DNA of 64,000 nucleotides from contig CAUZLF010000738.1 in assembly GCA_963580285.1 (NCBI GenBank), positions 372,001 through 436,000 of the forward strand. The letters run 5' to 3'. Shown in pieces: positions 1-64,000 of this stretch. The translations under genes were made by a program, and so were the position numbers. Below the pieces are notes generated by a model. It searched no databases. It was not told the DNA's origin and worked only from the letters and a program-made list of their open reading frames with translations. Position 1 is the first letter of the stretch, and each line of letters starts with the position of its first letter. This DNA comes from Lucinisca nassula (Eukaryota > Mollusca > Bivalvia > Lucinida > Lucinidae).

Positions 1-1145
1 TGAGGATGAACGTAATTGACAGATGGTGATATCCTCCCAAGTGGTGGTCTCACCATCGGGATGCATCGACTGACTTCCTGTAGCACCTAAAATAAAACTA
101 TCAAGGTCATTTAACTTTACCTAATTTTCGGAGGTCAACTCCCGTCCAACTGGTTGGAGTTTGAGCGGATCACTTACAATCCCCTGCGACTCTTTGATAT
201 TATCGGCCACTCTGGCCTCGGGCTCCCGATTTGAAGGATTGGGCACCCAGCATCCTTCCTCAAGGTTGTGATTTCCAGGTAACTTCTGTACCATGCATCC
301 CTCAATACTGCATGAATTCTTCTTTCCAGTAATTGTCTGAACAATGTACCCCTTTTTAACTTCACTACAATCCGCGTTTCCAGTATCCTTCGGTACCAAG
401 TACCCCTCTTTAATGTTACTTGAATCCGTGTTCATAGTATCTTTCGGTACCAAGTACCCTTCTTTAACCTGAAAAGCATCCGCGTTTTCAGTATCCTTCG
501 GTACCAAGTACCCCCTCTTTAATGTTACTTGAATCCATGTTCAAAGTATCTTTCGGTATCAAGTACCCTTAAATCTGAAAAGCATCCGCGTTATCAGTAT
601 CATTCTGTACCAAGTACCCCTCTTTAATGTTGCTTGAATCTGTGTTCACAGTATCTCTCGTTTTTAAAGACTCTTCTAAATCCAAACTGTTGAGTGACAG
701 GCTGCTGAAGGTTTCTTCATACTTCAAATCCAGCCAATCTTCGTATTCCTTAGAGGTACTTAGAGCTTTCTCTTTCGGGGTAGATGTACCAAATTTCTGA
801 CAGTAAACCCCATCAATCCAATCTCCGTAATTCTTCAGCGTCTCAGATTCTGTATCGGACTGTGCATCGTCCTGTTCACTGGTGTCAGGTTCTGAAAAAT
901 GGCCTTTGTTATCTTGAAGGGCCGGGCCTAGGCCTCTGGATCCGACCCACCGTCGTTTAAATCATCTTCATTCACCCGGTTAACATTGAATGATTCCTTC
1001 TTCTTATTAGGGCAATCTCTTTTAAAGTGACCCTCTTCATTACAGCCAAAACAGCGTGACGGAGATGAAGATCTCCCAGTGGCTGTATCACTCCTTGTAG
1101 GCGAGGCAGGCAGTTTGGTCTGGAACTTGGACTCACCAGCCTTAA
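1..1145 (-). pseudogene. Ty3/gypsy gag end, repeat linker and start of pol, left duplicate
   Basis: On the minus strand this carries the nucleocapsid and linker of a Ty3/gypsy-like polyprotein. A C-x2-C-x4-H-x4-C zinc knuckle (1012-1053; CFGCNEEGHFKRDC) would bind nucleic acid. It is followed by an acidic linker, an 18-aa repeat tract, and at 1-112 the segment just before the protease. An in-frame TAG lies shortly after the knuckle (near 925-930) and the linker continues in another frame, so either a gag-pol frameshift or decay is present. The block matches 25089-25200 plus 30992-32026 nearly base for base, but lacks the copy C insertion, so the C target is still empty here at 101-112. Small indels show it is non-functional. 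It ends at 1145, where copy A begins. Confidence 0.8.
290..660 (-). repeat. 18-aa (54-bp) tandem repeat in the gypsy linker, left duplicate
   Basis: Minus-strand translation repeats the pattern EGYLVPKDTxNxDxxxxK about five to six times, alternating two versions (NADAF-type and NTDSS-type). Units lose similarity toward low coordinates (KKGYIVQ, EGCMVQK, EGCWVPN). The tract lies between zinc knuckle and protease. Its function is unknown; the regular spacing suggests growth by slippage or unequal exchange. Confidence 0.75.
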
Positions 1146-1252
1146 CCCCCAGGTATTAGACTTCCTGCCTTGCCGTGGCCCTGGGGGCTCAATTCCCACT
1201 GGGCACATTGCCGCTGTGGTCTCTGTGCCCACTGGGAAGAGCTAAAGGAAGT
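1146..1252 (+). ncRNA. HDV-like self-cleaving ribozyme, 5' end of copy A
   Basis: Numbering from the first C of the element: P1 pairs nt 1-7 with 36-42 (CCCCCAG/CTGGGGG). P2 pairs 15-21 with 101-107 (ACTTCCT/AGGAAGT). P3 pairs 22-24 with 32-34 (GCC/GGC) around a 7-nt L3. P4 pairs 48-62 with 79-93 with one C-C mismatch. J4/2 is GAGCTAA, placing the candidate catalytic C at nt 97 (1242). Strand order and lengths match the nested double pseudoknot of HDV-like ribozymes, and cleavage would release the exact 5' end. Caveats: nt 1 is C, not the usual G, and P1.1 looks weak (one G-C pair). Inferred by hand folding only. Confidence 0.8.
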
Positions 1253-1695
1253 ACCACCCGTTTGCCGTGGGTGGCGTCCTGTAAGCCGGAAGAAGGGATC
1301 CTGGAGGTTGAGGGTTACCTGGGGTGGCAGTGCTTCAGGTACCCAACACGCCTCTTTGGTCTGGCTTTTCGGTGTAGACGGGTGGCCGTGCGGTCCGGCA
1401 CGGTCAATCGGCTGGTCGCGCCGAGCCCTAGAGATACCGCTTTGCTTTCTCTTCAACTCTTTTTGTATCTTTCCTGATACCAACCATATGCCCATTTACC
1501 TTACCCTTTTCTGTCTTTTTATCTCTAGAAGGCGGTGGCTAAACGGATCAATCGTGTAGGCATTTTGTTTATGCGAGTATATCTCACGTGTATCTCTAAC
1601 ACCTGCGAGTTGGATAACCACTCCATTATGGTGTTCCCTTGTAGGGCTCCACGGAGGGCGGAGAGCACTTGGGATGAAACTAGAAATTTTTCCTT

Positions 1696-3057
1696 ATGCC
1701 TCATGGAAAAAAACATAACCGCAACGCAGCTAAACGTAAAAAAGACGAGGATTCATCCGGAACGGATGAACCCAGTCAACAGTCAAGTCAGCAGTCTCAG
1801 CATTCTACTCAACAGTCTAGTCAGCAGTCTGCAGCACCAAAGTCAACCAATTTTCCACGTTTCTTGGTAATGACCTCCAGTGACGATGCACGCACTGTGT
1901 CCAGTTTATCACCATTCGTGATAGAAAAAAGCATAGTGTCCATTGCCGGACATCCCAAAAGCATAAAAAAGCTTAAGTCAGGTGACCTTTTATTAGAAGT
2001 CGAGAGAGAGCAGCAGGTGAAAAGCCTGCTTGGTACCACAAAGCTCTTCGATCTCAAGGTTTCTCTGCACAACACTCTTAATTCATGTAAAGGTGTCATC
2101 CGCAGCCCAGAGCTGCGTCCATGTACTGATGCAGAGATCATTGACAACTTGAGATCTGAGGGCGTCATTGGCGTACGTAACATCCAAGTTCGTAGAGGTG
2201 GTGTATTGAAGCCAACAGGTACTTACGTGTTGACTTTCAATACACCAGTTCTGCCCAAGAAAATCAAAGTAGCTTACCTTTCAGTTAACGTAGAGGTGTA
2301 TATACCAAACCTTCTCAGATGTTACTCGTGTCAGGTTTTTGGCCACCACGAAAGCAGATGTCAGAAGAAGCAACTCTGTCCAAATTGTGGTGAAGAAAAG
2401 CATGTCGATAACCATCAAAACTGTAAGAATGAGGCCAAATGCGTCAATTGTGGTGGCAAGCATGCTGTTTTCTCTCGAGATTGTCCGGCATGGAAAAAAG
2501 AAAAAGAAATACTTACTGTCAAATACCAAAGGGGGTTAACATTCCCAGAAGCACGGAAAATTGTTGACGAGCGATACACAACACCAACGACCAGTTACGC
2601 CAGCATCACAAAGGGTGCTGGTGTACAAGTTTCTACCTCCGCAACGCAGACTGTTGAATCATGCATAGCTGAACTGAAAAAATCTGGTGCATGGAGTAAA
2701 TCCACTCCAGCACCACAAAGTTCAACCAAATTATCAAATGGCGCAATCCAGGTTGCTTCGGATCGGTCGACAGCGACCGTACCGAAGCCAGCGCCACATG
2801 CAAAAGAGAAACTCGACTCGGGTCGAACTAATAAAGGATCGGAAGATCCGAAAAAAACAATTGTCTCAAAAACAGACAGACAACGTAAAATGGAAAGAGA
2901 CAATATAAGATTCCAGAACAGATTCGGATCTTTGAGTGACAGTGATATGGAGTTCGCTGAAACTCCATCATCACCAAGTGGCAATAACAGATCGAGGTCA
3001 GCAACACCACGAGCTGGTGGTAGCAGATCTATATCACCAATTGCAGCTCCAATATAG
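1696..3057 (+). CDS. ORF1 nucleic-acid-binding protein, copy A
   Basis: Open frame of 453 aa. A basic N-terminus and a Q/S-rich stretch are followed by a conserved region resembling an RNA-recognition fold, then three adjacent zinc knuckles: CYSCQVFGHHESRC (canonical C-x2-C-x4-H-x4-C), CPNCGEEKH...C and CVNCGGKH...C. A Ser/Arg-rich tail follows. ORF1 proteins of I-type elements coat the RNA and chaperone reverse transcription. The ATG (TTCCTTATG) follows about 550 nt of leader and is shared by the family. Relative to C and D, two codons near 2060 are missing in frame. One knuckle-adjacent residue is Leu (IPNLLRC), shared with D, where other copies have Pro. The stop lies 25 nt before the ORF2 ATG. 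Confidence 0.85.
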   Translation: MPHGKKHNRNAAKRKKDEDSSGTDEPSQQSSQQSQHSTQQSSQQSAAPKSTNFPRFLVMTSSDDARTVSSLSPFVIEKSIVSIAGHPKSIKKLKSGDLLLEVEREQQVKSLLGTTKLFDLKVSLHNTLNSCKGVIRSPELRPCTDAEIIDNLRSEGVIGVRNIQVRRGGVLKPTGTYVLTFNTPVLPKKIKVAYLSVNVEVYIPNLLRCYSCQVFGHHESRCQKKQLCPNCGEEKHVDNHQNCKNEAKCVNCGGKHAVFSRDCPAWKKEKEILTVKYQRGLTFPEARKIVDERYTTPTTSYASITKGAGVQVSTSATQTVESCIAELKKSGAWSKSTPAPQSSTKLSNGAIQVASDRSTATVPKPAPHAKEKLDSGRTNKGSEDPKKTIVSKTDRQRKMERDNIRFQNRFGSLSDSDMEFAETPSSPSGNNRSRSATPRAGGSRSISPIAAPI

Positions 3058-3082
3058 TTTCTAGTCTTAATCTCTTCAAATA

Positions 3083-6000
3083 ATGGATTTAAAACACAAA
3101 ATAATACAATGGAATTGTCGAGGTCTTAAATCAAATTATAATGAACTCTTATTACTTATTTCGTTATTAAACCCGTCGGTTTTTTGTTTGCAAGAAACTT
3201 TTTTAAAAACTGATGACAACCTTGATGTCAGGGGTTTCAATACATACAACTATATCTATTCTGATGGTAACAAACCATCTGGTGGCAGTTCAATTCTTGT
3301 TAAATCATGTTTACCACAAAGAGAGATCAAATTAAAAACAGACCTACAAGCTGTAGCAGTATCGGTTTCTCTGGATAAAGAAACTACAATATGCTCTTTA
3401 TATATTCCACCCTCATTTTCTTTAAAGCCCGAACATCTTGACTCATTGCTGAGTCAGCTTCCATCCCCATATCTTTTAGTTGGCGACTTCAATGGTCACA
3501 ATATTCTATGGGGCTGTAAAGATATCAATAACAGAGGAGCACTTGTTGAAGATTTTATTGCAAAGAGCGATCTTTGCTTGATGAATGATAAATCTTATAC
3601 TTACCTTCACCCAGCGAAAGGTCATTTGTCTTCTTTGGATCTCTCTTTGTGTCACCCATCTCTCTTCTTGGACTATGACTGGTCTGTTCATGATGATCAG
3701 TGCGGAAGTGATCACTTCCCTGTTATAATTGAGAGCGTAAACGAACAAGATGAGGACTGTAGCCAGAAATGGAAAATGAATAAAGCCGACTGGGAATTAT
3801 TCCGTAATTTATGTGAAGAAGAGTTATCAGTTGGTCACTTAAATGAATCATCTGACATTGTTTCTGATTTCACAGATAAACTAATTAATATATCAGAACA
3901 ATGCATTCCAAAGACCTCCACAAATACTAAGAAAAGCAAGCCTTGGTTTAATAATGACTGTAAAGAAGCTATTCAAAAGCGCAAACAGGCTCTAAATAAG
4001 TTCTGCAAAAGTCCCACTTCAGAAAAGCTCAACGACGTTAAAGTTTTTAGAGCTAAAGCTCGGCGAACAATCCGAGCTTCCAAACGAAAGTCATGGAGAG
4101 AATATGTCTCCAAATTGAACTACAAAACCCCCATTAAAAAGGTTTGGGATATGGTACGAAAAATTTCAGGAAAAACAAAGTCCTCTAGTTTTACACATTT
4201 AAATACTGGCTTCAACTAAAAAAGATATTTCAGATACTCTTGGTCACACATTCTTGAGAAATTCATCATCGCGTAATTATTCTGACACTTTTAGAAATTT
4301 CAAAAAGGACCAAGAGAAAAGAAATCTTAACTTCAAATCCCTTAATCACGAAGAATACAACACACCTTTTAACTTATCCGAACTCGTTGAAGCCATTGAA
4401 AAATCACATGATACGGCAACCGGCCCCGATGAAATTCATTATCAGATGCTTAAGCATCTGCCAAAAAGTTCTCTTACAACACTTTTAGATATCTTTAATA
4501 ATATTTGGGAAACGGGGGTCTGTCCTGAGAGCTGGCGTGTAGCTACAGTTGTACCAATTCCAAAACCAGGGAAAGATCATGCAGAACCTACAAATTATCG
4601 TCCGATAGCTTTGACAAGTTGTTTGTGTAAAACATTGGAGAGAATGATAAACAAGAGATTAGTCTGGTACTTAGAGTCCAACAACCTCATTTCAGAATAT
4701 CAATCGGGTTTTCGTTCGGAACGTAGTACCAATGACAATTTAATAAGACTAGAAACATTTATACGAGATGCTTTTATTAACAAAGAACACGTAGTGGCTG
4801 TCTTTTTCGACTTGGAGAAAGCATATGATACAACATGGCGTTATGGAATATTGAAAGATCTACATAACATTGGCTTAAGAGGAAAACTTCCCAGTTTTAT
4901 TGAAAGCTTTTTAGGGGAGCGCATGTTTCAGGTGCGTGTGGGGTCTACCCTGTCAGATTTCTATGATCAAGAACAGGGTGTCCCACAGGGTAGTATTCTT
5001 TCAACTACGCTATTTAACATCAAAATAAACAATATTGTACAATGTTTGGACGACAAAACTGATTGTTCATTGTATGTTGATGATTTTTGTATATGTTACC
5101 GTTCAAAAAATATGAAAACAATTGAAAGAAAGTTACAACAAAATTTAAAAAGGATAGAAGAATGGACTGATAAAAATGGTTTCAAGTTCTCCAAGTCGAA
5201 AACGCAGTGTGTTCATTTTTGTAAACTACGGAAGAAACACGAACATCCTTCCCTGTTTTTATACGGATCACAAATTCCTGTTGTTGAAGAAGCCAAATTT
5301 CTTGGGGTCATATTTGATCAAAAGTTATCTTTTATTCCACATATTAAATATCTTAAAGCGAAATGCTTAAAAGCTTTGCATCTTTTGAAAGTTTTAGCTC
5401 ATACAAGTTGGGGAGCAGATCGGTATACTTTATTACATCTTTACCGGTCTTTAATAAGATCTAAATTAGATTATGGGTCTGTTATTTATGGTTCTGCCAG
5501 AAAGTCCTATTTAAAATCCTTGGATACTATCCATCACCAAGGCCTTCGTCTGGCCATGGGAGCCTTTCGTACTTCTCCCGTATTAAGCCTTTATGTAGAA
5601 GCAGGTGAACCATCTTTAACCTCGCGCAGAGAGAAACTTTCTCTTCAGTATGCTATCAGACTTGCTGCAAATCCATCTAACCCGGCATCCAAAATTTCAT
5701 TTCCACCTCAATTTGTAGATAAGTTTGAAACAAAACCCACAGCAATCAAACCTTTTGGATTACGTATTTTACCACTGCTGGAAAATTCAGGTATCGACCT
5801 TAAAAATATTCAAAAACATGAAACCGCCGAAGTTCCATCTTGGTGTATTAAACAACCTTCTATTCTGTTCGACTTACATGATGGAAAAAAATCCGAATCA
5901 AATCCAATACTTCTCAAACAAAACTTTCAGGTACTGCAGTCACGTTACAATGATTACCAGCAAGTCTATACTGATGGTTCCAAAGAAGGAGATAAAGTTG

Positions 6001-6755
6001 GTTGTGCGTATGTTTCTAAAGATACGCACAAAACCATGCGCCTTCCAGATGGTTCATCTATTTTTACAGCTGAAGCCAAAGCAATAAACCTAGCTTTAGA
6101 TTTTATCAGTTCTTCAACAATTCAAAAAGCAATTATATTTTCTGATTCACTTTCTGTGCTTAAGGCTTTAGACCATTCATCATCTAAAAATCCTCAAATT
6201 CAAAAATTGATCGAAAAACATCATGAAATTTCTAAAACACACCAAATCTTGTTTTGTTGGCTTCCGAGCCATATTGGCATTGTCGGCAATGAATATGCTG
6301 ACAAGAAAGCAAAGGAATCGCTCAATCTTGATCCATCTGTTTTTAAAATTCCTTTTCATAATTTTAAACCATTTATCAACCGATACATCTTGTCGGAATG
6401 GCAAGGCGAATGGGACCGTGCAATAAATAACAAACTCCATGCCATTAAACCTGTCGTTAGTACAAAATGCTCTCCTCCACAGTTTTCCAGAAAAGAGGAC
6501 GTAGTATTAACACGACTGCGCATCGGCCATACTAGAGTTACTCATTCTTATATTTTTAATGGTGATGATCAGCCTTCTTGTGTAGGTTGTGATCAGCCAT
6601 TCACTGTGAAACATATCTTAATTGACTGTGTTGACTTTTCACCCTCACGTATTTTATATTTCAAAGCTGACACTTTGCAACAACTGTTTCGAGATGTACC
6701 TGTTGATAATATTATTTTATTCTTAAAAGAAATTGGACTTTTTCATAAGATTTAA
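3083..6755 (+). pseudogene. ORF2 endonuclease-RT-RNase H, copy A, frameshifted
   Basis: Encodes the replication polyprotein in two frames. The first 378 codons (to 4219) hold the APE-type endonuclease (WNCRG, QETF, GDFNGHN, SDHFP). After a 14-nt deletion near 4206 the frame shifts, and the remainder (4254-6755) holds RT (FFDLEKAYD, GVPQGS, YVDD), RNase H (YTDGS, FTAEA, FSDS, GNEYAD) and a C-terminal C-x2-C-x7-H-x4-C motif. The RT and RNase H residues look normal; the frameshift alone inactivates the protein. The identical deletion in D shows it predates the duplication or was copied with it. Confidence 0.9.
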
Positions 6756-6903
6756 CTGTTTCAGATTTTTATACATTATCATTCTGACTTTTTACTTTTA
6801 ATATCATCATAATTATTCATGCCGTTTAACCATCAACCGTTTGACGCTTATGACCCACAGGGAGGGTTGACGCGTCGTTAAACACGAGGTCATCATCATC
6901 ATC

Positions 6904-7863
6904 ATCCGCAGCCCAGAGCTGCGTCCATGTACTGATGCAGAGATCATTGACAACTTGAGATCTGAGGGCGTCATTGGCGTACGTAACATCCAAGTTCGTA
7001 GAGGTGGTGTATTGAAGCCAACAGGTACTTACGTGTTGACTTTCAATACACCAGTTCTGCCCAAGAAAATCAAAGTAGCTTACCTTTCAGTTAACGTAGA
7101 GGTGTATATACCAAACCCTCTCAGATGTTACTCGTGTCAGGTTTTTGGCCACCACGAAAGCAGATGTCAGAAGAAGCAACTCTGTCCAAATTGTGGTGAA
7201 GAAAAGCATGTCGATAACCATCAAAACTGTAAGAATGAGGCCAAATGCGTCAATTGTGGTAGCAAGCATGCTGTTTTCTCTCGAGATTGTCCGGCATGGA
7301 AAAAAGAAAAAGAAATACTTACTGTCAAATACCAAAGGGGGTTAACATTCCCAGAAGCACGGAAAATTGTTGACGAGCGATACACAACACCAACGACCAG
7401 TTACGCCAGCATCACAAAGGGTGCTGGTGTACAAGTTTCTACCTCCGCAACGCAGACTGTTGAATCATGCATGGCTGAACTGAAAAAATCTGGTGCATGG
7501 AGTAAATCCACTCCAGCACCACAAAGTTCAACCAAATTATCAAATTGCGTAATCCAGGTTGCTTCGGATCGGTCGACAGCGACCGTACCGAAGCCAGCGC
7601 CACATGCAAAAGAGAAACTCGACTCGGGTCGAACTAATAAAGGATCGGAAGATCCGAAAAAAACAATTGTCTCAAAAACAGACAGACAACGTAAAATGGA
7701 AAGAGACAATATAAGATTCCAGAACAGATTCGGATCTTTGAGTGACAGTGATATGGAGTTCGCTGAAACTCCATCATCACCAAGTGGCAATAACAGATCG
7801 AGGTCAGCAACACCACGAGCTGGTGGTAGCAGATCTATATCACCAATTGCAGCTCCAATATAG
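6904..7863 (+). pseudogene. ORF1 C-terminal part, copy B
   Basis: The frame is open from the junction to the normal stop (about 320 codons; the first internal Met is at 6955). It retains all three zinc knuckles and the Ser/Arg-rich tail but lacks the N-terminal 130 or so residues, including the Q/S-rich stretch. No family start codon or leader precedes it, so it is a fragment. Substitutions include GSKH for GGKH in the third knuckle (the ligands are retained) and CVIQV for GAIQV. Confidence 0.8.
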
Positions 7864-7888
7864 TTTCTAGTCTTAATCTCTTCAAATA

Positions 7889-10800
7889 ATGGATTTAAAA
7901 CACAAAATAATACAATGGAATTGTCGAGGTCTTAAATCAAATTATAATGAACTCTTATTACTTATTTCGTTATTAAACCCGTCGGGTTTTTGTTTGCAAG
8001 AAACTTTTTTAAAAACTGATGACAACCTTGATGTCAGGGGTTCCAATACATACAACTATATCTATTCTGATGGTAACAAACCATCTGGTGGCAGTTCAAT
8101 TCTTGTTAAATCATGTTTACCACAAAGAGAGATCAAATTAAAAACAGACCTACAAGCTGTAGCAGTATCGGTTTCTCTGGATAAAGAAACTACAATATGC
8201 TCTTTATATATTCCACCCTCATTTTCTTTAAAGCCCGAACATCTTGACTCATTGCTGAGTCAGCTTCCATCCCCATATCTTTTAGTTGGCGACTTCAATG
8301 GTCACAATATTCTATGGGGCTGTAAAGATATCAATAACAGAGGAGCACTTGTTGAAGATTTTATTGCAAAGAGCGATCTTTGCTTGATGAATGATAAATC
8401 TTATACTTACCTTCACCCAGCGACAGGTCATTTGTCTTCTTTGGATCTCTCTTTGTGTCACCCATCTCTCTTCTTGGACTATGACTGGTCTGTTCATGAT
8501 GATCAGTGCGGAAGTGATCACTTCCCTGTTATAATTGAGAGCGTAAACGAACAAGATGAGGACTGTAGCCAGAAATGGAAAATGAATAAAGCCGACTGGG
8601 AATTATTCCGTAATTTATGTGAAGAAGAGTTATCAGTTGGTCACTTAAATGAATCATCTGACATTGTTTCTGATTTCACAGATAAACTAATTAATATATC
8701 AGAACAATGCATTCCAAAGACCTCCACAAATACTAAGAAAAGCAAAGTAGAAGTAAAACAAAGATCAGGAATTGATACAATTAACTTACTCCACCCATAA
8801 AAGACACCAAAGGGAAAGAAATACAAACATTAAGCGACCAGACCATAATGGAAACCTAAACAAAAGAAGGCCATAAGGACAGTTACTTTCCCACAAAATG
8901 GCCATATGGCCATCCAAAATTAAAAGACACAAGTGATACACACACTAAGTAACAAACAACAACATAAATAAATCGCCACAGAAGATCCGCCTTGGAACGG
9001 TCAGTGGAAGCAAGCCTTGGTTTAATAATGACTGTAAAGAAGCTATTCAAAAGCGCAAACAGGCTCTAAATAAGTTCTGCAAAAGTCCCACTTCAGAAAA
9101 GCTCAACGACGTTAAAGTTTTTAGAGCTAAAGCTCGGCGAACAATCCGAACTTCCAAACGAAAGTCATGGAGAGAATATGTCTCCAAATTGAACTACAAA
9201 ACCCCCATTAAAAAGGTTTGGGATATGGTACGAAAAATTTCAGGAAAAACAAAGTCCTCTAGTTTTACACATTTAAATACTGGTTTTGACACAAAAGCTT
9301 CAACTAAAAAAGATATTTCAGATACTCTTGGTCACACATTCTTGAGAAATTCATCATCGCGTAATTATTCTGACACTTTGAGAAATTTCAAAAAGGACCA
9401 AGAGAAAAGAAATCTTAACTTCAAATCCCTTAATCACGAAGAATACAACACACCTTTTAACTTATCCGAACTCGTTGAAGCCATTGAAAAATCACATGAT
9501 ACGGCAACCGGCCCCGATGAAATTCATTATCAGATGCTTAAGCATCTGCCAAAAAGTTCTCTTACAACACTTTTAGATATCTTTAATAATATTTGGGAAA
9601 CGGGGGTCTGTCCTGAGAGCTGGCGTGTAGCTACAGTTGTACCAATTCCAAAACCAGGGAAAGATCATGCAGAACCTACAAATTATCGTCCGATAGCTTT
9701 GACAAGTTGTTTGTGTAAAACATTGGAGAGAATGATAAACAAGAGATTAGTCTGGTACTTAGAGTCCAACAACCTCATTTCAGAATATCAATCGGGTTTT
9801 CGTTCGGAACGTAGTACCAATGACAATTTAATAAGACTAGAAACATTTATACGAGATGCTTTTATTAACAAAGAACACGTAGTGGCTGTCTTTTTCGACT
9901 TGGAGAAAGCATTTGATACAACATGGCGTTATGGAATATTGAAAGATCTACATAACATTGGCTTAAGAGGAAAACTTCCCAGTTTTATTGAAAGCTTTTT
10001 AGGGGAGCGCATGTTTCAGGTGCGTGTGGGGTCTACCCTGTCAGATTTCTATGATCAAGAACAGGGTGTCCCACAGGGTAGTATTCTTTCAACTACGCTA
10101 TTTAACATCAAAATAAACAATATTTTACAATGTTTGGACGACAAAACTGATTGTTCATTGTATGTTGATGATTTTTGTATATGTTACCGTTCAAAAAATA
10201 TGAAAACAATTGAAAGAAAGTTGCAACAAAATTTAAAAAGGATAGAAGAATGTACTGATAAAAATGGTTTCAAGTTCTCCAAGTCGAAAACGCAGTGTGT
10301 TCATTTTTGTAAACTACGGAAGAAACACGAACATCCTTCCCTGTTTTTATACGGATCACAAATTCCTGTTGTTGAAGAAGCCAAATTTCTTGGGGTCATA
10401 TTTGATCAAAAGTTATCTTTTATTCCACATATTAAATATCTTAAAGCGAAATGCTTAAAAGCTTTGCATCTTTTGAAAGTTTTAGCTCATACAAGTTGGG
10501 GAGCAGATCGGTATACTTTATTACATCTTTACCGGTCTTTAATAAGATCTAAATTAGATTATGGGTCTGTTATTTATGGTTCTGCCAGAAAGTCCTATTT
10601 AAAATCCTTGGATACTATCCATCACCAAGGCCTTCGTCTGGCCATGGGAGCCTTTCGTACTTCTCCCGTATTAAGCCTTTATGTAGAAGCAGGTGAACCA
10701 TCTTTAACCTCGCGCAGAGAGAAACTTTCTCTTCAGTATGCTATCAGACTTGCTGCAAATCCATCTAACCCGGCATCCAAAATTTCATTTCCACCTCAAT

Positions 10801-11843
10801 TTGTAGATAAGTATGAAACAAAACCCACAGCAATCAAACCTTTTGGATTACGTATTTTACCACTGCTGGAAAATTCAGGTATCGACCTTAAAAATATTCA
10901 AAAACATGAAACCGCCGAAGTTCCATCTTGGTGTATTAAACAACCTTCTATTCTGTTCGACTTACATGATGGAAAAAAATCCGAATCAAATCCAATACTT
11001 CTCAAACAAAACTTTCAGGTACTGCAGTCACGTTACAATGATTACCAGCAAGTCTATACTGATGGTTCCAAAGAAGGAGATAAAGTTGGTTGTGCGTATG
11101 TTTCTAAAGATACGCACAAAACCATGCGCCTTCCAGATGGTTCATCTATTTTTACAGCTGAAGCCAAAGCAATAGACCTAGCTTTAGATTTTATCAGTTC
11201 TTCAACAATTCAAAAAGCAATTATATTTTCTGATTCACTTTCTGTGCTTAAGGCTTTAGACCATTCATCATCTAAAAATCCTCAAATTCAAAAATTGATC
11301 GAAAAACATCATGAAATTTCTAAAACACACCAAATCTTGTTTTGTTGGCTTCCGAGCCATATTGGCATTGTCGGCAATGAATATGCTGACAAGAAAGCAA
11401 AGGAATCGCTCAATCTTGATCCATCTGTTTTTAAAATTCCTTTTAATAATTTTAAACCATTTATCAACCGATACATCTTGTCGGAATGGCAAGGCGAATG
11501 GGACCGTGCAATAAATAACAAACTCCATGCCATTGAACCTGTCGTTAGTACAAAATGCTCTCCTCCACAGTTTTCCAGAAAAGAGGACGTAGTATTAACA
11601 CGACTGCGCATAGGTCATACTAGAGTTACTCATTCTTATATTTTTAATGGTGATGATCAACCTTCTTGTGTAGGTTGTGATCAGCCATTCACTGTGAAAC
11701 ATATCTTAATTGACTGTGTTGACTTTTCACCCTCACGTATTTTATTTTTCAAAGCTGACACTTTGCAACAACTGTTTCGAGATGTACCTGTTGATAACAT
11801 TATTTTATTCTTAAAAGAAATTGGTCTTTTTCATAAGATTTAA
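7889..11843 (+). pseudogene. ORF2 endonuclease-RT-RNase H, copy B, split by an insertion
   Basis: The endonuclease part is open from 7889 to the insertion at 8746, where 262 bp of Penelope-like 3' sequence brings an early stop (frame ends at 8800). The frame resumes after 9007 and stays open to 11843, through RT (FFDLEKAFD, GVPQGS, YVDD) and RNase H. Outside the insertion the reading frame is undamaged, so the insertion looks recent and is the inactivating event. Diagnostic changes against A include FDTT for YDTT, NILQC for NIVQC, EECTD for EEWTD and YETKP for FETKP. Confidence 0.88.
8746..9007 (-). mobile_element. 5'-truncated Penelope-like 3' end inside copy B ORF2
   Basis: The sequence is the reverse complement of the last part of the element at 60682-62645. 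It starts with that element's 3' terminus (AGTAGAAGTAAAACAAAG) and stops at CGGTCAGTGGA. The flanks suggest a short target duplication (AAGCAA). Copies A, C and D are uninterrupted at the same ORF2 position, which fixes both boundaries. It is non-coding 3' UTR. Confidence 0.85.
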
Positions 11844-11882
11844 CTGTTTCAGATTTTTATACATTATCATTCTGACTTCTTA

Positions 11883-12958
11883 CCTTTCAGTCATAGCATC
11901 TTCTTCCTTTACATTAACCCATTTTTCTGGCCCACCAGAAGATTTGCAGATGATAGTCTCACTTGATGAGTCTGTCAGAAGAACTAACTGACAGAAAAAA
12001 TCCATGCCAGGGCCCTCTTGGTCAACTGTCTCAGACTCTGCCACATCCTGGATATATGTGAAAAATCTCTGATCTTCAGCCTCTGTTGAGTCTTCTGTGA
12101 TAATGGACTCTGCTGCCACCTGTCGGCAGGTCAAGGAGACGACATTATCAACTTCTTCTGTGAAACGAGACCACTTCTCATGGGCTCTAGTGCACTTGGT
12201 ACACCCACCACATGGGATATCCTCTAATTTAATCCCTAAGCGATAGTTTGAACAGTCAAAAGACTCAGCTTGCGGTATTCTTGACAGGGCATCGGCGTTC
12301 TCGTGTTTTTTCCCTGGACGATGTTTTACAACCATATCGTACTGACTCAGTTCTTCAAGCCAGCGGGCTAATTGCCCATCAGGCTCTCTGAAATTAAGAA
12401 GCCATCTTAAACTGTTATGATCTGTACGAACTAGGAACTGTCTCCCTAGGAGATAATGGCGAAATTGTCTGATGAAGCGCACCAGAGCCAAAAGCTCTTT
12501 CCTTGTGGTGCAGTAGTTTAGCTGCTCTGCGGTCAAAGCATAGCTGCCATATGCAATAACCCTTTCTTCACCTTCCTGCAACTGTATTAACTCAGCCCCT
12601 ATAGCCTGGTTCGAGGCATCCGTATCTAAAATAAACAGATCATAATTATTGGGTAAACCTAGCACAGGCGGGCTGGTTAAAGCCCTCTTTAGCCCTTCAA
12701 AGGCTTCTTGATGATTCTGTTGCCAGATGAAGGTATGTTTTCCAGTCAACCTATAAAGAGGAACAGCAAGGTGGGCAAAACTTTTTATGAAATTACGATG
12801 ATAATTCGCTAAGCCTAAAAACTGTTCTACTTCTCTAGTGTTCTTAGGGGTAGGCCATTCCAAGACTGACTGTATATCGGCCTCTGTAAGTTCAATACCC
12901 TCTGCGCTGATGATTCTGCCTAAAAAATCCACTTTTTTCTGGAACATAATGCATTTTT
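11883..12958 (-). pseudogene. Ty3/gypsy RT C-terminus and RNase H
   Basis: The minus-strand frame of about 355 codons starts in the RT thumb/connection (VDFLGR, then WPTPKN and FLGLANYHR) and covers a full RNase H domain with DTDAS, TRKELLAL and TDHNSL as acidic sites, then HRPGKKHENADALSR, the usual end of RNase H. A Cys-rich stretch (CGGCTKC) follows. The expected H2C2 zinc finger and integrase are missing: the frame ends at the junction with copy B. The upstream part of RT lies across the Helentron-like element at 12959-15374. The first Met here is internal, not a real start. These enzymes copy the gypsy RNA in the particle. Confidence 0.85.
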
Positions 12959-15374
12959 AGCTCACCTGGGCCGAAGGCTCCAGGGGAGCTTATAGTATAG
13001 TGGGTCGTCCGTCGTCCGTCCACACTTTTGAGCAGCTATATCTCTGTATCCTGCAGGCTGATCTCAATCATTTCTCACCTGTAGCATGCCTCTGGTGGGG
13101 CATTGATGACATAAACTTTTTTTTGAAATCGCTCTAAAACTTTGGTTCCTATGGCAACCACAAGGTCCCATAGACTTACTATGGGAAAATGCTTGTCATC
13201 ACCGTAGCGCCTTCAGTTTTGATCGGATCTTTTTGAAACTTATATGTAAGGTGACTGGGGATAAAAACTCGGATGAGTTCGAAAACCGGCCAAGTCGGCC
13301 CATTTATCATAGAATTACGTCCCTTTGATTGCTGAAAATGCCCATTTTCGACCTTGTCATCACTGTAGCCCCTTCAGTTTTGATCGGATCTTTCTGAAAC
13401 TTATATGTAATGTGGCTGGGGATAAAACCTTGGATGAGTTCGAAAACCGGCCAAGTCCGCCGATTTATCATAGAGTTACGTCCCTTTGATTGCTGAAAAT
13501 GCCGATTTTTGACCTTGTCATCACCGTAGCCCCTTCAGTTTTGATCGGATCTTTCTGAAACTTATATGTAAGGTGGCTGTGGATAAAATCTCGGATGAGT
13601 TCGAAAACCGACCAAGTCGGCCCTTTTATCGTAGAGTTCTGTCCCTTTGATTGCTGAAAATGCTGATTTTTGACCTTGTCATCACTGTAGCCCTTTCAGT
13701 TTTGATCGAATCTTTCTGAAACTTATATGTAAAGTGGCTGGGGATAAAATCTTGGATGAGTTCGAAAACCAGCCAAGTTGGTCCATTTATCACAGAGAAA
13801 CGTCCCTTTGATTGCTGAAAATGCCGAATTTTGACCTTGTCATCACTGTAGCCCTTTCAGTTTTGATCGGATCTTTCTGAAACTTATATGCAAGGTGGCT
13901 GGGGATAAAGCCTCGGATGAGTTCGCATACCGGCAAAGGTGGCTTATTTATCATAGAGTTAGGTCCCTTTGATTGCTGAAAATGTTGATTTTTGACTTTG
14001 TCCACACTGTAGCCCCTTCAGTTTTGATCGGATCTTTCTGAAACTTATATGTAAGGTGGCTGGGGATAAAACCTCGGATGAGTTCGAAAACCGGCTAAGT
14101 TGCCCCATTAACTATATAGTTATGTCCCTTTGATGGCTGAAAATGTCGATATTTTACCTTGTCATCACCGTAGCCCCTTCAGTTTTGATCGAATCTTTCT
14201 GAAACCTATATGTAAGGTGACTGGAGATAAAACCTAGGATGAGTTTGAATACCGGCCCATTTATCATTGATTTACGTCCCTTTGATTGCTGAAAATGCCG
14301 ATTTTTGACCTTGTCATCACCATAGCCCCTTCAGTTTTGATCGGATCTTTCTGAAACTTATATGTAAGGTGGCTGGGGATAAAATCTTGGATGAGTTCGA
14401 AAACAGGCCAAGTCCGCCGATTTATCATAGAGTTACGTCCCTTTGATTGCTGAAAATGCCGATTTTTGACCTTGTCATCACCGTAGCCCCTTCAGTTTTG
14501 ATCGGATCTTTCTGAAACTTGTAGGATAAAATCTCGCATGAGATCGAAAACCGACCAAGTCGGCCCTTTTATCGTAGAGTTCTGTCCCTTTGATTGCTGA
14601 AAATGCTGAATTTTGACCTTGTCATCACTGTAGCCCCTTCAGTTTTGATCGGATTTTTCTGAAACTTATATGTAAGGTGGCTGGGGATGAAACCTCGGAT
14701 GAGTTCGAAAACTGGCCAAGTCGGCTCATTTATTTTTGAGTAACATCCCTTTGATTGCTAAAAATGCCAAATTTTGACCTTGTCATCACCGTAGCCCCTT
14801 CAGTTTTGATCGGATCTTTCTGAAACTTATATGTGAGGTGGCTGGGAATAAAATCTTGGATGAGTTTGAATACTGGCCAAGTCTGATCAGATCTTTCTGA
14901 AACTTACATGTAAGGTGGCTGGGAATAAAACCTCAGGTGAGTTCGAATACCGGCCAAGTCGGCACATAGAGTGACGTGCCTTTGATTGCTGAAAATGCCT
15001 ATTTTCGACATTGTTATCACTGCTGCCCCTTTAGTTTTGAACGGATCTTCATGAAACTTACAAACAAGGAAGTCAGGCAGAAAGCTTGGAGAAGTTTGAA
15101 AACTATTGTTTTTGAACTTGTCATCACCATAGCCACTTCAGTTTAGATAGGATCTTCTTAGCAAGTCAGGAATAAAAGCTTGAATGAGTTTGAAAACCGG
15201 GGAGGTCAGCCTGTTTATCATAGAGTTAAATTCTACTTGATTTTCAGAAAATGCATACCCTGTCATCACCATGTCCTCCCATAAAGCCTTCAGTAAAGGT
15301 TGGCACTTCCTTAAACTTTGAATCTGTTAGCTCAGGTGAGCGATACAGGACCAAGCTAGCTTGGTCCTCTTGTT
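12959..15374 (+). mobile_element. Helentron-like non-autonomous element (i) with a 161-bp array
   Basis: It splits the gypsy RT frame within a run of T: the host reads GCATTTTT before and TTGGC after, and frame is regained when it is removed. The 5' end is a hairpin (12959-12990) with AGCTC/GAGCT, CCTGG/CCAGG and a GAA loop, followed by a CGTCCGTCGTCC tract. The 3' end has a GGTGAGC subterminal inverted repeat of the start, a perfect 22-nt palindrome (15347-15368) and CTTGTT. Insertion between Ts and a 3' hairpin are Helentron-type traits; no Rep/helicase is encoded. Classification is inferred. Confidence 0.7.
13195..15135 (+). repeat. Tandem array, unit about 161 bp
   Basis: About twelve units marked by CCCTTTGATTGCTGAAAATG (13321, 13482, 13643, 13803, 13965 and on), CAGTTTTGATCGGATCTTTC and GGATGAGTTCGAAAACC. 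Spacing is 160-162 bp; later units are shortened and more diverged. It forms the core of element (i). Short open stretches in it are not genes. Confidence 0.85.
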
Positions 15375-15683
15375 TTGGCTTTAGTTTCAGCTGATGTCTG
15401 CGAAAACGCAGCAGCACCTCCCGTAAGTGGGATAACTGATCAAAGAAAGTGGAACCTAATTCAAGGATGTCATCTAAAAAGGCAAGGACAATACTCCACA
15501 TTATTCCTCGTAATACAAGGTTCATCACACGGGCATATGTGGCCGGAGCATTGCAGAGCCCGAATCCCATTCTAACATGTTCAAAGAGACCATATTTAGT
15601 AATGAATGCAGTCTTCCTGCGATCTGCTTCACTGATTTTGATCTGCCAATAAGCAGAGTTTGCATCGAGCTTCGAAAACCATT
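15375..15683 (-). pseudogene. Ty3/gypsy RT central part
   Basis: Minus-strand coding sequence for the RT palm: a segment ending in FGLCNAPATYARVMN (the usual PFGLxNAPxTF region), then VLAFLDDILELG, where FLDD stands for the usual YxDD catalytic box, then the start of the thumb (LKLKPK). It lies between copy E (right, inserted at TCGAAAACCATT) and element (i) (left). The same frame continues in 23744-25200 upstream and 11883-12958 downstream. It is part of the single broken gypsy element. Confidence 0.82.
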
Positions 15684-15859
15684 CCCCCAGGTACTAGACT
15701 TCCTGCCTTGCCGTGGCCCTGGGGGCTCAATTCTCACTGGGCACATTGCTGCTGTGGCCTTGTGCCCACTGGGAAGAGCTGCCGTGGCCCTGGGGGCTCA
15801 ATTCTCACTGGGCACATTGCTGCTGTGGCCTTGTGCCCACTGGGAAGAGCTAAAGGAAG
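15684..15859 (+). ncRNA. HDV-like ribozyme of copy E with internal 71-nt duplication
   Basis: The P1, P2 and P3 5' strands are as in copy A, but the block from L3 to J4/2 (GCCGTGG...GAGCT) occurs twice in tandem (15710-15780, 15781-15851) before the P2 3' strand AGGAAGT (15853-15859). P4 carries a C-to-U change that keeps pairing as G-U. With two P1 3' strands and two P4 stems the normal fold needs a large bulge, so activity is doubtful. Confidence 0.55.
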
Positions 15860-16295
15860 TACCACCCGTTTGCCGTGGGTGGCGTCCCGTAAGCCGGATG
15901 AAGGGATCCTGGAGGCTGAGGGTTTTCGGAGTTCAGTGCTTCGGGTACCCAACACACCTCTTTGGCCTGGATTTCGGTAAGACGGGTGGTCGTGCGGTCC
16001 GGCACGGTCAATCGGCTGGTCGCGCCAAGCCCTAGAAATAACCTTTTACTTTCTCTTCCTTGTCTTTTGTATCAACCTGAATACACACCGTTTGCTCATA
16101 AAGTCTTTTCATAATCTTTCCATTTCTAGAAGGCGGCGGCTTAACGGACCAATCGTGCAGCTTCTTGCTCGTACGAGTATATCTTCTGTGTATCTCTAAC
16201 ACTTGAGGTAGGAAATCCACTCAATAAAAGTGTTCCCTTGTAGGGCTCCACGGTGGGCGGAGAGCACAGAGGACGAATTTTTTACTCTTTTCATC

Positions 16296-17618
16296 ATGGT
16301 GAAAGATAAAAAGAGAAAGAAATCGACCCAATGCGACACATCAGATGATGATATATCGGACAAGGATGACAACACAACAACAACAACAACAACAAATGGC
16401 ACGTCTCAATATTTCCCGCGCTTCTTGCTAATTGAAAGTACAGAAGAAAATCGAAACATAACCTCTTTATCTCCCTTCGTCATTCAAAAAGTCATTTTAG
16501 GAATTGCTGGTGAACCGAAAAACATTAAAAAACTTTTTAGGTCAAATCAACTACTCCTTGAGGTGAACAAAAGATCGCACGCCGAGAATCTCCTTAGGAC
16601 TACTGAATTCCATAACATGAAAGTGAGAGAAGTACCTCATGCCTCACTGAACTCCTCAAAGGGGGTAATTCGTTGCCCAGATTTGAGGAATTCAAGTGAG
16701 GAGGAGATTCTCGAAGGCACAAGATCACAAGGAGTAACAGCTGTCAAAAGATTTAAGATTAAACGAAACGGAAAGACACGAACACATTTGTATTAACATT
16801 TAACAAACCAGCATTGCCAGAAACCATCAAAGTGGCATACTTTAGAGTAAGCGTAGACATCTACATACCAAATCCGTTACGCTGCCACAATTGCCAGAAA
16901 TATGGGCACCACGAAAACAGGTGTACAAAAGACCCCATCTGTGCAAATTGTGGTCAGCCAGCAAATCACACGGAGCAAACGTGCAAAAACGAGCCTAGTT
17001 GTGTAAACTGTGGAGAAAAAACACTCCGCTTACTCTAAAGAATGCCACGTTTGGCACAAAGAAAAAGAAATTTTGACAATTAAATACAAACGAAACATCT
17101 CCTTCCCAGAAGCGCGGAAAATCGTTGAGTCGACTACCCCAATTCCCGGAGTCAGCTATGCCAGCATCACACAGGCACCAGTAAAAAAGATACCTGTTGA
17201 GGATGCTGTCACTCAAACAGATCCGATTCCAGGCCTAGCACCTTTAGAAAAATTGAAATCGAAAAAGAAAACTGAAGAACAACCAATCAATCCTAAAAGC
17301 CAAACACAAACACAACCACCACAGCAAATTAAAGACAACAAAACAGAGAAATTTTTGAAAAACACTACTTTGGAAATGATAAAAAATGATTTAAAAAAAA
17401 CAGCAACAAAAACAACAAACATCCCAAAAACAAACAGACAGACAACGCAAAATGGAAAGAGACCATATAAAATATCAGAACAGATTCGGATCTTTGAGTG
17501 ACAGTGATATGGAGTTCACTGAAACTCCATCACCACGAAGTGGCCATAACAGATCGAGGTCAACAACATCACGAGGTGGTAATAACAGATCAATATCACC
17601 AATTGCAGCTCCAACATA
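16296..17618 (+). pseudogene. ORF1 nucleic-acid-binding protein, copy E, divergent and frameshifted
   Basis: Starts at the ATG in CATCATGGTGAAAG, with a basic, acidic and Thr-rich N-terminus (ACA codon run at 16374-16395) unlike the Q/S-rich start of the other copies. The core aligns with them (PRFL, SLSPFVI, IAGEPKNIKKL, GVIRCPDLR) but at much lower identity. A stop near 16794 and a frame change near 17025 break it. The zinc knuckles (CHNCQKYGHHENRC and two more) remain. From about 17436 the sequence becomes nearly identical to the other copies, through the Ser/Arg tail to the stop. Confidence 0.8.
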
Positions 17619-19666
17619 ATTTCTAGCCTTATATAACTCTCCATAAAATGGATTTAAAACACAAAATAATACAATGGAATTGTCGAGGTCTTAAATCAAA
17701 TTATAATGAACTCTTATTACTTATTTCGTTATTAAACCCATCGGTAATTGTTTGCAAGAAACATTTTTAAAAACTGATGACAACACTGATGTTAGAGGTT
17801 TCAATACATATAACTATGTATATCCTGATGGTTACAGACCATCTGGTGGCAGTTCAATTTTTGTTAAATCGTGTTTACCACAAAGGGAGATCAAAATAAA
17901 AACAGACCTACAAGCTGTAGCAGTATCGGTTTCTCTGGATAAAGAAACTACAATTTGCTCTCTATATATCCCACCCTCATTTTCTTTAAAGTCCGAACAT
18001 CTTGATTCATTGCTGGATCAACTTCCGTCGCCATATCTGTTAGTTGGCGACTTTAATGGTCACAACATTCTATGGGGTTGTAAAGGTAACAACAACAGAG
18101 GACTGCTTATTGAAAATTTTATTGCAGGGAATGATCTTTGCTTGATGAATGATAAATCTTATACTTATCTTCACCCTGCGACAGGTCATTTGTCTTCTTT
18201 AGATCTCTCTTTGTGTCACCCATCTCTCTTCTTAGACTATGACTGGTCTGTTCATGATGATCAGTGCGGAAGTGATCACTTCCCTGTTATAATTGAGAGC
18301 GTAAACGAACCAGATGAAGACTGTTACCAGAAATGGAAAATAAATAAAGCCGACTGGGAATTATTCCAGACTATGTGTGAAGAAGAGTTATCAGTTGATC
18401 ACTTAAATGAATCATCTGACATTGTTTCTGATTTCACAAATACACTTATTAATATATCAGAACAATGCATTCCAAAGACCTCCACAAATACTAAGAAAAG
18501 CAAACCTTGGTTTAATAATGACTGTAAAGAAGCTATTCAAAAGCGCAAACAGGCTCTAAATAAGTTCTGCAAATGTCCCACTTCAGAAAAGCTAAACGAC
18601 GTTAAAGTATTTAGAGCTAAAGCTCGGCGAACAATCCGAGCTTCCAAACGAAAGTCATGGAGAGAATATGTCTCCAAATTGAACTATAAAACCCCCATTA
18701 AAAAGGTTTGGGATATGGTCCGAAAAATTTCAGGAAAAACAAAGTCTTCTAGTTTTACACATTTAAATACTGAATTTGACACAATAGCTTCAACAAAAAA
18801 AGATATTTCAGATACTCTTGGGCACACATTCTTGAGAAATTCATCATCGCGTAATTATTCTGACACTTTTAGAAATTTCAAAAAGGACCAAGAGAAAAGA
18901 AATCTAAACTTTAAATCCCTTAATCACGAAGAATACAACAAACCTTTTAACTTATCCGAACTCGTTGAAGCCATTGAAAAATCACATGATACGGCAACCG
19001 GCCCCGATGAAATTCATTATCAGATGCTTAAGCATCTGCCAAAAAGTTCTCTTACAACACTTTTAGATATCTTTAATAATATTTGGGAAACGGGGGTCTG
19101 TCCTGAGAGCTGGCGTGTAGCTACAGTTGTACCAATTCCGAAACCAGGGAAAGATTATGCAGAACCTACAAATTATCGTCCGATAGCTTTGACAAGTTGT
19201 TTGTGTAAAATATTCGAGAGAATAATAAACAAGAGATTAGTCTGGTACTTAGAGTCCAACAACCTCATTTCAGAATATCAATCGGGCTTTCGTTCGGAAC
19301 GTAGTACCAATGACAATTTAATAAGACTAGAAACATTTATACGAGATGCTTTTATTAACAAAGAACACGTAGTAGCTGTCTTTTTCGATTTGGAGAAAGC
19401 ATATGATACAACATGGCGTTATGGAATATTGAAAGATCTACATAACATTGGCTTAAGAGGAAAACTTCCCAGTTTTATTGAAAGCTTTTTAGGAGAGCGC
19501 ATGTTTCAGGTGCGTGTGGGGTCTACCGTGTCAGATTTCTATGATCAAGAACAGGGTGTCCCACAGGGTAGTATTCTTTCAACTACGCTATTTAACATCA
19601 AAATAAACAATATTGTACAATGTTTGGACGACAAAACTGATTGTTCATTGTATGTTGATGATTTTT

Positions 19667-21981
19667 AGCTCACCAGAGCCGAAGGCTCCGGGGGAGCTTT
19701 TAGGATAGGCAGTTGTCCGTCGTCGTCTGCGTCGTCGTCGTCGTCGTCGTCGTCGTCTGCGTCTGCGTCTGCGTCGTCAACACTTTCAAACGACATCTCC
19801 TCTGAAACCACTGGGTCGATTGGGCCCAAATTTTATCTGTAGCATGCTTGGGTTGGGGGATTAAAAGTTTGTGTTTTTTATGAAAATCGGCTGTTCAGTT
19901 TGGTTGCTATAGCAACTTAGAGCTCCCATAGACTTATAATGGGGAAAATTGAAAAATGGCATTAACTGCCAAGCCTTTGCAGATATTGGAACAAAACTTT
20001 CATAGAAATGTTCCTTAAGCAATCTAGTATCTACCATATGATTTTAGGCCCACTGCTCAATTTTAATGGTTGCCATGGAAACCAAAATGCAAAAAATAGA
20101 AAAAAAATACTTAAAAAATCATCTCCTCAGAAACCGTATGCTCTATGAGGCTGAAAGTTTATGGAAATATTCACCATATTTGCCTTTACAGGTTTTGTGT
20201 TTTTTATGAAATTCGGCTCTTTAGTTTGGTTGCTATGGCAACTTAGATTTTCCATAGACTTATAATGGGGAAAATTGAAAAATGGCATTAACTACAAAGC
20301 CTTTGCAGATATTTTGACAAAACTTTCATAGAAATGTTCCTTGAGTAAACTTCTCTCAGCCATATGCTTTTATGTCAACCTGGGGGTCCAGTAGGTTGTG
20401 CCGGGGCCATGCCCCGCCCCCAGTACTTCATAAAATGACCTATATCTCAGAAACCTTACAGATCCCCACCCCTAAACCATATATATTCTTGTTCCTATTG
20501 ATAAGACGCATTCAGTGACACCAACCTGGAGGTCCTCCGGGATGTGCCGAGGCCATGCCCCACCCCCTCCACTTCATAAAAGGCCCAATATCTCGGAAAC
20601 CATTTAGATCCCCACCCCTGAACCCTATATACTCTTGTTCCTTATGATAAGACGCATTCAGTGACATCAAACTGGGGGTCCCCCGGGATGCCCCGGGGCC
20701 ATGTCCCGCCCCTCCATTTCATAAAAGGCCCAATATCTCAGAAACCTTACAGATCCCCACCCCTAAACCATGTATATTCTTGCTCCTTATGATAAGACGC
20801 ATTCATTGACCCCAAATTGGGGGTCTTCCGGGGTGCGCCGGAACTATGCCCCACCCCTTCACTTCACAAAAGGCCATATATCTCAGAAACTGTTCAGATC
20901 CCCACCCCTAAACCATATATGTTCTTGTTCATTATGATGAGACACATTCAGTGACACCAACCTGAGGGTCCCCAGGGATGTGCTGGGGCCATGCCCCACC
21001 CCCTCCATTTCATAATATCACAATATCTCGGAAACCTTACAGATCCCCACCCCTAAACCATATATATTCTTGTTCCTTATGATAAGACACTTTCATTGAC
21101 ACCAACCTGGGGGTCTCCCTGGGCCTTGCCCCACCCCTGCACTCACAAAAGGCCTTATATCTCAGATACTTTTCAGAGCCCCACCCCTAAACCATATATA
21201 TTCATCTTCCTTATGATAAGGCACATTCATTGACACCAGCTTGTGAGTCCCCGGGGCATGCCCGGGCCTTGCTCCACCGCTTGACTTCATTAAAAGCCAC
21301 ATATCTCAGAAATAGTTCAGATCCCCACCCCTAAACCATATATATTCTTGTTCCTTATGATAAGACTCATTCAGTCACACCAACTTGGGGGTCTCTTTGT
21401 GCTGAGGCAATGTGCCCCGCCCTTCCACTTCATTAAAGGCCATATATTTCAGAAACCATTCAAATCCCCACCCCATATTCATATATGTTCTTGTTCCTTA
21501 TTAATAGCACACCTACTGTAGGGGTGTCCGCAGGGGCCAGTCCTCTCCTTTATCACTTCATGAAAGGATATCTTGGAAACCGTTCAGATTCCCACCCCTA
21601 AACCATATATATACTTGGTCCTTATGATGAGACACATTTAGGGACAACAATCTTAGGCTTTCCTGGGAACGACAGGGCATGCTCCAACCCCTCCACTTTT
21701 ATCTCCAGCCATGAAGATCCCCACTGCTAAACCATATATATTCTTGTTCTTTGTGATAAGACACATTTAGTGATACCAACCAGGGCTCCATTGGGTCCAT
21801 GCCCCACCCCCTCTACTTCATAAAAGGCCTAATGTTTCATATACTGAGTCCACATTGATGCTCATTTGGATATGGGGGTTCATTTGGCAGATTAAAATGA
21901 TATCATGTTAAAATACATGGCTGCAATTTGGCAGTGCCCACCTGAGCTCTGGTGAGCATAGTGGCCCATGGGCCTCTTGTT
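19667..21981 (+). mobile_element. Helentron-like non-autonomous element (ii)
   Basis: Lies between the fifth T of GATTTTT and GTATATG of copy E ORF2; every other copy reads GATTTTTGTATATG, so the boundaries are exact to within the T run. The 5' hairpin has AGCTC/GAGCT and GAGCC/GGCTC with a GAA loop, followed by a long (GTC)n/TGCGTC tract (19715-19778). The 3' end has GGTGAGC, the palindrome GGCCCATGGGCC (21963-21974) and TCTTGTT. Ends match element (i); the interior does not. There is no coding capacity. Confidence 0.72.
20380..21840 (+). repeat. Tandem array, unit about 145 bp
   Basis: About ten units marked by GATCCCCACCCCTAAACCAT, ATATTCTTGTTCCTTATGAT and ATCTCAGAAACC, with starts at 20461, 20607, 20752 and 20897 (145-146 bp apart). 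Units decay toward the right. It is the core of element (ii). The preceding 19860-20380 holds two copies of a different repeat (TATAATGGGGAAAATTGAAA). Confidence 0.82.
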
Positions 21982-23743
21982 GTATATGTTACCGTTCAAA
22001 AAATATGAAAACAATTGAACGAAAGTTACAACAAACTTTAAAAAGAATAGAAGAATGGACTGATAAAAATGGTTTCAAGTTCTCCAAGTCGAAAACGCAG
22101 TGTGTTCATTTTTGTAAACTACGGAAGAAACACGAACATCCTTCCCTGTTTTTATACGGATCACAAATTCCTGTTGTTGAAGAAGCCAAATTTCTTGGGG
22201 TCATATTTGATCAAAAGTTATCTTTTATTCCCCATATTAAATATCTTAAAGCAAAATGCTTAAAAGCTTTGAATCTTTTGAAAGTTTTAGCTCATACAAG
22301 TTCTAAATTAGATTATGGGTCTGTTGTTTATGGTTCTGCCAGAAAGTCCTATTTAAAATCCTTGGATACTATCCATCACCAAGGCCTTCGTCTGGCCATG
22401 GGAGCCTTCCGTACTTCTCCTGTATTAAGCCTTTATGTAGAAGCAGGTGAACCATCTTTAACCTCGCGCAGAGAGAAACTTTCTCTTCAGTATGCTATTA
22501 GACTTGCTGCAAATCCATCTAACCCGGCATCCAAAATTTCATTTCCACCTCAATTTATACATAAGTTTGAAACTAAACCCACAGCAATCAAACCTTTTGG
22601 ATTACGAATTTTACCACTGCTAGAAAATTCAGGCATCGACCTTAAAAATATTCAAAAACATGAAACGGCCGAAGTTCCATCTTGGTGTATTAAACAACCT
22701 TCTATTCTGTTCGACTTACATGATGGCAAAAAATCCGAATCAAATCCGATACTTCTCAAACAAAACTTTCAGGTACTGCAGTCACGTTACGATGATTACC
22801 AGCAAGTCTATACTGATGGTTCCAAAGAAGGAGATAAAGTTGGTTGTGCGTATGTTTCTAAAGATACACACAAAATCATGCGCCTTCCAGATGGTTCATC
22901 TATTTTTACAGCTGAAGCCAAAGCAATAGACCTAGCTTTAGATTTTATCAGTTCTTCGACAATTCAAAAAGCAATTATATTTTCTGATTCACTTTCTGTG
23001 CTTAAGGCTTTAGACCATTCATCATCTAAAAATCCTCAAATTCAAAAATTGATCGAAAAACATGAAATTTCTAAAACACACCAAATCTTGTTTTGTTGGC
23101 TTCCGAGCCATATTGGCATTGTCGGCAATGAATATGCTGACAAGAAAGCAAAGGAATCGCTCAATCTTGATCCATCTGTTTTTAAAATTCCTTTTAATAA
23201 TTTTAAACCATTTATCAACAGATACATCTTGTCGGAATGGCAAGGCGAATGGGACCGTGCAATAAATAACAAACTCCGTGCCATTAAACCTGTCGTTAGT
23301 ACAAAATGCTCTCCTCCACAGTTTTCCAGAAAAGAGGACGTAGTATTAACACGACTGCGCATCGGCCATACTAGAGTTACTCATTCTTATATTTTTAATG
23401 GTGATGATCAGCCTTCTTGTGTAGGTTGTGATCAGCCATTCACTGTGAAACATATCTTAATTGACTGTGTTGACTTTTCACCCTCACGTATTTTATATTT
23501 CAAAGCTGACACTTTGCAACAACTGTTTCGAGATGTACCTGTTGATAATATTATTTTATTCTTAAAAGAAATTTGACTTTTTCATAAGATTTAACTGTTT
23601 CAGATTTTTATACATTATCATTCTGACTTTTTACTTTTAATATCATCATAATTATTCTTGCCGTTTAACCATTAACCGTTTGACGCTTATGACCCACAAA
23701 GAGGGTTGACGCGTCGTTAAACACGAAATCATCATCATCATCA

Positions 23744-25200
23744 TCGAAAACCATTGGTTCCCTGCAAGAGTGTCAAGACAATCATTAACTAATGGTAAAG
23801 GGAAAACATCTTTGGTGGTAACAGAGTTTAGGGCTCTATAGTCCACGCACCATCTCACGGTACCATCCCGTTTTCGGACCAACACGGGCGCAGATGCCCA
23901 TTCTGAAATAGATGGTTGAATAACACCAGCTCTTAACATCTTCTCGAGGTGAGCCTCCTCCTCAGGAGCAAAACCAGCTGAAGTTCGTCTCATTCTCTGT
24001 TTGATCGGTTTTGCTGAACCTGTATCGATGTCATGTTCTATGTCTGAAAAATTTCCCAAATCAAATTCGGACTTTGCAAAAACATCTTCAAATTCGACCA
24101 ATAAGTTTGCCAAATGACACTGTTCTTCTTTATTAAGATGTTCTATAGAACGGTGAAAAAGGTCCTTGAGGTGGTCCGGCAATACTATTGGTTCACGCTG
24201 ACCATTTTGTTCACTCTCATCCGGTAGGCTTATTTCTGCAACAGTAAAACGAAAATCATGGGGGTCTACTTGATGAGGATGGGCTATATTGGGGACAGTA
24301 TAGCTGCTATCCGGTTGAGCGTGTTCTGGTAACTCTGTCAAAGTGGACCGTTTAGTAGGTTCTGAGGCCCCATCTTCTACAACAGAATCAAACTCATTAA
24401 TTAATGTGTTAGGATTCAGTGAAGTGTTCCCCATTTCATCCAATGGAATAGGACGGACGTGGCAAATAGGGAATGCTATAGCCACCAGTTGTTTCCTTTT
24501 AAGTTTAACTGAGCGATCAGTTAGGTTCAACATGCAAATATGTGGTTTAGAACCACCCGAGTGCAAAGTTCTAGGAATAATAACGCCAAGATCAAGATCA
24601 GGTTCAATAATGTAATCTGCTAGTCTATCCGCTATTTCACACTGGAGCCTGACAACAGAATTTGGGGGAATTTTAGTGGTTTTAAATATAGTGACCCGAG
24701 CAACAGTATTATCCTTGCTGTTGGACTTCTCCACCTCAATGGGGATTTTCTCACCCTTTTCCCTGAAACTAAGATAAAGTTCTTCCAGTTTAATATCAAC
24801 ACCATGTCTTAACAGGAAATCCAGACCCAATAACATATCATCCTGAATTGGGGCCACATAGACAGCTTCTGGAAAAATGCAGCTACCCAACTGCAAATTA
24901 ACAGGACCTACAACAAAGCCATGCATTTTCATATCTCTCCCTGCTGTGTGTAATGTAACATTCTTCAAGCAGGGGGGTTTGGGGTCCATTTCTGTAAAAA
25001 CCTTATCAGAAATAATTGTGACTTCAGCGGCTGTATCCACTACTGCTCTCAGTGGTCTGTCCTGCAAAACTACTGAAACTCTTAACATTGAGGATGAACG
25101 TAATTGACAGATGGTGATATCCTCCCAAGTGGTGGTCTCACCATCGGGATGCATCGACTGACTTCCTGTAGCACCTAAAATAAAACTATCAAGGTCATTT
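23744..25200 (-). pseudogene. Ty3/gypsy protease and RT N-terminus
   Basis: A minus-strand frame of about 480 codons. It begins after the copy C site (DLDSFILGA...), then a retropepsin-type protease with active site VVDTAAEVTIIS and the second hallmark LLGLDFL. A long linker and the RT fingers follow (VFAKSEFDLG, WASAPVLVRKRDGTVRWCVDYRALN, PLPLVNDCLD). The protease cuts the Gag-Pol polyprotein; RT copies RNA. It is truncated by copy E at 23743 and continues in 15375-15683. Apparent codons beyond either end come from the inserted elements. The active site reads DTA rather than the commoner DTG or DSG. Confidence 0.88.
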
Positions 25201-25307
25201 CCCCCAGGTATTAGACTTCCTGCCTTGCCGTGGCCCTGGGGGCTCAATTCCCACTGGGCACATTGCCGCTGTGGTCTCTGTGCCCACTGGGAAGAGCTAA
25301 AGGAAGT
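25201..25307 (+). ncRNA. HDV-like self-cleaving ribozyme, copy C
   Basis: Same 107-nt fold as in copy A: P1 25201-25207/25236-25242, P2 25215-25221/25301-25307, P3 25222-25224/25232-25234, P4 25248-25262/25279-25293, candidate catalytic C at 25297. Nucleotide 1 follows the target duplication directly, so the predicted cut is exactly the genomic 5' junction. Confidence 0.8.
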
Positions 25308-25750
25308 ACCACCCGTTTGCCGTGGGTGGCGTCCTGTAAGCCGGAAGAAGGGATCCTGGAGGTTGAGGGTTACCTGAGGTGGCGGTGCTTCAGGTACCCA
25401 ACACGCCTCTTTGGCCTGGCTTTTCGGTGTAGACGGGTGGCCGTGCGGTCCGGCACGGTCAATCGGCTGGTCGCGCCGAGCCCTAGAGATATCGCTTTGC
25501 TTTCTCTTCAACTCTTTTTGTATCTTTCCTGATACCAACCATATGCCCATTTACCTTACCCTTTTCTGTCTTTTTATCTCTAGAAGGCGGTGGCTAAACG
25601 GATCAATCGTGTAGGCATTTTGTTTATGCGAGTATATCTCGCGTGTATCTCTAACACCTGCGAGTTGGATAACCACTCCATTATGGTGTTCCCTTGTAGG
25701 GCTCCACGGAGGGCGGAGAGCACTTGGGACGAAACTAGAAATTTTTCCTT

Positions 25751-27118
25751 ATGCCTCATGGAAAAAAACATAACCGCAACGCAGCTAAACGTAAAAAAGA
25801 CGAGGATTCATCCGGAACGGATGAACCCAGTCAACAGTCAAGTCAGCAGTCTCAGCATTCTACTCAACAGTCTAGTCAGCAGTCTGCAGCACCAAAGTCA
25901 ACCAATTTTCCACGTTTCTTGGTAATGACCTCCAGTGACGATGCACGCACTGTGTCCAGTTTATCACCATTCGTGATAGAAAAAAGCATAGTGTCCATTG
26001 CCGGACATCCAAAAAGCATAAAAAAGCTTAAGTCAGGTGACCTTTTATTAGAAGTCGAGAGAGAGCAGCAGGTGAAAAGCCTGCTTGGTACCACAAAGCT
26101 CTTCGATCTCAAGGTCAAGGTTTCTCTGCACAACACTCTTAATTCATGTAAAGGTGTCATCCGCAGCCCAGAGCTGCGTCCATGTACTGATGCAGAGATC
26201 ATTGACAACTTGAGATCTGAGGGCGTCATTGGCGTACGTAACATCCAAGTTCGTAGAGGTGGTGTATTGAAGCCAACAGGTACTTACGTGTTGACTTTCA
26301 ATACACCAGTTCTGCCCAAGAAAATCAAAGTAGCTTACCTTTCAGTTAACGTAGAGGTGTATATACCAAACCCTCTCAGATGTTACTCGTGTCAGGTTTT
26401 TGGCCACCACGAAAGCAGATGTCAGAAGAAGCAACTCTGTCCAAATTGTGGTGAAGAAAAGCATGTCGATAACCATCAAAACTGTAAGAATGAGGCCAAA
26501 TGCGTCAATTGTGGTGGCAAGCATGCTGTTTTCTCTCGAGATTGTCCGGCATGGAAAAAAGAAAAAGAAATACTTACTGTCAAATACCAAAGGGGGTTAA
26601 CATTCCCAGAAGCACGGAAAATTGTTGACGAACGATACACAACACCAACGACCAGTTACGCCAGCATCACAAAGGGTGCTGGTGTACAAGTTTCTACCTC
26701 CGCAACGCAGACTGTTGAATCATACATAGCTGAACTGAAAAAATCTGGTGCATGGAGTAAATCCACTCCAGCACCACAAAGTTCAACCAAATTATCAAAT
26801 GGCGCAATCCAGGTTGCTTCGGATCGGTCGACAGCGACCGTACCGAAGCCAGCGCCACATGCAAAAGAGAAACTCGACTCGGGTCGAACTAATAAAGGAT
26901 CGGAAGATCCGAAAAAAACAATTGTCTCAAAAACAGACAGACAACGTAAAATGGAAAGAGACAATATAAGATTCCAGAACAGATTCGGATCTTTGAGTGA
27001 CAGTGATATGGAGTTCGCTGAAACTCCATCATCACCAAGTGGCAATAACAGATCGAGGTCAGCAACACCACGAGCTGGTGGTAGCAGATCTATATCACCA
27101 ATTGCAGCTCCAATATAG
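25751..27118 (+). CDS. ORF1 nucleic-acid-binding protein, copy C, intact
   Basis: 455 aa, uninterrupted. Basic start (MPHGKKHNRNAAKRKK), Q/S-rich tract (residues about 26-45), conserved core (about 50-205), three zinc knuckles (about 210-270), then a linker and a Ser/Arg-rich end (RSRSATPR). It keeps the Pro before the first knuckle. It likely forms the ribonucleoprotein with the element RNA in cytoplasm and nucleus. It ends 25 nt before ORF2 in another frame, so ORF2 would need reinitiation or internal entry. The ATG is the conserved one after the leader. Confidence 0.88.
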   Translation: MPHGKKHNRNAAKRKKDEDSSGTDEPSQQSSQQSQHSTQQSSQQSAAPKSTNFPRFLVMTSSDDARTVSSLSPFVIEKSIVSIAGHPKSIKKLKSGDLLLEVEREQQVKSLLGTTKLFDLKVKVSLHNTLNSCKGVIRSPELRPCTDAEIIDNLRSEGVIGVRNIQVRRGGVLKPTGTYVLTFNTPVLPKKIKVAYLSVNVEVYIPNPLRCYSCQVFGHHESRCQKKQLCPNCGEEKHVDNHQNCKNEAKCVNCGGKHAVFSRDCPAWKKEKEILTVKYQRGLTFPEARKIVDERYTTPTTSYASITKGAGVQVSTSATQTVESYIAELKKSGAWSKSTPAPQSSTKLSNGAIQVASDRSTATVPKPAPHAKEKLDSGRTNKGSEDPKKTIVSKTDRQRKMERDNIRFQNRFGSLSDSDMEFAETPSSPSGNNRSRSATPRAGGSRSISPIAAPI

Positions 27119-27143
27119 TTTCTAGTCTTAATCTCTTCAAATA

Positions 27144-30100
27144 ATGGATTTAAAACACAAAATAATACAATGGAATTGTCGAGGTCTTAAATCAAATTAT
27201 AATGAACTCTTATTACTTATTTCGTTATTAAACCCGTCGGTTTTTTGTTTGCAAGAAACATTTTTAAAAACTGATGACAACCTTGATGTCAGGGGTTTCA
27301 ATACATACAACTATATCTATTCTGATGGTAACAAACCATCTGGTGGCAGTTCAATTCTTGTTAAATCATGTTTACCACAAAGAGAGATCAAATTAAAAAC
27401 AGACCTACAAGCTGTAGCAGTATCGGTTTCTCTGGATAAAGAAACTACAATATGCTCTTTATATATTCCACCCTCATTTTCTTTAAAGCCCGAACATCTT
27501 GACTCATTGCTGAGTCAACTTCCATCCCCATATCTTTTAGTTGGCGACTTCAATGGTCACAATATTTTATGGGGCTGTAAAGATATCAATAACAGAGGAG
27601 CACTTGTTGAAGATTTTATTGCAAAGAGCGATCTTTGCTTGATGAATGATAAATCTTATACTTACCTTCACCCCGCGACAGGTCATTTGTCTTCTTTAGA
27701 TCTCTCTTTGTGTCACCCATCTCTCTTCTTGGACTATGACTGGTCTGTTCATGATGATCAGTGCGGAAGTGATCACTTCCCTGTTATAATTGAGAGTGTA
27801 AACGAACAAGATGAGGACTGTAGCCAGAAATGGAAAATGAATAAAGCCGACTGGGAATTATTCCGTAATTTATGTGAAGAAGAGTTATCAGTTGGTCACT
27901 TAAATGAATCATCTGACATTGTTTCTGATTTCACAGATAAACTAATTAATATATCAGAACAATGCATTCCAAAGACCTCCACAAATACTAAGAAAAGCAA
28001 GCCTTGGTTTAATAATGACTGTAAAGAAGCTATTCAAAAGCGCAAACAGGCACTAAATAAGTTCTGCAAAAGTCCCACTTCAGAAAAGCTAAACGACGTT
28101 AAAGTTTTTAGAGCTAAAGCTCGGCGAACAATCCGAGCTTCCAAACGAAAGTCATGGAGAGAATATGTCTCCAAATTGAACTACAAAACCCCCATTAAAA
28201 AGGTTTGGGATATGGTACGAAAAATTTCAGGAAAAACAAAGTCCTCTAGTTTTACACATTTAAATACTGGTTTTGACACAAAAGCTTCAACTAAAAAAGA
28301 TATTTCAGATACTCTTGGTCACACATTCTTGAGAAATTCATCATCGCGTAATTATTCTGACACTTTTAGAAATTTCAAAAAGGACCAAGAGAAAAGAAAT
28401 CTTAACTTCAAATCCCTTAATCACGAAGAATACAACACACCTTTTAACTTAGCCGAACTCGTTGAAGCCATTGAAAAATCACATGATACGGCAACCGGCC
28501 CCGATGAAATTCATTATCAGATGCTTAAGCATCTGCCAAAAAGTTCTCTTACAACACTTTTAGATATCTTTAATAATATTTGGGAAACGGGGGTCTGTCC
28601 TGAGAGCTGGCGTGTAGCTACAGTTGTACCAATTCCAAAACCAGGGAAAGATCATGCAGAACCTACAAATTATCGTCCGATAGCTTTGACAAGTTGTTTG
28701 TGTAAAACATTGGAGAGAATGATAAACAAGAGATTAGTCTGGTACTTAGAGTCCAACAACCTCATTTCAGAATATCAATCGGGTTTTCGTTCGGAACGTA
28801 GTACCAATGACAATTTAATAAGACTAGAAACATTTATACGAGATGCTTTTATTAACAAAGAACACGTAGTGGCTGTCTTTTTCGACTTGGAGAAAGCATA
28901 TGATACAACATGGCGTTATGGAATATTGAAAGATCTACATAACATTGGCTTAAGAGGAAAACTTCCCAGTTTTATTGAAAGCTTTTTAGGGGAGCGCATG
29001 TTTCAGGTGCGTGTGGGGTCTACCCTGTCAGATTTCTATGATCAAGAACAGGGTGTCCCACAGGGTAGTATTCTTTCAACTACGCTATTTAACATCAAAA
29101 TAAACAATATTGTACAATGTTTGGACGACAAAACTGATTGTTCATTGCATGTTGATGATTTTTGTATATGTTACCGTTCAAAAAATATGAAAACAATTGA
29201 AAGAAAGTTACAACAAAATTTAAAAAGAATAGAAGAATGGACTGATAAAAATGGTTTCAAGTTCTCCAAGTCGAAAACGCAGTGTGTTCATTTTTGTAAA
29301 CTACGGAAGAAACACGAACATCCTTCCCTGTTTTTATACGGATCACAAATTCCTGTTGTTGAAGAAGCCAAATTTCTTGGGGTCATATTTGATCAAAAGT
29401 TATCTTTTATTCCACATATTAAATATCTTAAAGCGAAATGCTTAAAAGCTTTGCATCTTTTGAAAGTTTTAGCTCATACAAGTTGGGGAGCAGATCGGTA
29501 TACTTTATTACATCTTTACCGGTCTTTAATAAGATCTAAATTAGATTATGGGTCTGTTATTTATGGTTCTGCCAGAAAGTCCTATTTAAAATCCTTGGAT
29601 ACTATCCATCACCAAGGCCTTCGTCTGGCCATGGGAGCCTTCCGTACTTCTCCCGTATTAAGCCTTTATGTAGAAGCAGGTGAACCATCTTTAACTTCGC
29701 GCAGAGAGAAACTTTCTCTTCAGTATGCTATCAGACTTGCTGCAAATCCATCTAACCCGGCATCCAAAATTTCATTTCCACCTCAATTTGTAGATAAGTA
29801 TGAAACAAAACCCACAGCAATCAAACCTTTTGGATTACGTATTTTACCACTGCTGGAAAATTCAGGTATCGACCTTAAAAATATTCAAAAACATGAAACC
29901 GCCGAAGTTCCATCTTGGTGTATTAAACAACCTTCTATTCTGTTCGACTTACATGATGGAAAAAAATCCGAATCAAATCCAATACTTCTCAAACAAAACT
30001 TTCAGGTACTGCAGTCACGTTACAATGATTACCAGCAAGTCTATACTGATGGTTCCAAAGAAGGAGATAAAGTTGGTTGTGCGTATGTTTCTAAAGATAC

Positions 30101-30830
30101 GCACAAAACCATGCGCCTTCCAGATGGTTCATCTATTTTTACAGCTGAAGCCAAAGCAATAGACCTAGCTTTAGATTTTATCAGTTCTTCAATAATTCAA
30201 AAAGCAATTATATTTTCTGATTCACTTTCTGTGCTTAAGGCTTTAGACCATTCATCATCTAAAAATCCTCAAATTCAAAAATTGATCGGAAAACATCATG
30301 AAATTTCTAAAACACACCAAATCTTGTTTTGTTGGCTTCCGAGCCATATTGGCATTGTCGGCAATGAATATGCTGACAAGAAAGCAAAGGAATCGCTCAA
30401 TCTTGATCCATCTGTTTTTAAAATTCCTTTTAATAATTTTAAGCCATTTATCAACCGATACATCTTGTCGGAATGGCAAGGCGAATGGGACCGTGCAATA
30501 AATAACAAACTCCATGCCATTAAACCTGTCGTTAGTACAAAATGCTCTCCTCCACAGTTTTCCAGAAAAGAGGACGTAGTATTAACACGACTGCGCATCG
30601 GCCATACTAGAGTTACTCATTCTTATATTTTTAATGGTGATGATCAACCTTCTTGTGTAGGTTGTGATCAGCCATTCACTGTGAAACATATCTTAATTGA
30701 CTGTGTTGACTTTTCACCCTCACGTATTTTATATTTCAAAGCTGACACTTTGCAACAACTGTTTCGAGATGTACCTGTTGATAACATTATTTTATTCTTA
30801 AAAGAAATTGGTCTTTTTCATAAGATTTAA
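27144..30830 (+). CDS. ORF2 endonuclease-RT-RNase H, copy C, open but with HVDD in the RT active site
   Basis: 1228 aa, no stops. The APE endonuclease covers about residues 1-215 (WNCRG, QETF, GDFNGHN, SDHFP) and nicks target DNA. RT covers about 440-720, with NYRPIALTS, FFDLEKAYD and GVPQGSILS. RNase H covers about 965-1095 (YTDGSK, FTAEAKA, FSDSLSVL, HIGIVGNEYAD). A C-terminal C-x2-C-x7-H-x4-C motif follows (about 1165-1182). The RT catalytic box reads HVDD (codon CAT near 29148) where all other copies with this region have YVDD. The two Asp are present, but the Tyr-to-His change may lower activity. Otherwise it looks competent. Confidence 0.92.
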   Translation: MDLKHKIIQWNCRGLKSNYNELLLLISLLNPSVFCLQETFLKTDDNLDVRGFNTYNYIYSDGNKPSGGSSILVKSCLPQREIKLKTDLQAVAVSVSLDKETTICSLYIPPSFSLKPEHLDSLLSQLPSPYLLVGDFNGHNILWGCKDINNRGALVEDFIAKSDLCLMNDKSYTYLHPATGHLSSLDLSLCHPSLFLDYDWSVHDDQCGSDHFPVIIESVNEQDEDCSQKWKMNKADWELFRNLCEEELSVGHLNESSDIVSDFTDKLINISEQCIPKTSTNTKKSKPWFNNDCKEAIQKRKQALNKFCKSPTSEKLNDVKVFRAKARRTIRASKRKSWREYVSKLNYKTPIKKVWDMVRKISGKTKSSSFTHLNTGFDTKASTKKDISDTLGHTFLRNSSSRNYSDTFRNFKKDQEKRNLNFKSLNHEEYNTPFNLAELVEAIEKSHDTATGPDEIHYQMLKHLPKSSLTTLLDIFNNIWETGVCPESWRVATVVPIPKPGKDHAEPTNYRPIALTSCLCKTLERMINKRLVWYLESNNLISEYQSGFRSERSTNDNLIRLETFIRDAFINKEHVVAVFFDLEKAYDTTWRYGILKDLHNIGLRGKLPSFIESFLGERMFQVRVGSTLSDFYDQEQGVPQGSILSTTLFNIKINNIVQCLDDKTDCSLHVDDFCICYRSKNMKTIERKLQQNLKRIEEWTDKNGFKFSKSKTQCVHFCKLRKKHEHPSLFLYGSQIPVVEEAKFLGVIFDQKLSFIPHIKYLKAKCLKALHLLKVLAHTSWGADRYTLLHLYRSLIRSKLDYGSVIYGSARKSYLKSLDTIHHQGLRLAMGAFRTSPVLSLYVEAGEPSLTSRREKLSLQYAIRLAANPSNPASKISFPPQFVDKYETKPTAIKPFGLRILPLLENSGIDLKNIQKHETAEVPSWCIKQPSILFDLHDGKKSESNPILLKQNFQVLQSRYNDYQQVYTDGSKEGDKVGCAYVSKDTHKTMRLPDGSSIFTAEAKAIDLALDFISSSIIQKAIIFSDSLSVLKALDHSSSKNPQIQKLIGKHHEISKTHQILFCWLPSHIGIVGNEYADKKAKESLNLDPSVFKIPFNNFKPFINRYILSEWQGEWDRAINNKLHAIKPVVSTKCSPPQFSRKEDVVLTRLRIGHTRVTHSYIFNGDDQPSCVGCDQPFTVKHILIDCVDFSPSRILYFKADTLQQLFRDVPVDNIILFLKEIGLFHKI

Positions 30831-30979
30831 CTTTTTCAGATTTTTATACATTATCATTCTGACTTCTTACTTTTAATATCGTCATAATTATTCATGCCGT
30901 TTAACCATTAACCGACTGACGCTTATGACCCACCAAGAGGGTTGACGCGTCGTTAAACACGAAATCATCATCATCATCA

Positions 30980-32026
30980 TCAAGGTCATTTAACTTTACC
31001 GAATTTTCGGAGGTCAACTCCCGTCCAACTGGTTGGAGTTTGAGCGGATCACTTACAATTCCCTGCGACTCTTTGATATTATCGGCCACTCTGGCCTCGG
31101 GCTCCCGATTTGAAGGATTGGGCACCCAGCATCCTTCCTCAAGGTTGTGATTTCCAGGTAACTTCTGTACCATGCATCCCTCAATACTGCATGAATTCTT
31201 CTTTCCAGTAATTGTCTGAACAATGTACCCCTTTTTAACTTCACTACAATCCGCGTTTCCAGTATCCTTCGGTACCAAGTACCCCTCTTTAATGTTACTT
31301 GAATCCGTGTTCATAGTATCTTTCGGTACCAAGTACCCTTCTTTAACCTGAAAAGCATCCGCGTTTTCAGTATCCTTCGGTACCAAGTACCCCTCTTTAA
31401 TGTTACTTGAATCCGTGTTCAAAGTATCTTTCGGTATCAAGTACCCTTCTTAAATCTGAAAAGCATCCGCGTTATCAGTATCATTCTGTACCAAGTACCC
31501 CTCTTTAATGTTGCTTGAATCTGTGTTCACAGTATCTCTCGTTTTTAAAGACTCTTCTAAATCCAAACTGTTGAGTGACAGGCTGCTGAAGGTTTCTTCA
31601 TACTTCAAATCCAGCCAATCTTCGTATTCCTTAGAGGTACTTAGAGCTTTCTCTTTCGGGGTAGATGTACCAGATTTCTGACAGTAAACCCCATCAATCC
31701 AATCTCAGTAATTCTTCAGCGTCTCAGATTCTGTATCGGACTGTGCATCGTCCTGTTCACTGGTGTCAGGTTCTGAAAAATGGCCTTTGTTATCTTGAAG
31801 GGCCGGGCCTAGGCCTCTGGATCCGACCCACCGTCGTTTAAATCATCTTCATTCACCCGGTTAACGTTGAATGATACCTTCTTCTTATTAGGGCAATCTC
31901 TTTTAAAGTGACCCTCTTCATTACAGCCAAAACAGCGTGACGGAGATGAAGATCTCCCAGTGGCTGTATCACTCCTTGTAGGCGAGGCAGGCAGTCTGGT
32001 CTGGAACTTGGACTCACCAGCCTTAA
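30980..32026 (-). pseudogene. Ty3/gypsy nucleocapsid and repeat linker, right duplicate
   Basis: The minus strand continues gag from across copy D: a basic Ser/Thr stretch, zinc knuckle CFGCNEEGHFKRDC (31893-31934), an acidic end with an in-frame TAG near 31809, and in another frame a linker (EYEDWLDLKYEETF) leading into the 18-aa repeats and on to the protease segment beyond copy C. A TGA near 31706 breaks the linker frame here; the left duplicate reads through at that point. It is flanked by copy C (left) and copy D (right). The knuckle would package RNA. A gag-pol frameshift around 31805-31820 is possible but unproven. Confidence 0.8.
31190..31545 (-). repeat. 18-aa (54-bp) tandem repeat in the gypsy linker, right duplicate
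   Basis: Same EGYLVPKDTxNxDxxxxK array as at 290-660. Three units are well preserved (31260-31440) and two or three flanking units are degenerate. A TAA interrupts the unit near 31452. No function recognised. Confidence 0.75.
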
Positions 32027-32133
32027 CCCCCAGGTATTAGACTTCCTGCCTTGCCGTGGTCCTGGGGGCTCAATTCCCACTGGGCACATTGCCGCTGTGG
32101 TCTCTGTGCCCACTGGGAAGAGCTAAAGGAAGT
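32027..32133 (+). ncRNA. HDV-like self-cleaving ribozyme, copy D
   Basis: Same fold as copy A. The one stem difference is C-to-U at nt 34 (GTGGTCCTG), which turns the P3 closing G-C into a G-U pair and so keeps the stem. Candidate catalytic C at 32123. Confidence 0.78.
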
Positions 32134-32576
32134 ACCACCCGTTTGCCGTGGGTGGCGTCCTGTAAGCCGGAAGAAGGGATCCTGGAGGTTGAGGGTTACC
32201 TGGGGTGGCGGTGCTTCAGGTACCCAACACGCCTCTTTGGCCTGGCTTTTCGGTGTAGACGGGTGGCCGTGCGGTCCGGCACGGTCAATCGGCTGGTCGC
32301 GCCGAGCCCTAGAGATACCGCTTTGCTTTCTCTTCAACTCTTTTTGTATCTTTCCTGATACCAACCATATGCCCATTTACCTTACCCTTTTCTGTCTTTT
32401 TATCTCTAGAAGGCGGTGGCTAAACGGATCAATCGTGTAGGCATTTTGTTTATGCGAGTATATCTCACGTGTATCTCTAACACCTGCGAGTTGGATAACC
32501 ACTCCATTATGGTGTTCCCTTGTAGGGCTCCACGGAGGGCGGAGAGCACTTGGGATGAAACTAGAAATTTTTCCTT

Positions 32577-33944
32577 ATGCCTCATGGAAAAAAACATAAC
32601 CGCAACGCAGCTAAACGTAAAAAAGACGAGGATTCATCCGGAACGGATGAACCCAGTCAACAGTCAAGTCAGCAGTCTCAGCATTCTACTCAACAGTCTA
32701 GTCAGCAGTCTGCAGCACCAAAGTCAACCAATTTTCCACGTTTCTTGGTAATGACCTCCAGTGACGATGCACGCACTGTGTCCAGTTTATCACCATTCGT
32801 GATAGAAAAAAGCATAGTGTCCATTGCCGGACATCCCAAAAGCATAAAAAAGCTTAAGTCAGGTGACCTTTTATTAGAAGTCGAGAGAGAGCAGCAGGTG
32901 AAAAGCCTGCTTGGTACCACAAAGCTCTTCGATCTCAAGGTCAAGGTTTCTCTGCACAACACTCTTAATTCATGTAAAGGTGTCATCCGCAGCCCAGAGC
33001 TGCGTCCATGTACTGATGCAGAGATCATTGACAACTTGAGATCTGAGGGCGTCATTGGCGTACGTAACATCCAAGTTCGTAGAGGTGGTGTATTGAAGCC
33101 AACAGGTACTTACGTGTTGACTTTCAATACACCAGTTCTGCCCAAGAAAATCAAAGTAGCTTACCTTTCAGTTAACGTAGAGGTGTATATACCAAACCTT
33201 CTCAGATGTTACTCGTGTCAGGTTTTTGGCCACCACGAAAGCAGATGTCAGAAGAAGCAACTCTGTCCAAATTGTGGTGAAGAAAAGCATGTCGATAACC
33301 ATCAAAACTGTAAGAATGAGGCCAAATGCGTCAATTGTGGTGGCAAGCATGCTGTTTTCTCTCGAGATTGTCCGGCATGGAAAAAAGAAAAAGAAATACT
33401 TACTGTCAAATACCAAAGGGGGTTAACATTCCCAGAAGCACGGAAAATTGTTGACGAGCGATACACAACACCAACGACCAGTTACGCCAGCATCACAAAG
33501 GGTGCTGGTGTACAAGTTTCTACCTCCGCAACGCAGACTGTTGAATCATGCATAGCTGAACTGAAAAAATCTGGTGCATGGAGTAAATCCACTCCAGCAC
33601 CACAAAGTTCAACCAAATTATCAAATGGCGCAATCCAGGTTGCTTCGGATCGGTCGACAGCGACCGTACCGAAGCCAGCGCCACATGCAAAAGAGAAACT
33701 CGACTCGGGTCGAACTAATAAAGGATCGGAAGATCCGAAAAAAACAATTGTCTCAAAAACAGACAGACAACGTAAAATGGAAAGAGACAATATAAGATTC
33801 CAGAACAGATTCGGATCTTTGAGTGACAGTGATATGGAGTTCGCTGAAACTCCATCATCACCAAGTGGCAATAACAGATCGAGGTCAGCAACACCACGAG
33901 CTGGTGGTAGCAGATCTATATCACCAATTGCAGCTCCAATATAG
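32577..33944 (+). CDS. ORF1 nucleic-acid-binding protein, copy D, intact
   Basis: 455 aa and uninterrupted, with the Q/S-rich tract, conserved core, three zinc knuckles and Ser/Arg tail as in copy C. It carries the Pro-to-Leu change before the first knuckle (IPNLLRC) shared with copy A, but has the two codons (VK near 32941) that A lost, so A's deletion came after the two separated. Its partner ORF2 is broken, so any product could only act on other copies' RNA. Confidence 0.86.
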   Translation: MPHGKKHNRNAAKRKKDEDSSGTDEPSQQSSQQSQHSTQQSSQQSAAPKSTNFPRFLVMTSSDDARTVSSLSPFVIEKSIVSIAGHPKSIKKLKSGDLLLEVEREQQVKSLLGTTKLFDLKVKVSLHNTLNSCKGVIRSPELRPCTDAEIIDNLRSEGVIGVRNIQVRRGGVLKPTGTYVLTFNTPVLPKKIKVAYLSVNVEVYIPNLLRCYSCQVFGHHESRCQKKQLCPNCGEEKHVDNHQNCKNEAKCVNCGGKHAVFSRDCPAWKKEKEILTVKYQRGLTFPEARKIVDERYTTPTTSYASITKGAGVQVSTSATQTVESCIAELKKSGAWSKSTPAPQSSTKLSNGAIQVASDRSTATVPKPAPHAKEKLDSGRTNKGSEDPKKTIVSKTDRQRKMERDNIRFQNRFGSLSDSDMEFAETPSSPSGNNRSRSATPRAGGSRSISPIAAPI

Positions 33945-33969
33945 TTTCTAGTCTTAATCTCTTCAAATA

Positions 33970-36900
33970 ATGGATTTAAAACACAAAATAATACAATGGA
34001 ATTGTCGAGGTCTTAAATCAAATTATAATGAACTCTTATTACTTATTTCGTTATTAAACCCGTCGGTTTTTTGTTTGCAAGAAACTTTTTTAAAAACTGA
34101 TGACAACCTTGATGTCAGGGGTTTCAATACATACAACTATATCTATTCTGATGGTAACAAACCATCTGGTGGCAGTTCAATTCTTGTTAAATCATGTTTA
34201 CCACAAAGAGAGATCAAATTAAAAACAGACCTACAAGCTGTAGCAGTATCGGTTTCTCTGGATAAAGAAACTACAATATGCTCTTTATATATTCCACCCT
34301 CATTTTCTTTAAAGCCCGAACATCTTGACTCATTGCTGAGTCAGCTTCCATCCCCATATCTTTTAGTTGGCGACTTCAATGGTCACAATATTCTATGGGG
34401 CTGTAAAGATATCAATAACAGAGGAGCACTTGTTGAAGATTTTATTGCAAAGAGCGATCTTTGCTTGATGAATGATAAATCTTATACTTACCTTCACCCA
34501 GCGAAAGGTCATTTGTCTTCTTTGGATCTCTCTTTGTGTCACCCATCTCTCTTCTTGGACTATGACTGGTCTGTTCATGATGATCAGTGCGGAAGTGATC
34601 ACTTCCCTGTTATAATTGAGAGCGTAAACGAACAAGATGAGGACTGTAGCCAGAAATGGAAAATGAATAAAGCCGACTGGGAATTATTCCGTAATTTATG
34701 TGAAGAAGAGTTATCAGTTGGTCACTTAAATGAATCATCTGACATTGTTTCTGATTTCACAGATAAACTAATTAATATATCAGAACAATGCATTCCAAAG
34801 ACCTCCACAAATACTAAGAAAAGCAAGCCTTGGTTTAATAATGACTGTAAAGAAGCTATTCAAAAGCGCAAACAGGCTCTAAATAAGTTCTGCAAAAGTC
34901 CCACTTCAGAAAAGCTCAACGACGTTAAAGTTTTTAGAGCTAAAGCTCGGCGAACAATCCGAGCTTCCAAACGAAAGTCATGGAGAGAATATGTCTCCAA
35001 ATTGAACTACAAAACCCCCATTAAAAAGGTTTGGGATATGGTACGAAAAATTTCAGGAAAAACAAAGTCCTCTAGTTTTACACATTTAAATACTGGCTTC
35101 AACTAAAAAAGATATTTCAGATACTCTTGGTCACACATTCTTGAGAAATTCATCATCGCGTAATTATTCTGACACTTTTAGAAATTTCAAAAAGGACCAA
35201 GAGAAAAGAAATCTTAACTTCAAATCCCTTAATCACGAAGAATACAACACACCTTTTAACTTATCCGAACTCGTTGAAGCCATTGAAAAATCACATGATA
35301 CGGCAACCGGCCCCGATGAAATTCATTATCAGATGCTTAAGCATCTGCCAAAAAGTTCTCTTACAACACTTTTAGATATCTTTAATAATATTTGGGAAAC
35401 GGGGGTCTGTCCTGAGAGCTGGCGTGTAGCTACAGTTGTACCAATTCCAAAACCAGGGAAAGATCATGCAGAACCTACAAATTATCGTCCGATAGCTTTG
35501 ACAAGTTGTTTGTGTAAAACATTGGAGAGAATGATAAACAAGAGATTAGTCTGGTACTTAGAGTCCAACAACCTCATTTCAGAATATCAATCGGGTTTTC
35601 GTTCGGAACGTAGTACCAATGACAATTTAATAAGACTAGAAACATTTATACGAGATGCTTTTATTAACAAAGAACACGTAGTGGCTGTCTTTTTCGACTT
35701 GGAGAAAGCATATGATACAACATGGCGTTATGGAATATTGAAAGATCTACATAACATTGGCTTAAGAGGAAAACTTCCCAGTTTTATTGAAAGCTTTTTA
35801 GGGGAGCGCATGTTTCAGGTGCGTGTGGGGTCTACCCTGTCAGATTTCTATGATCAAGAACAGGGTGTCCCACAGGGTAGTATTCTTTCAACTACGCTAT
35901 TTAACATCAAAATAAACAATATTGTACAATGTTTGGACGACAAAACTGATTGTTCATTGTATGTTGATGATTTTTGTATATGTTACCGTTCAAAAAATAT
36001 GAAAACAATTGAAAGAAAGTTACAACAAAATTTAAAAAGGATAGAAGAATGGACTGATAAAAATGGTTTCAAGTTCTCCAAGTCGAAAACGCAGTGTGTT
36101 CATTTTTGTAAACTACGGAAGAAACACGAACATCCTTCCCTGTTTTTATACGGATCACAAATTCCTGTTGTTGAAGAAGCCAAATTTCTTGGGGTCATAT
36201 TTGATCAAAAGTTATCTTTTATTCCACATATTAAATATCTTAAAGCGAAATGCTTAAAAGCTTTGCATCTTTTGAAAGTTTTAGCTCATACAAGTTGGGG
36301 AGCAGATCGGTATACTTTATTACATCTTTACCGGTCTTTAATAAGATCTAAATTAGATTATGGGTCTGTTATTTATGGTTCTGCCAGAAAGTCCTATTTA
36401 AAATCCTTGGATACTATCCATCACCAAGGCCTTCGTCTGGCCATGGGAGCCTTTCGTACTTCTCCCGTATTAAGCCTTTATGTAGAAGCAGGTGAACCAT
36501 CTTTAACCTCGCGCAGAGAGAAACTTTCTCTTCAGTATGCTATCAGACTTGCTGCAAATCCATCTAACCCGGCATCCAAAATTTCATTTCCACCTCAATT
36601 TGTAGATAAGTTTGAAACAAAACCCACAGCAATCAAACCTTTTGGATTACGTATTTTACCACTGCTGGAAAATTCAGGTATCGACCTTAAAAATATTCAA
36701 AAACATGAAACCGCCGAAGTTCCATCTTGGTGTATTAAACAACCTTCTATTCTGTTCGACTTACATGATGGAAAAAAATCCGAATCAAATCCAATACTTC
36801 TCAAACAAAACTTTCAGGTACTGCAGTCACGTTACAATGATTACCAGCAAGTCTATACTGATGGTTCCAAAGAAGGAGATAAAGTTGGTTGTGCGTATGT

Positions 36901-37642
36901 TTCTAAAGATACGCACAAAACCATGCGCCTTCCAGATGGTTCATCTATTTTTACAGCTGAAGCCAAAGCAATAAACCTAGCTTTAGATTTTATCAGTTCT
37001 TCAACAATTCAAAAAGCAATTATATTTTCTGATTCACTTTCTGTGCTTAAGGCTTTAGACCATTCATCATCTAAAAATCCTCAAATTCAAAAATTGATCG
37101 AAAAACATCATGAAATTTCTAAAACACACCAAATCTTGTTTTGTTGGCTTCCGAGCCATATTGGCATTGTCGGCAATGAATATGCTGACAAGAAAGCAAA
37201 GGAATCGCTCAATCTTGATCCATCTGTTTTTAAAATTCCTTTTCATAATTTTAAACCATTTATCAACCGATACATCTTGTCGGAATGGCAAGGCGAATGG
37301 GACCGTGCAATAAATAACAAACTCCATGCCATTAAACCTGTCGTTAGTACAAAATGCTCTCCTCCACAGTTTTCCAGAAAAGAGGACGTAGTATTAACAC
37401 GACTGCGCATCGGCCATACTAGAGTTACTCATTCTTATATTTTTAATGGTGATGATCAACCTTCTTGTGTAGGTTGTGATCAGCCATTCACTGTGAAACA
37501 TATCTTAATTGACTGTGTTGACTTTTCACCCTCACGTATTTTATTTTTCAAAGCTGACACTTTGCAACAACTGTTTCGAGATGTACCTGTTGATAACATT
37601 ATTTTATTCTTAAAAGAAATTGGTCTTTTTCATAAGATTTAA
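33970..37642 (+). pseudogene. ORF2 endonuclease-RT-RNase H, copy D, frameshifted
   Basis: Two frames: 33970-35106 (endonuclease, 378 codons) and 35141-37642 (RT, RNase H, C-terminal Cys/His motif). They are separated by the same 14-nt deletion as in copy A (between TACTGG and CTTCAAC). RT has YVDD. The last 80 or so codons carry B-type variants (ILFFKAD, and GGTCTT in the 3' codons) while everything before is A-type (PFHNFKP, AINLAL, FETKP). The frame is otherwise undamaged. Confidence 0.9.
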
Positions 37643-37785
37643 CTGTTTCAGATTTTTATACATTATCATTCTGACTTCTTACCTTTAATATCGTCATAAT
37701 TATTCATGCCGTTTAACCATTAACCGACTGACGCTTATGACCCACCAAGAGGGTTGACGCGTCGTTAAACACGAAATCATCATCA

Positions 37786-39410
37786 TCACCAGCCTTAAGT
37801 AGACTTTCCATCAACTTCTCGAATTTCTGTTCGAGTCGTGCCAGTCTATCCTCCATGGTGGGAGCACTACTCGATGTTTTGCCTTGGTCACCGTCGTTCT
37901 GACTTTTAGGGCTAGATGGACGGGATCCCCTATAAGACATATATCTGCTTCGTTGGGGTTCCCAGGACTGAGCCTTGGACGACTGGTCCTGCAATGTAGT
38001 TGACCACACTTGCACACCCATTTGTGACGGGTTGTCTCCAAATGCTGGATACCCAGGTGCCTCAGCACCACTATAATTAGATGAAGTTACCCGTGCTTGT
38101 GGCTCGGAAAAACTATAGGACTGACTTTCTCCTATCATGTTGACACTTTTTCTGTCCCTTGATCTGTCATGAAAAATCTGTTGGTTATATTGAAACCATT
38201 TAACACAATCAATCACCTCCTCCATACGACTTAGCATTTTGTTTGCTGCATGCATACCGGCATTCTTGTCGTAACAGCCATGGCAAAAGCGTAACACTGC
38301 CTGTTTCTGAATGTGCTCGTCCGGCAAATTGCGATAAGCTTTGGTTGCCAGTGTGAGTACACGATCTGCCCATTCTTCTATTTTCTCATCTCGGTTCTGG
38401 CTGCAGTTAAGAAAAGCCAACTGGGATGTTTCCGGCAATTCCCTGAATGCGAAACGGGCCTCCATCCTGTTGATTACATCATAATAGGGTAGATTAGGTT
38501 CCCGTTCATGTAGAGTTGCAAAAAATTCTGATGCCTTACCTTCAAGTGCATACAATAGCTTTGACTTGCACTCTTCAGAGGTCCAGTGTTTCTCTCTCGC
38601 AAAATTATGGAATTTTAAGTAAAAAGCTTCCCAAGTAGTTTTGAGCGGGTCGTAATATAATGATTTTGGTAACCAATCCGCCTTGGGTAGTCTATTTGGG
38701 AATGGAGAGGCCGAATAACCTGGTTGGATCTGATTTTGGCCCTGTACATTCAAATACTGGCTTGGCATCGCTGTGAAATTTTGCGAAGATTCATTTCTAG
38801 TGCCCATATTAAAGTTTGGGTTACCCTTGGGTGGTAAATAATAATTTGGTTCTAGGCGGGCATCTCTGTATGGCATTTGATATGCTAAATTGGGTTGCGG
38901 ATTCATGAATCCCAAAGACTGTTGCGGAGTTTGCTGCAAACTCCCATATCCCATCTGAAAGGGATGCGGGGTACTCCCCTGCTGTGACATGCTACCGAAA
39001 ACTCCCCTGGATGTACCGGCAGTAGGCTGGGTTTGTCCCAAAGGTTGGTAAATACTTGTGTCAGTCGACTGGCTAGATGCAGATGGGCACAGGTACTGTG
39101 TTGGCGGGCCTTTTAAACCCGAACCCTCTATTGCTTGATCTATGCGGGATGACAATTGGTCTTGCCATGTTCTAAATGCCGGGTTAGGTTGTGGGTTGGG
39201 CTCGTAAGGTTCAAAGTCAATCCTATCTACCAAGTCCTGAGTGACATGTAGATATTTGACACTGCCCAAATCTTCGGCCTTGAGGTTACCTTTGGAATCC
39301 CTGAGGTCTAAGATGGCATCACATAAATTCCTACCAATCCCTGGGAGGTTGAGAAGTTCCCTCGGTGCACAAAAATTAATTTTCACCTTTTCTGTCACGT
39401 TAGAAGCCAT
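37786..39410 (-). pseudogene. Ty3/gypsy Gag with N-terminal helix-hairpin-helix domain
   Basis: The minus-strand frame opens at the ATG 39410-39408 (MASNVTEK); an upstream in-frame Met adds 19 unconvincing residues. Residues about 9-60 (INFCAPRELLNLPGIGR, then DLRDSKG, LGSVKYL) match the ComEA-type helix-hairpin-helix pattern, with LPGIG as the hairpin. A long Pro/Gln/Asn-rich stretch follows, then a capsid-like region (TTWEAFYLKFHNFAREKHW, LLYALEGKASEFFATL, LAFLNCSQ). It is cut by copy D; the nucleocapsid lies at 30980-32026. Codons past 37786 come from copy D. Gag forms the particle; the HhH may bind DNA or RNA (inferred). Confidence 0.78.
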
Positions 39411-39584
39411 TATATCTTGCAGGGCAAAACCTGTACTGGAAAGCAGATAATGGGGACAAATGAACAAGTCAGAAAATAATACAAATTATATTCCTCTATT
39501 CCTGTTTATTTTTTTTTTTTTTTATGTTGTGGGTACTCGTTAAGAAAAGCTGAAATTTCAGTCAGGAGCTATAAAAAATATCTA
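39411..39584. other. Upstream of gypsy gag; no LTR or primer-binding site recognised
   Basis: This should hold the gypsy leader and 5' LTR end. I see a T run (39510-39525) but no primer-binding site ending in TGG and no LTR boundary. The LTR may be further right or deleted. Confidence 0.5.
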
Positions 39585-39882
39585 AATGGCCGATGAAAGT
39601 ATTCTTTATAACCTTTAGAGGTCAACAGGACCGTTGATATCACATTTGCATTGGCAAAGTTAATTCATGCCCAAAGCAAATGGTCTTTATCGCCTGGTAT
39701 GTCTTCCTGCAAGGTCGCTGTGAAAATATTGTAGATGACCGATGAAAATGTTCCTTAACAGCTTGAAGAGGTCAATACGACCGTTGATATCACATTTGCA
39801 ATGACAGACTTCCTCGATGTACAATGCAAATGATCTTTATCGTCTCGTATGTCTTCCTGCAAGGTCGCTGTGAAAGGGCAAT
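39585..39882 (+). repeat. Two tandem copies of a 149-bp unit
   Basis: CGATGAAA occurs at 39591 and 39740, CCGTTGATATCACATTTGCA in both units, and TGTCTTCCTGCAAGGTCGCT at 39701 and 39850, all 149 bp apart. The units differ at many bases, so the duplication is old. No coding sense. Confidence 0.8.
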
Positions 39883-40318
39883 CTTTCGGACCAAAAATAT
39901 GGAAAAAATGATGTTTTGTCGCAGCGCCACTGTAGAAAATCTGATACTCACCGATTACAGTGGCCTGTGGTCGCTAGTAGTGAGTCGTCTTGTGTCTTCT
40001 TGGGTGGATAGCCTTGGATGCTTCAGCTAACGGAATAGTACGTCGTTCGCCAAAGCCATAGAAATCCCAAGAGACCCCTGTAGAGGAAAACGTGTCAGCT
40101 TCCGGTTTTGGTTAGTCCGGTCATGGTGTGGTGCGGTAAAACGGAATACCGAACTGAAAGTCCTACATTATATTGGCAGCCATTACTGTATATATGGTCG
40201 GTATATTCTCCAGGTAAATCAGGGGTATTAACATGCTAATCGTGGGTAAAAATATCCTGCAGAACGGATTTTATTCTAAATGTTTTTTTGCCCAGTTCAT
40301 GATTTCCTTGATTCTTCT
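39883..40318. other. No recognisable feature
   Basis: Unique-looking, mixed-composition sequence between the 149-bp repeat and a SINE. Short open frames only; nothing recognised. Confidence 0.4.
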
Positions 40319-40490
40319 GGGCCCGATAGCTCAGTGGTAGAGCATCCGCTTCGGGAATGGGAGGTCGCTGGTTCGATCCCCTGCCGCGCCATACCAAAGG
40401 CGTGAAAAATGATACTAGGACCTCCCTTGGCTGACGCTCGCATTATCAGGGGAAGTCCTAGGAAGATAATTGAAGGCAGGTAAGTATTTG
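40319..40490 (+). mobile_element. tRNA-derived SINE, partial
   Basis: The head is tRNA-like, with an A box (TAGCTCAGTGG) and B box (GGTTCGATCCC) at normal spacing, then CATACCAAAGGCGTGAAAAA and TACTAG as in the longer SINE at 57903. It lacks a good anticodon stem and is not a functional tRNA. The tail is truncated or diverged after about 40490. Confidence 0.75.
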
Positions 40491-40616
40491 TTAAAGGATA
40501 CTTTTTTGTCGCAATGAAAGCTCTACAGGGCTTATGTTACTTGTTTCGGATATGCAACGTTAAATAAAGCTTCTCTATCTTCCGTTAATTTGGTAATTAT
40601 TATTATGAATAGAATA

Positions 40617-41315
40617 GATACAAGAGGGAAAAATTGTTTTGTCCAAAAGACAACAATTTGTCAGAATTTTTATTATAGCATTAATTAAGAATTTACCCCA
40701 GTGTTAAATTAATCCGTGCACAGTACTGTGTACATGGATGACAATGTACAGTAAAACCTGTCTTAGCGGCCACATCTATTAAGCAAGCAACCGGTCTTAA
40801 GCAAGCATGCCTTTGGTTCCCCATTAAATTTCACCTGTCTTAAGCAAGCGTATTTTGGTTATCCCTGCCCATCGGGGCTTGAAGAAATAAATGGGCTGCA
40901 TGATGCTTCCACTCAGAGCTGAAACTGACCCACACACGAGTACTGGTTAACCGCTAAGAGGATCTAGATACAAGAGGGAAAAATTGTTTTGTCCAAAAGA
41001 CATAACAATTTTAAAGAATTTTTATTATCGCAACGCTGACTTACCCCAGGGTTAATTACTCTGTGCGCAGTACTGTATGACAATGTACAGTAAAACCGGT
41101 CTTAGCGGCCACCTCTATTAAGCAAGCAACCCGTCTTAAACAAGCATACATTGGTTCCCCATTAAATTTCACCCATCTTAAGCAAGGGTATTTTGGTTAT
41201 CCCTGCCCATCGGGGCTTGAAGAAATAGATGGGCTGCATGATGCTTCCACGCTGAGAAGAAACTGACCAGCACACGAGTACTGGTTAACCGCTAAGAGGA
41301 TCTAAGCCTGCCAAG
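40617..41315 (+). repeat. Tandem duplication, unit about 350 bp
   Basis: The block starting GATACAAGAGGGAAAAATTG (40617) recurs at 40967 and carries the left end of the MITE and the front of a SINE each time (CAGTAAAACC, GCCCATCGGGGCTTGAAG). The first unit stops at GGATCTA, where the second starts. Divergence of several percent shows it is not new. Confidence 0.8.
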
Positions 41316-41523
41316 GCAAAGCGGTGCAAGTCCATGCTAATTAACCCTATTGGTTTCATTAGGAGGCTGGGCTTGACATGTCATTTCATCTCAATGTCAG
41401 GCAAAAGTCCCACAAAATTGGAAGGAATGTCTCCAAAATGACCTTTACAGTGTTGGCGGGGACGTTAAACCTCAAATCAAACAAAGTTATACCTTTGGTG
41501 CTTGCTTAATACAGGTTTGACTG
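41088..41523 (+). mobile_element. MITE with TA target duplication, carrying a SINE
   Basis: Terminal inverted repeats CAGTAAAACCGGTCTTA (left) and TAATACAGGTTTGACTG (right) are flanked by TA (41086-41087 and 41524-41525). This fits a Tc1/mariner-type non-autonomous element. Inner repeats of TTAAGCAAGC occur in both orientations. A SINE sits inside at 41205-41485. Confidence 0.7.
41205..41485 (+). mobile_element. 5S-like SINE inside the MITE
   Basis: Aligns over its whole length with the SINE at 43359-43661 (GGGGCTTGAAGAAAT, ATGGGCTGCATGATGCTTCC, GAGTACTGGT, ACAAAATTGGAAG, GACGTTAAACCTCAAATCAA). Imperfect flanking duplication GTTATCCCT/GTTATACCT. The first 10 or so bases of the head are missing. 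Confidence 0.65.
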
Positions 41524-41530
41524 TATAGTG

Positions 41531-41993
41531 AAAAATAGAAGTAGAGGCAATGATCAGGAATCGATACAATTAACCCACAGCTCCCACCAGAGACACCAAA
41601 TGGAAAGAAATACAAACATAAGGCAACAGACCCCAATGGAAACACCAACAGCGGAAAGCCTAAAGGACAGTTACTTTCCCACAAAATGGCCAAAAGGCTA
41701 TCCAAAATAAAATTAATCCGTGTCTTTTATGGATGGATTGAGTTAATTGTATCAATTCCTGATCTTTGTTTTACTTCTACTTTATATAAGCGACACAAAC
41801 ACCCAAAGACAAACCATAACAAAAATAAACAACAGAAGAACCGCCTTGGAACGGTCAGCGGAAACGAATTCCCCTGGGGGGGGGGGGTTAAATCGATTTT
41901 ACGTGGCCACAATCCTCGCCCTTACTTCCGTCGCGATTAAGACAAATAATTTGTTCAGTCCGCATGAAGGCCTTCTCACTCATCAGACTCTAC
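41531..41993 (-). mobile_element. Penelope-like 3' fragment with an inverted piece inside
   Basis: Minus-oriented 3' sequence of the element at 60682-62645, more diverged than the other fragments (41531-41710 and 41793-41993). Between them, 41719-41792 is the same 3' terminus in the opposite orientation (TCAATTCCTGATCTTTGTTT). A 12-G run lies at 41876-41887, where the 62-kb copy has 6 C on its strand. Confidence 0.72.
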
Positions 41994-42556
41994 ATCGCCT
42001 ATTAACAACCAGAATGCCTCATCAACATTTTTCAAGATTCTGAAAAAAAAAATGCTTTTAAATGTTTCATAAACATAAGGTAAATCAATGCATCATTGTA
42101 TTGGCCTGATATTTTCCTGTGCTTAACTCACTATGTGCCTTTGCCATTACTACAATATTAAGCTATTCATTCCCGTTAATAACACCATATTTGGATATCA
42201 ATGACAAAGTGTCCTTTTGGCTGTACAAAGATAAGAAAAACAAATTTGATTCAAAAGGGCTCAAAAGTCAGTTATATATTAATAAACATTAGAAAACATA
42301 AGTGTAGATGATTATTTTATTATATTAAAAAGTCACATTTAGCACTGGACCTATTTATTATATTTCATGCCTATTATAAGCATATTATAGCCTTTCTGTC
42401 TAACGTTAGTTTGCAAAGTTTTTTTTTTTAGTCTGAATCAATGTCCTTTTCAAGACAAGGCATAGGCAGACAGTCTTTTGTTGTTTTGCTTGTTGGTAGG
42501 GCCTCATAGAAAGGTCTATAGATTGCTGGAACCACCAGGGTATTGCATAACGACAT
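41994..42556. other. AT-rich sequence, no recognisable feature
   Basis: High A+T, a T run near 42420, scattered short frames. Nothing recognised. It may be unrelated host DNA between two Penelope-like fragments. Confidence 0.4.
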
Positions 42557-42904
42557 TAAAAGTAGAAGTAAAACAAAGATCAGGAATTGATACAATTAAC
42601 TTACTCCACCCATAAAAGACACCAAAGGGAAAGAAATACAAACATTAAGCGACCAGACCATAATGGAAACCTAAACAAAGGAAGGCCATAAGGACAGTTA
42701 CTTTCCAACAAAATGGCCATATGGCCATCCAAAACCAAATGACACAAGTGATACACACAGTAAGTAACAAACAACAACATAAATAAATCGCCACAGAAGA
42801 GCCGCCTTGGAACGGTCAGTGGAAGATTTCCACTGAGGGGGGGGGGGGGGGGGGGGGGGCTTAAATCGATTTTACGTGGCCACAATCCTCGCCCTTACTT
42901 CCGT
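42557..42904 (-). mobile_element. 5'-truncated Penelope-like 3' fragment with 23-G run
   Basis: Reverse complement of the 3' end of the 60682-62645 element, from its 3' terminus (AAAGTAGAAGTAAAAC) to CTTACTTCCGTC. The homopolymer is 23 G (42837-42859), compared with 12 and 6 in the related copies. It abuts the 3' end of the transposase-like pseudogene. Confidence 0.82.
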
Positions 42905-44828
42905 CAGCTTTCTTTTCCACTGACACAGGCCGTTTTTCAAAGTACTTTCTTGACAATGAGATCTTATTTTGATGATTCCCTCTCTTTAGTTTTTTTGACA
43001 CATCAATTTTACTAAAGATTTCATTATAGTTATATTTGAAATGTATTTCATTTTCAGCCTGCTTTTCGAATCTCAACACTTTCATGTTTTTTTCCACTTT
43101 ACTATACTGCCATCAGTAGCAACTTTGAAATTACTGTAGTGTTCTTCTGTAAGTTTATGCAAGTCATAAAACTGGTTGAAACGTAATGGTACAACAGTAT
43201 ATGGGTTCTTTTTCCTTGTCATATGCATTACTGTGTCCCACTGACTTGGAATATATATGGCGGTGCGTCGTTGAGCATGCTCGATTGCGGCGTGCATGGA
43301 GTCATTTGCGTGTGGCCACTTTCTAAAAACTTTTGCTCAATCACTTCAATGTTGCCTCTACGGCCACCGCCCATAGGGGCTTGAAGAAATATATGGGCTG
43401 CATGATGCTTCCACGCAGAGCTGACTCCGGCCCGCACACTAGTACTGGTAAACCGCTTATAGGATCTAAGCCTGTCCAGGAACCGCGGTGCGAGGCGGAC
43501 CGTCCATGCTAACAAACCCTATTGGTTTCATTGGGCGACAGGGCTTGAGATGTCATTTCATCTCAATTGCGGGTAAAAGTTCCACAAAATTGGAAGCAAC
43601 GTCTCCAAATTGACCTTAACAGTGATGACGGGGACGTTAAACCTCAAATCAAACAAACAAATCAATGTTGCCTCGTCCAGCCTATTTTACAGCATACAAC
43701 AAACTAGGAGCAATATACTGATTCATGTTCTGTCCAGCACAACAGTCCGAGTACAAAATTACATGCTTTACACAATTCGGTAGGCATTCCAAATGGGTGA
43801 ACAAACATGAACCAATTTCTGCAGAGCCTCTAGCACCTTGGGATTCATCCCAAAGGTAACAAGTGCCATCTTTTGTTCCAAGGTCATAAATTGAAAGATT
43901 ATAACAGGCTAGCTTTCGCTTGTAGAAAATCTGGCTAACAGTTGAACAAGGCGTAAACAAAACTGCTTCTAGATCAAAACGTTGCAGCAAATATTGACTT
44001 ATCAGCCTCTCCTTTTTGTTTGTTCATTTCTTTTTCTTGACGAGCTCTCTCCTTATTTTTAGATGTTCCTGTTGGTTTTCTCTGTGTCTGTAATAATGTT
44101 CACTCGTTCTTTTTCTTGGTATGCATTACATTGTTCACAACTGTCCTTTTTCGACTTATAAAATGAATAGTTATACTGACTACAAAATACACGCCGGTAT
44201 GTAAATTGAGAAGCAGGTTGTACAGCATATGCTTGACATTTTACTTAGTACAATTCATACATTTTGTTGATTGACAAATCTTGTGATAAGAACAGGCGTC
44301 GAGAGTCTTTTCTTTTATAATGGCTCTGCATCACAGGAAAAGATTCAATATGCCTCTTTATGTAAGTAGTTTTTTCGTCTGGAGTTTTATTTGCTGGCAT
44401 ATGTTTGCCTCGCTTATCAGTTCCTTCAAATGATCCATGGACTTTCCTAGCAAGTGTACATCTGATCATTTTATCACTTATGTCTAATGTTCTTAAAAAG
44501 AACTGCTTACAAACTCTGTGTAATGTATTTCCAACTGGTAGAAAGTACGAACGACTATTCCCAGAAACTACATCGTGTATACTACTAAGTGTTCATTTGA
44601 AGCATTTGCCGGCAAGAATGTGTTTCTAACCTGTTCCTGATCGTGGTGAACGGAATAGGTTTCACTCGACGTCTGCCTTCTATTGCGACTTCGACTGTTT
44701 CGTGAAACAGACGAGTCAGAAAACGGAGAAGGAGAACGTCGACGATGACGTTTCTTCTTTCTAGAATGACGCCGTCAAGACCTCCTAGAAGACACACTGG
44801 AAGATGAGCTCCTCCTGGAGTATTTCAT
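42905..44828 (-). pseudogene. Decayed transposase-like gene (DUF7869-like), split by a SINE
   Basis: Fragments in changing minus-strand frames line up with a widespread animal family that I recall as DUF7869-like and probably transposon-derived. In order: an Arg/Ser-rich start from ATG 44828 (with an early stop); NTFLPANASNEH; DKRGKHMPANKTPDEKTTYI with RHIESFPVMQSHYKRKDSRR (44469-44245); a Cys segment (KKDSCEQC) in another frame; FDLEAVLFTP...DLGTKDG and HVILYSDCCAGQN (43990-43682). After the SINE at 43359-43661 comes FLESGHTQMTCDSMHAAIEHA and RKKNPYTVV. Asp in YSDCC and the acidic residues after GHTQM could belong to a DDE-like centre (inference). Several stops and frameshifts make it dead. 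Confidence 0.65.
43359..43661 (+). mobile_element. SINE with 5S-rRNA-like head
   Basis: A 303-bp insertion in the transposase-like pseudogene with a 13-bp target duplication TCAATGTTGCCTC (43346-43358, 43662-43674). The head TACGGCCACC and a later AGTACTGGTAAACCGC resemble the start and the box C region of 5S rRNA. The body ends GACGTTAAACCTCAAATC followed by a (CAAA)n-type tail. The 5S assignment is tentative; the SINE boundaries are firm. Confidence 0.75.
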
Positions 44829-44955
44829 TCTCTTGTGTTTAGTAACATTATATTACTTCTAGACAAAGAATGTTGTCTATAACCCGGTGTAGAATACTCA
44901 TTAGTATTCAAATGACCGGTAGTTATTTCCGGGTAAAGTTGACCGGGCAAGCAAG

Positions 44956-45062
44956 CCCCCAGGTATTAGACTTCCTGCCTTGCCGTGGCCCTGGGGGCTC
45001 AATTCCCACTGGGCACATTGCCGCTGTGGTCTCTGTGCCCACTGGGAAGAGCTAAAGGAAGT
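44956..45062 (+). ncRNA. HDV-like self-cleaving ribozyme, copy G
   Basis: Identical in all stems to copy A: P1 44956-44962/44991-44997, P2 44970-44976/45056-45062, candidate catalytic C 45052. Confidence 0.78.
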
Positions 45063-45598
45063 ACCACCCGTTTGCCGTGGGTGGCGTCCTGTAAGCCGGA
45101 AGAAGGGATCCTGGAGGTTGAGGGTTACCTGAGGTGGCGGTGCTTCAGGTACCCAACACGCCTCTTTGGCCTGGCTTTTCGGTGTAGACGGGTGGCCGTG
45201 CGGTCCGGCACGGTCAATCGGCTGGTCACGCCGAGCCCTAGAGATACCGCTTTGCTTTCTCTTCAACTCTTTTTGTATCTTTCCTGATACCAACCATATG
45301 CCCATTTACCTTACCCTTTTCTGTCTTTTTATCTCTAGAAGGCGGTGGCTAAACGGATCAATCGTGTAGGCATTTTGTTTATGCGAGTATATCTCACGTG
45401 TATCTCTAACACCTGCGAGTTGGATAACCACTCCATTATGGTGTTCCCTTGTAGGGCTCCACGGAGGGCGGAGAGCACTTGGGACGAAACTAGAATTTTT
45501 TCCTTATGCCTCATGGAAAAAAACATAACCGCAACGCAGCTAAACGTAAAAAAGACGAGGATTCATCCGGAACGGATGAACCCAGTCAACAGTCAAGT

Positions 45599-45705
45599 CC
45601 CCCAGGTATTAGACTTCCTGCCTTGCCGTGGCCCTGGGGGCTCAATTCCCACTGGGCACATTGCCGCTGTGGTCTTTGTGCCCACTGGGAAGAGCTAAAG
45701 GAAGT
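45599..45705 (+). ncRNA. HDV-like self-cleaving ribozyme, copy F
   Basis: Same fold. The only difference from copy A is in the P4 loop (TCTTTG for TCTCTG), outside all stems. Cleavage is predicted before 45599; candidate catalytic C at 45695. Confidence 0.8.
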
Positions 45706-46148
45706 ACCACCCGTTTGCCGTGGGTGGCGTCCTGTAAGCCGGAAGAAGGGATCCTGGAGGTTGAGGGTTACCTGAGGTGGCGGTGCTTCAGGTTCCCAAC
45801 ACGCCTCTTTGGCCTGGCTTTTCGGTGTAGACGGGTGGCCGTGCGGTCCGGCACGGTCAATCGGCTGGTCACGCCGAGCCCTAGAGATACCACTTTGCTT
45901 TCTCTTCAACTCTTTTTGTATCTTTCCTGATACCAACCATATGCCCATTTACCTTACCCTTTTCTGTCTTTTTATCTCTAGAAGGCGGTGGCAAAACGGA
46001 TCAATCGTGTAGGCATTTTGTTTATGCGAGTATATCTCACGTGTATCTCTAACACCTGCGAGTTGGATAACCACTCCATTATGGTGTTCCCTTGTAGGGC
46101 TCCACGGAGGGCGGAGAGCACTTGGGACGAAACTAGAATTTTTTCCTT

Positions 46149-47531
46149 ATGCCTCATGGAAAAAAAAATAACCGCAACGCATCTAAACACAACGCACCTA
46201 AACGTAAAAAACAAGACGATTCATCCGAATCGGATGAACACAGTCAACAAGCCAGTCAGCAGTCAAGTCAACAAACCAGTCAGCAGTCCGCTGAACCAAA
46301 TTTCGACAATGTTCCGCGCTTCTTGGTTGTCTCGTCGCTTGACGATACACGAAGTGTATCCAGCCTTTCTCCTTTCGTAATTGAGAAATGTATCAACTCC
46401 ATAGCCGGACACCCTAAGAGTATCAAAAAGCTCAAATCAGGTGACCTTCTCTTGGAAGTCGAGAAAAAACAGCAAGTTGTAAGCCTGCTAAGCACCAATA
46501 AACTCTTTGATCTTCAGGTTAAAGTCTCTCTCCACAACACGTTAAATTCGTCTAAGGGAGTGATTCGCAGTCCAGAACTGCGCCCTTGTACAGATGAAGA
46601 GATCGTCGATAACTTGAAAGATCAGGGAGTTGTTGGTGTTCGTAACATCAAAGTCCGTAGAAGTGGTGTACTAAAACCAACAGCAACTTATGTGTTGACT
46701 TTTAATACACCAGTTCTACCCAAGAAAATCAAAGTAGCATATCTTTCCATTAACGTAGAGGTATACATCCCAAACCCTCTTAGATGTTACTCTTGTCAGG
46801 CTTTTGGCCATCATGAAAGCAGATGTCAGAGAAAAAAACTCTGTCCTAATTGTGGTGAAGAAAAGCATGTTGATAATCACCTCAACTGCAAAAATGAACC
46901 CAAATGCGTAAATTGTGATGGCAAACATGCTGTTTTCTCTCGAGACTGTCCGGCATGGAAAAAAGAAAAAGAAATACTAACCGTCAAATACCAAAGGGGG
47001 ATAACATTCCCAGAAGCGCGAAAAATTGTCGATGAGCGATATATAACACCAACCACCAGTTTCGCCAGCATCACAAAGGGTACTGGTGTAAAATGTACCA
47101 GCTCCGCGACACAGACTGCTGAATCATACATAGCTGAACTGAAAAAATCTGGTGCATGGAGTAAACCCACTCCAGCACCGCAAAGTTCAACCAACTTATC
47201 AAATGGCGCAATCCAGATTGCTTCGGATCGGTCGACAGCGACCGTACCGAAGCCAGCGCCGCACGTAAAAGAGAAACTCGACTCAGGTCGTACTAATAAG
47301 GGATCGGAAGATCCGACCAAAAAACATCAATTGTCTCAAAAACATACAGACAGACAACGTAAAATGGAAAGAGACAATATTAGATTTCAGAACAGATTCG
47401 GATCTTTGAGTGACAGTGATATGGAGTTCGCTGAAACTCCATCATCACCAAATGGCAATAACAGATCGAGGTCAGCAACACCACGAGCTGGTGGTAGCAG
47501 ATCTATATCACCAATTGCAGCTCCAATATAG
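46149..47531 (+). CDS. ORF1 nucleic-acid-binding protein, copy F, intact
   Basis: 460 aa. The Q/S-rich tract is a different length (SQQASQQSSQQTSQQS) and the first 200 residues differ at many sites from A, C and D (for example VSSLDDTRSVSSL, INSIAGHPKSIKKL, VSLLSTNKLFDLQ). The knuckle region (CYSCQAFGHHESRC and two more) and the Ser/Arg tail are conserved. Mostly conservative changes suggest that it evolved under selection. The start is the family ATG; the stop is 25 nt before ORF2. RNA-binding and chaperone role by family. Confidence 0.9.
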   Translation: MPHGKKNNRNASKHNAPKRKKQDDSSESDEHSQQASQQSSQQTSQQSAEPNFDNVPRFLVVSSLDDTRSVSSLSPFVIEKCINSIAGHPKSIKKLKSGDLLLEVEKKQQVVSLLSTNKLFDLQVKVSLHNTLNSSKGVIRSPELRPCTDEEIVDNLKDQGVVGVRNIKVRRSGVLKPTATYVLTFNTPVLPKKIKVAYLSINVEVYIPNPLRCYSCQAFGHHESRCQRKKLCPNCGEEKHVDNHLNCKNEPKCVNCDGKHAVFSRDCPAWKKEKEILTVKYQRGITFPEARKIVDERYITPTTSFASITKGTGVKCTSSATQTAESYIAELKKSGAWSKPTPAPQSSTNLSNGAIQIASDRSTATVPKPAPHVKEKLDSGRTNKGSEDPTKKHQLSQKHTDRQRKMERDNIRFQNRFGSLSDSDMEFAETPSSPNGNNRSRSATPRAGGSRSISPIAAPI

Positions 47532-47556
47532 TTTCTAGTCTTAATCTCTTCATAAA

Positions 47557-50500
47557 ATGGATTTAAAACACAAAATAATACAATGGAATTGTCGAGGTCT
47601 TAAACCAAATTATAATGAACTCTTATTACTTATTTCGTTATTAAACCCATCGGTTTTTTGTTTACAAGAAACTTTTTTAAAAACTGATGACAACATTGAT
47701 GTCAGGGGTTTCAATACATACAACTATATCTATTCTGATGGTAGCAAACCATCTGGTGGCAGTTCAATTCTTGTTAAATCATGTTTACCACAAAGAGAGA
47801 TCAAATTAAAAACAGACCTACAAGCTGTAGCAGTATCGGTTTCTCTGGATAAAGAAACTACAATTTGCTCTTTATATATTCCACCCTCATTTTCGTTAAA
47901 GCCCGAACATCTTGACTCATTGCTGAGTCAACTTCCATCGCCATATCTTTTAGTTGGCGACTTCAATGGTCACAATATTCTATGGGGCTGTAAAGATATC
48001 AATAACAGAGGAGCACTTGTTGAAGATTTTATTGCAAAGAGCGATCTTTGCTTGATGAATGATAAATCTTATACTTACCTTCACCCAGCGACAGGTCATT
48101 TGTCTTCTTTGGATCTCTCTTTGTGTCACCCATCTCTCTTCTTGGACTATGACTGGTCTGTTCATGATGATCAGTGCAGAAGTGATCACTTCCCTGTTAT
48201 AATTGAGAGTGTAAACGAACCAGATGAGGACTGTAACCAGAAATGGAAAATGAATAAAGCCGACTGGGAATTATTCCATAATTTATGTGAAGAAGAGTTA
48301 TCAATTGATCATTTTAATGAATCATCCGACATTGTTTCTGATTTCACAGATACACTTATTAACATATCAGAACAATGCATTCCAAAGACCTCCACAAATA
48401 CTAAGAAAAGCAAGCCTTGGTTTAATAATGACTGTAAAGAAGCTATTAAAAAGCGTAAACTGGCTCTAAATAAGTTCTGCAAAAATCCCACTTCAGAAAA
48501 GCTCAACGACGTAAAAGTTTTTAGAGCTAAAGCTCGGCGAACAATCCGAGCTTCCAAACGAAAGTCATGGAGAGAATATGTCTCCAAATTGAACTATAAA
48601 ACCCCCATTAAAAAGGTTTGGGATATGGTACGAAAAATTTCAGGAAAAACAAAGTCTTCTAGTTTTACACATTTAAATACTGAATTTGACACAATAGCTT
48701 CAACAAAAAAAGATATTTCAGATACTCTTGGGCACACATTCTTGAGAAATTCATCATCGCGTAATTATTCTGACACTTTTAGAAATTTCAAAAAGGACCA
48801 AGAGAAAAGAAATCTAAACTTTAAATCACTTAATCACGAAGAATACAACAAACCTTTTAACTTATCCGAACTCGTTGAAGCCATTGAAAAATCACATGAT
48901 ACGGCAACCGGCCCCGATGAAATTCATTATCAGATGCTTAAGCATCTGCCAAAAAGTTCTCTTACAACACTTTTAGATATCTTTAATAATATTTGGGAAA
49001 CGGGGGTCTGTCCTGAGAGCTGGCGTGTAGCTACAGTTGTACCAATTCCGAAACCAGGGAAAGATCATGCAGAACCTACAAATTATCGTCCTATAGCTTT
49101 GACAAGTTGTTTGTGTAAAACATTGGAGAGGATGATAAACAAGAGATTAGTCTGGTACTTAGAGTCCAACAACCTCATTTCAGAATATCAATCGGGCTTT
49201 CGTTCGGAACGTAGTACCAATGACAATTTAATAAGACTAGAAACATTTATACGAGATGCTTTTATTAACAAAGAACACGTAGTAGCTGTCTTTTTCGACT
49301 TGGAGAAAGCATATGATACAACATGGCGTTATGGAATATTGAAAGATCTACATAACATTGGCTTAAGAGGAAAACTTCCCAGTTTTATTGAAAGCTTTTT
49401 AGGAGAGCGCATGTTTCAGGTGCGTGTGGGGTCTACCGTGTCAGATTTCTATGATCAAGAACAGGGTGTCCCACAGGGTAGTATTCTTTCAACTACGCTA
49501 TTTAACATCAAAATAAACAATATTGTACAATGTTTGGACGACAAAACTGATTGTTCATTGTATGTTGATGATTTTTGTATATGTTACCGTTCAAAAAATA
49601 TGAAAACAATTGAACGAAAGTTACAACAAAATTTAAAAAGAATAGAAGAATGGACTGATAAAAATGGTTTCAAGTTCTCCAAGTCGAAAACGCAGTGTGT
49701 TCATTTTTGTAAACTACGGAAGAAACACGAACATCCTTCCCTGTTTTTATACGGATCACAAATTCCTGTTGTTGAAGAAGCCAAATTTCTTGGGGTCATA
49801 TTTGATCAAAAGTTATCTTTTATTCCCCATATTAAATATCTTAAAGCGAAATGCTTAAAAGCTTTGAATCTTTTGAAAGTTTTAGCTCATACAAGTTGGG
49901 GAGCAGATCGGTATACTTTATTACATCTTTACCGGTCTTTAATAAGATCTAAATTAGATTATGGGTCTGTTGTTTATGGTTCTGCCAGAAAGTCCTATTT
50001 AAAATCCTTGGATACTATCCATCACCAAGGCCTTCGTCTGGCCATGGGAGCCTTCCGTACTTCTCCCGTATTAAGCCTTTATGTAGAAGCAGGTGAACCA
50101 TCTTTAACCTCGCGCAGAGAGAAACTTTCTCTTCAGTATGCTATTAGACTTGCTGCAAATCCATCTAACCCGGCATCCAAAATTTCATTTCGACCTCAAT
50201 TTGTAGATAGGTATGAAACTAAACCCACAGCAATTAAACCTTTTGGATTACGTATTTTACCACTGCTGGAAAATTCAGGTATCGACCTTAAAAATATTCA
50301 AAAACATGAAACTGCCGAAGTTCCATCTTGGTGTACTAAACAACCTTCTATTCTGTTCGACTTACATGATGGCAAAAAATCCGAATCAAATCCGATACTT
50401 CTGAAACAAAACTTTCAGGTACTGCAATCACGTTACGATGATTACCAGCAAGTCTATACTGATGGTTCCAAAGAAGGAGATAAAGTTGGTTGTGCGTATG

Positions 50501-51243
50501 TTTCTAAAGATACGCACAAAACCATGCGCCTTCCAGATGGTTCATCTATTTTTACAGCTGAAGCCAAAGCAATAGACCTAGCTTTAGATTTTATCAGTTT
50601 TTCAACAATTCAAAAAGCAATTATATTTTCTGATTCACTTTCTGTGCTTAAGGCTTTAGACCATTCATCATCTAAAAATCCTCAAATTCAAAAATTGATC
50701 GAAAAACATCATGAAATTTCTAAAACACACCAAATCTTGTTTTGTTGGCTTCCGAGCCATATTGGCATTGTCGGCAATGAATATGCTGACAAGAAAGCAA
50801 AGGAATCGCTCAATCTTGATCCATCTGTTTTTAAAATTCCTTTTAATAATTTTAAACCATTTATCAATAGATACATCTTGTCGGAATGGCAAGGCGAATG
50901 GGACCGTGCAATAAATAACAAACTCCATGCCATTAAACCTGTCGTTAGTACAAAATGCTCTCCTCCACAGTTTTCCAGAAAAGAGGACGTAGTATTAACA
51001 CGACTGCGCATCGGCCATACTAGAGTTACTCATTCTTATATTTTAAATGGTGATGATCAGCCTTCTTGTGTTGGTTGTGATCAGCCATTCACTGTGAAAC
51101 ATATCTTAATTGACTGTGTTGACTTTTCACCCTCACGTATTTTATATTTCAAAGCTGACACTTTGCAACAACTGTTTCGAGATGTACCTGTTGATAACAT
51201 TATTTTATTCTTAAAAGAAATTGGTCTTTTTCATAAGATTTAA
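47557..51243 (+). CDS. ORF2 endonuclease-RT-RNase H, copy F, intact
   Basis: 1228 aa without a stop. The endonuclease motifs are WNCRG, CLQETF, GDFNGHN and RSDHFP (R replaces G before SDH). The RT motifs are NYRPIALTS, FFDLEKAYD, GVPQGS and YVDD. RNase H has YTDGSK, FTAEAKA, FSDSLSVL and GNEYAD. A Cys/His motif (CVGC...H...C) ends the protein. The enzyme would nick DNA, prime reverse transcription at the nick and degrade the RNA strand. In contrast to ORF1, ORF2 is almost the same as in the other copies. All the catalytic residues I can check are present. Confidence 0.94.
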   Translation: MDLKHKIIQWNCRGLKPNYNELLLLISLLNPSVFCLQETFLKTDDNIDVRGFNTYNYIYSDGSKPSGGSSILVKSCLPQREIKLKTDLQAVAVSVSLDKETTICSLYIPPSFSLKPEHLDSLLSQLPSPYLLVGDFNGHNILWGCKDINNRGALVEDFIAKSDLCLMNDKSYTYLHPATGHLSSLDLSLCHPSLFLDYDWSVHDDQCRSDHFPVIIESVNEPDEDCNQKWKMNKADWELFHNLCEEELSIDHFNESSDIVSDFTDTLINISEQCIPKTSTNTKKSKPWFNNDCKEAIKKRKLALNKFCKNPTSEKLNDVKVFRAKARRTIRASKRKSWREYVSKLNYKTPIKKVWDMVRKISGKTKSSSFTHLNTEFDTIASTKKDISDTLGHTFLRNSSSRNYSDTFRNFKKDQEKRNLNFKSLNHEEYNKPFNLSELVEAIEKSHDTATGPDEIHYQMLKHLPKSSLTTLLDIFNNIWETGVCPESWRVATVVPIPKPGKDHAEPTNYRPIALTSCLCKTLERMINKRLVWYLESNNLISEYQSGFRSERSTNDNLIRLETFIRDAFINKEHVVAVFFDLEKAYDTTWRYGILKDLHNIGLRGKLPSFIESFLGERMFQVRVGSTVSDFYDQEQGVPQGSILSTTLFNIKINNIVQCLDDKTDCSLYVDDFCICYRSKNMKTIERKLQQNLKRIEEWTDKNGFKFSKSKTQCVHFCKLRKKHEHPSLFLYGSQIPVVEEAKFLGVIFDQKLSFIPHIKYLKAKCLKALNLLKVLAHTSWGADRYTLLHLYRSLIRSKLDYGSVVYGSARKSYLKSLDTIHHQGLRLAMGAFRTSPVLSLYVEAGEPSLTSRREKLSLQYAIRLAANPSNPASKISFRPQFVDRYETKPTAIKPFGLRILPLLENSGIDLKNIQKHETAEVPSWCTKQPSILFDLHDGKKSESNPILLKQNFQVLQSRYDDYQQVYTDGSKEGDKVGCAYVSKDTHKTMRLPDGSSIFTAEAKAIDLALDFISFSTIQKAIIFSDSLSVLKALDHSSSKNPQIQKLIEKHHEISKTHQILFCWLPSHIGIVGNEYADKKAKESLNLDPSVFKIPFNNFKPFINRYILSEWQGEWDRAINNKLHAIKPVVSTKCSPPQFSRKEDVVLTRLRIGHTRVTHSYILNGDDQPSCVGCDQPFTVKHILIDCVDFSPSRILYFKADTLQQLFRDVPVDNIILFLKEIGLFHKI

Positions 51244-51330
51244 CTGTTTCAGATTTTTATACATTATCATTCTGACTTGTTACTTTTAATATCATCATAA
51301 TTATTCATGCCGTTTAACCATTAACCGACT

Positions 51331-51364
51331 GACGCTTATGACCCACCAAGAGGGTTGACGCGTC
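51331..51364 (+). promoter_or_regulatory. 3' UTR hairpin next to the tail (copy F shown; in all copies with a 3' end)
   Basis: Outer stem GACGC/GCGTC (51331-51335/51360-51364), inner stem ACCC/GGGT (51341-51344/51352-51355) with a 7-nt loop. It lies 12-15 nt before the (ATC)n tail in A, C, D, E, F, G and H. Copy A changes the loop (ACAGGGA) but keeps both stems. Probably the RT recognition structure (inferred). Confidence 0.6.
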
Positions 51365-52696
51365 GTTAAACACGAAATCATCATCATCATCATCAACAGT
51401 CAAGTCAGCAGTCAAGTCAGCAGTCTAGTCAGCAGTCTGAAACTCAAAAGCTTAACAATTTTCCACGCTTCTTGGTGATAACATCACGTGATGATACACG
51501 TACGGTGTCGGATTTATCACCTTTTGTGATCGAAAAGACTATAGTGTCCATTGCCGGACATCCAAAAAGTATCAAGAAATTGAAGTCAGGTGATCTCCTC
51601 TTGGAAATCGAGAGAGAACAGCAGGTCAAAAACCTGCTGGGTACCACAAAGCTCTTCGATCTCAACGTCAAAGTATCGTTGCACAAAACCCTAAATTCAT
51701 GTAAAGGTGTCATCCGCAGCCCAGAGCTACGCCCGTGCAGCGATACCGAGATTGTTGAGAATTTGAGAGATGAAGGCGTCATTGGTGTACGTAACATCCA
51801 AGTTCGTAGAGGTGGTGTATTAAAGCCAACAAGTACCTACGTGTTGACATTTAATACACCAGTTCTGCCCAAGAAAATAAAAGTTGCATATCTATCTGTT
51901 AACATAGAGGTGTATATACCAAACCCTCTCAGATGTTATCATTGTCAGGTTTTTGGTCACCACGAAAGCAGATGTCAGAAGAAACAACTCTGCCCAAACT
52001 GTGGTGAGGAAATACATGTCGATAACCACCAAAACTGCAAAAATGAACCAAAATGCGTCAATTGTGGTGGCAAGCATGCTGTTTTCTCTCGAGATTGTCC
52101 GGCATGGAAAAAAGAAAAAGAAATACTCACTGTCAAATACCAAAGGGGGATAACATTCCCAGAAGCGCGGAAAATTGTTGATGAGCGATACAGAACACCA
52201 ACCACTAGTTACGCCAGCATCACAAAGGGTGCTAGTGTAAAAGTTTCTAGCTCCGAAACACAGACTGCTGAATCATACATAGCTGAACTGAAAAAATCTG
52301 GTGCATGGAGTAAATCCACTCCAGCACCACAAAGTTCAACCAGTTTATCAAATGGCGCAATCCAGGTTGCTTCGGATCGGTCGACAGCGACCGTACCGAA
52401 GCCAGCGCCGCATGTAAAAGAAAAACTCGACTTAGGTCGAACTAAGGGATCAGAAGATCCGAAGAAACAACACTTGTCTCAAAAACAAACAGACAGACAA
52501 CGTAAAATGGAAAGAGACAATATAAAATTTCAGAACAGATTCGGATCTCTGAGTGACAGTGATATGGAGTTTGAAGCTCCATCATCACCAAGTAGCAATA
52601 ACAGATCGAGGTCTGCAACACCACGAGCTGGTGGTAGCAGATCTATATCACCAATTGCAGCTCCAATATAGTTTCTAGTCTTAATCTCTTCATAAA

Positions 52697-55600
52697 ATGG
52701 ATTTAAAACACAAAATAATACAATGGAATTGTCGAGGTCTTAAATCAAATTATAACGAACTGTTATTACTTATTTCGTTATTAAACCCATCGGTTTTTTG
52801 TTTGCAAGAAACTTTTTTAAAAACTGATGACAACATTGATGTCAGGGGTTTCAATACATACAACTATATCTATTCTGATGGTAACAAACCATCTGGTGGC
52901 AGTTCAATTTTTGTTAAATCATGTTTACCACAAAGAGAGATCAAATTAAAAACAGACCTACAAGCTGTAGCAGTATCGGTTTCTCTGGATAAAGAAACTA
53001 CAATATGCTCTTTATATATTCCACCCTCATTTTCTTTAAAGCCCGAACATCTTGACTCATTGCTGAGTCAACTTCCATCGCCATATCTTTTAGTTGGCGA
53101 CTTCAATGGTCACAATATTCTATGGGGCTGTAAAGATATCAATAGCAGAGGAGCACTTGTTGAAGATTTTATTGCAAAGAACGATCTTTGCTTGATGAAT
53201 GATAAATCTTATACTTACCTTCACCCTGCGACAGGTCATTTATCTTCTTTAGATCTCTCTTTGTGTCACCCATCTCTCTTCTTAGACTATGACTGGTCTG
53301 TTCATGATGATCAGTGCGGAAGTGATCACTTCCCTGTTATAATTGAGAGCGTAAACGAACCAGATGAAGACTGTAACCAGAAGTGGAAAATGAATAAAGC
53401 CGACTGGGAATTATTCCATAATTTATGTGAAGAAGAGTTAACAGTTGATCACTTAAATGAATCATCCGACATTGTTTCTGATTTCACAGATACACTTATT
53501 AATATATCAGAACAATGCATTCCAAAGACCTCCACAAATACTAAGAAAAGCAAGCCTTGGTTTAATAATGACTGTAAAGAAGCTATTAAAAAACGTAAAC
53601 AGGCTCTAAATAAGTTCTGCAAAAGTCCCACTTCAGAAAAGCTAAACGACGTAAAAATTTTTAGAGCTAAAGCTCGGCGAACAATCCGAGCTTCAAAACG
53701 AAAGTCATGGAGAGAATATGTCTCCAAATTGAACTACAAAACCCCCATTAAAAAGGTTTGGGATATGGTACGAAAAATTTCAGGAAAAACAAAGTCCTCT
53801 AGTTTTACACATTTAAATACTGAATTTGACACAATAGCTTCAACAAAAAAAGATATTTCAGATACTCTTGGTCACACATTCTTGAGAAATTCATCATCGC
53901 GTAATTATTCCGACACTTTTAGAAATTTCAAAAAGGACCAAGAGAAAAGAAATCTTAACTTCAAATCCCTTAATCACGAAGAATACAACACACCTTTTAA
54001 CTTATCCGAACTCGTTGAAGCCATTGAAAAATCACATGATACGGCAACCGGCCCCGATGAAATTCATTATCAGATGCTTAAGCATCTGCCAAAAAGTTCT
54101 CTTACAACACTTTTAGATATCTTTAATAATATTTGGGAAACGGGGGTCTGTCCTGAGAGTTGGCGTGTAGCTACAGTTGTGCCAATTCCGAAACCAGGGA
54201 AAGATCATGCAGAACCTACAAATTATCGTCCGATAGCTTTGACAAGTTGTTTGTGTAAAACATTGGAGAGAATGATAAACAAGAGATTAGTCTGGTACTT
54301 AGAGTCCAACAACCACATTTCAGAATATCAATCAGGTTTTCGTTCGGAACGTAGTACCAATGACAATTTAATAAGACTAGAAACATTTATACGAGATGCT
54401 TTTATTAACAAAGAACACGTAGTGACTGTCTTTTTCGACTTGGAGAAAGCATATGATACAACATGGCGTTATGGAATATTGAAAGATCTACATAACATTG
54501 GCTTAAGAGGAAAACTTCCCAGTTTTATTGAAAGCTTTTTAGGGGAGCGCATGTTTCTACCCTGTCAGATTTCTATGATCAAGAACAGGGTGTCCCACAG
54601 GGTAGTATTCTTTCAACTACGCTATTTAACATCAAAATAAACAATATTGTGCAATGTTTGGACGACAAAACTGATTGTTCATTGTATGTTGATGATTTTT
54701 GTATATGTTACCGTTCAAAAAATATGAAAACAATTGAACGAAAGTTACAACAAAATTTAAAAAGAATAGAAGAATGGACTGATAAAAATGGTTTCAAGTT
54801 CTCCAAGTCGAAAACGCAGTGTGTTCATTTTTGTAAACTACGGAAGAAACACGAACATCCTTCCCTGTTTTTATACGGATCACAAATTCCTGTTGTTGAA
54901 GAAGCCAAATTTCTTGGGGTCATATTTGATCAAAAGTTATCTTTTATTCCTCATATTAAATATCTTAAAGCGAAATGCTTAAAAGCTTTGAATCTTTTGA
55001 AAGTTTTAGCTCATACAAGTTGGGGAGCAGATCGGTATACTTTATTACATCTTTACCGGTCTTTAATAAGATCTAAATTAGATTATGGGTCTGTTGTTTA
55101 TGGTTCTGCCAGAAAGTCCTATTTAAAATCCTTGGATACTATCCATCACCAAGGCCTTCGTCTGGCCATGGGAGCCTTCCGTACTTCTCCCGTATTAAGC
55201 CTTTATGTAGAAGCAGGTGAACCATCTTTAACCTCGCGCAGAGAGAAACTTTCTCTTCAGTATGCTATTAGACTTGCTGCAAATCCATCTAACCCGGCAT
55301 TCGAAATTTCATTTCCACCTCAGTTTGTAGATAGGTATGAAACTAAACCCACAGCAATTAAACCTTTTGGATTACGTATTTTACCACTGCTGGAAAATTC
55401 AGGTATCGACCTTAAAAATATTCAAAAACATGCAACCGCCGAAGTTCCATCTTGGTGTATTAAACAACCTTCTATTCTGTTCGACTTACATGATGGAAAA
55501 AAATCCGAATCAAATCCGATACTTCTCAAACAAAACTTTCAGGTACTGCAGTCACGTTACGATGATTACCAGCAAGTCTATACTGATGGTTCCAAAGAAG

Positions 55601-56367
55601 GAGATAAAGTTGGTTGTGCGTATGTTTCTAAAGATACGCACAAAACCATGCGCCTTCCAGATGGTTCATCTATTTTTACAGCTGAAGCCAAAGCAATAGA
55701 CCTTGCTTTAGATTTTATCAGTTCTTCAACAATTCAAAAAGCAATTATATTTTCTGATTCACTTTCTGTGCTTAAGGCTTTAGACCATTCATCATCTAAA
55801 AATCCTCAAATTCAAAAATTGATCGAAAAACATCATGAAATTTCTAAAACACACCAAATCTTGTTTTGTTGGCTTCCGAGCCATATTGGCATTGTCGGCA
55901 ATGATTATGCTGACAAGAAAGCAAAGGAATCGCTCAATCTTGATCCATCTGTTTTTAAAATTCCTTTTAATAATTTTAAACCATTTATCAACAGATACAT
56001 CTTGTCGGAATGGCAAGGCGAATGGGACCGTGCAATAAATAACAAACTCCATGCCATTAAACCTGTCGTTAGTACAAAATGCTCTCGTCCACAGTTTTCC
56101 AGAAAAGAGGACGTAGTATTAACACGACTGCGCATCGGCCATACTAGAGTTACTCATTCTTATATTTTTAATGGTGATGATCAGCCTTCTTGTGTAGGTT
56201 GTGATCAGCCATTCACTGTGAAACATATCTTAATTGACTGTGTTGACTTTTCACACTCACGTATTTTATATTTCAAAGCTGGCACTTTGCGGCAGCTGTT
56301 TCGAGATGTGCCTGTTGATAATATTATTTTATTCTTAAAAGAAATTGGACTTTTTCATAAGATTTAA
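52697..56367 (+). pseudogene. ORF2 endonuclease-RT-RNase H, copy G, frameshifted
   Basis: Open from 52697 with endonuclease and RT up to GERMF. There 16 nt are missing near 54559 (AGGTGCG...GGTC in other copies), shifting the frame to a stop at 54640. The correct frame continues (54649-56367) through YVDD, RNase H and the Cys/His end. Other changes are single residues (NHISEY for NLISEY, VVTVFF for VVAVFF). The frameshift removes GVPQGS and all downstream functions. Confidence 0.9.
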
Positions 56368-56510
56368 CTGTTTCAGATTTTTATATATACCATTCTGACT
56401 TGTTACTTTTAATAGCGTCATAATTATTCATGCCGTTTAACCATTAACCGACTGACGCTTATGACCCACCAAGAGGGTTGACGCGTCGTTAAACACGAAA
56501 TCATCATCAT

Positions 56511-57054
56511 TTTAATAATTTTAAACCATTTATCAACCGATACATCTTGTCGGAATGGCAAGGCAAATGGGACCGTGCAATAAATAACAAACTCCATGCC
56601 ATTAAACCTGTCGTTAGTACAAAATGCTCTCCTCCACAGTTTTCCAGAAAAGAGGACGTAGTATTAACACGACTGCGCATCGGCCATACTAGAGTTACTC
56701 ATTCTTATATTTTTAATGGTGATGATCAACCTTCTTGTGTAGGTTGTGATCAGCCATTCACTGTGAAACATATCTTAATTGACTGTGTTGACTTTTCACC
56801 CTCACGTATTTTATATTTCAAAGCTGACACTTTACAACAACTGTTTCGAGATGTACCTGTTGATAATATTATTTTATTCTTAAAAGAAATTGGACTTTTT
56901 CATAAGATTTAACTGTTTCAGATTTTTATACATTATCATTCTGACTTTTTACTTTTAATATTATTCATGCCGTTTAACCATTAACCGTTTGACGCTTATG
57001 ACCCACAAAGAGGGTTGACGCGTCGTTAAACACGAAATCATCATCATCATCATC
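56511..57054 (+). mobile_element. I-family copy H, 3' fragment joined to the tail of copy G
   Basis: The last 0.54 kb of the family: ORF2 codons from about 1097 (TTTTAATAATTTT) to the stop at 56910-56912, 3' UTR, hairpin and (ATC)n tail. It begins directly after G's tail, sharing one T. The coding part (start of RNase H tail to Cys/His motif) is open but has no start. It is either a severely 5'-truncated insertion into the tail or a recombination remnant. Confidence 0.85.
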
Positions 57055-57459
57055 CAAAGCAAAATTTTGACATATTTTCCTAAGTCAAAATGAAATGCTG
57101 TACGAGACAAATATTCCATAATTGTTGCAGAATGATTACAAATCGTCCTAAGCAAATAAATAAGCAAGGATACAGAGAACATCCACGCATCCACGTTCCC
57201 TGGCACCGATGATTATCGATTTTTCTCTCAACGTTCAATTCATCAGCCTTGCACTTTCAAGGAAATTTTTGAAGAATTGACGTACTGCGCAACTTCCGGT
57301 GGATATATTATCCTGTACTGGAGTAGGGGTAAAGACTGGTACCTTCGGTCGGGGACAAAGCCTAATTCGATCTCAAGACAAGGAGAGGAGACAGTAGGCT
57401 TATATTTTCTTGTCCTTTGGGATCATTGATTCCATTGTCGAATTTTGAAAATATCTGAG
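57055..57459. other. No recognisable gene
   Basis: Sequence between copy H and the hammerhead motif. No family member, promoter or repeat recognised. Confidence 0.4.
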
Positions 57460-57503
57460 GGTCACTGATGAGGCCTAATTGGCCGAAACTAGCTAGTCTG
57501 GCC
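57460..57503 (+). ncRNA. Hammerhead ribozyme motif
   Basis: Contains CTGATGA (57465-57471) and GAAA (57485-57488) cores joined by stem II GGCC/GGCC with loop TAATT. Stem III is the palindrome ACTAGCTAGT (57488-57497), followed by the cleavage triplet GTC (cut after 57498). Stem I pairs GGTCA (57460-57464) with TGGCC (57499-57503), with one G-U. Every invariant core base is present. Short loopless stem III is typical of minimal hammerheads in Penelope-like elements and retrozymes, which often act as dimers. Identified by eye. Confidence 0.8.
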
Positions 57504-57519
57504 AAGAAAACATGTTCAC

Positions 57520-57840
57520 TCCATATTTTTCACTTCTCTGGTGTATTCCTTGCTTCCAAAGGATAACCCTTTTATAGAACATATTATACTCTTATACAAA
57601 GTTCTAAAGGGTGCTGCCAACATTCCAACAGATCACCTTGTTCCCCCAGCTAGGCACTGTAGAAAGCACCATTCAATGATGTTTCAGACACTTACTGCAA
57701 GAACTGACATTTATAAAGAATCGTTCTTCCCCCGAACCATTATAGATTGGAATGCCCTTCCCGATTCGATTATTTCGACGGCTGAAGGAGCTGAAGATTG
57801 AGTAGCTAAGTTTACCTCTTTGGTTAGAGCTAGGGACTAA
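57520..57840 (+). pseudogene. C-terminal remnant of a different non-LTR RT
   Basis: The frame 57541-57801 encodes a segment ending SFFPRTIIDWNALPDSI, the signature found after the RT domain of Jockey/CR1/RTE-type LINEs (YK.SFFPRTI.DWN.LP). It is preceded by LLYKVLKGAANIP. A TGA follows GAED, and the frame resumes for about 10 codons (KFTSLVRARD). There is no RT core upstream, so only the tail of an old copy survives. It is unrelated to the I-family copies around it. The exact clade cannot be named. Confidence 0.65.
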
Positions 57841-57902
57841 CTTCTCATATCACAGGTCCTGGTGTATGAATCTCATTTGAAGTTTCACCGGTAACAATTT
57901 AC

Positions 57903-58245
57903 CGGCCCCGATAGCTCAGTTGGTAGAGTGTCCGCTCCGGGGAACGGGAGGTCACGGGTTCGATCCCGGGCCGCGACATACCAAAGTCGTTAAAAATGGT
58001 ACTAGCTGCTCCTTGCTTGGCACTCAGATTTACGGGGTAGAGCTAGGACTAGTCGACCCAGTGTCAGGAAAGCGACTAGGTGTGGTATCATGTAATGTGT
58101 CTGGGACATGATACTTCAGTGAGGCAGCACTATAAAAGTGAGCATTGAGCTCCCTGTCGCAACCAGACACCGTCGTGATATGACTGAAAAATTGTTGAAA
58201 GTGACGTTGAACCCAAATTCACACACACACACACACACACACACC
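57903..58245 (+). mobile_element. tRNA-derived SINE, near full length, (CA)n tail
   Basis: tRNA-like head with an A box (TAGCTCAGTTGG) and B box (GGTTCGATCCC), then CATACCAAAG and a conserved central part with GACATGATACTTCAGTGAGG, GACGTTGAACCC and (CA)n. A short flanking repeat TAACAATT lies on both sides (near 57891 and 58248). It resembles the mollusc SINE superfamily with a shared central domain (from memory). Not a tRNA gene. Confidence 0.8.
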
Positions 58246-58607
58246 AATAACAATTCTGATTCTGATTCCATGAAGAAATTGTGGCCTCTAAAACAGTACA
58301 AGTCTCAAAGTTTAAAGCAAAACTCTATGGCCTCTATGTTGCATACCATAAAAAATTTTTCACCTAGTTACTAATTTTTGACCCAAATTGACCCATATTC
58401 TAACTCGAGACATCAAAACAAATCAGTGTGTAAAAGTTTCATAAAGAATGGATTATATCAGTGGCCTTTAGAGAGTGCACATGGTAAATGTTGATGACGT
58501 TAGATGAACGCAGTGTGATCACAACAGCTAAAAATTCAAACTTGCAAGATAACATACTTATTTCCTACTTATTTCTTAATTTGATTAATATATTGCTGAT
58601 CTTTTTT
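58246..58607. other. No recognisable feature
   Basis: AT-rich sequence between the SINE and element (iii). Nothing recognised. Confidence 0.4.
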
Positions 58608-58715
58608 AGCTCACCTGACCGAAGGTCATGGTGAGCTTTTGTGACAGTAAGATGTCCGGCGTCGTCGTGCGTCGTCCGTCGTCCGTCGTGCGTCGTCCGT
58701 GCGTAAACTTTTTCT

Positions 58716-59586
58716 TGTGAACACACTAGAGGCCACAGTTTTGGTCCAATTATCATCAAACTTGCTCAGAATGATAATCATGACAATATCTCGGTCAAGT
58801 TCGAATTTGGGTCATGTCGGGTAAAAAAGTAGGTCAGTAGGTCAAATCATAGAAAAACCTTGTGAACACTCGAGAGGCCACAATTTTGGTCCAATCATCA
58901 TCAAACTTGCTCAGAATGATCATTGTGACAATATTTTAGTGAAGTTTGAATATGGATCATGTCGGCTTAAAAAGTAGGTCAGCGGGTCAAATCATAGAAA
59001 AACCTTGTGAACACCCTAGAGGCCACAATTTTGGTCCAATCATAATCAAACTTGCTCAGAATGATCATCATGACAATATCTTGGTCAAGTTCGAATATGG
59101 GTCATGTCCGGTCAAAAAGTAGGTCAGTAGGTCAAATCATAGAAAAACCTTGTGAACACTCTGAAGGCCACTGTTTTGGTCCAATTATCATGAAACTTGC
59201 TCAGAATGACCATTGTGACAATATTTCAGTCCAGTTCGAATATGGGTCATATCGGGTTAAAAAGTAGGTCAGCGGGTCAAATCATATAAAAACCTTGTGA
59301 ACACCCTAGGGGCCACAATTTTGGTCCAATCATAATCAAACTTGCTCAGAATGATCATCATGACAATATCTCGGTCAAGTTTGAATATGGGTCATGTCCG
59401 GTTGAAAAGTAGGTCAGTAGGTCAAATCATAGAAAAACCTTGTGAATACTCAGGAGGCCACAAGTTTGGTTAAATCATTAATCTTGCTCAGAATGGTCAT
59501 TGTGACAATATCTTGGCTAAGTTTGAATAAAGGTCTTTTCGGGTCAAAAAGTAGGTCAGTAGGTCAAATTAAAGAAAAAACTTGTG
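58716..59586 (+). repeat. Tandem array, unit 145 bp
   Basis: Six units starting TGTGAACAC at 58716, 58861, 59006, 59151, 59296 and 59441, exactly 145 bp apart, with inner marks GGTCCAATCAT, CTTGCTCAGAATGATCAT and AGTAGGTCAG. Confidence 0.9.
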
Positions 59587-60681
59587 AACACTCTAGTTTT
59601 ACATAGACTTATATAGGGAAAATCTTTAAAAATCCTTTTCTCTGAAACCACAAGGCCTAGGTCTTTTATATTTGGTATGAAGCTTCATCTAAAAGACCCC
59701 TAACAAGATTATTCAAATGATAGTGCTGAGGCCAAAAATGTCCCCGCCCCCGGGCCCTTTGGTTTTACATAGGCTTATATAGGGAAAATCTTTAAAAATC
59801 TTCTGCTCTGAAGCTGCAAGGCCCAGGACTTTGATATTTGGTATTAAGCTTTATCTAGTGGACCCCTACCAAGATTGTTCAAATTATAGTGCTGGGGCAA
59901 AAAATGCCCCCGTTCCGGGGCCCTTTGGTTTTACATGGCCTTATATAGGGAAAATCTTTAAAAATCTTCTTCTCTGAAACCGCAAGGTCCAGGACTTTGA
60001 TATTTAGAATGAAGCTTCATCCATTGGACCTCTACCAAGATTGTTCAAATTATCGCCCTTGGGCCAAAAATGCCCCCGCTCAGGGGCCCTTTGTTTTTAC
60101 ATAGACTTATATAGGGAAAATCTTTAAAAATCCTTTTCTCTGAAACCACAAGGCCTAGGTCTTTTATATTTGGTATGAAGCTTCATCTAAAAGACCCCTA
60201 ACAAGATTATTCAAATGATAGTGCTGAGGCCAAAAATGTCCCCACCCCCGGGCCCTTTGGTTTTACATAGGCTTATATAGGGAAAATCTTTAAAAATCTT
60301 CTGCTCTGAAACTGCAAGGCCCAGGACTTTGATATTTGGTATTAAGCTTTATCTAGTGGACCCCTACCAAGATTGTTCAAATTATAGTGCTGGGGCAAAA
60401 AAAGCCTCCACCTGGGGCCCTTTGGTTTTACATAGGCTTATATAGGGAAAATCTTTAAAAATCTTCTTCTCTGAAACCGCAAGGCCCAGGACTTTGATAT
60501 TTTGTATGAAGCTTCATCTAGTGGACCCCTACCAAGATTGTTCAAATTATAGCCCTTGGACCAAAAATCCCCCTGCTCAGGGGCCCTTTGGTTTTACATA
60601 GACTTATATAGGGAAAATCTTTAAAAATCTTCTTCTCTGAAACCGCAAGGTCCAGGACTTTGATATTTAGAATGAAGCTTC

Positions 60682-62645
60682 CAAGTTTGCTGTGTGTGTT
60701 AACGAAGGCCAAGACAAGCTTCCTACGCTATACTGGTTACCAAAACTTCATAAAAGACCTTACAAAGCACGGTTTATTGCAAATTCTAGCTCTTGCACTA
60801 CCACTGAACTTTCTAAATTATTAACTTCCTGTCTTACCGCTATTAAAACGCATGTAATTAAATATTGTGATAAAGTCTTTGAAAGATCAGGAAGAAATCT
60901 GTTTTGGTCAATAAAAAATTCGAATGAGGTTTTAAATAAATTGAAATCCAGACATTTTCTTGCTTCTAGTCTGTCTACTTACGATTTTTCCACTCTTTAC
61001 ACTACACTTCCTCATAATCTTATAAAAGAAAAGCTTAATGATTTAATTGAATGGGCTTTTCACAGAGAAGATTCTCTCTATCTTGCATGTAATGTCAGAA
61101 ATGCATTTTTCACTTCTAAAGAGCATAAGAATTATACACTTTGGTCATGTCAGAAAGTGTGTGATGCCCTCACCTTTCTACTTGACAATATTTATATTAG
61201 ATTCGGTACTAAGTTATTTAGACAAATTGTGGGTATTCCGATGGGTACTAATTGCGCACCTCTTGTGGCTGATCTGTTCTTGTATTGTTATGAAAGAGAC
61301 TTCATTTTGTCGCTTTCCATTGATAACCAATCTGAAATTATTGAAGCTTTTAGCTCCACTTCTAGATATTTAGATGATTTATTAAATATTGATAATACCT
61401 ATTTTGATGGTTTGATCAGTCAGATTTACCCCCTAGAACTTCAGTTAAATAAAGCAAATTCTTCTGATACCGAGGTCCCGTTTTTGGATTTACATCTATC
61501 TATTGTAGATGGATTTGTTTCGTGCAAAATTTATGATAAACGCGATGACTTTGATTTTGAGATTGTAAATTTTCCTTTTTTGGATGGTGATGTTCCTCGT
61601 GCGCCATCCTATGGCGTTTATATTTCGCAATTAATTCGATTTGCTAGAGTGTGTAGTCATGTAACTGACTTCAACACTCGTAATAAATTATTAACGGCTA
61701 AACTCCTTAATCAGGGTTATCGGTACCATAAACTACGCAAAGCCTTTTCAAAATTTTATAGACGCCATTCTGATTTAATTTCAAAATTCAATATTGGACT
61801 TAAATCTCTTCTGCAACAAGGTCTATCGGAACCCGAATTTTATGGTGACTTAGTATATAAATTCAGAAAAATATATAACCGCAATGACTTCAGCACCCAA
61901 TTTCGTAAAATCATTCTTCGATATAAAAAGATTGGGTACAACATGGATATTATACGACAGACTGCATGCATGGTAGTTAACCCAATCACGGTTGGCAACT
62001 TTGCTTCCCTCTTTAATTGCACGCCGGTGGGTCAGGCCTCAGATTCTATGACGGCTCCAACGTAAAGGCTTATTGAGAATTAGAGAGATCTAATTCAAGG
62101 TAATGTTGGTTGGTGCCTGATGCTCTGTCTCTGGTCGGGCCCATCGGAGTCTAACTGTTGGTTTTCTTTTGCTCCAGCATTTCAGTGGTTTCTTGCTGTC
62201 GAGTCCTCAGCGTTGTCTCACCTCTGTGGTTCTTTGATTTTTGTGTTCACGGAGATGTTGCACTGATGAGTTAGGAGGCCTTCATGCGGACTGAACAAAT
62301 TATTTGTCTTAATCGCGACAGAAGTAAGGGCGAGGATTGTGGCCACGTAAAATCGATTTAAGCCCCCCAGTGGAAATCTTCCACTGACCGTTCCAAGGCG
62401 GCTCTTCTGTGGCGATTTATTTATGTTGTTGTTTGGTACTTAGTGTGTGTATCATTTGTGTCTTTTAATTTTGGATGGCCATATGGCCATTTTGTGGGAA
62501 AGTGACTGTCCTTATGGCCTTCCTTTGTTTAGGTTTCCATTATGGTCTGGTCGCTTAATGTTTGTATTTCTTTCCCTTTGGTGTCTTTTATGGGTAGAGT
62601 AAGTTAATTGTATCAATTCCTGATCTTTGTTTTACTTCTACTTTT
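60682..62645 (+). mobile_element. Penelope-like retroelement, 5'-truncated
   Basis: Inserted in the 166-bp array between GAATGAAGCTTC and ATCCAATGG; both flanks match one continuous unit (59998-60040). It holds an RT frame and about 580 bp of 3' UTR ending TTGTTTTACTTCTACTTTT. The same 3' end defines the fragments at 8746, 41531 and 42557. No GIY-YIG endonuclease is present in the retained part. Confidence 0.78.
60683..62065 (+). CDS. Penelope-like reverse transcriptase, N-terminally truncated
   Basis: The frame is open from the element's left border (KFAVCVNEGQ...) with no ATG at the start, so the N-terminus is missing. About 460 codons contain RT motifs of the Penelope type: WLPKLHKRPYKARFI, STYDFSTLYTTLPH (motif A region), GIPMGTNCAPLVADLF (motif B), RYLDDLLNI (YxDD-type box, here YLDD) and VPFLDLHLS. 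The C-terminus (MVVNPITVGNFASLF...) ends at TAA 62065 and lacks GIY-YIG. It would use a free 3' end to prime DNA synthesis. The frame is undamaged, so it is young. Assignment to Penelope-like RT comes from motifs recalled, not from a search. Confidence 0.78.
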   Translation, partial: KFAVCVNEGQDKLPTLYWLPKLHKRPYKARFIANSSSCTTTELSKLLTSCLTAIKTHVIKYCDKVFERSGRNLFWSIKNSNEVLNKLKSRHFLASSLSTYDFSTLYTTLPHNLIKEKLNDLIEWAFHREDSLYLACNVRNAFFTSKEHKNYTLWSCQKVCDALTFLLDNIYIRFGTKLFRQIVGIPMGTNCAPLVADLFLYCYERDFILSLSIDNQSEIIEAFSSTSRYLDDLLNIDNTYFDGLISQIYPLELQLNKANSSDTEVPFLDLHLSIVDGFVSCKIYDKRDDFDFEIVNFPFLDGDVPRAPSYGVYISQLIRFARVCSHVTDFNTRNKLLTAKLLNQGYRYHKLRKAFSKFYRRHSDLISKFNIGLKSLLQQGLSEPEFYGDLVYKFRKIYNRNDFSTQFRKIILRYKKIGYNMDIIRQTACMVVNPITVGNFASLFNCTPVGQASDSMTAPT

Positions 62646-63068
62646 CATCCAATGGACCTCTACCAAGATTGTTCAAACTATCGCCCTTGGGCCAAAAATG
62701 CCCCCGCTCAGGGGCCCTTTGTTTTTACATAGACTTATATAGGGAAAATCTTTAAAAATCCTTTTCTCTGAAACCACAAGGCCTAGGTCTTTTATATTTG
62801 GTATGAAGCTTCATCTAAAAGACCCCTAACAAGATTATTCAAATGATAGTGCTGAGGCCAAAAATGTCCCCGCCGCCGGGCCCTTTGGTTTTACATAGGC
62901 TTATATAGGGAAAATCTTTAAAAATCTTCTGCTCTGAAACTGCAAGGCCCAGGACTTTGATATTTGGAATTAAGCTTTATCTAGTGGACCCCTACCAAGA
63001 TTGTTCAAATTATAGTGCTGGGGCAAAAAAAGCCTCCGACTGGGACCCTTTGGTTTTACATGGCCTTA

Positions 63069-63175
63069 CCCCCAGGTATTAGACTTCCTGCCTTGCCGTG
63101 GCCCTGGGGGCTCAATTCCCACTGGGCACATTGCCGCTGTGGTCTCTGTGCCCACTGGGAAGAGCTAAAGGAAGT
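63069..63175 (+). ncRNA. HDV-like self-cleaving ribozyme, copy J
   Basis: Same sequence as copy A in every stem: P1 63069-63075/63104-63110, P2 63083-63089/63169-63175, candidate catalytic C 63165. It shows that the 5' end is the same in a fifth, unrelated insertion site. Confidence 0.78.
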
Positions 63176-63617
63176 ACCACCCGTTTGCCGTGGGTGGCGT
63201 CCTGTAAGCCGGAAGAAGGGATCCTGGAGGTTGAGGGTTACCTGAGGTGGCGGTGCTTCAGGTACCCAACACGCCTCTTCGGCCTGGCTTTTCGGTGTAG
63301 ACGGGTGGCCGTGCGGTCCGGCACGGTCAATCGGCTGGTCGCGCCGAGCCCTAGAGATACCGCTTTGCTTTCTCTTCAACTCTTTTTGTATCTTTCCTGA
63401 TACCAACCATATGCCCATTTACCTTACCCTTTTCTGTCTTTTTATCTCTAGAAGGCGGTGGCTAAACGGATCAATCGTGTAGGCATTTTGTTTATGCGAG
63501 TATATCTCACGTGTATCTCTAACACCTGCGAGTTGGATAACCACTCCATTATGGTGTTCCCTTATGGGCTCCACGGAGGGCGGAGAGCACTTGGGACGAA
63601 ACTAGAAATTTTTCCTT

Positions 63618-64000
63618 ATGCCTCATGGAAAAAAACATAACCGCAACGCAGCTAAACGTAAAAAAGACGAGGATTCATCCGGAACGGATGAACCCAGTCA
63701 GAAGTCAAGTCAGCAGTCGAGTCAGCAGTCAAGTCAGCAAGTTGAAACTCCAAAGCTCAACACTTTTCCGCGCTTCTTGGTGATGACATCACGCGATGAT
63801 ACACGTACGGTGTCAGATTTATCACCCTTTGTTATCGAAAAGAGTTTAGTGTCCATTGCCGGACATCCAAAAAGTATAAAAAAAACTGAAGTCAGGTGAT
63901 CTCCTCTTGGAAGTCGAGAGAGAGCAGCAGGTCAAAAACCTGCTTGGTACCACAAAACTCTTTGATCTCAACGTCAAAGTATCGTTGCACAAAACACTCA
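63618..64000 (+). pseudogene. ORF1 N-terminal part, copy J, frameshifted
   Basis: Starts at the family ATG with the basic and Q/S-rich segment (SQKSSQQSSQQSSQQ), then PRFLVMTSRDDTRTVSDLSPFVI. An extra A in the run after AAAAAGTAT (near 63880) shifts the frame, giving a stop at 63897-63899; the normal frame (LKSGDLLLEVEREQQ) continues to the window edge. Homopolymer slippage is the likely cause; a sequencing error in the A run is also possible. Confidence 0.82.

Follow-up and report, generated by a model that had tools for sequence, protein, structure and literature searches.

A candidate HDV-like ribozyme at the 5' end of an I-superfamily LINE in the bivalve Lucinisca nassula

Described ribozymes at the 5' ends of LINEs

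The HDV ribozyme starts with G1, and HDV-like ribozymes follow a rule in J4/2 according to which the catalytic C precedes NAA (CNAA). R2 ribozymes typically have a P1 of 6 to 7 bp, a P2 of at least 5 bp, and a variable P4; the G of L3 pairs with a U in HDV-like ribozymes; and the ribozymes of the LINEs R4, Dong, and baggins cleave at the 5' end of the element (PMC3774820). In five published ribozymes of the trypanosomatid L1Tc/ingi clade, C1 is the cleavage end, and the trypanosomatid ribozymes differ from those of R2 and HDV in the orientation of the P1 G-C pairs and in P1.1 (PMC4035085). The 5' primer given for L1Tc begins CCCTGGC, and Pr77 of L1Tc is reported to act as a promoter that yields transcripts from +1 and has a downstream promoter element, CGTG, at +25 to +28 (PMC4748587); in the published account, a change in CGTG affects the P3 loop, and the promoter and ribozyme functions coexist.

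We analyzed 64,000 nucleotides of the L. nassula genome (the window), with nt n of the element corresponding to window position 1145+n, and whole-genome searches covered 2.93 Gb in 696 contigs. Among published systems, the element at this locus comes closest to L1TcRz/Pr77, with which it has in common a predicted HDV-like fold at the exact 5' end of an endonuclease-reverse transcriptase-RNase H LINE, a C1 start, and CGTG; the 5' hallmark of L1Tc/ingi elements, consisting of a C1 start, a predicted ribozyme, and CGTG in the first ~35 nt, is present here in all of its parts. In contrast to L1Tc, the element has a long P4 (14 pairs) and a block of 107 nt rather than 77, it has two ORFs and an animal host, and its CGTG lies at +29 rather than +25. 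The initial annotation had listed the C at nt 1 and a poor P1.1 as weak points of a ribozyme assignment. Both correspond to the deviations in P1 orientation and P1.1 described for L1Tc/ingi, and C1 no longer counts as a weakness because the five published L1Tc/ingi-clade ribozymes cleave at this same end (PMC4035085).

Other systems are more distant. The likeness to R2 lies in an HDV-like ribozyme that frees LINE RNA from a cotranscript, which is a prediction for the element described here; the endonuclease of R2 is of another type. R2 has a fixed 28S target, and its P1 often uses 28S bases (PMC3774820), whereas P1 of the present element lies wholly inside the element and the flanks vary. R4, Dong, and baggins represent other LINE lineages and are likened by description, not by sequence. 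Among the papers listed by a literature search, largely those outside subscription, no title or abstract dealt with an HDV-like ribozyme in a molluscan I-superfamily element. We regard the block as a convincing candidate, on sequence data, for a new HDV-like ribozyme in an animal I-superfamily LINE.

The element and its predicted fold

The window contains six near-identical copies of the 5' end of the element together with a seventh, diverged copy at 15684 (Table 1). Over 555 nt, the copies at 25201, 32027, 44956, 45599, and 63069 are 98 to 99% identical to the copy at 1146, and every element piece found by BLAST lies on the plus strand. The element is ~5.78 kb in length and ends in a 3' tail of ATC repeats. 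A Pfam search with the 455-aa ORF1 product was without match. The domain set of ORF2, which we take to be a mark of the I superfamily, supports the assignment of the element to the I-superfamily LINEs. In the copy at 15684, a 71-nt tandem duplication at 15709-15851 (2.0 copies, 100%) doubles the segment from L3 to J4/2. The window also holds a tRNA-like match at 40320-40391 (RF00005, 35 bits) and tandem arrays at 13192-14883 and 20376-21501, with units of 161 nt and 145 nt.

Genome-wide, there are 2,130 exact matches (1,037 + 1,093) to the 42-mer that spans P1 to P1', and 0 to a reversed-pattern control. Among the 41 matches listed in a separate search, 28 are on contig C13 (139.9 of 2,926 Mb), which would fit an accumulation of recent copies on that contig. 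On contig C1, a dense, strand-coherent cluster of element 5' ends occupies 221.07-221.50 Mb, mostly on the minus strand and then with nine consecutive plus-strand copies.

Table 1. Window positions of the element's ORFs, of ribozyme copies, and of the parts of the predicted fold in the copy at 1146
Feature	Position	Strand	Remarks
P1 5' strand, CCCCCAGG, nt 1-8	1146..1153	+	Start of the element; cleavage predicted 5' of C1 or, alternatively, between C1 and C2
P2 5' strand, ACUUCCU, nt 15-21	1160..1166	+	
P3 5' strand, GCC, nt 22-24	1167..1169	+	
L3, UUGCCGU, nt 25-31	1170..1176	+	Sequence; alignment to RF00094
CGTG, +29 to +32, over L3/P3	1174..1177	+	Letters equal to L1Tc Pr77 downstream promoter element
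P3 3' strand, GGC, nt 32-34	1177..1179	+	
P1 3' strand, CCUGGGGG, nt 35-42	1180..1187	+	
P4 5' strand, nt 48-62	1193..1207	+	
P4 3' strand, nt 79-93	1224..1238	+	
J4/2, GAGCUAA, nt 94-100	1239..1245	+	Candidate catalytic C97 at 1242
P2 3' strand, AGGAAGU, nt 101-107	1246..1252	+	
Hairpin CCACCC/GGGTGG, loop GTTTGCCGT	1254..1274	+	Pairing by eye
Subfamily-2 copy	15684..15860	+	Ribozyme with perfect 71-nt tandem duplication
Ribozyme copy	25201..25307	+	Long uninterrupted ORF1 and ORF2; exact target duplication
ORF1, 455 aa	25751..27118	+	CCHC-type cysteine/histidine repeats read by eye
ORF2, 1228 aa	27144..30830	+	APE endonuclease, reverse transcriptase, RNase H
Ribozyme copy	32027..32133	+	Exact target duplication; C34U leaves P3 pair as G-U
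Ribozyme copy	44956..45062	+	Belongs to an element that the 45599 insertion splits at nt ~643
Ribozyme copy	45599..45705	+	Nested in sense within the 44956 element
Ribozyme copy	63069..63175	+	Close to window end

All seven window copies that start at nt 1 contain an HDV-type nested pseudoknot, P1-P2-P3-P1'-P4-P2', with its parts in order, and the description of P1, P2, P3, L3, P4, and J4/2 in the initial annotation is accurate in that each part is present in the sequence. P2 comprises 7 bp (15-21 with 101-107), with 79 nt between its strands. P3 is a 3-bp GCC/GGC helix that encloses a 7-nt L3 in which the expected U and G are present, U25 and G30 having the same spacing as the corresponding U and G of HDV L3. 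P4 consists of 14 pairs and one C/C mismatch (48-62 with 79-93), and J4/2 lies directly before P2' and fits the CNAA rule. P1 had been described as 7 bp from nt 1; it does start at nt 1, but up to 8 bp can be formed (1-8 with 35-42), and its register is ambiguous by one base. In register A, P1 begins at C1, a 7-bp helix leaves C35 as a spacer to P3, and P1.1, judged by eye, is a single pair, G27-C43; in register B, P1 begins at C2, its 7 bp are stacked on P3, and P1.1, again by eye, has two pairs, G27-C43 and C28-G42. Register B would place cleavage between C1 and C2, one base inside the element. The minimum free energy fold of the block given by RNAfold, which is pseudoknot free, contains P1 (2-8 with 35-41), P3, and P4 at -48.4 kcal/mol (z of -2.77; 2 of 200 shuffles were equally good). 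This nested fold leaves C1 unpaired and also pairs G42-C45 with G94-C97, so that C97 would be occluded in it.

A descriptor composed of a 7-bp P1, a 3-bp P3, a U-first L3 with G, CNAA, and P2 matched the plus strand of the window at 14 starts, corresponding to seven places in two registers, and all seven were element starts; the minus strand of the window gave no match. In 2.56 Mb of first-order Markov sequence, there were 13 descriptor matches with a P2 of at least 5 bp, one of them with a P2 of 7 bp. When nt 1-112 were subjected to 150,000 dinucleotide shuffles with the start fixed, 23 reached a P2 of at least 5 bp and only 7 reached a P2 of at least 7 bp. When a comparable descriptor was run over both strands of loci L001-L072 (568,608 bases), it produced three matches lacking the family L3 motif, namely, one changed family copy (L036) and two chance matches with a 5-bp P2.

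The Rfam model for HDV, RF00094, gave a different picture. All 89 model positions align end to end with window positions 1145-1254, but the score was 16.4 bits (E of 4.3 over 4,227 families) against a cut-off of 50, and the element departs from HDV in C1, in a reduced or reversed P1.1, and in its long P4. No match in the 64-kb window reached the cut-off; at an E of 10 or below, none was reported for the relatives L043 and L010, nor for the whole genome, where 86 of 22,449 first-look candidates were scored. The covariance-model search put forward in the initial annotation spoke against the assignment, and it is the descriptor match, the position, and the conservation that carry the HDV-like family call, rather than the Rfam score.

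Target duplications were established for three of the seven window copies: caaggtcattt and gccttaa end exactly before C1 in the copies at 25201 and 32027, respectively, and at 45599 the boundary between cagtcaagt and C1 is ambiguous by one base. The copy at 1146 has a 5' flank in common with the 32027 copy but no matching 3' duplication. Four copies had been said to start at nt 1 directly after a duplication; such a start was confirmed exactly in two copies and within one base in a third. CCCCCAGG forms the start of 58 of 62 distinct copies, the others beginning with CCCCAAGG (twice), ACCCCAGG, and CCCCCCGG; these 62 were collected with a core regex that requires nt 17-47 to be nearly unchanged and misses copies altered there, such as L036. 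Of the 59 copies with a CCCCC start, only 3 have a C immediately before the element. C1 is favored as the RNA end because the DNA copies mostly start with CCCCCAGG and a preceding C is rare.

Conservation, relatives, and rival explanations

A distant, Solemya-associated ORF1, taken as query, gave 94 ORF1 matches in the genome, from which 30 loci were fetched without selection for the ribozyme. In 26 of these, the descriptor motif was found ~550 to 710 nt upstream of the ORF1 match with the family letters kept; L050, whose own P1 contains one mismatch, matched only by way of another P1 strand located upstream, and P2 is shortened in L062. The motif was absent from L047, L052, L054, and L055; the 5' UTR match of the first three begins only past the ribozyme region, whereas none was seen in L055. 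Ten representatives were aligned over a core defined as nt 1-49 plus nt 90-107 (67 nt), and the core was identical to that of the window copy at 67 of 67 positions in eight of nine comparisons and at 66 of 67 in the ninth (L064). Between the window copy and L010, identity drops stepwise away from the 5' end: it is 92% in distal P4, 97% in nt 108-140, 85% in nt 141-300, and 73% in nt 301-550, and ORF1 is 58% identical, with 36% identity (117/322) at its third codon positions. Differences in distal P4 next to an invariant core point to constraint more than to a single recent exchange, but subfamilies may also have exchanged 5' ends. The initial interpretation is borne out in part: the fold, its exact 5' position, and the I-superfamily type of ORF2 are supported, and the core is extremely conserved between subfamilies, but the grounds for doubt named in advance gave mixed results. 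Two exact 42-mers probably belong to other families; they are 556 and 590 nt away from ORF1 matches whose frames are 468 and 508 aa long. In one natural copy (L043:952-1028), P4 is reduced to a 5-bp hairpin by loss between CCCACTGGG repeats; the short P4 looks like a private deletion because the exact 40-mer occurs once in the genome.

The letters of P1 and P2 are constant across all subfamilies seen, and covariation cannot be scored where no pair varies between subfamilies. In an alignment of 12 of 26 distinct sequences, from which those with P1 or P2 changes were left out, P1 and P2 are invariant, P3 has one G-U, and P4 has one-sided changes only, with four unpaired cells; compensatory changes in P1, P2, and P3 are absent from these 12. 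Among the 62 copies, pairing in P1 or P2 is broken in six and P3 contains a G-U in one, and there are no compensated changes in this set, for which the regex on nt 17-47 had excluded P1 and P3 double changes beforehand. Loss of P1/P2 pairing had been named as grounds for doubting the ribozyme: between subfamilies, both pairing and letters are kept, and the uncompensated changes are confined to those six single copies, as expected of decaying copies. The same constancy of the P1, P2, and L3 letters, even where compensated changes would be permissible, could be explained if the block were conserved mainly at the DNA level as an internal RNA polymerase II promoter, with a start at C1 and CGTG setting the 5' end and the pseudoknot inactive or secondary. 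CGTG at +29 to +32 is compatible with this explanation, as is the promoter activity reported for L1Tc Pr77, whose transcripts begin at +1 (PMC4748587); CGTG occupies 29-32 in all 62 copies, but the regex that selected them demands it. A promoter has no need, however, of a correctly spaced pseudoknot with a P2 of 7 bp or of GCUAA in J4/2, and we regard this explanation as unlikely. It is also not exclusive of a ribozyme, because both functions coexist in L1Tc.

Relatives in other species were sought through ORF2, which has 1,655 related proteins; named rows among the best 120 include a sea spider (Nymphon) as well as assemblies labelled Candidatus Thiodiazotropha and Lucinoma symbiont. Bacterial assemblies with such symbiont labels probably carry host DNA. 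A scan of genome contigs for relatives found three Solemya-symbiont contigs and one Sulfurovum MAG, and viral contigs contained no ORF2 relatives. The 78 matches of TTTGCCGTGGGTNGCG in viral contigs, two of which have a loosely similar preceding motif, were taken as chance. Among 210 genomes of the order of the Solemya symbiont, 9 had a match; L079, L088, and L089 were set aside as too distant, their loose descriptor matches having arisen when a P1 of 6 pairs was allowed.

The only relative with sequence upstream of the common 5' UTR is L040, from a Solemya velum symbiont assembly, with an ORF2 that is 51% identical. From J4/2 onwards, 254 of the 448 bases aligned with the element are identical. 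Neither the descriptor nor Rfam detects an HDV core in L040, and no P3, L3, or P1 could be placed in it. At the position of P2, there is a 9-bp helix, GTTGCCCCC/GGGGGCAAC, made up of other letters; 3 of its 4,870 9-mers, the one at the P2 position included, have such a partner 30 to 120 nt upstream. The lack of the core in this sequence argues against an ancient ribozyme that every relative has kept unchanged. L040 keeps the GTTTGCCGT loop letters of the downstream hairpin, the stem there being CAACC/GGTTG. Within the 5' UTR at 1254-1695, blocks common to the Solemya-associated relatives comprise GTTTGCCGTGGGT in L040 and TAGACGGG, CAATCGGCT, and GGGCTC in both L040 and L042. Such conserved blocks beyond the ribozyme suggest, at the level of sequence comparison, further functional RNA. 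The persistence of the wider 5' UTR as far as these relatives, the hairpin loop included, and the different helix of L040 at the P2 position, where the HDV core is lacking, would also be in accord with a structured, noncatalytic 5' UTR that serves translation or the binding of the ORF1 protein or reverse transcriptase and resembles an HDV fold by accident. The L3 letters, GCUAA in J4/2, the stacking of P1 on P3, and the position at nt 1 all fit HDV-like ribozymes, however, and make such a coincidence improbable. Least credible of all is a C/G-rich LINE leader that matches the descriptor by chance and without function, for which favorable composition (the 23 shuffles with a P2 of at least 5 bp) and the weak Rfam score can be cited, but against which stand the identity of all 67 core bases in subfamilies whose ORF1 is only 58% identical and the mere 7 of 150,000 shuffles with a P2 of at least 7 bp.

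Proposed mechanism and significance

We consider it likely, from the sequence of the block, its potential to fold, its exact 5' position, its conservation, and the class of the element, all of which were observed, that the first ~107 nt constitute an HDV-like self-cleaving ribozyme that frees the element RNA from longer transcripts. A copy would be transcribed within a longer host or LINE transcript, and its RNA would fold in the cell into P1, P2, P3, and P4, with C97 of J4/2 acting as the HDV catalytic C. Cleavage just 5' of C1 would then release from the cotranscript an element RNA whose first base is also that of the DNA copies; the freed RNA would keep the ribozyme for the next round and would be translated and retrotransposed. 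By analogy with trypanosomatid L1Tc, the ribozyme DNA probably also holds a downstream-type promoter motif in the form of CGTG and may have a promoter role as well.

The genomic setting bears on cotranscription. Relatives of the element were recognized in 17 of the 62 flanks; 13 of these are in sense orientation and 4 in antisense, with one of the 13 falling short of the junction. Among the first 100 of the 2,130 places of the 42-mer, neighbors within 50 kb are on the same strand in 33 of 37 cases (12 of 13 when the cluster on contig C1 is left out), and neighbors beyond 1 Mb are on the same strand in 21 of 50. This pattern of same-strand neighbors could also stem from segmental duplication; the copies at 1146 and 32027 share flanks. 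A copy nested in sense lies exactly where a ribozyme would be useful.

According to PMC10294476, the I superfamily is represented across molluscs by just two reported clades, Nimb and Ingi, besides an unknown clade in octopus, and for that reason the element may be Ingi. We put forward only tentatively, and as doubtful, the more specific reading that it is an Ingi-clade LINE whose C1-start ribozyme and CGTG are the animal counterpart of the trypanosomatid Pr77 hallmark. If this were true, the combination of promoter and ribozyme would be ancestral to the clade and kept since animals and kinetoplastids parted, and the ribozyme would release sense-nested copies from shared transcripts in this genome.

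If the ribozyme is active, an animal I-superfamily LINE would join the lineages that use HDV-like ribozymes, with about two thousand exact 42-nt front parts in one genome and with a C1 start as in the trypanosomatid L1Tc/ingi elements. Its many copies with a single core sequence make tests straightforward, both in vitro and with RNA from tissue, and the element allows us to ask whether a promoter-plus-ribozyme 5' end is ancestral to the clade. Since the Rfam HDV model misses this element at its cut-off, more such ribozymes may hide in animal genomes.
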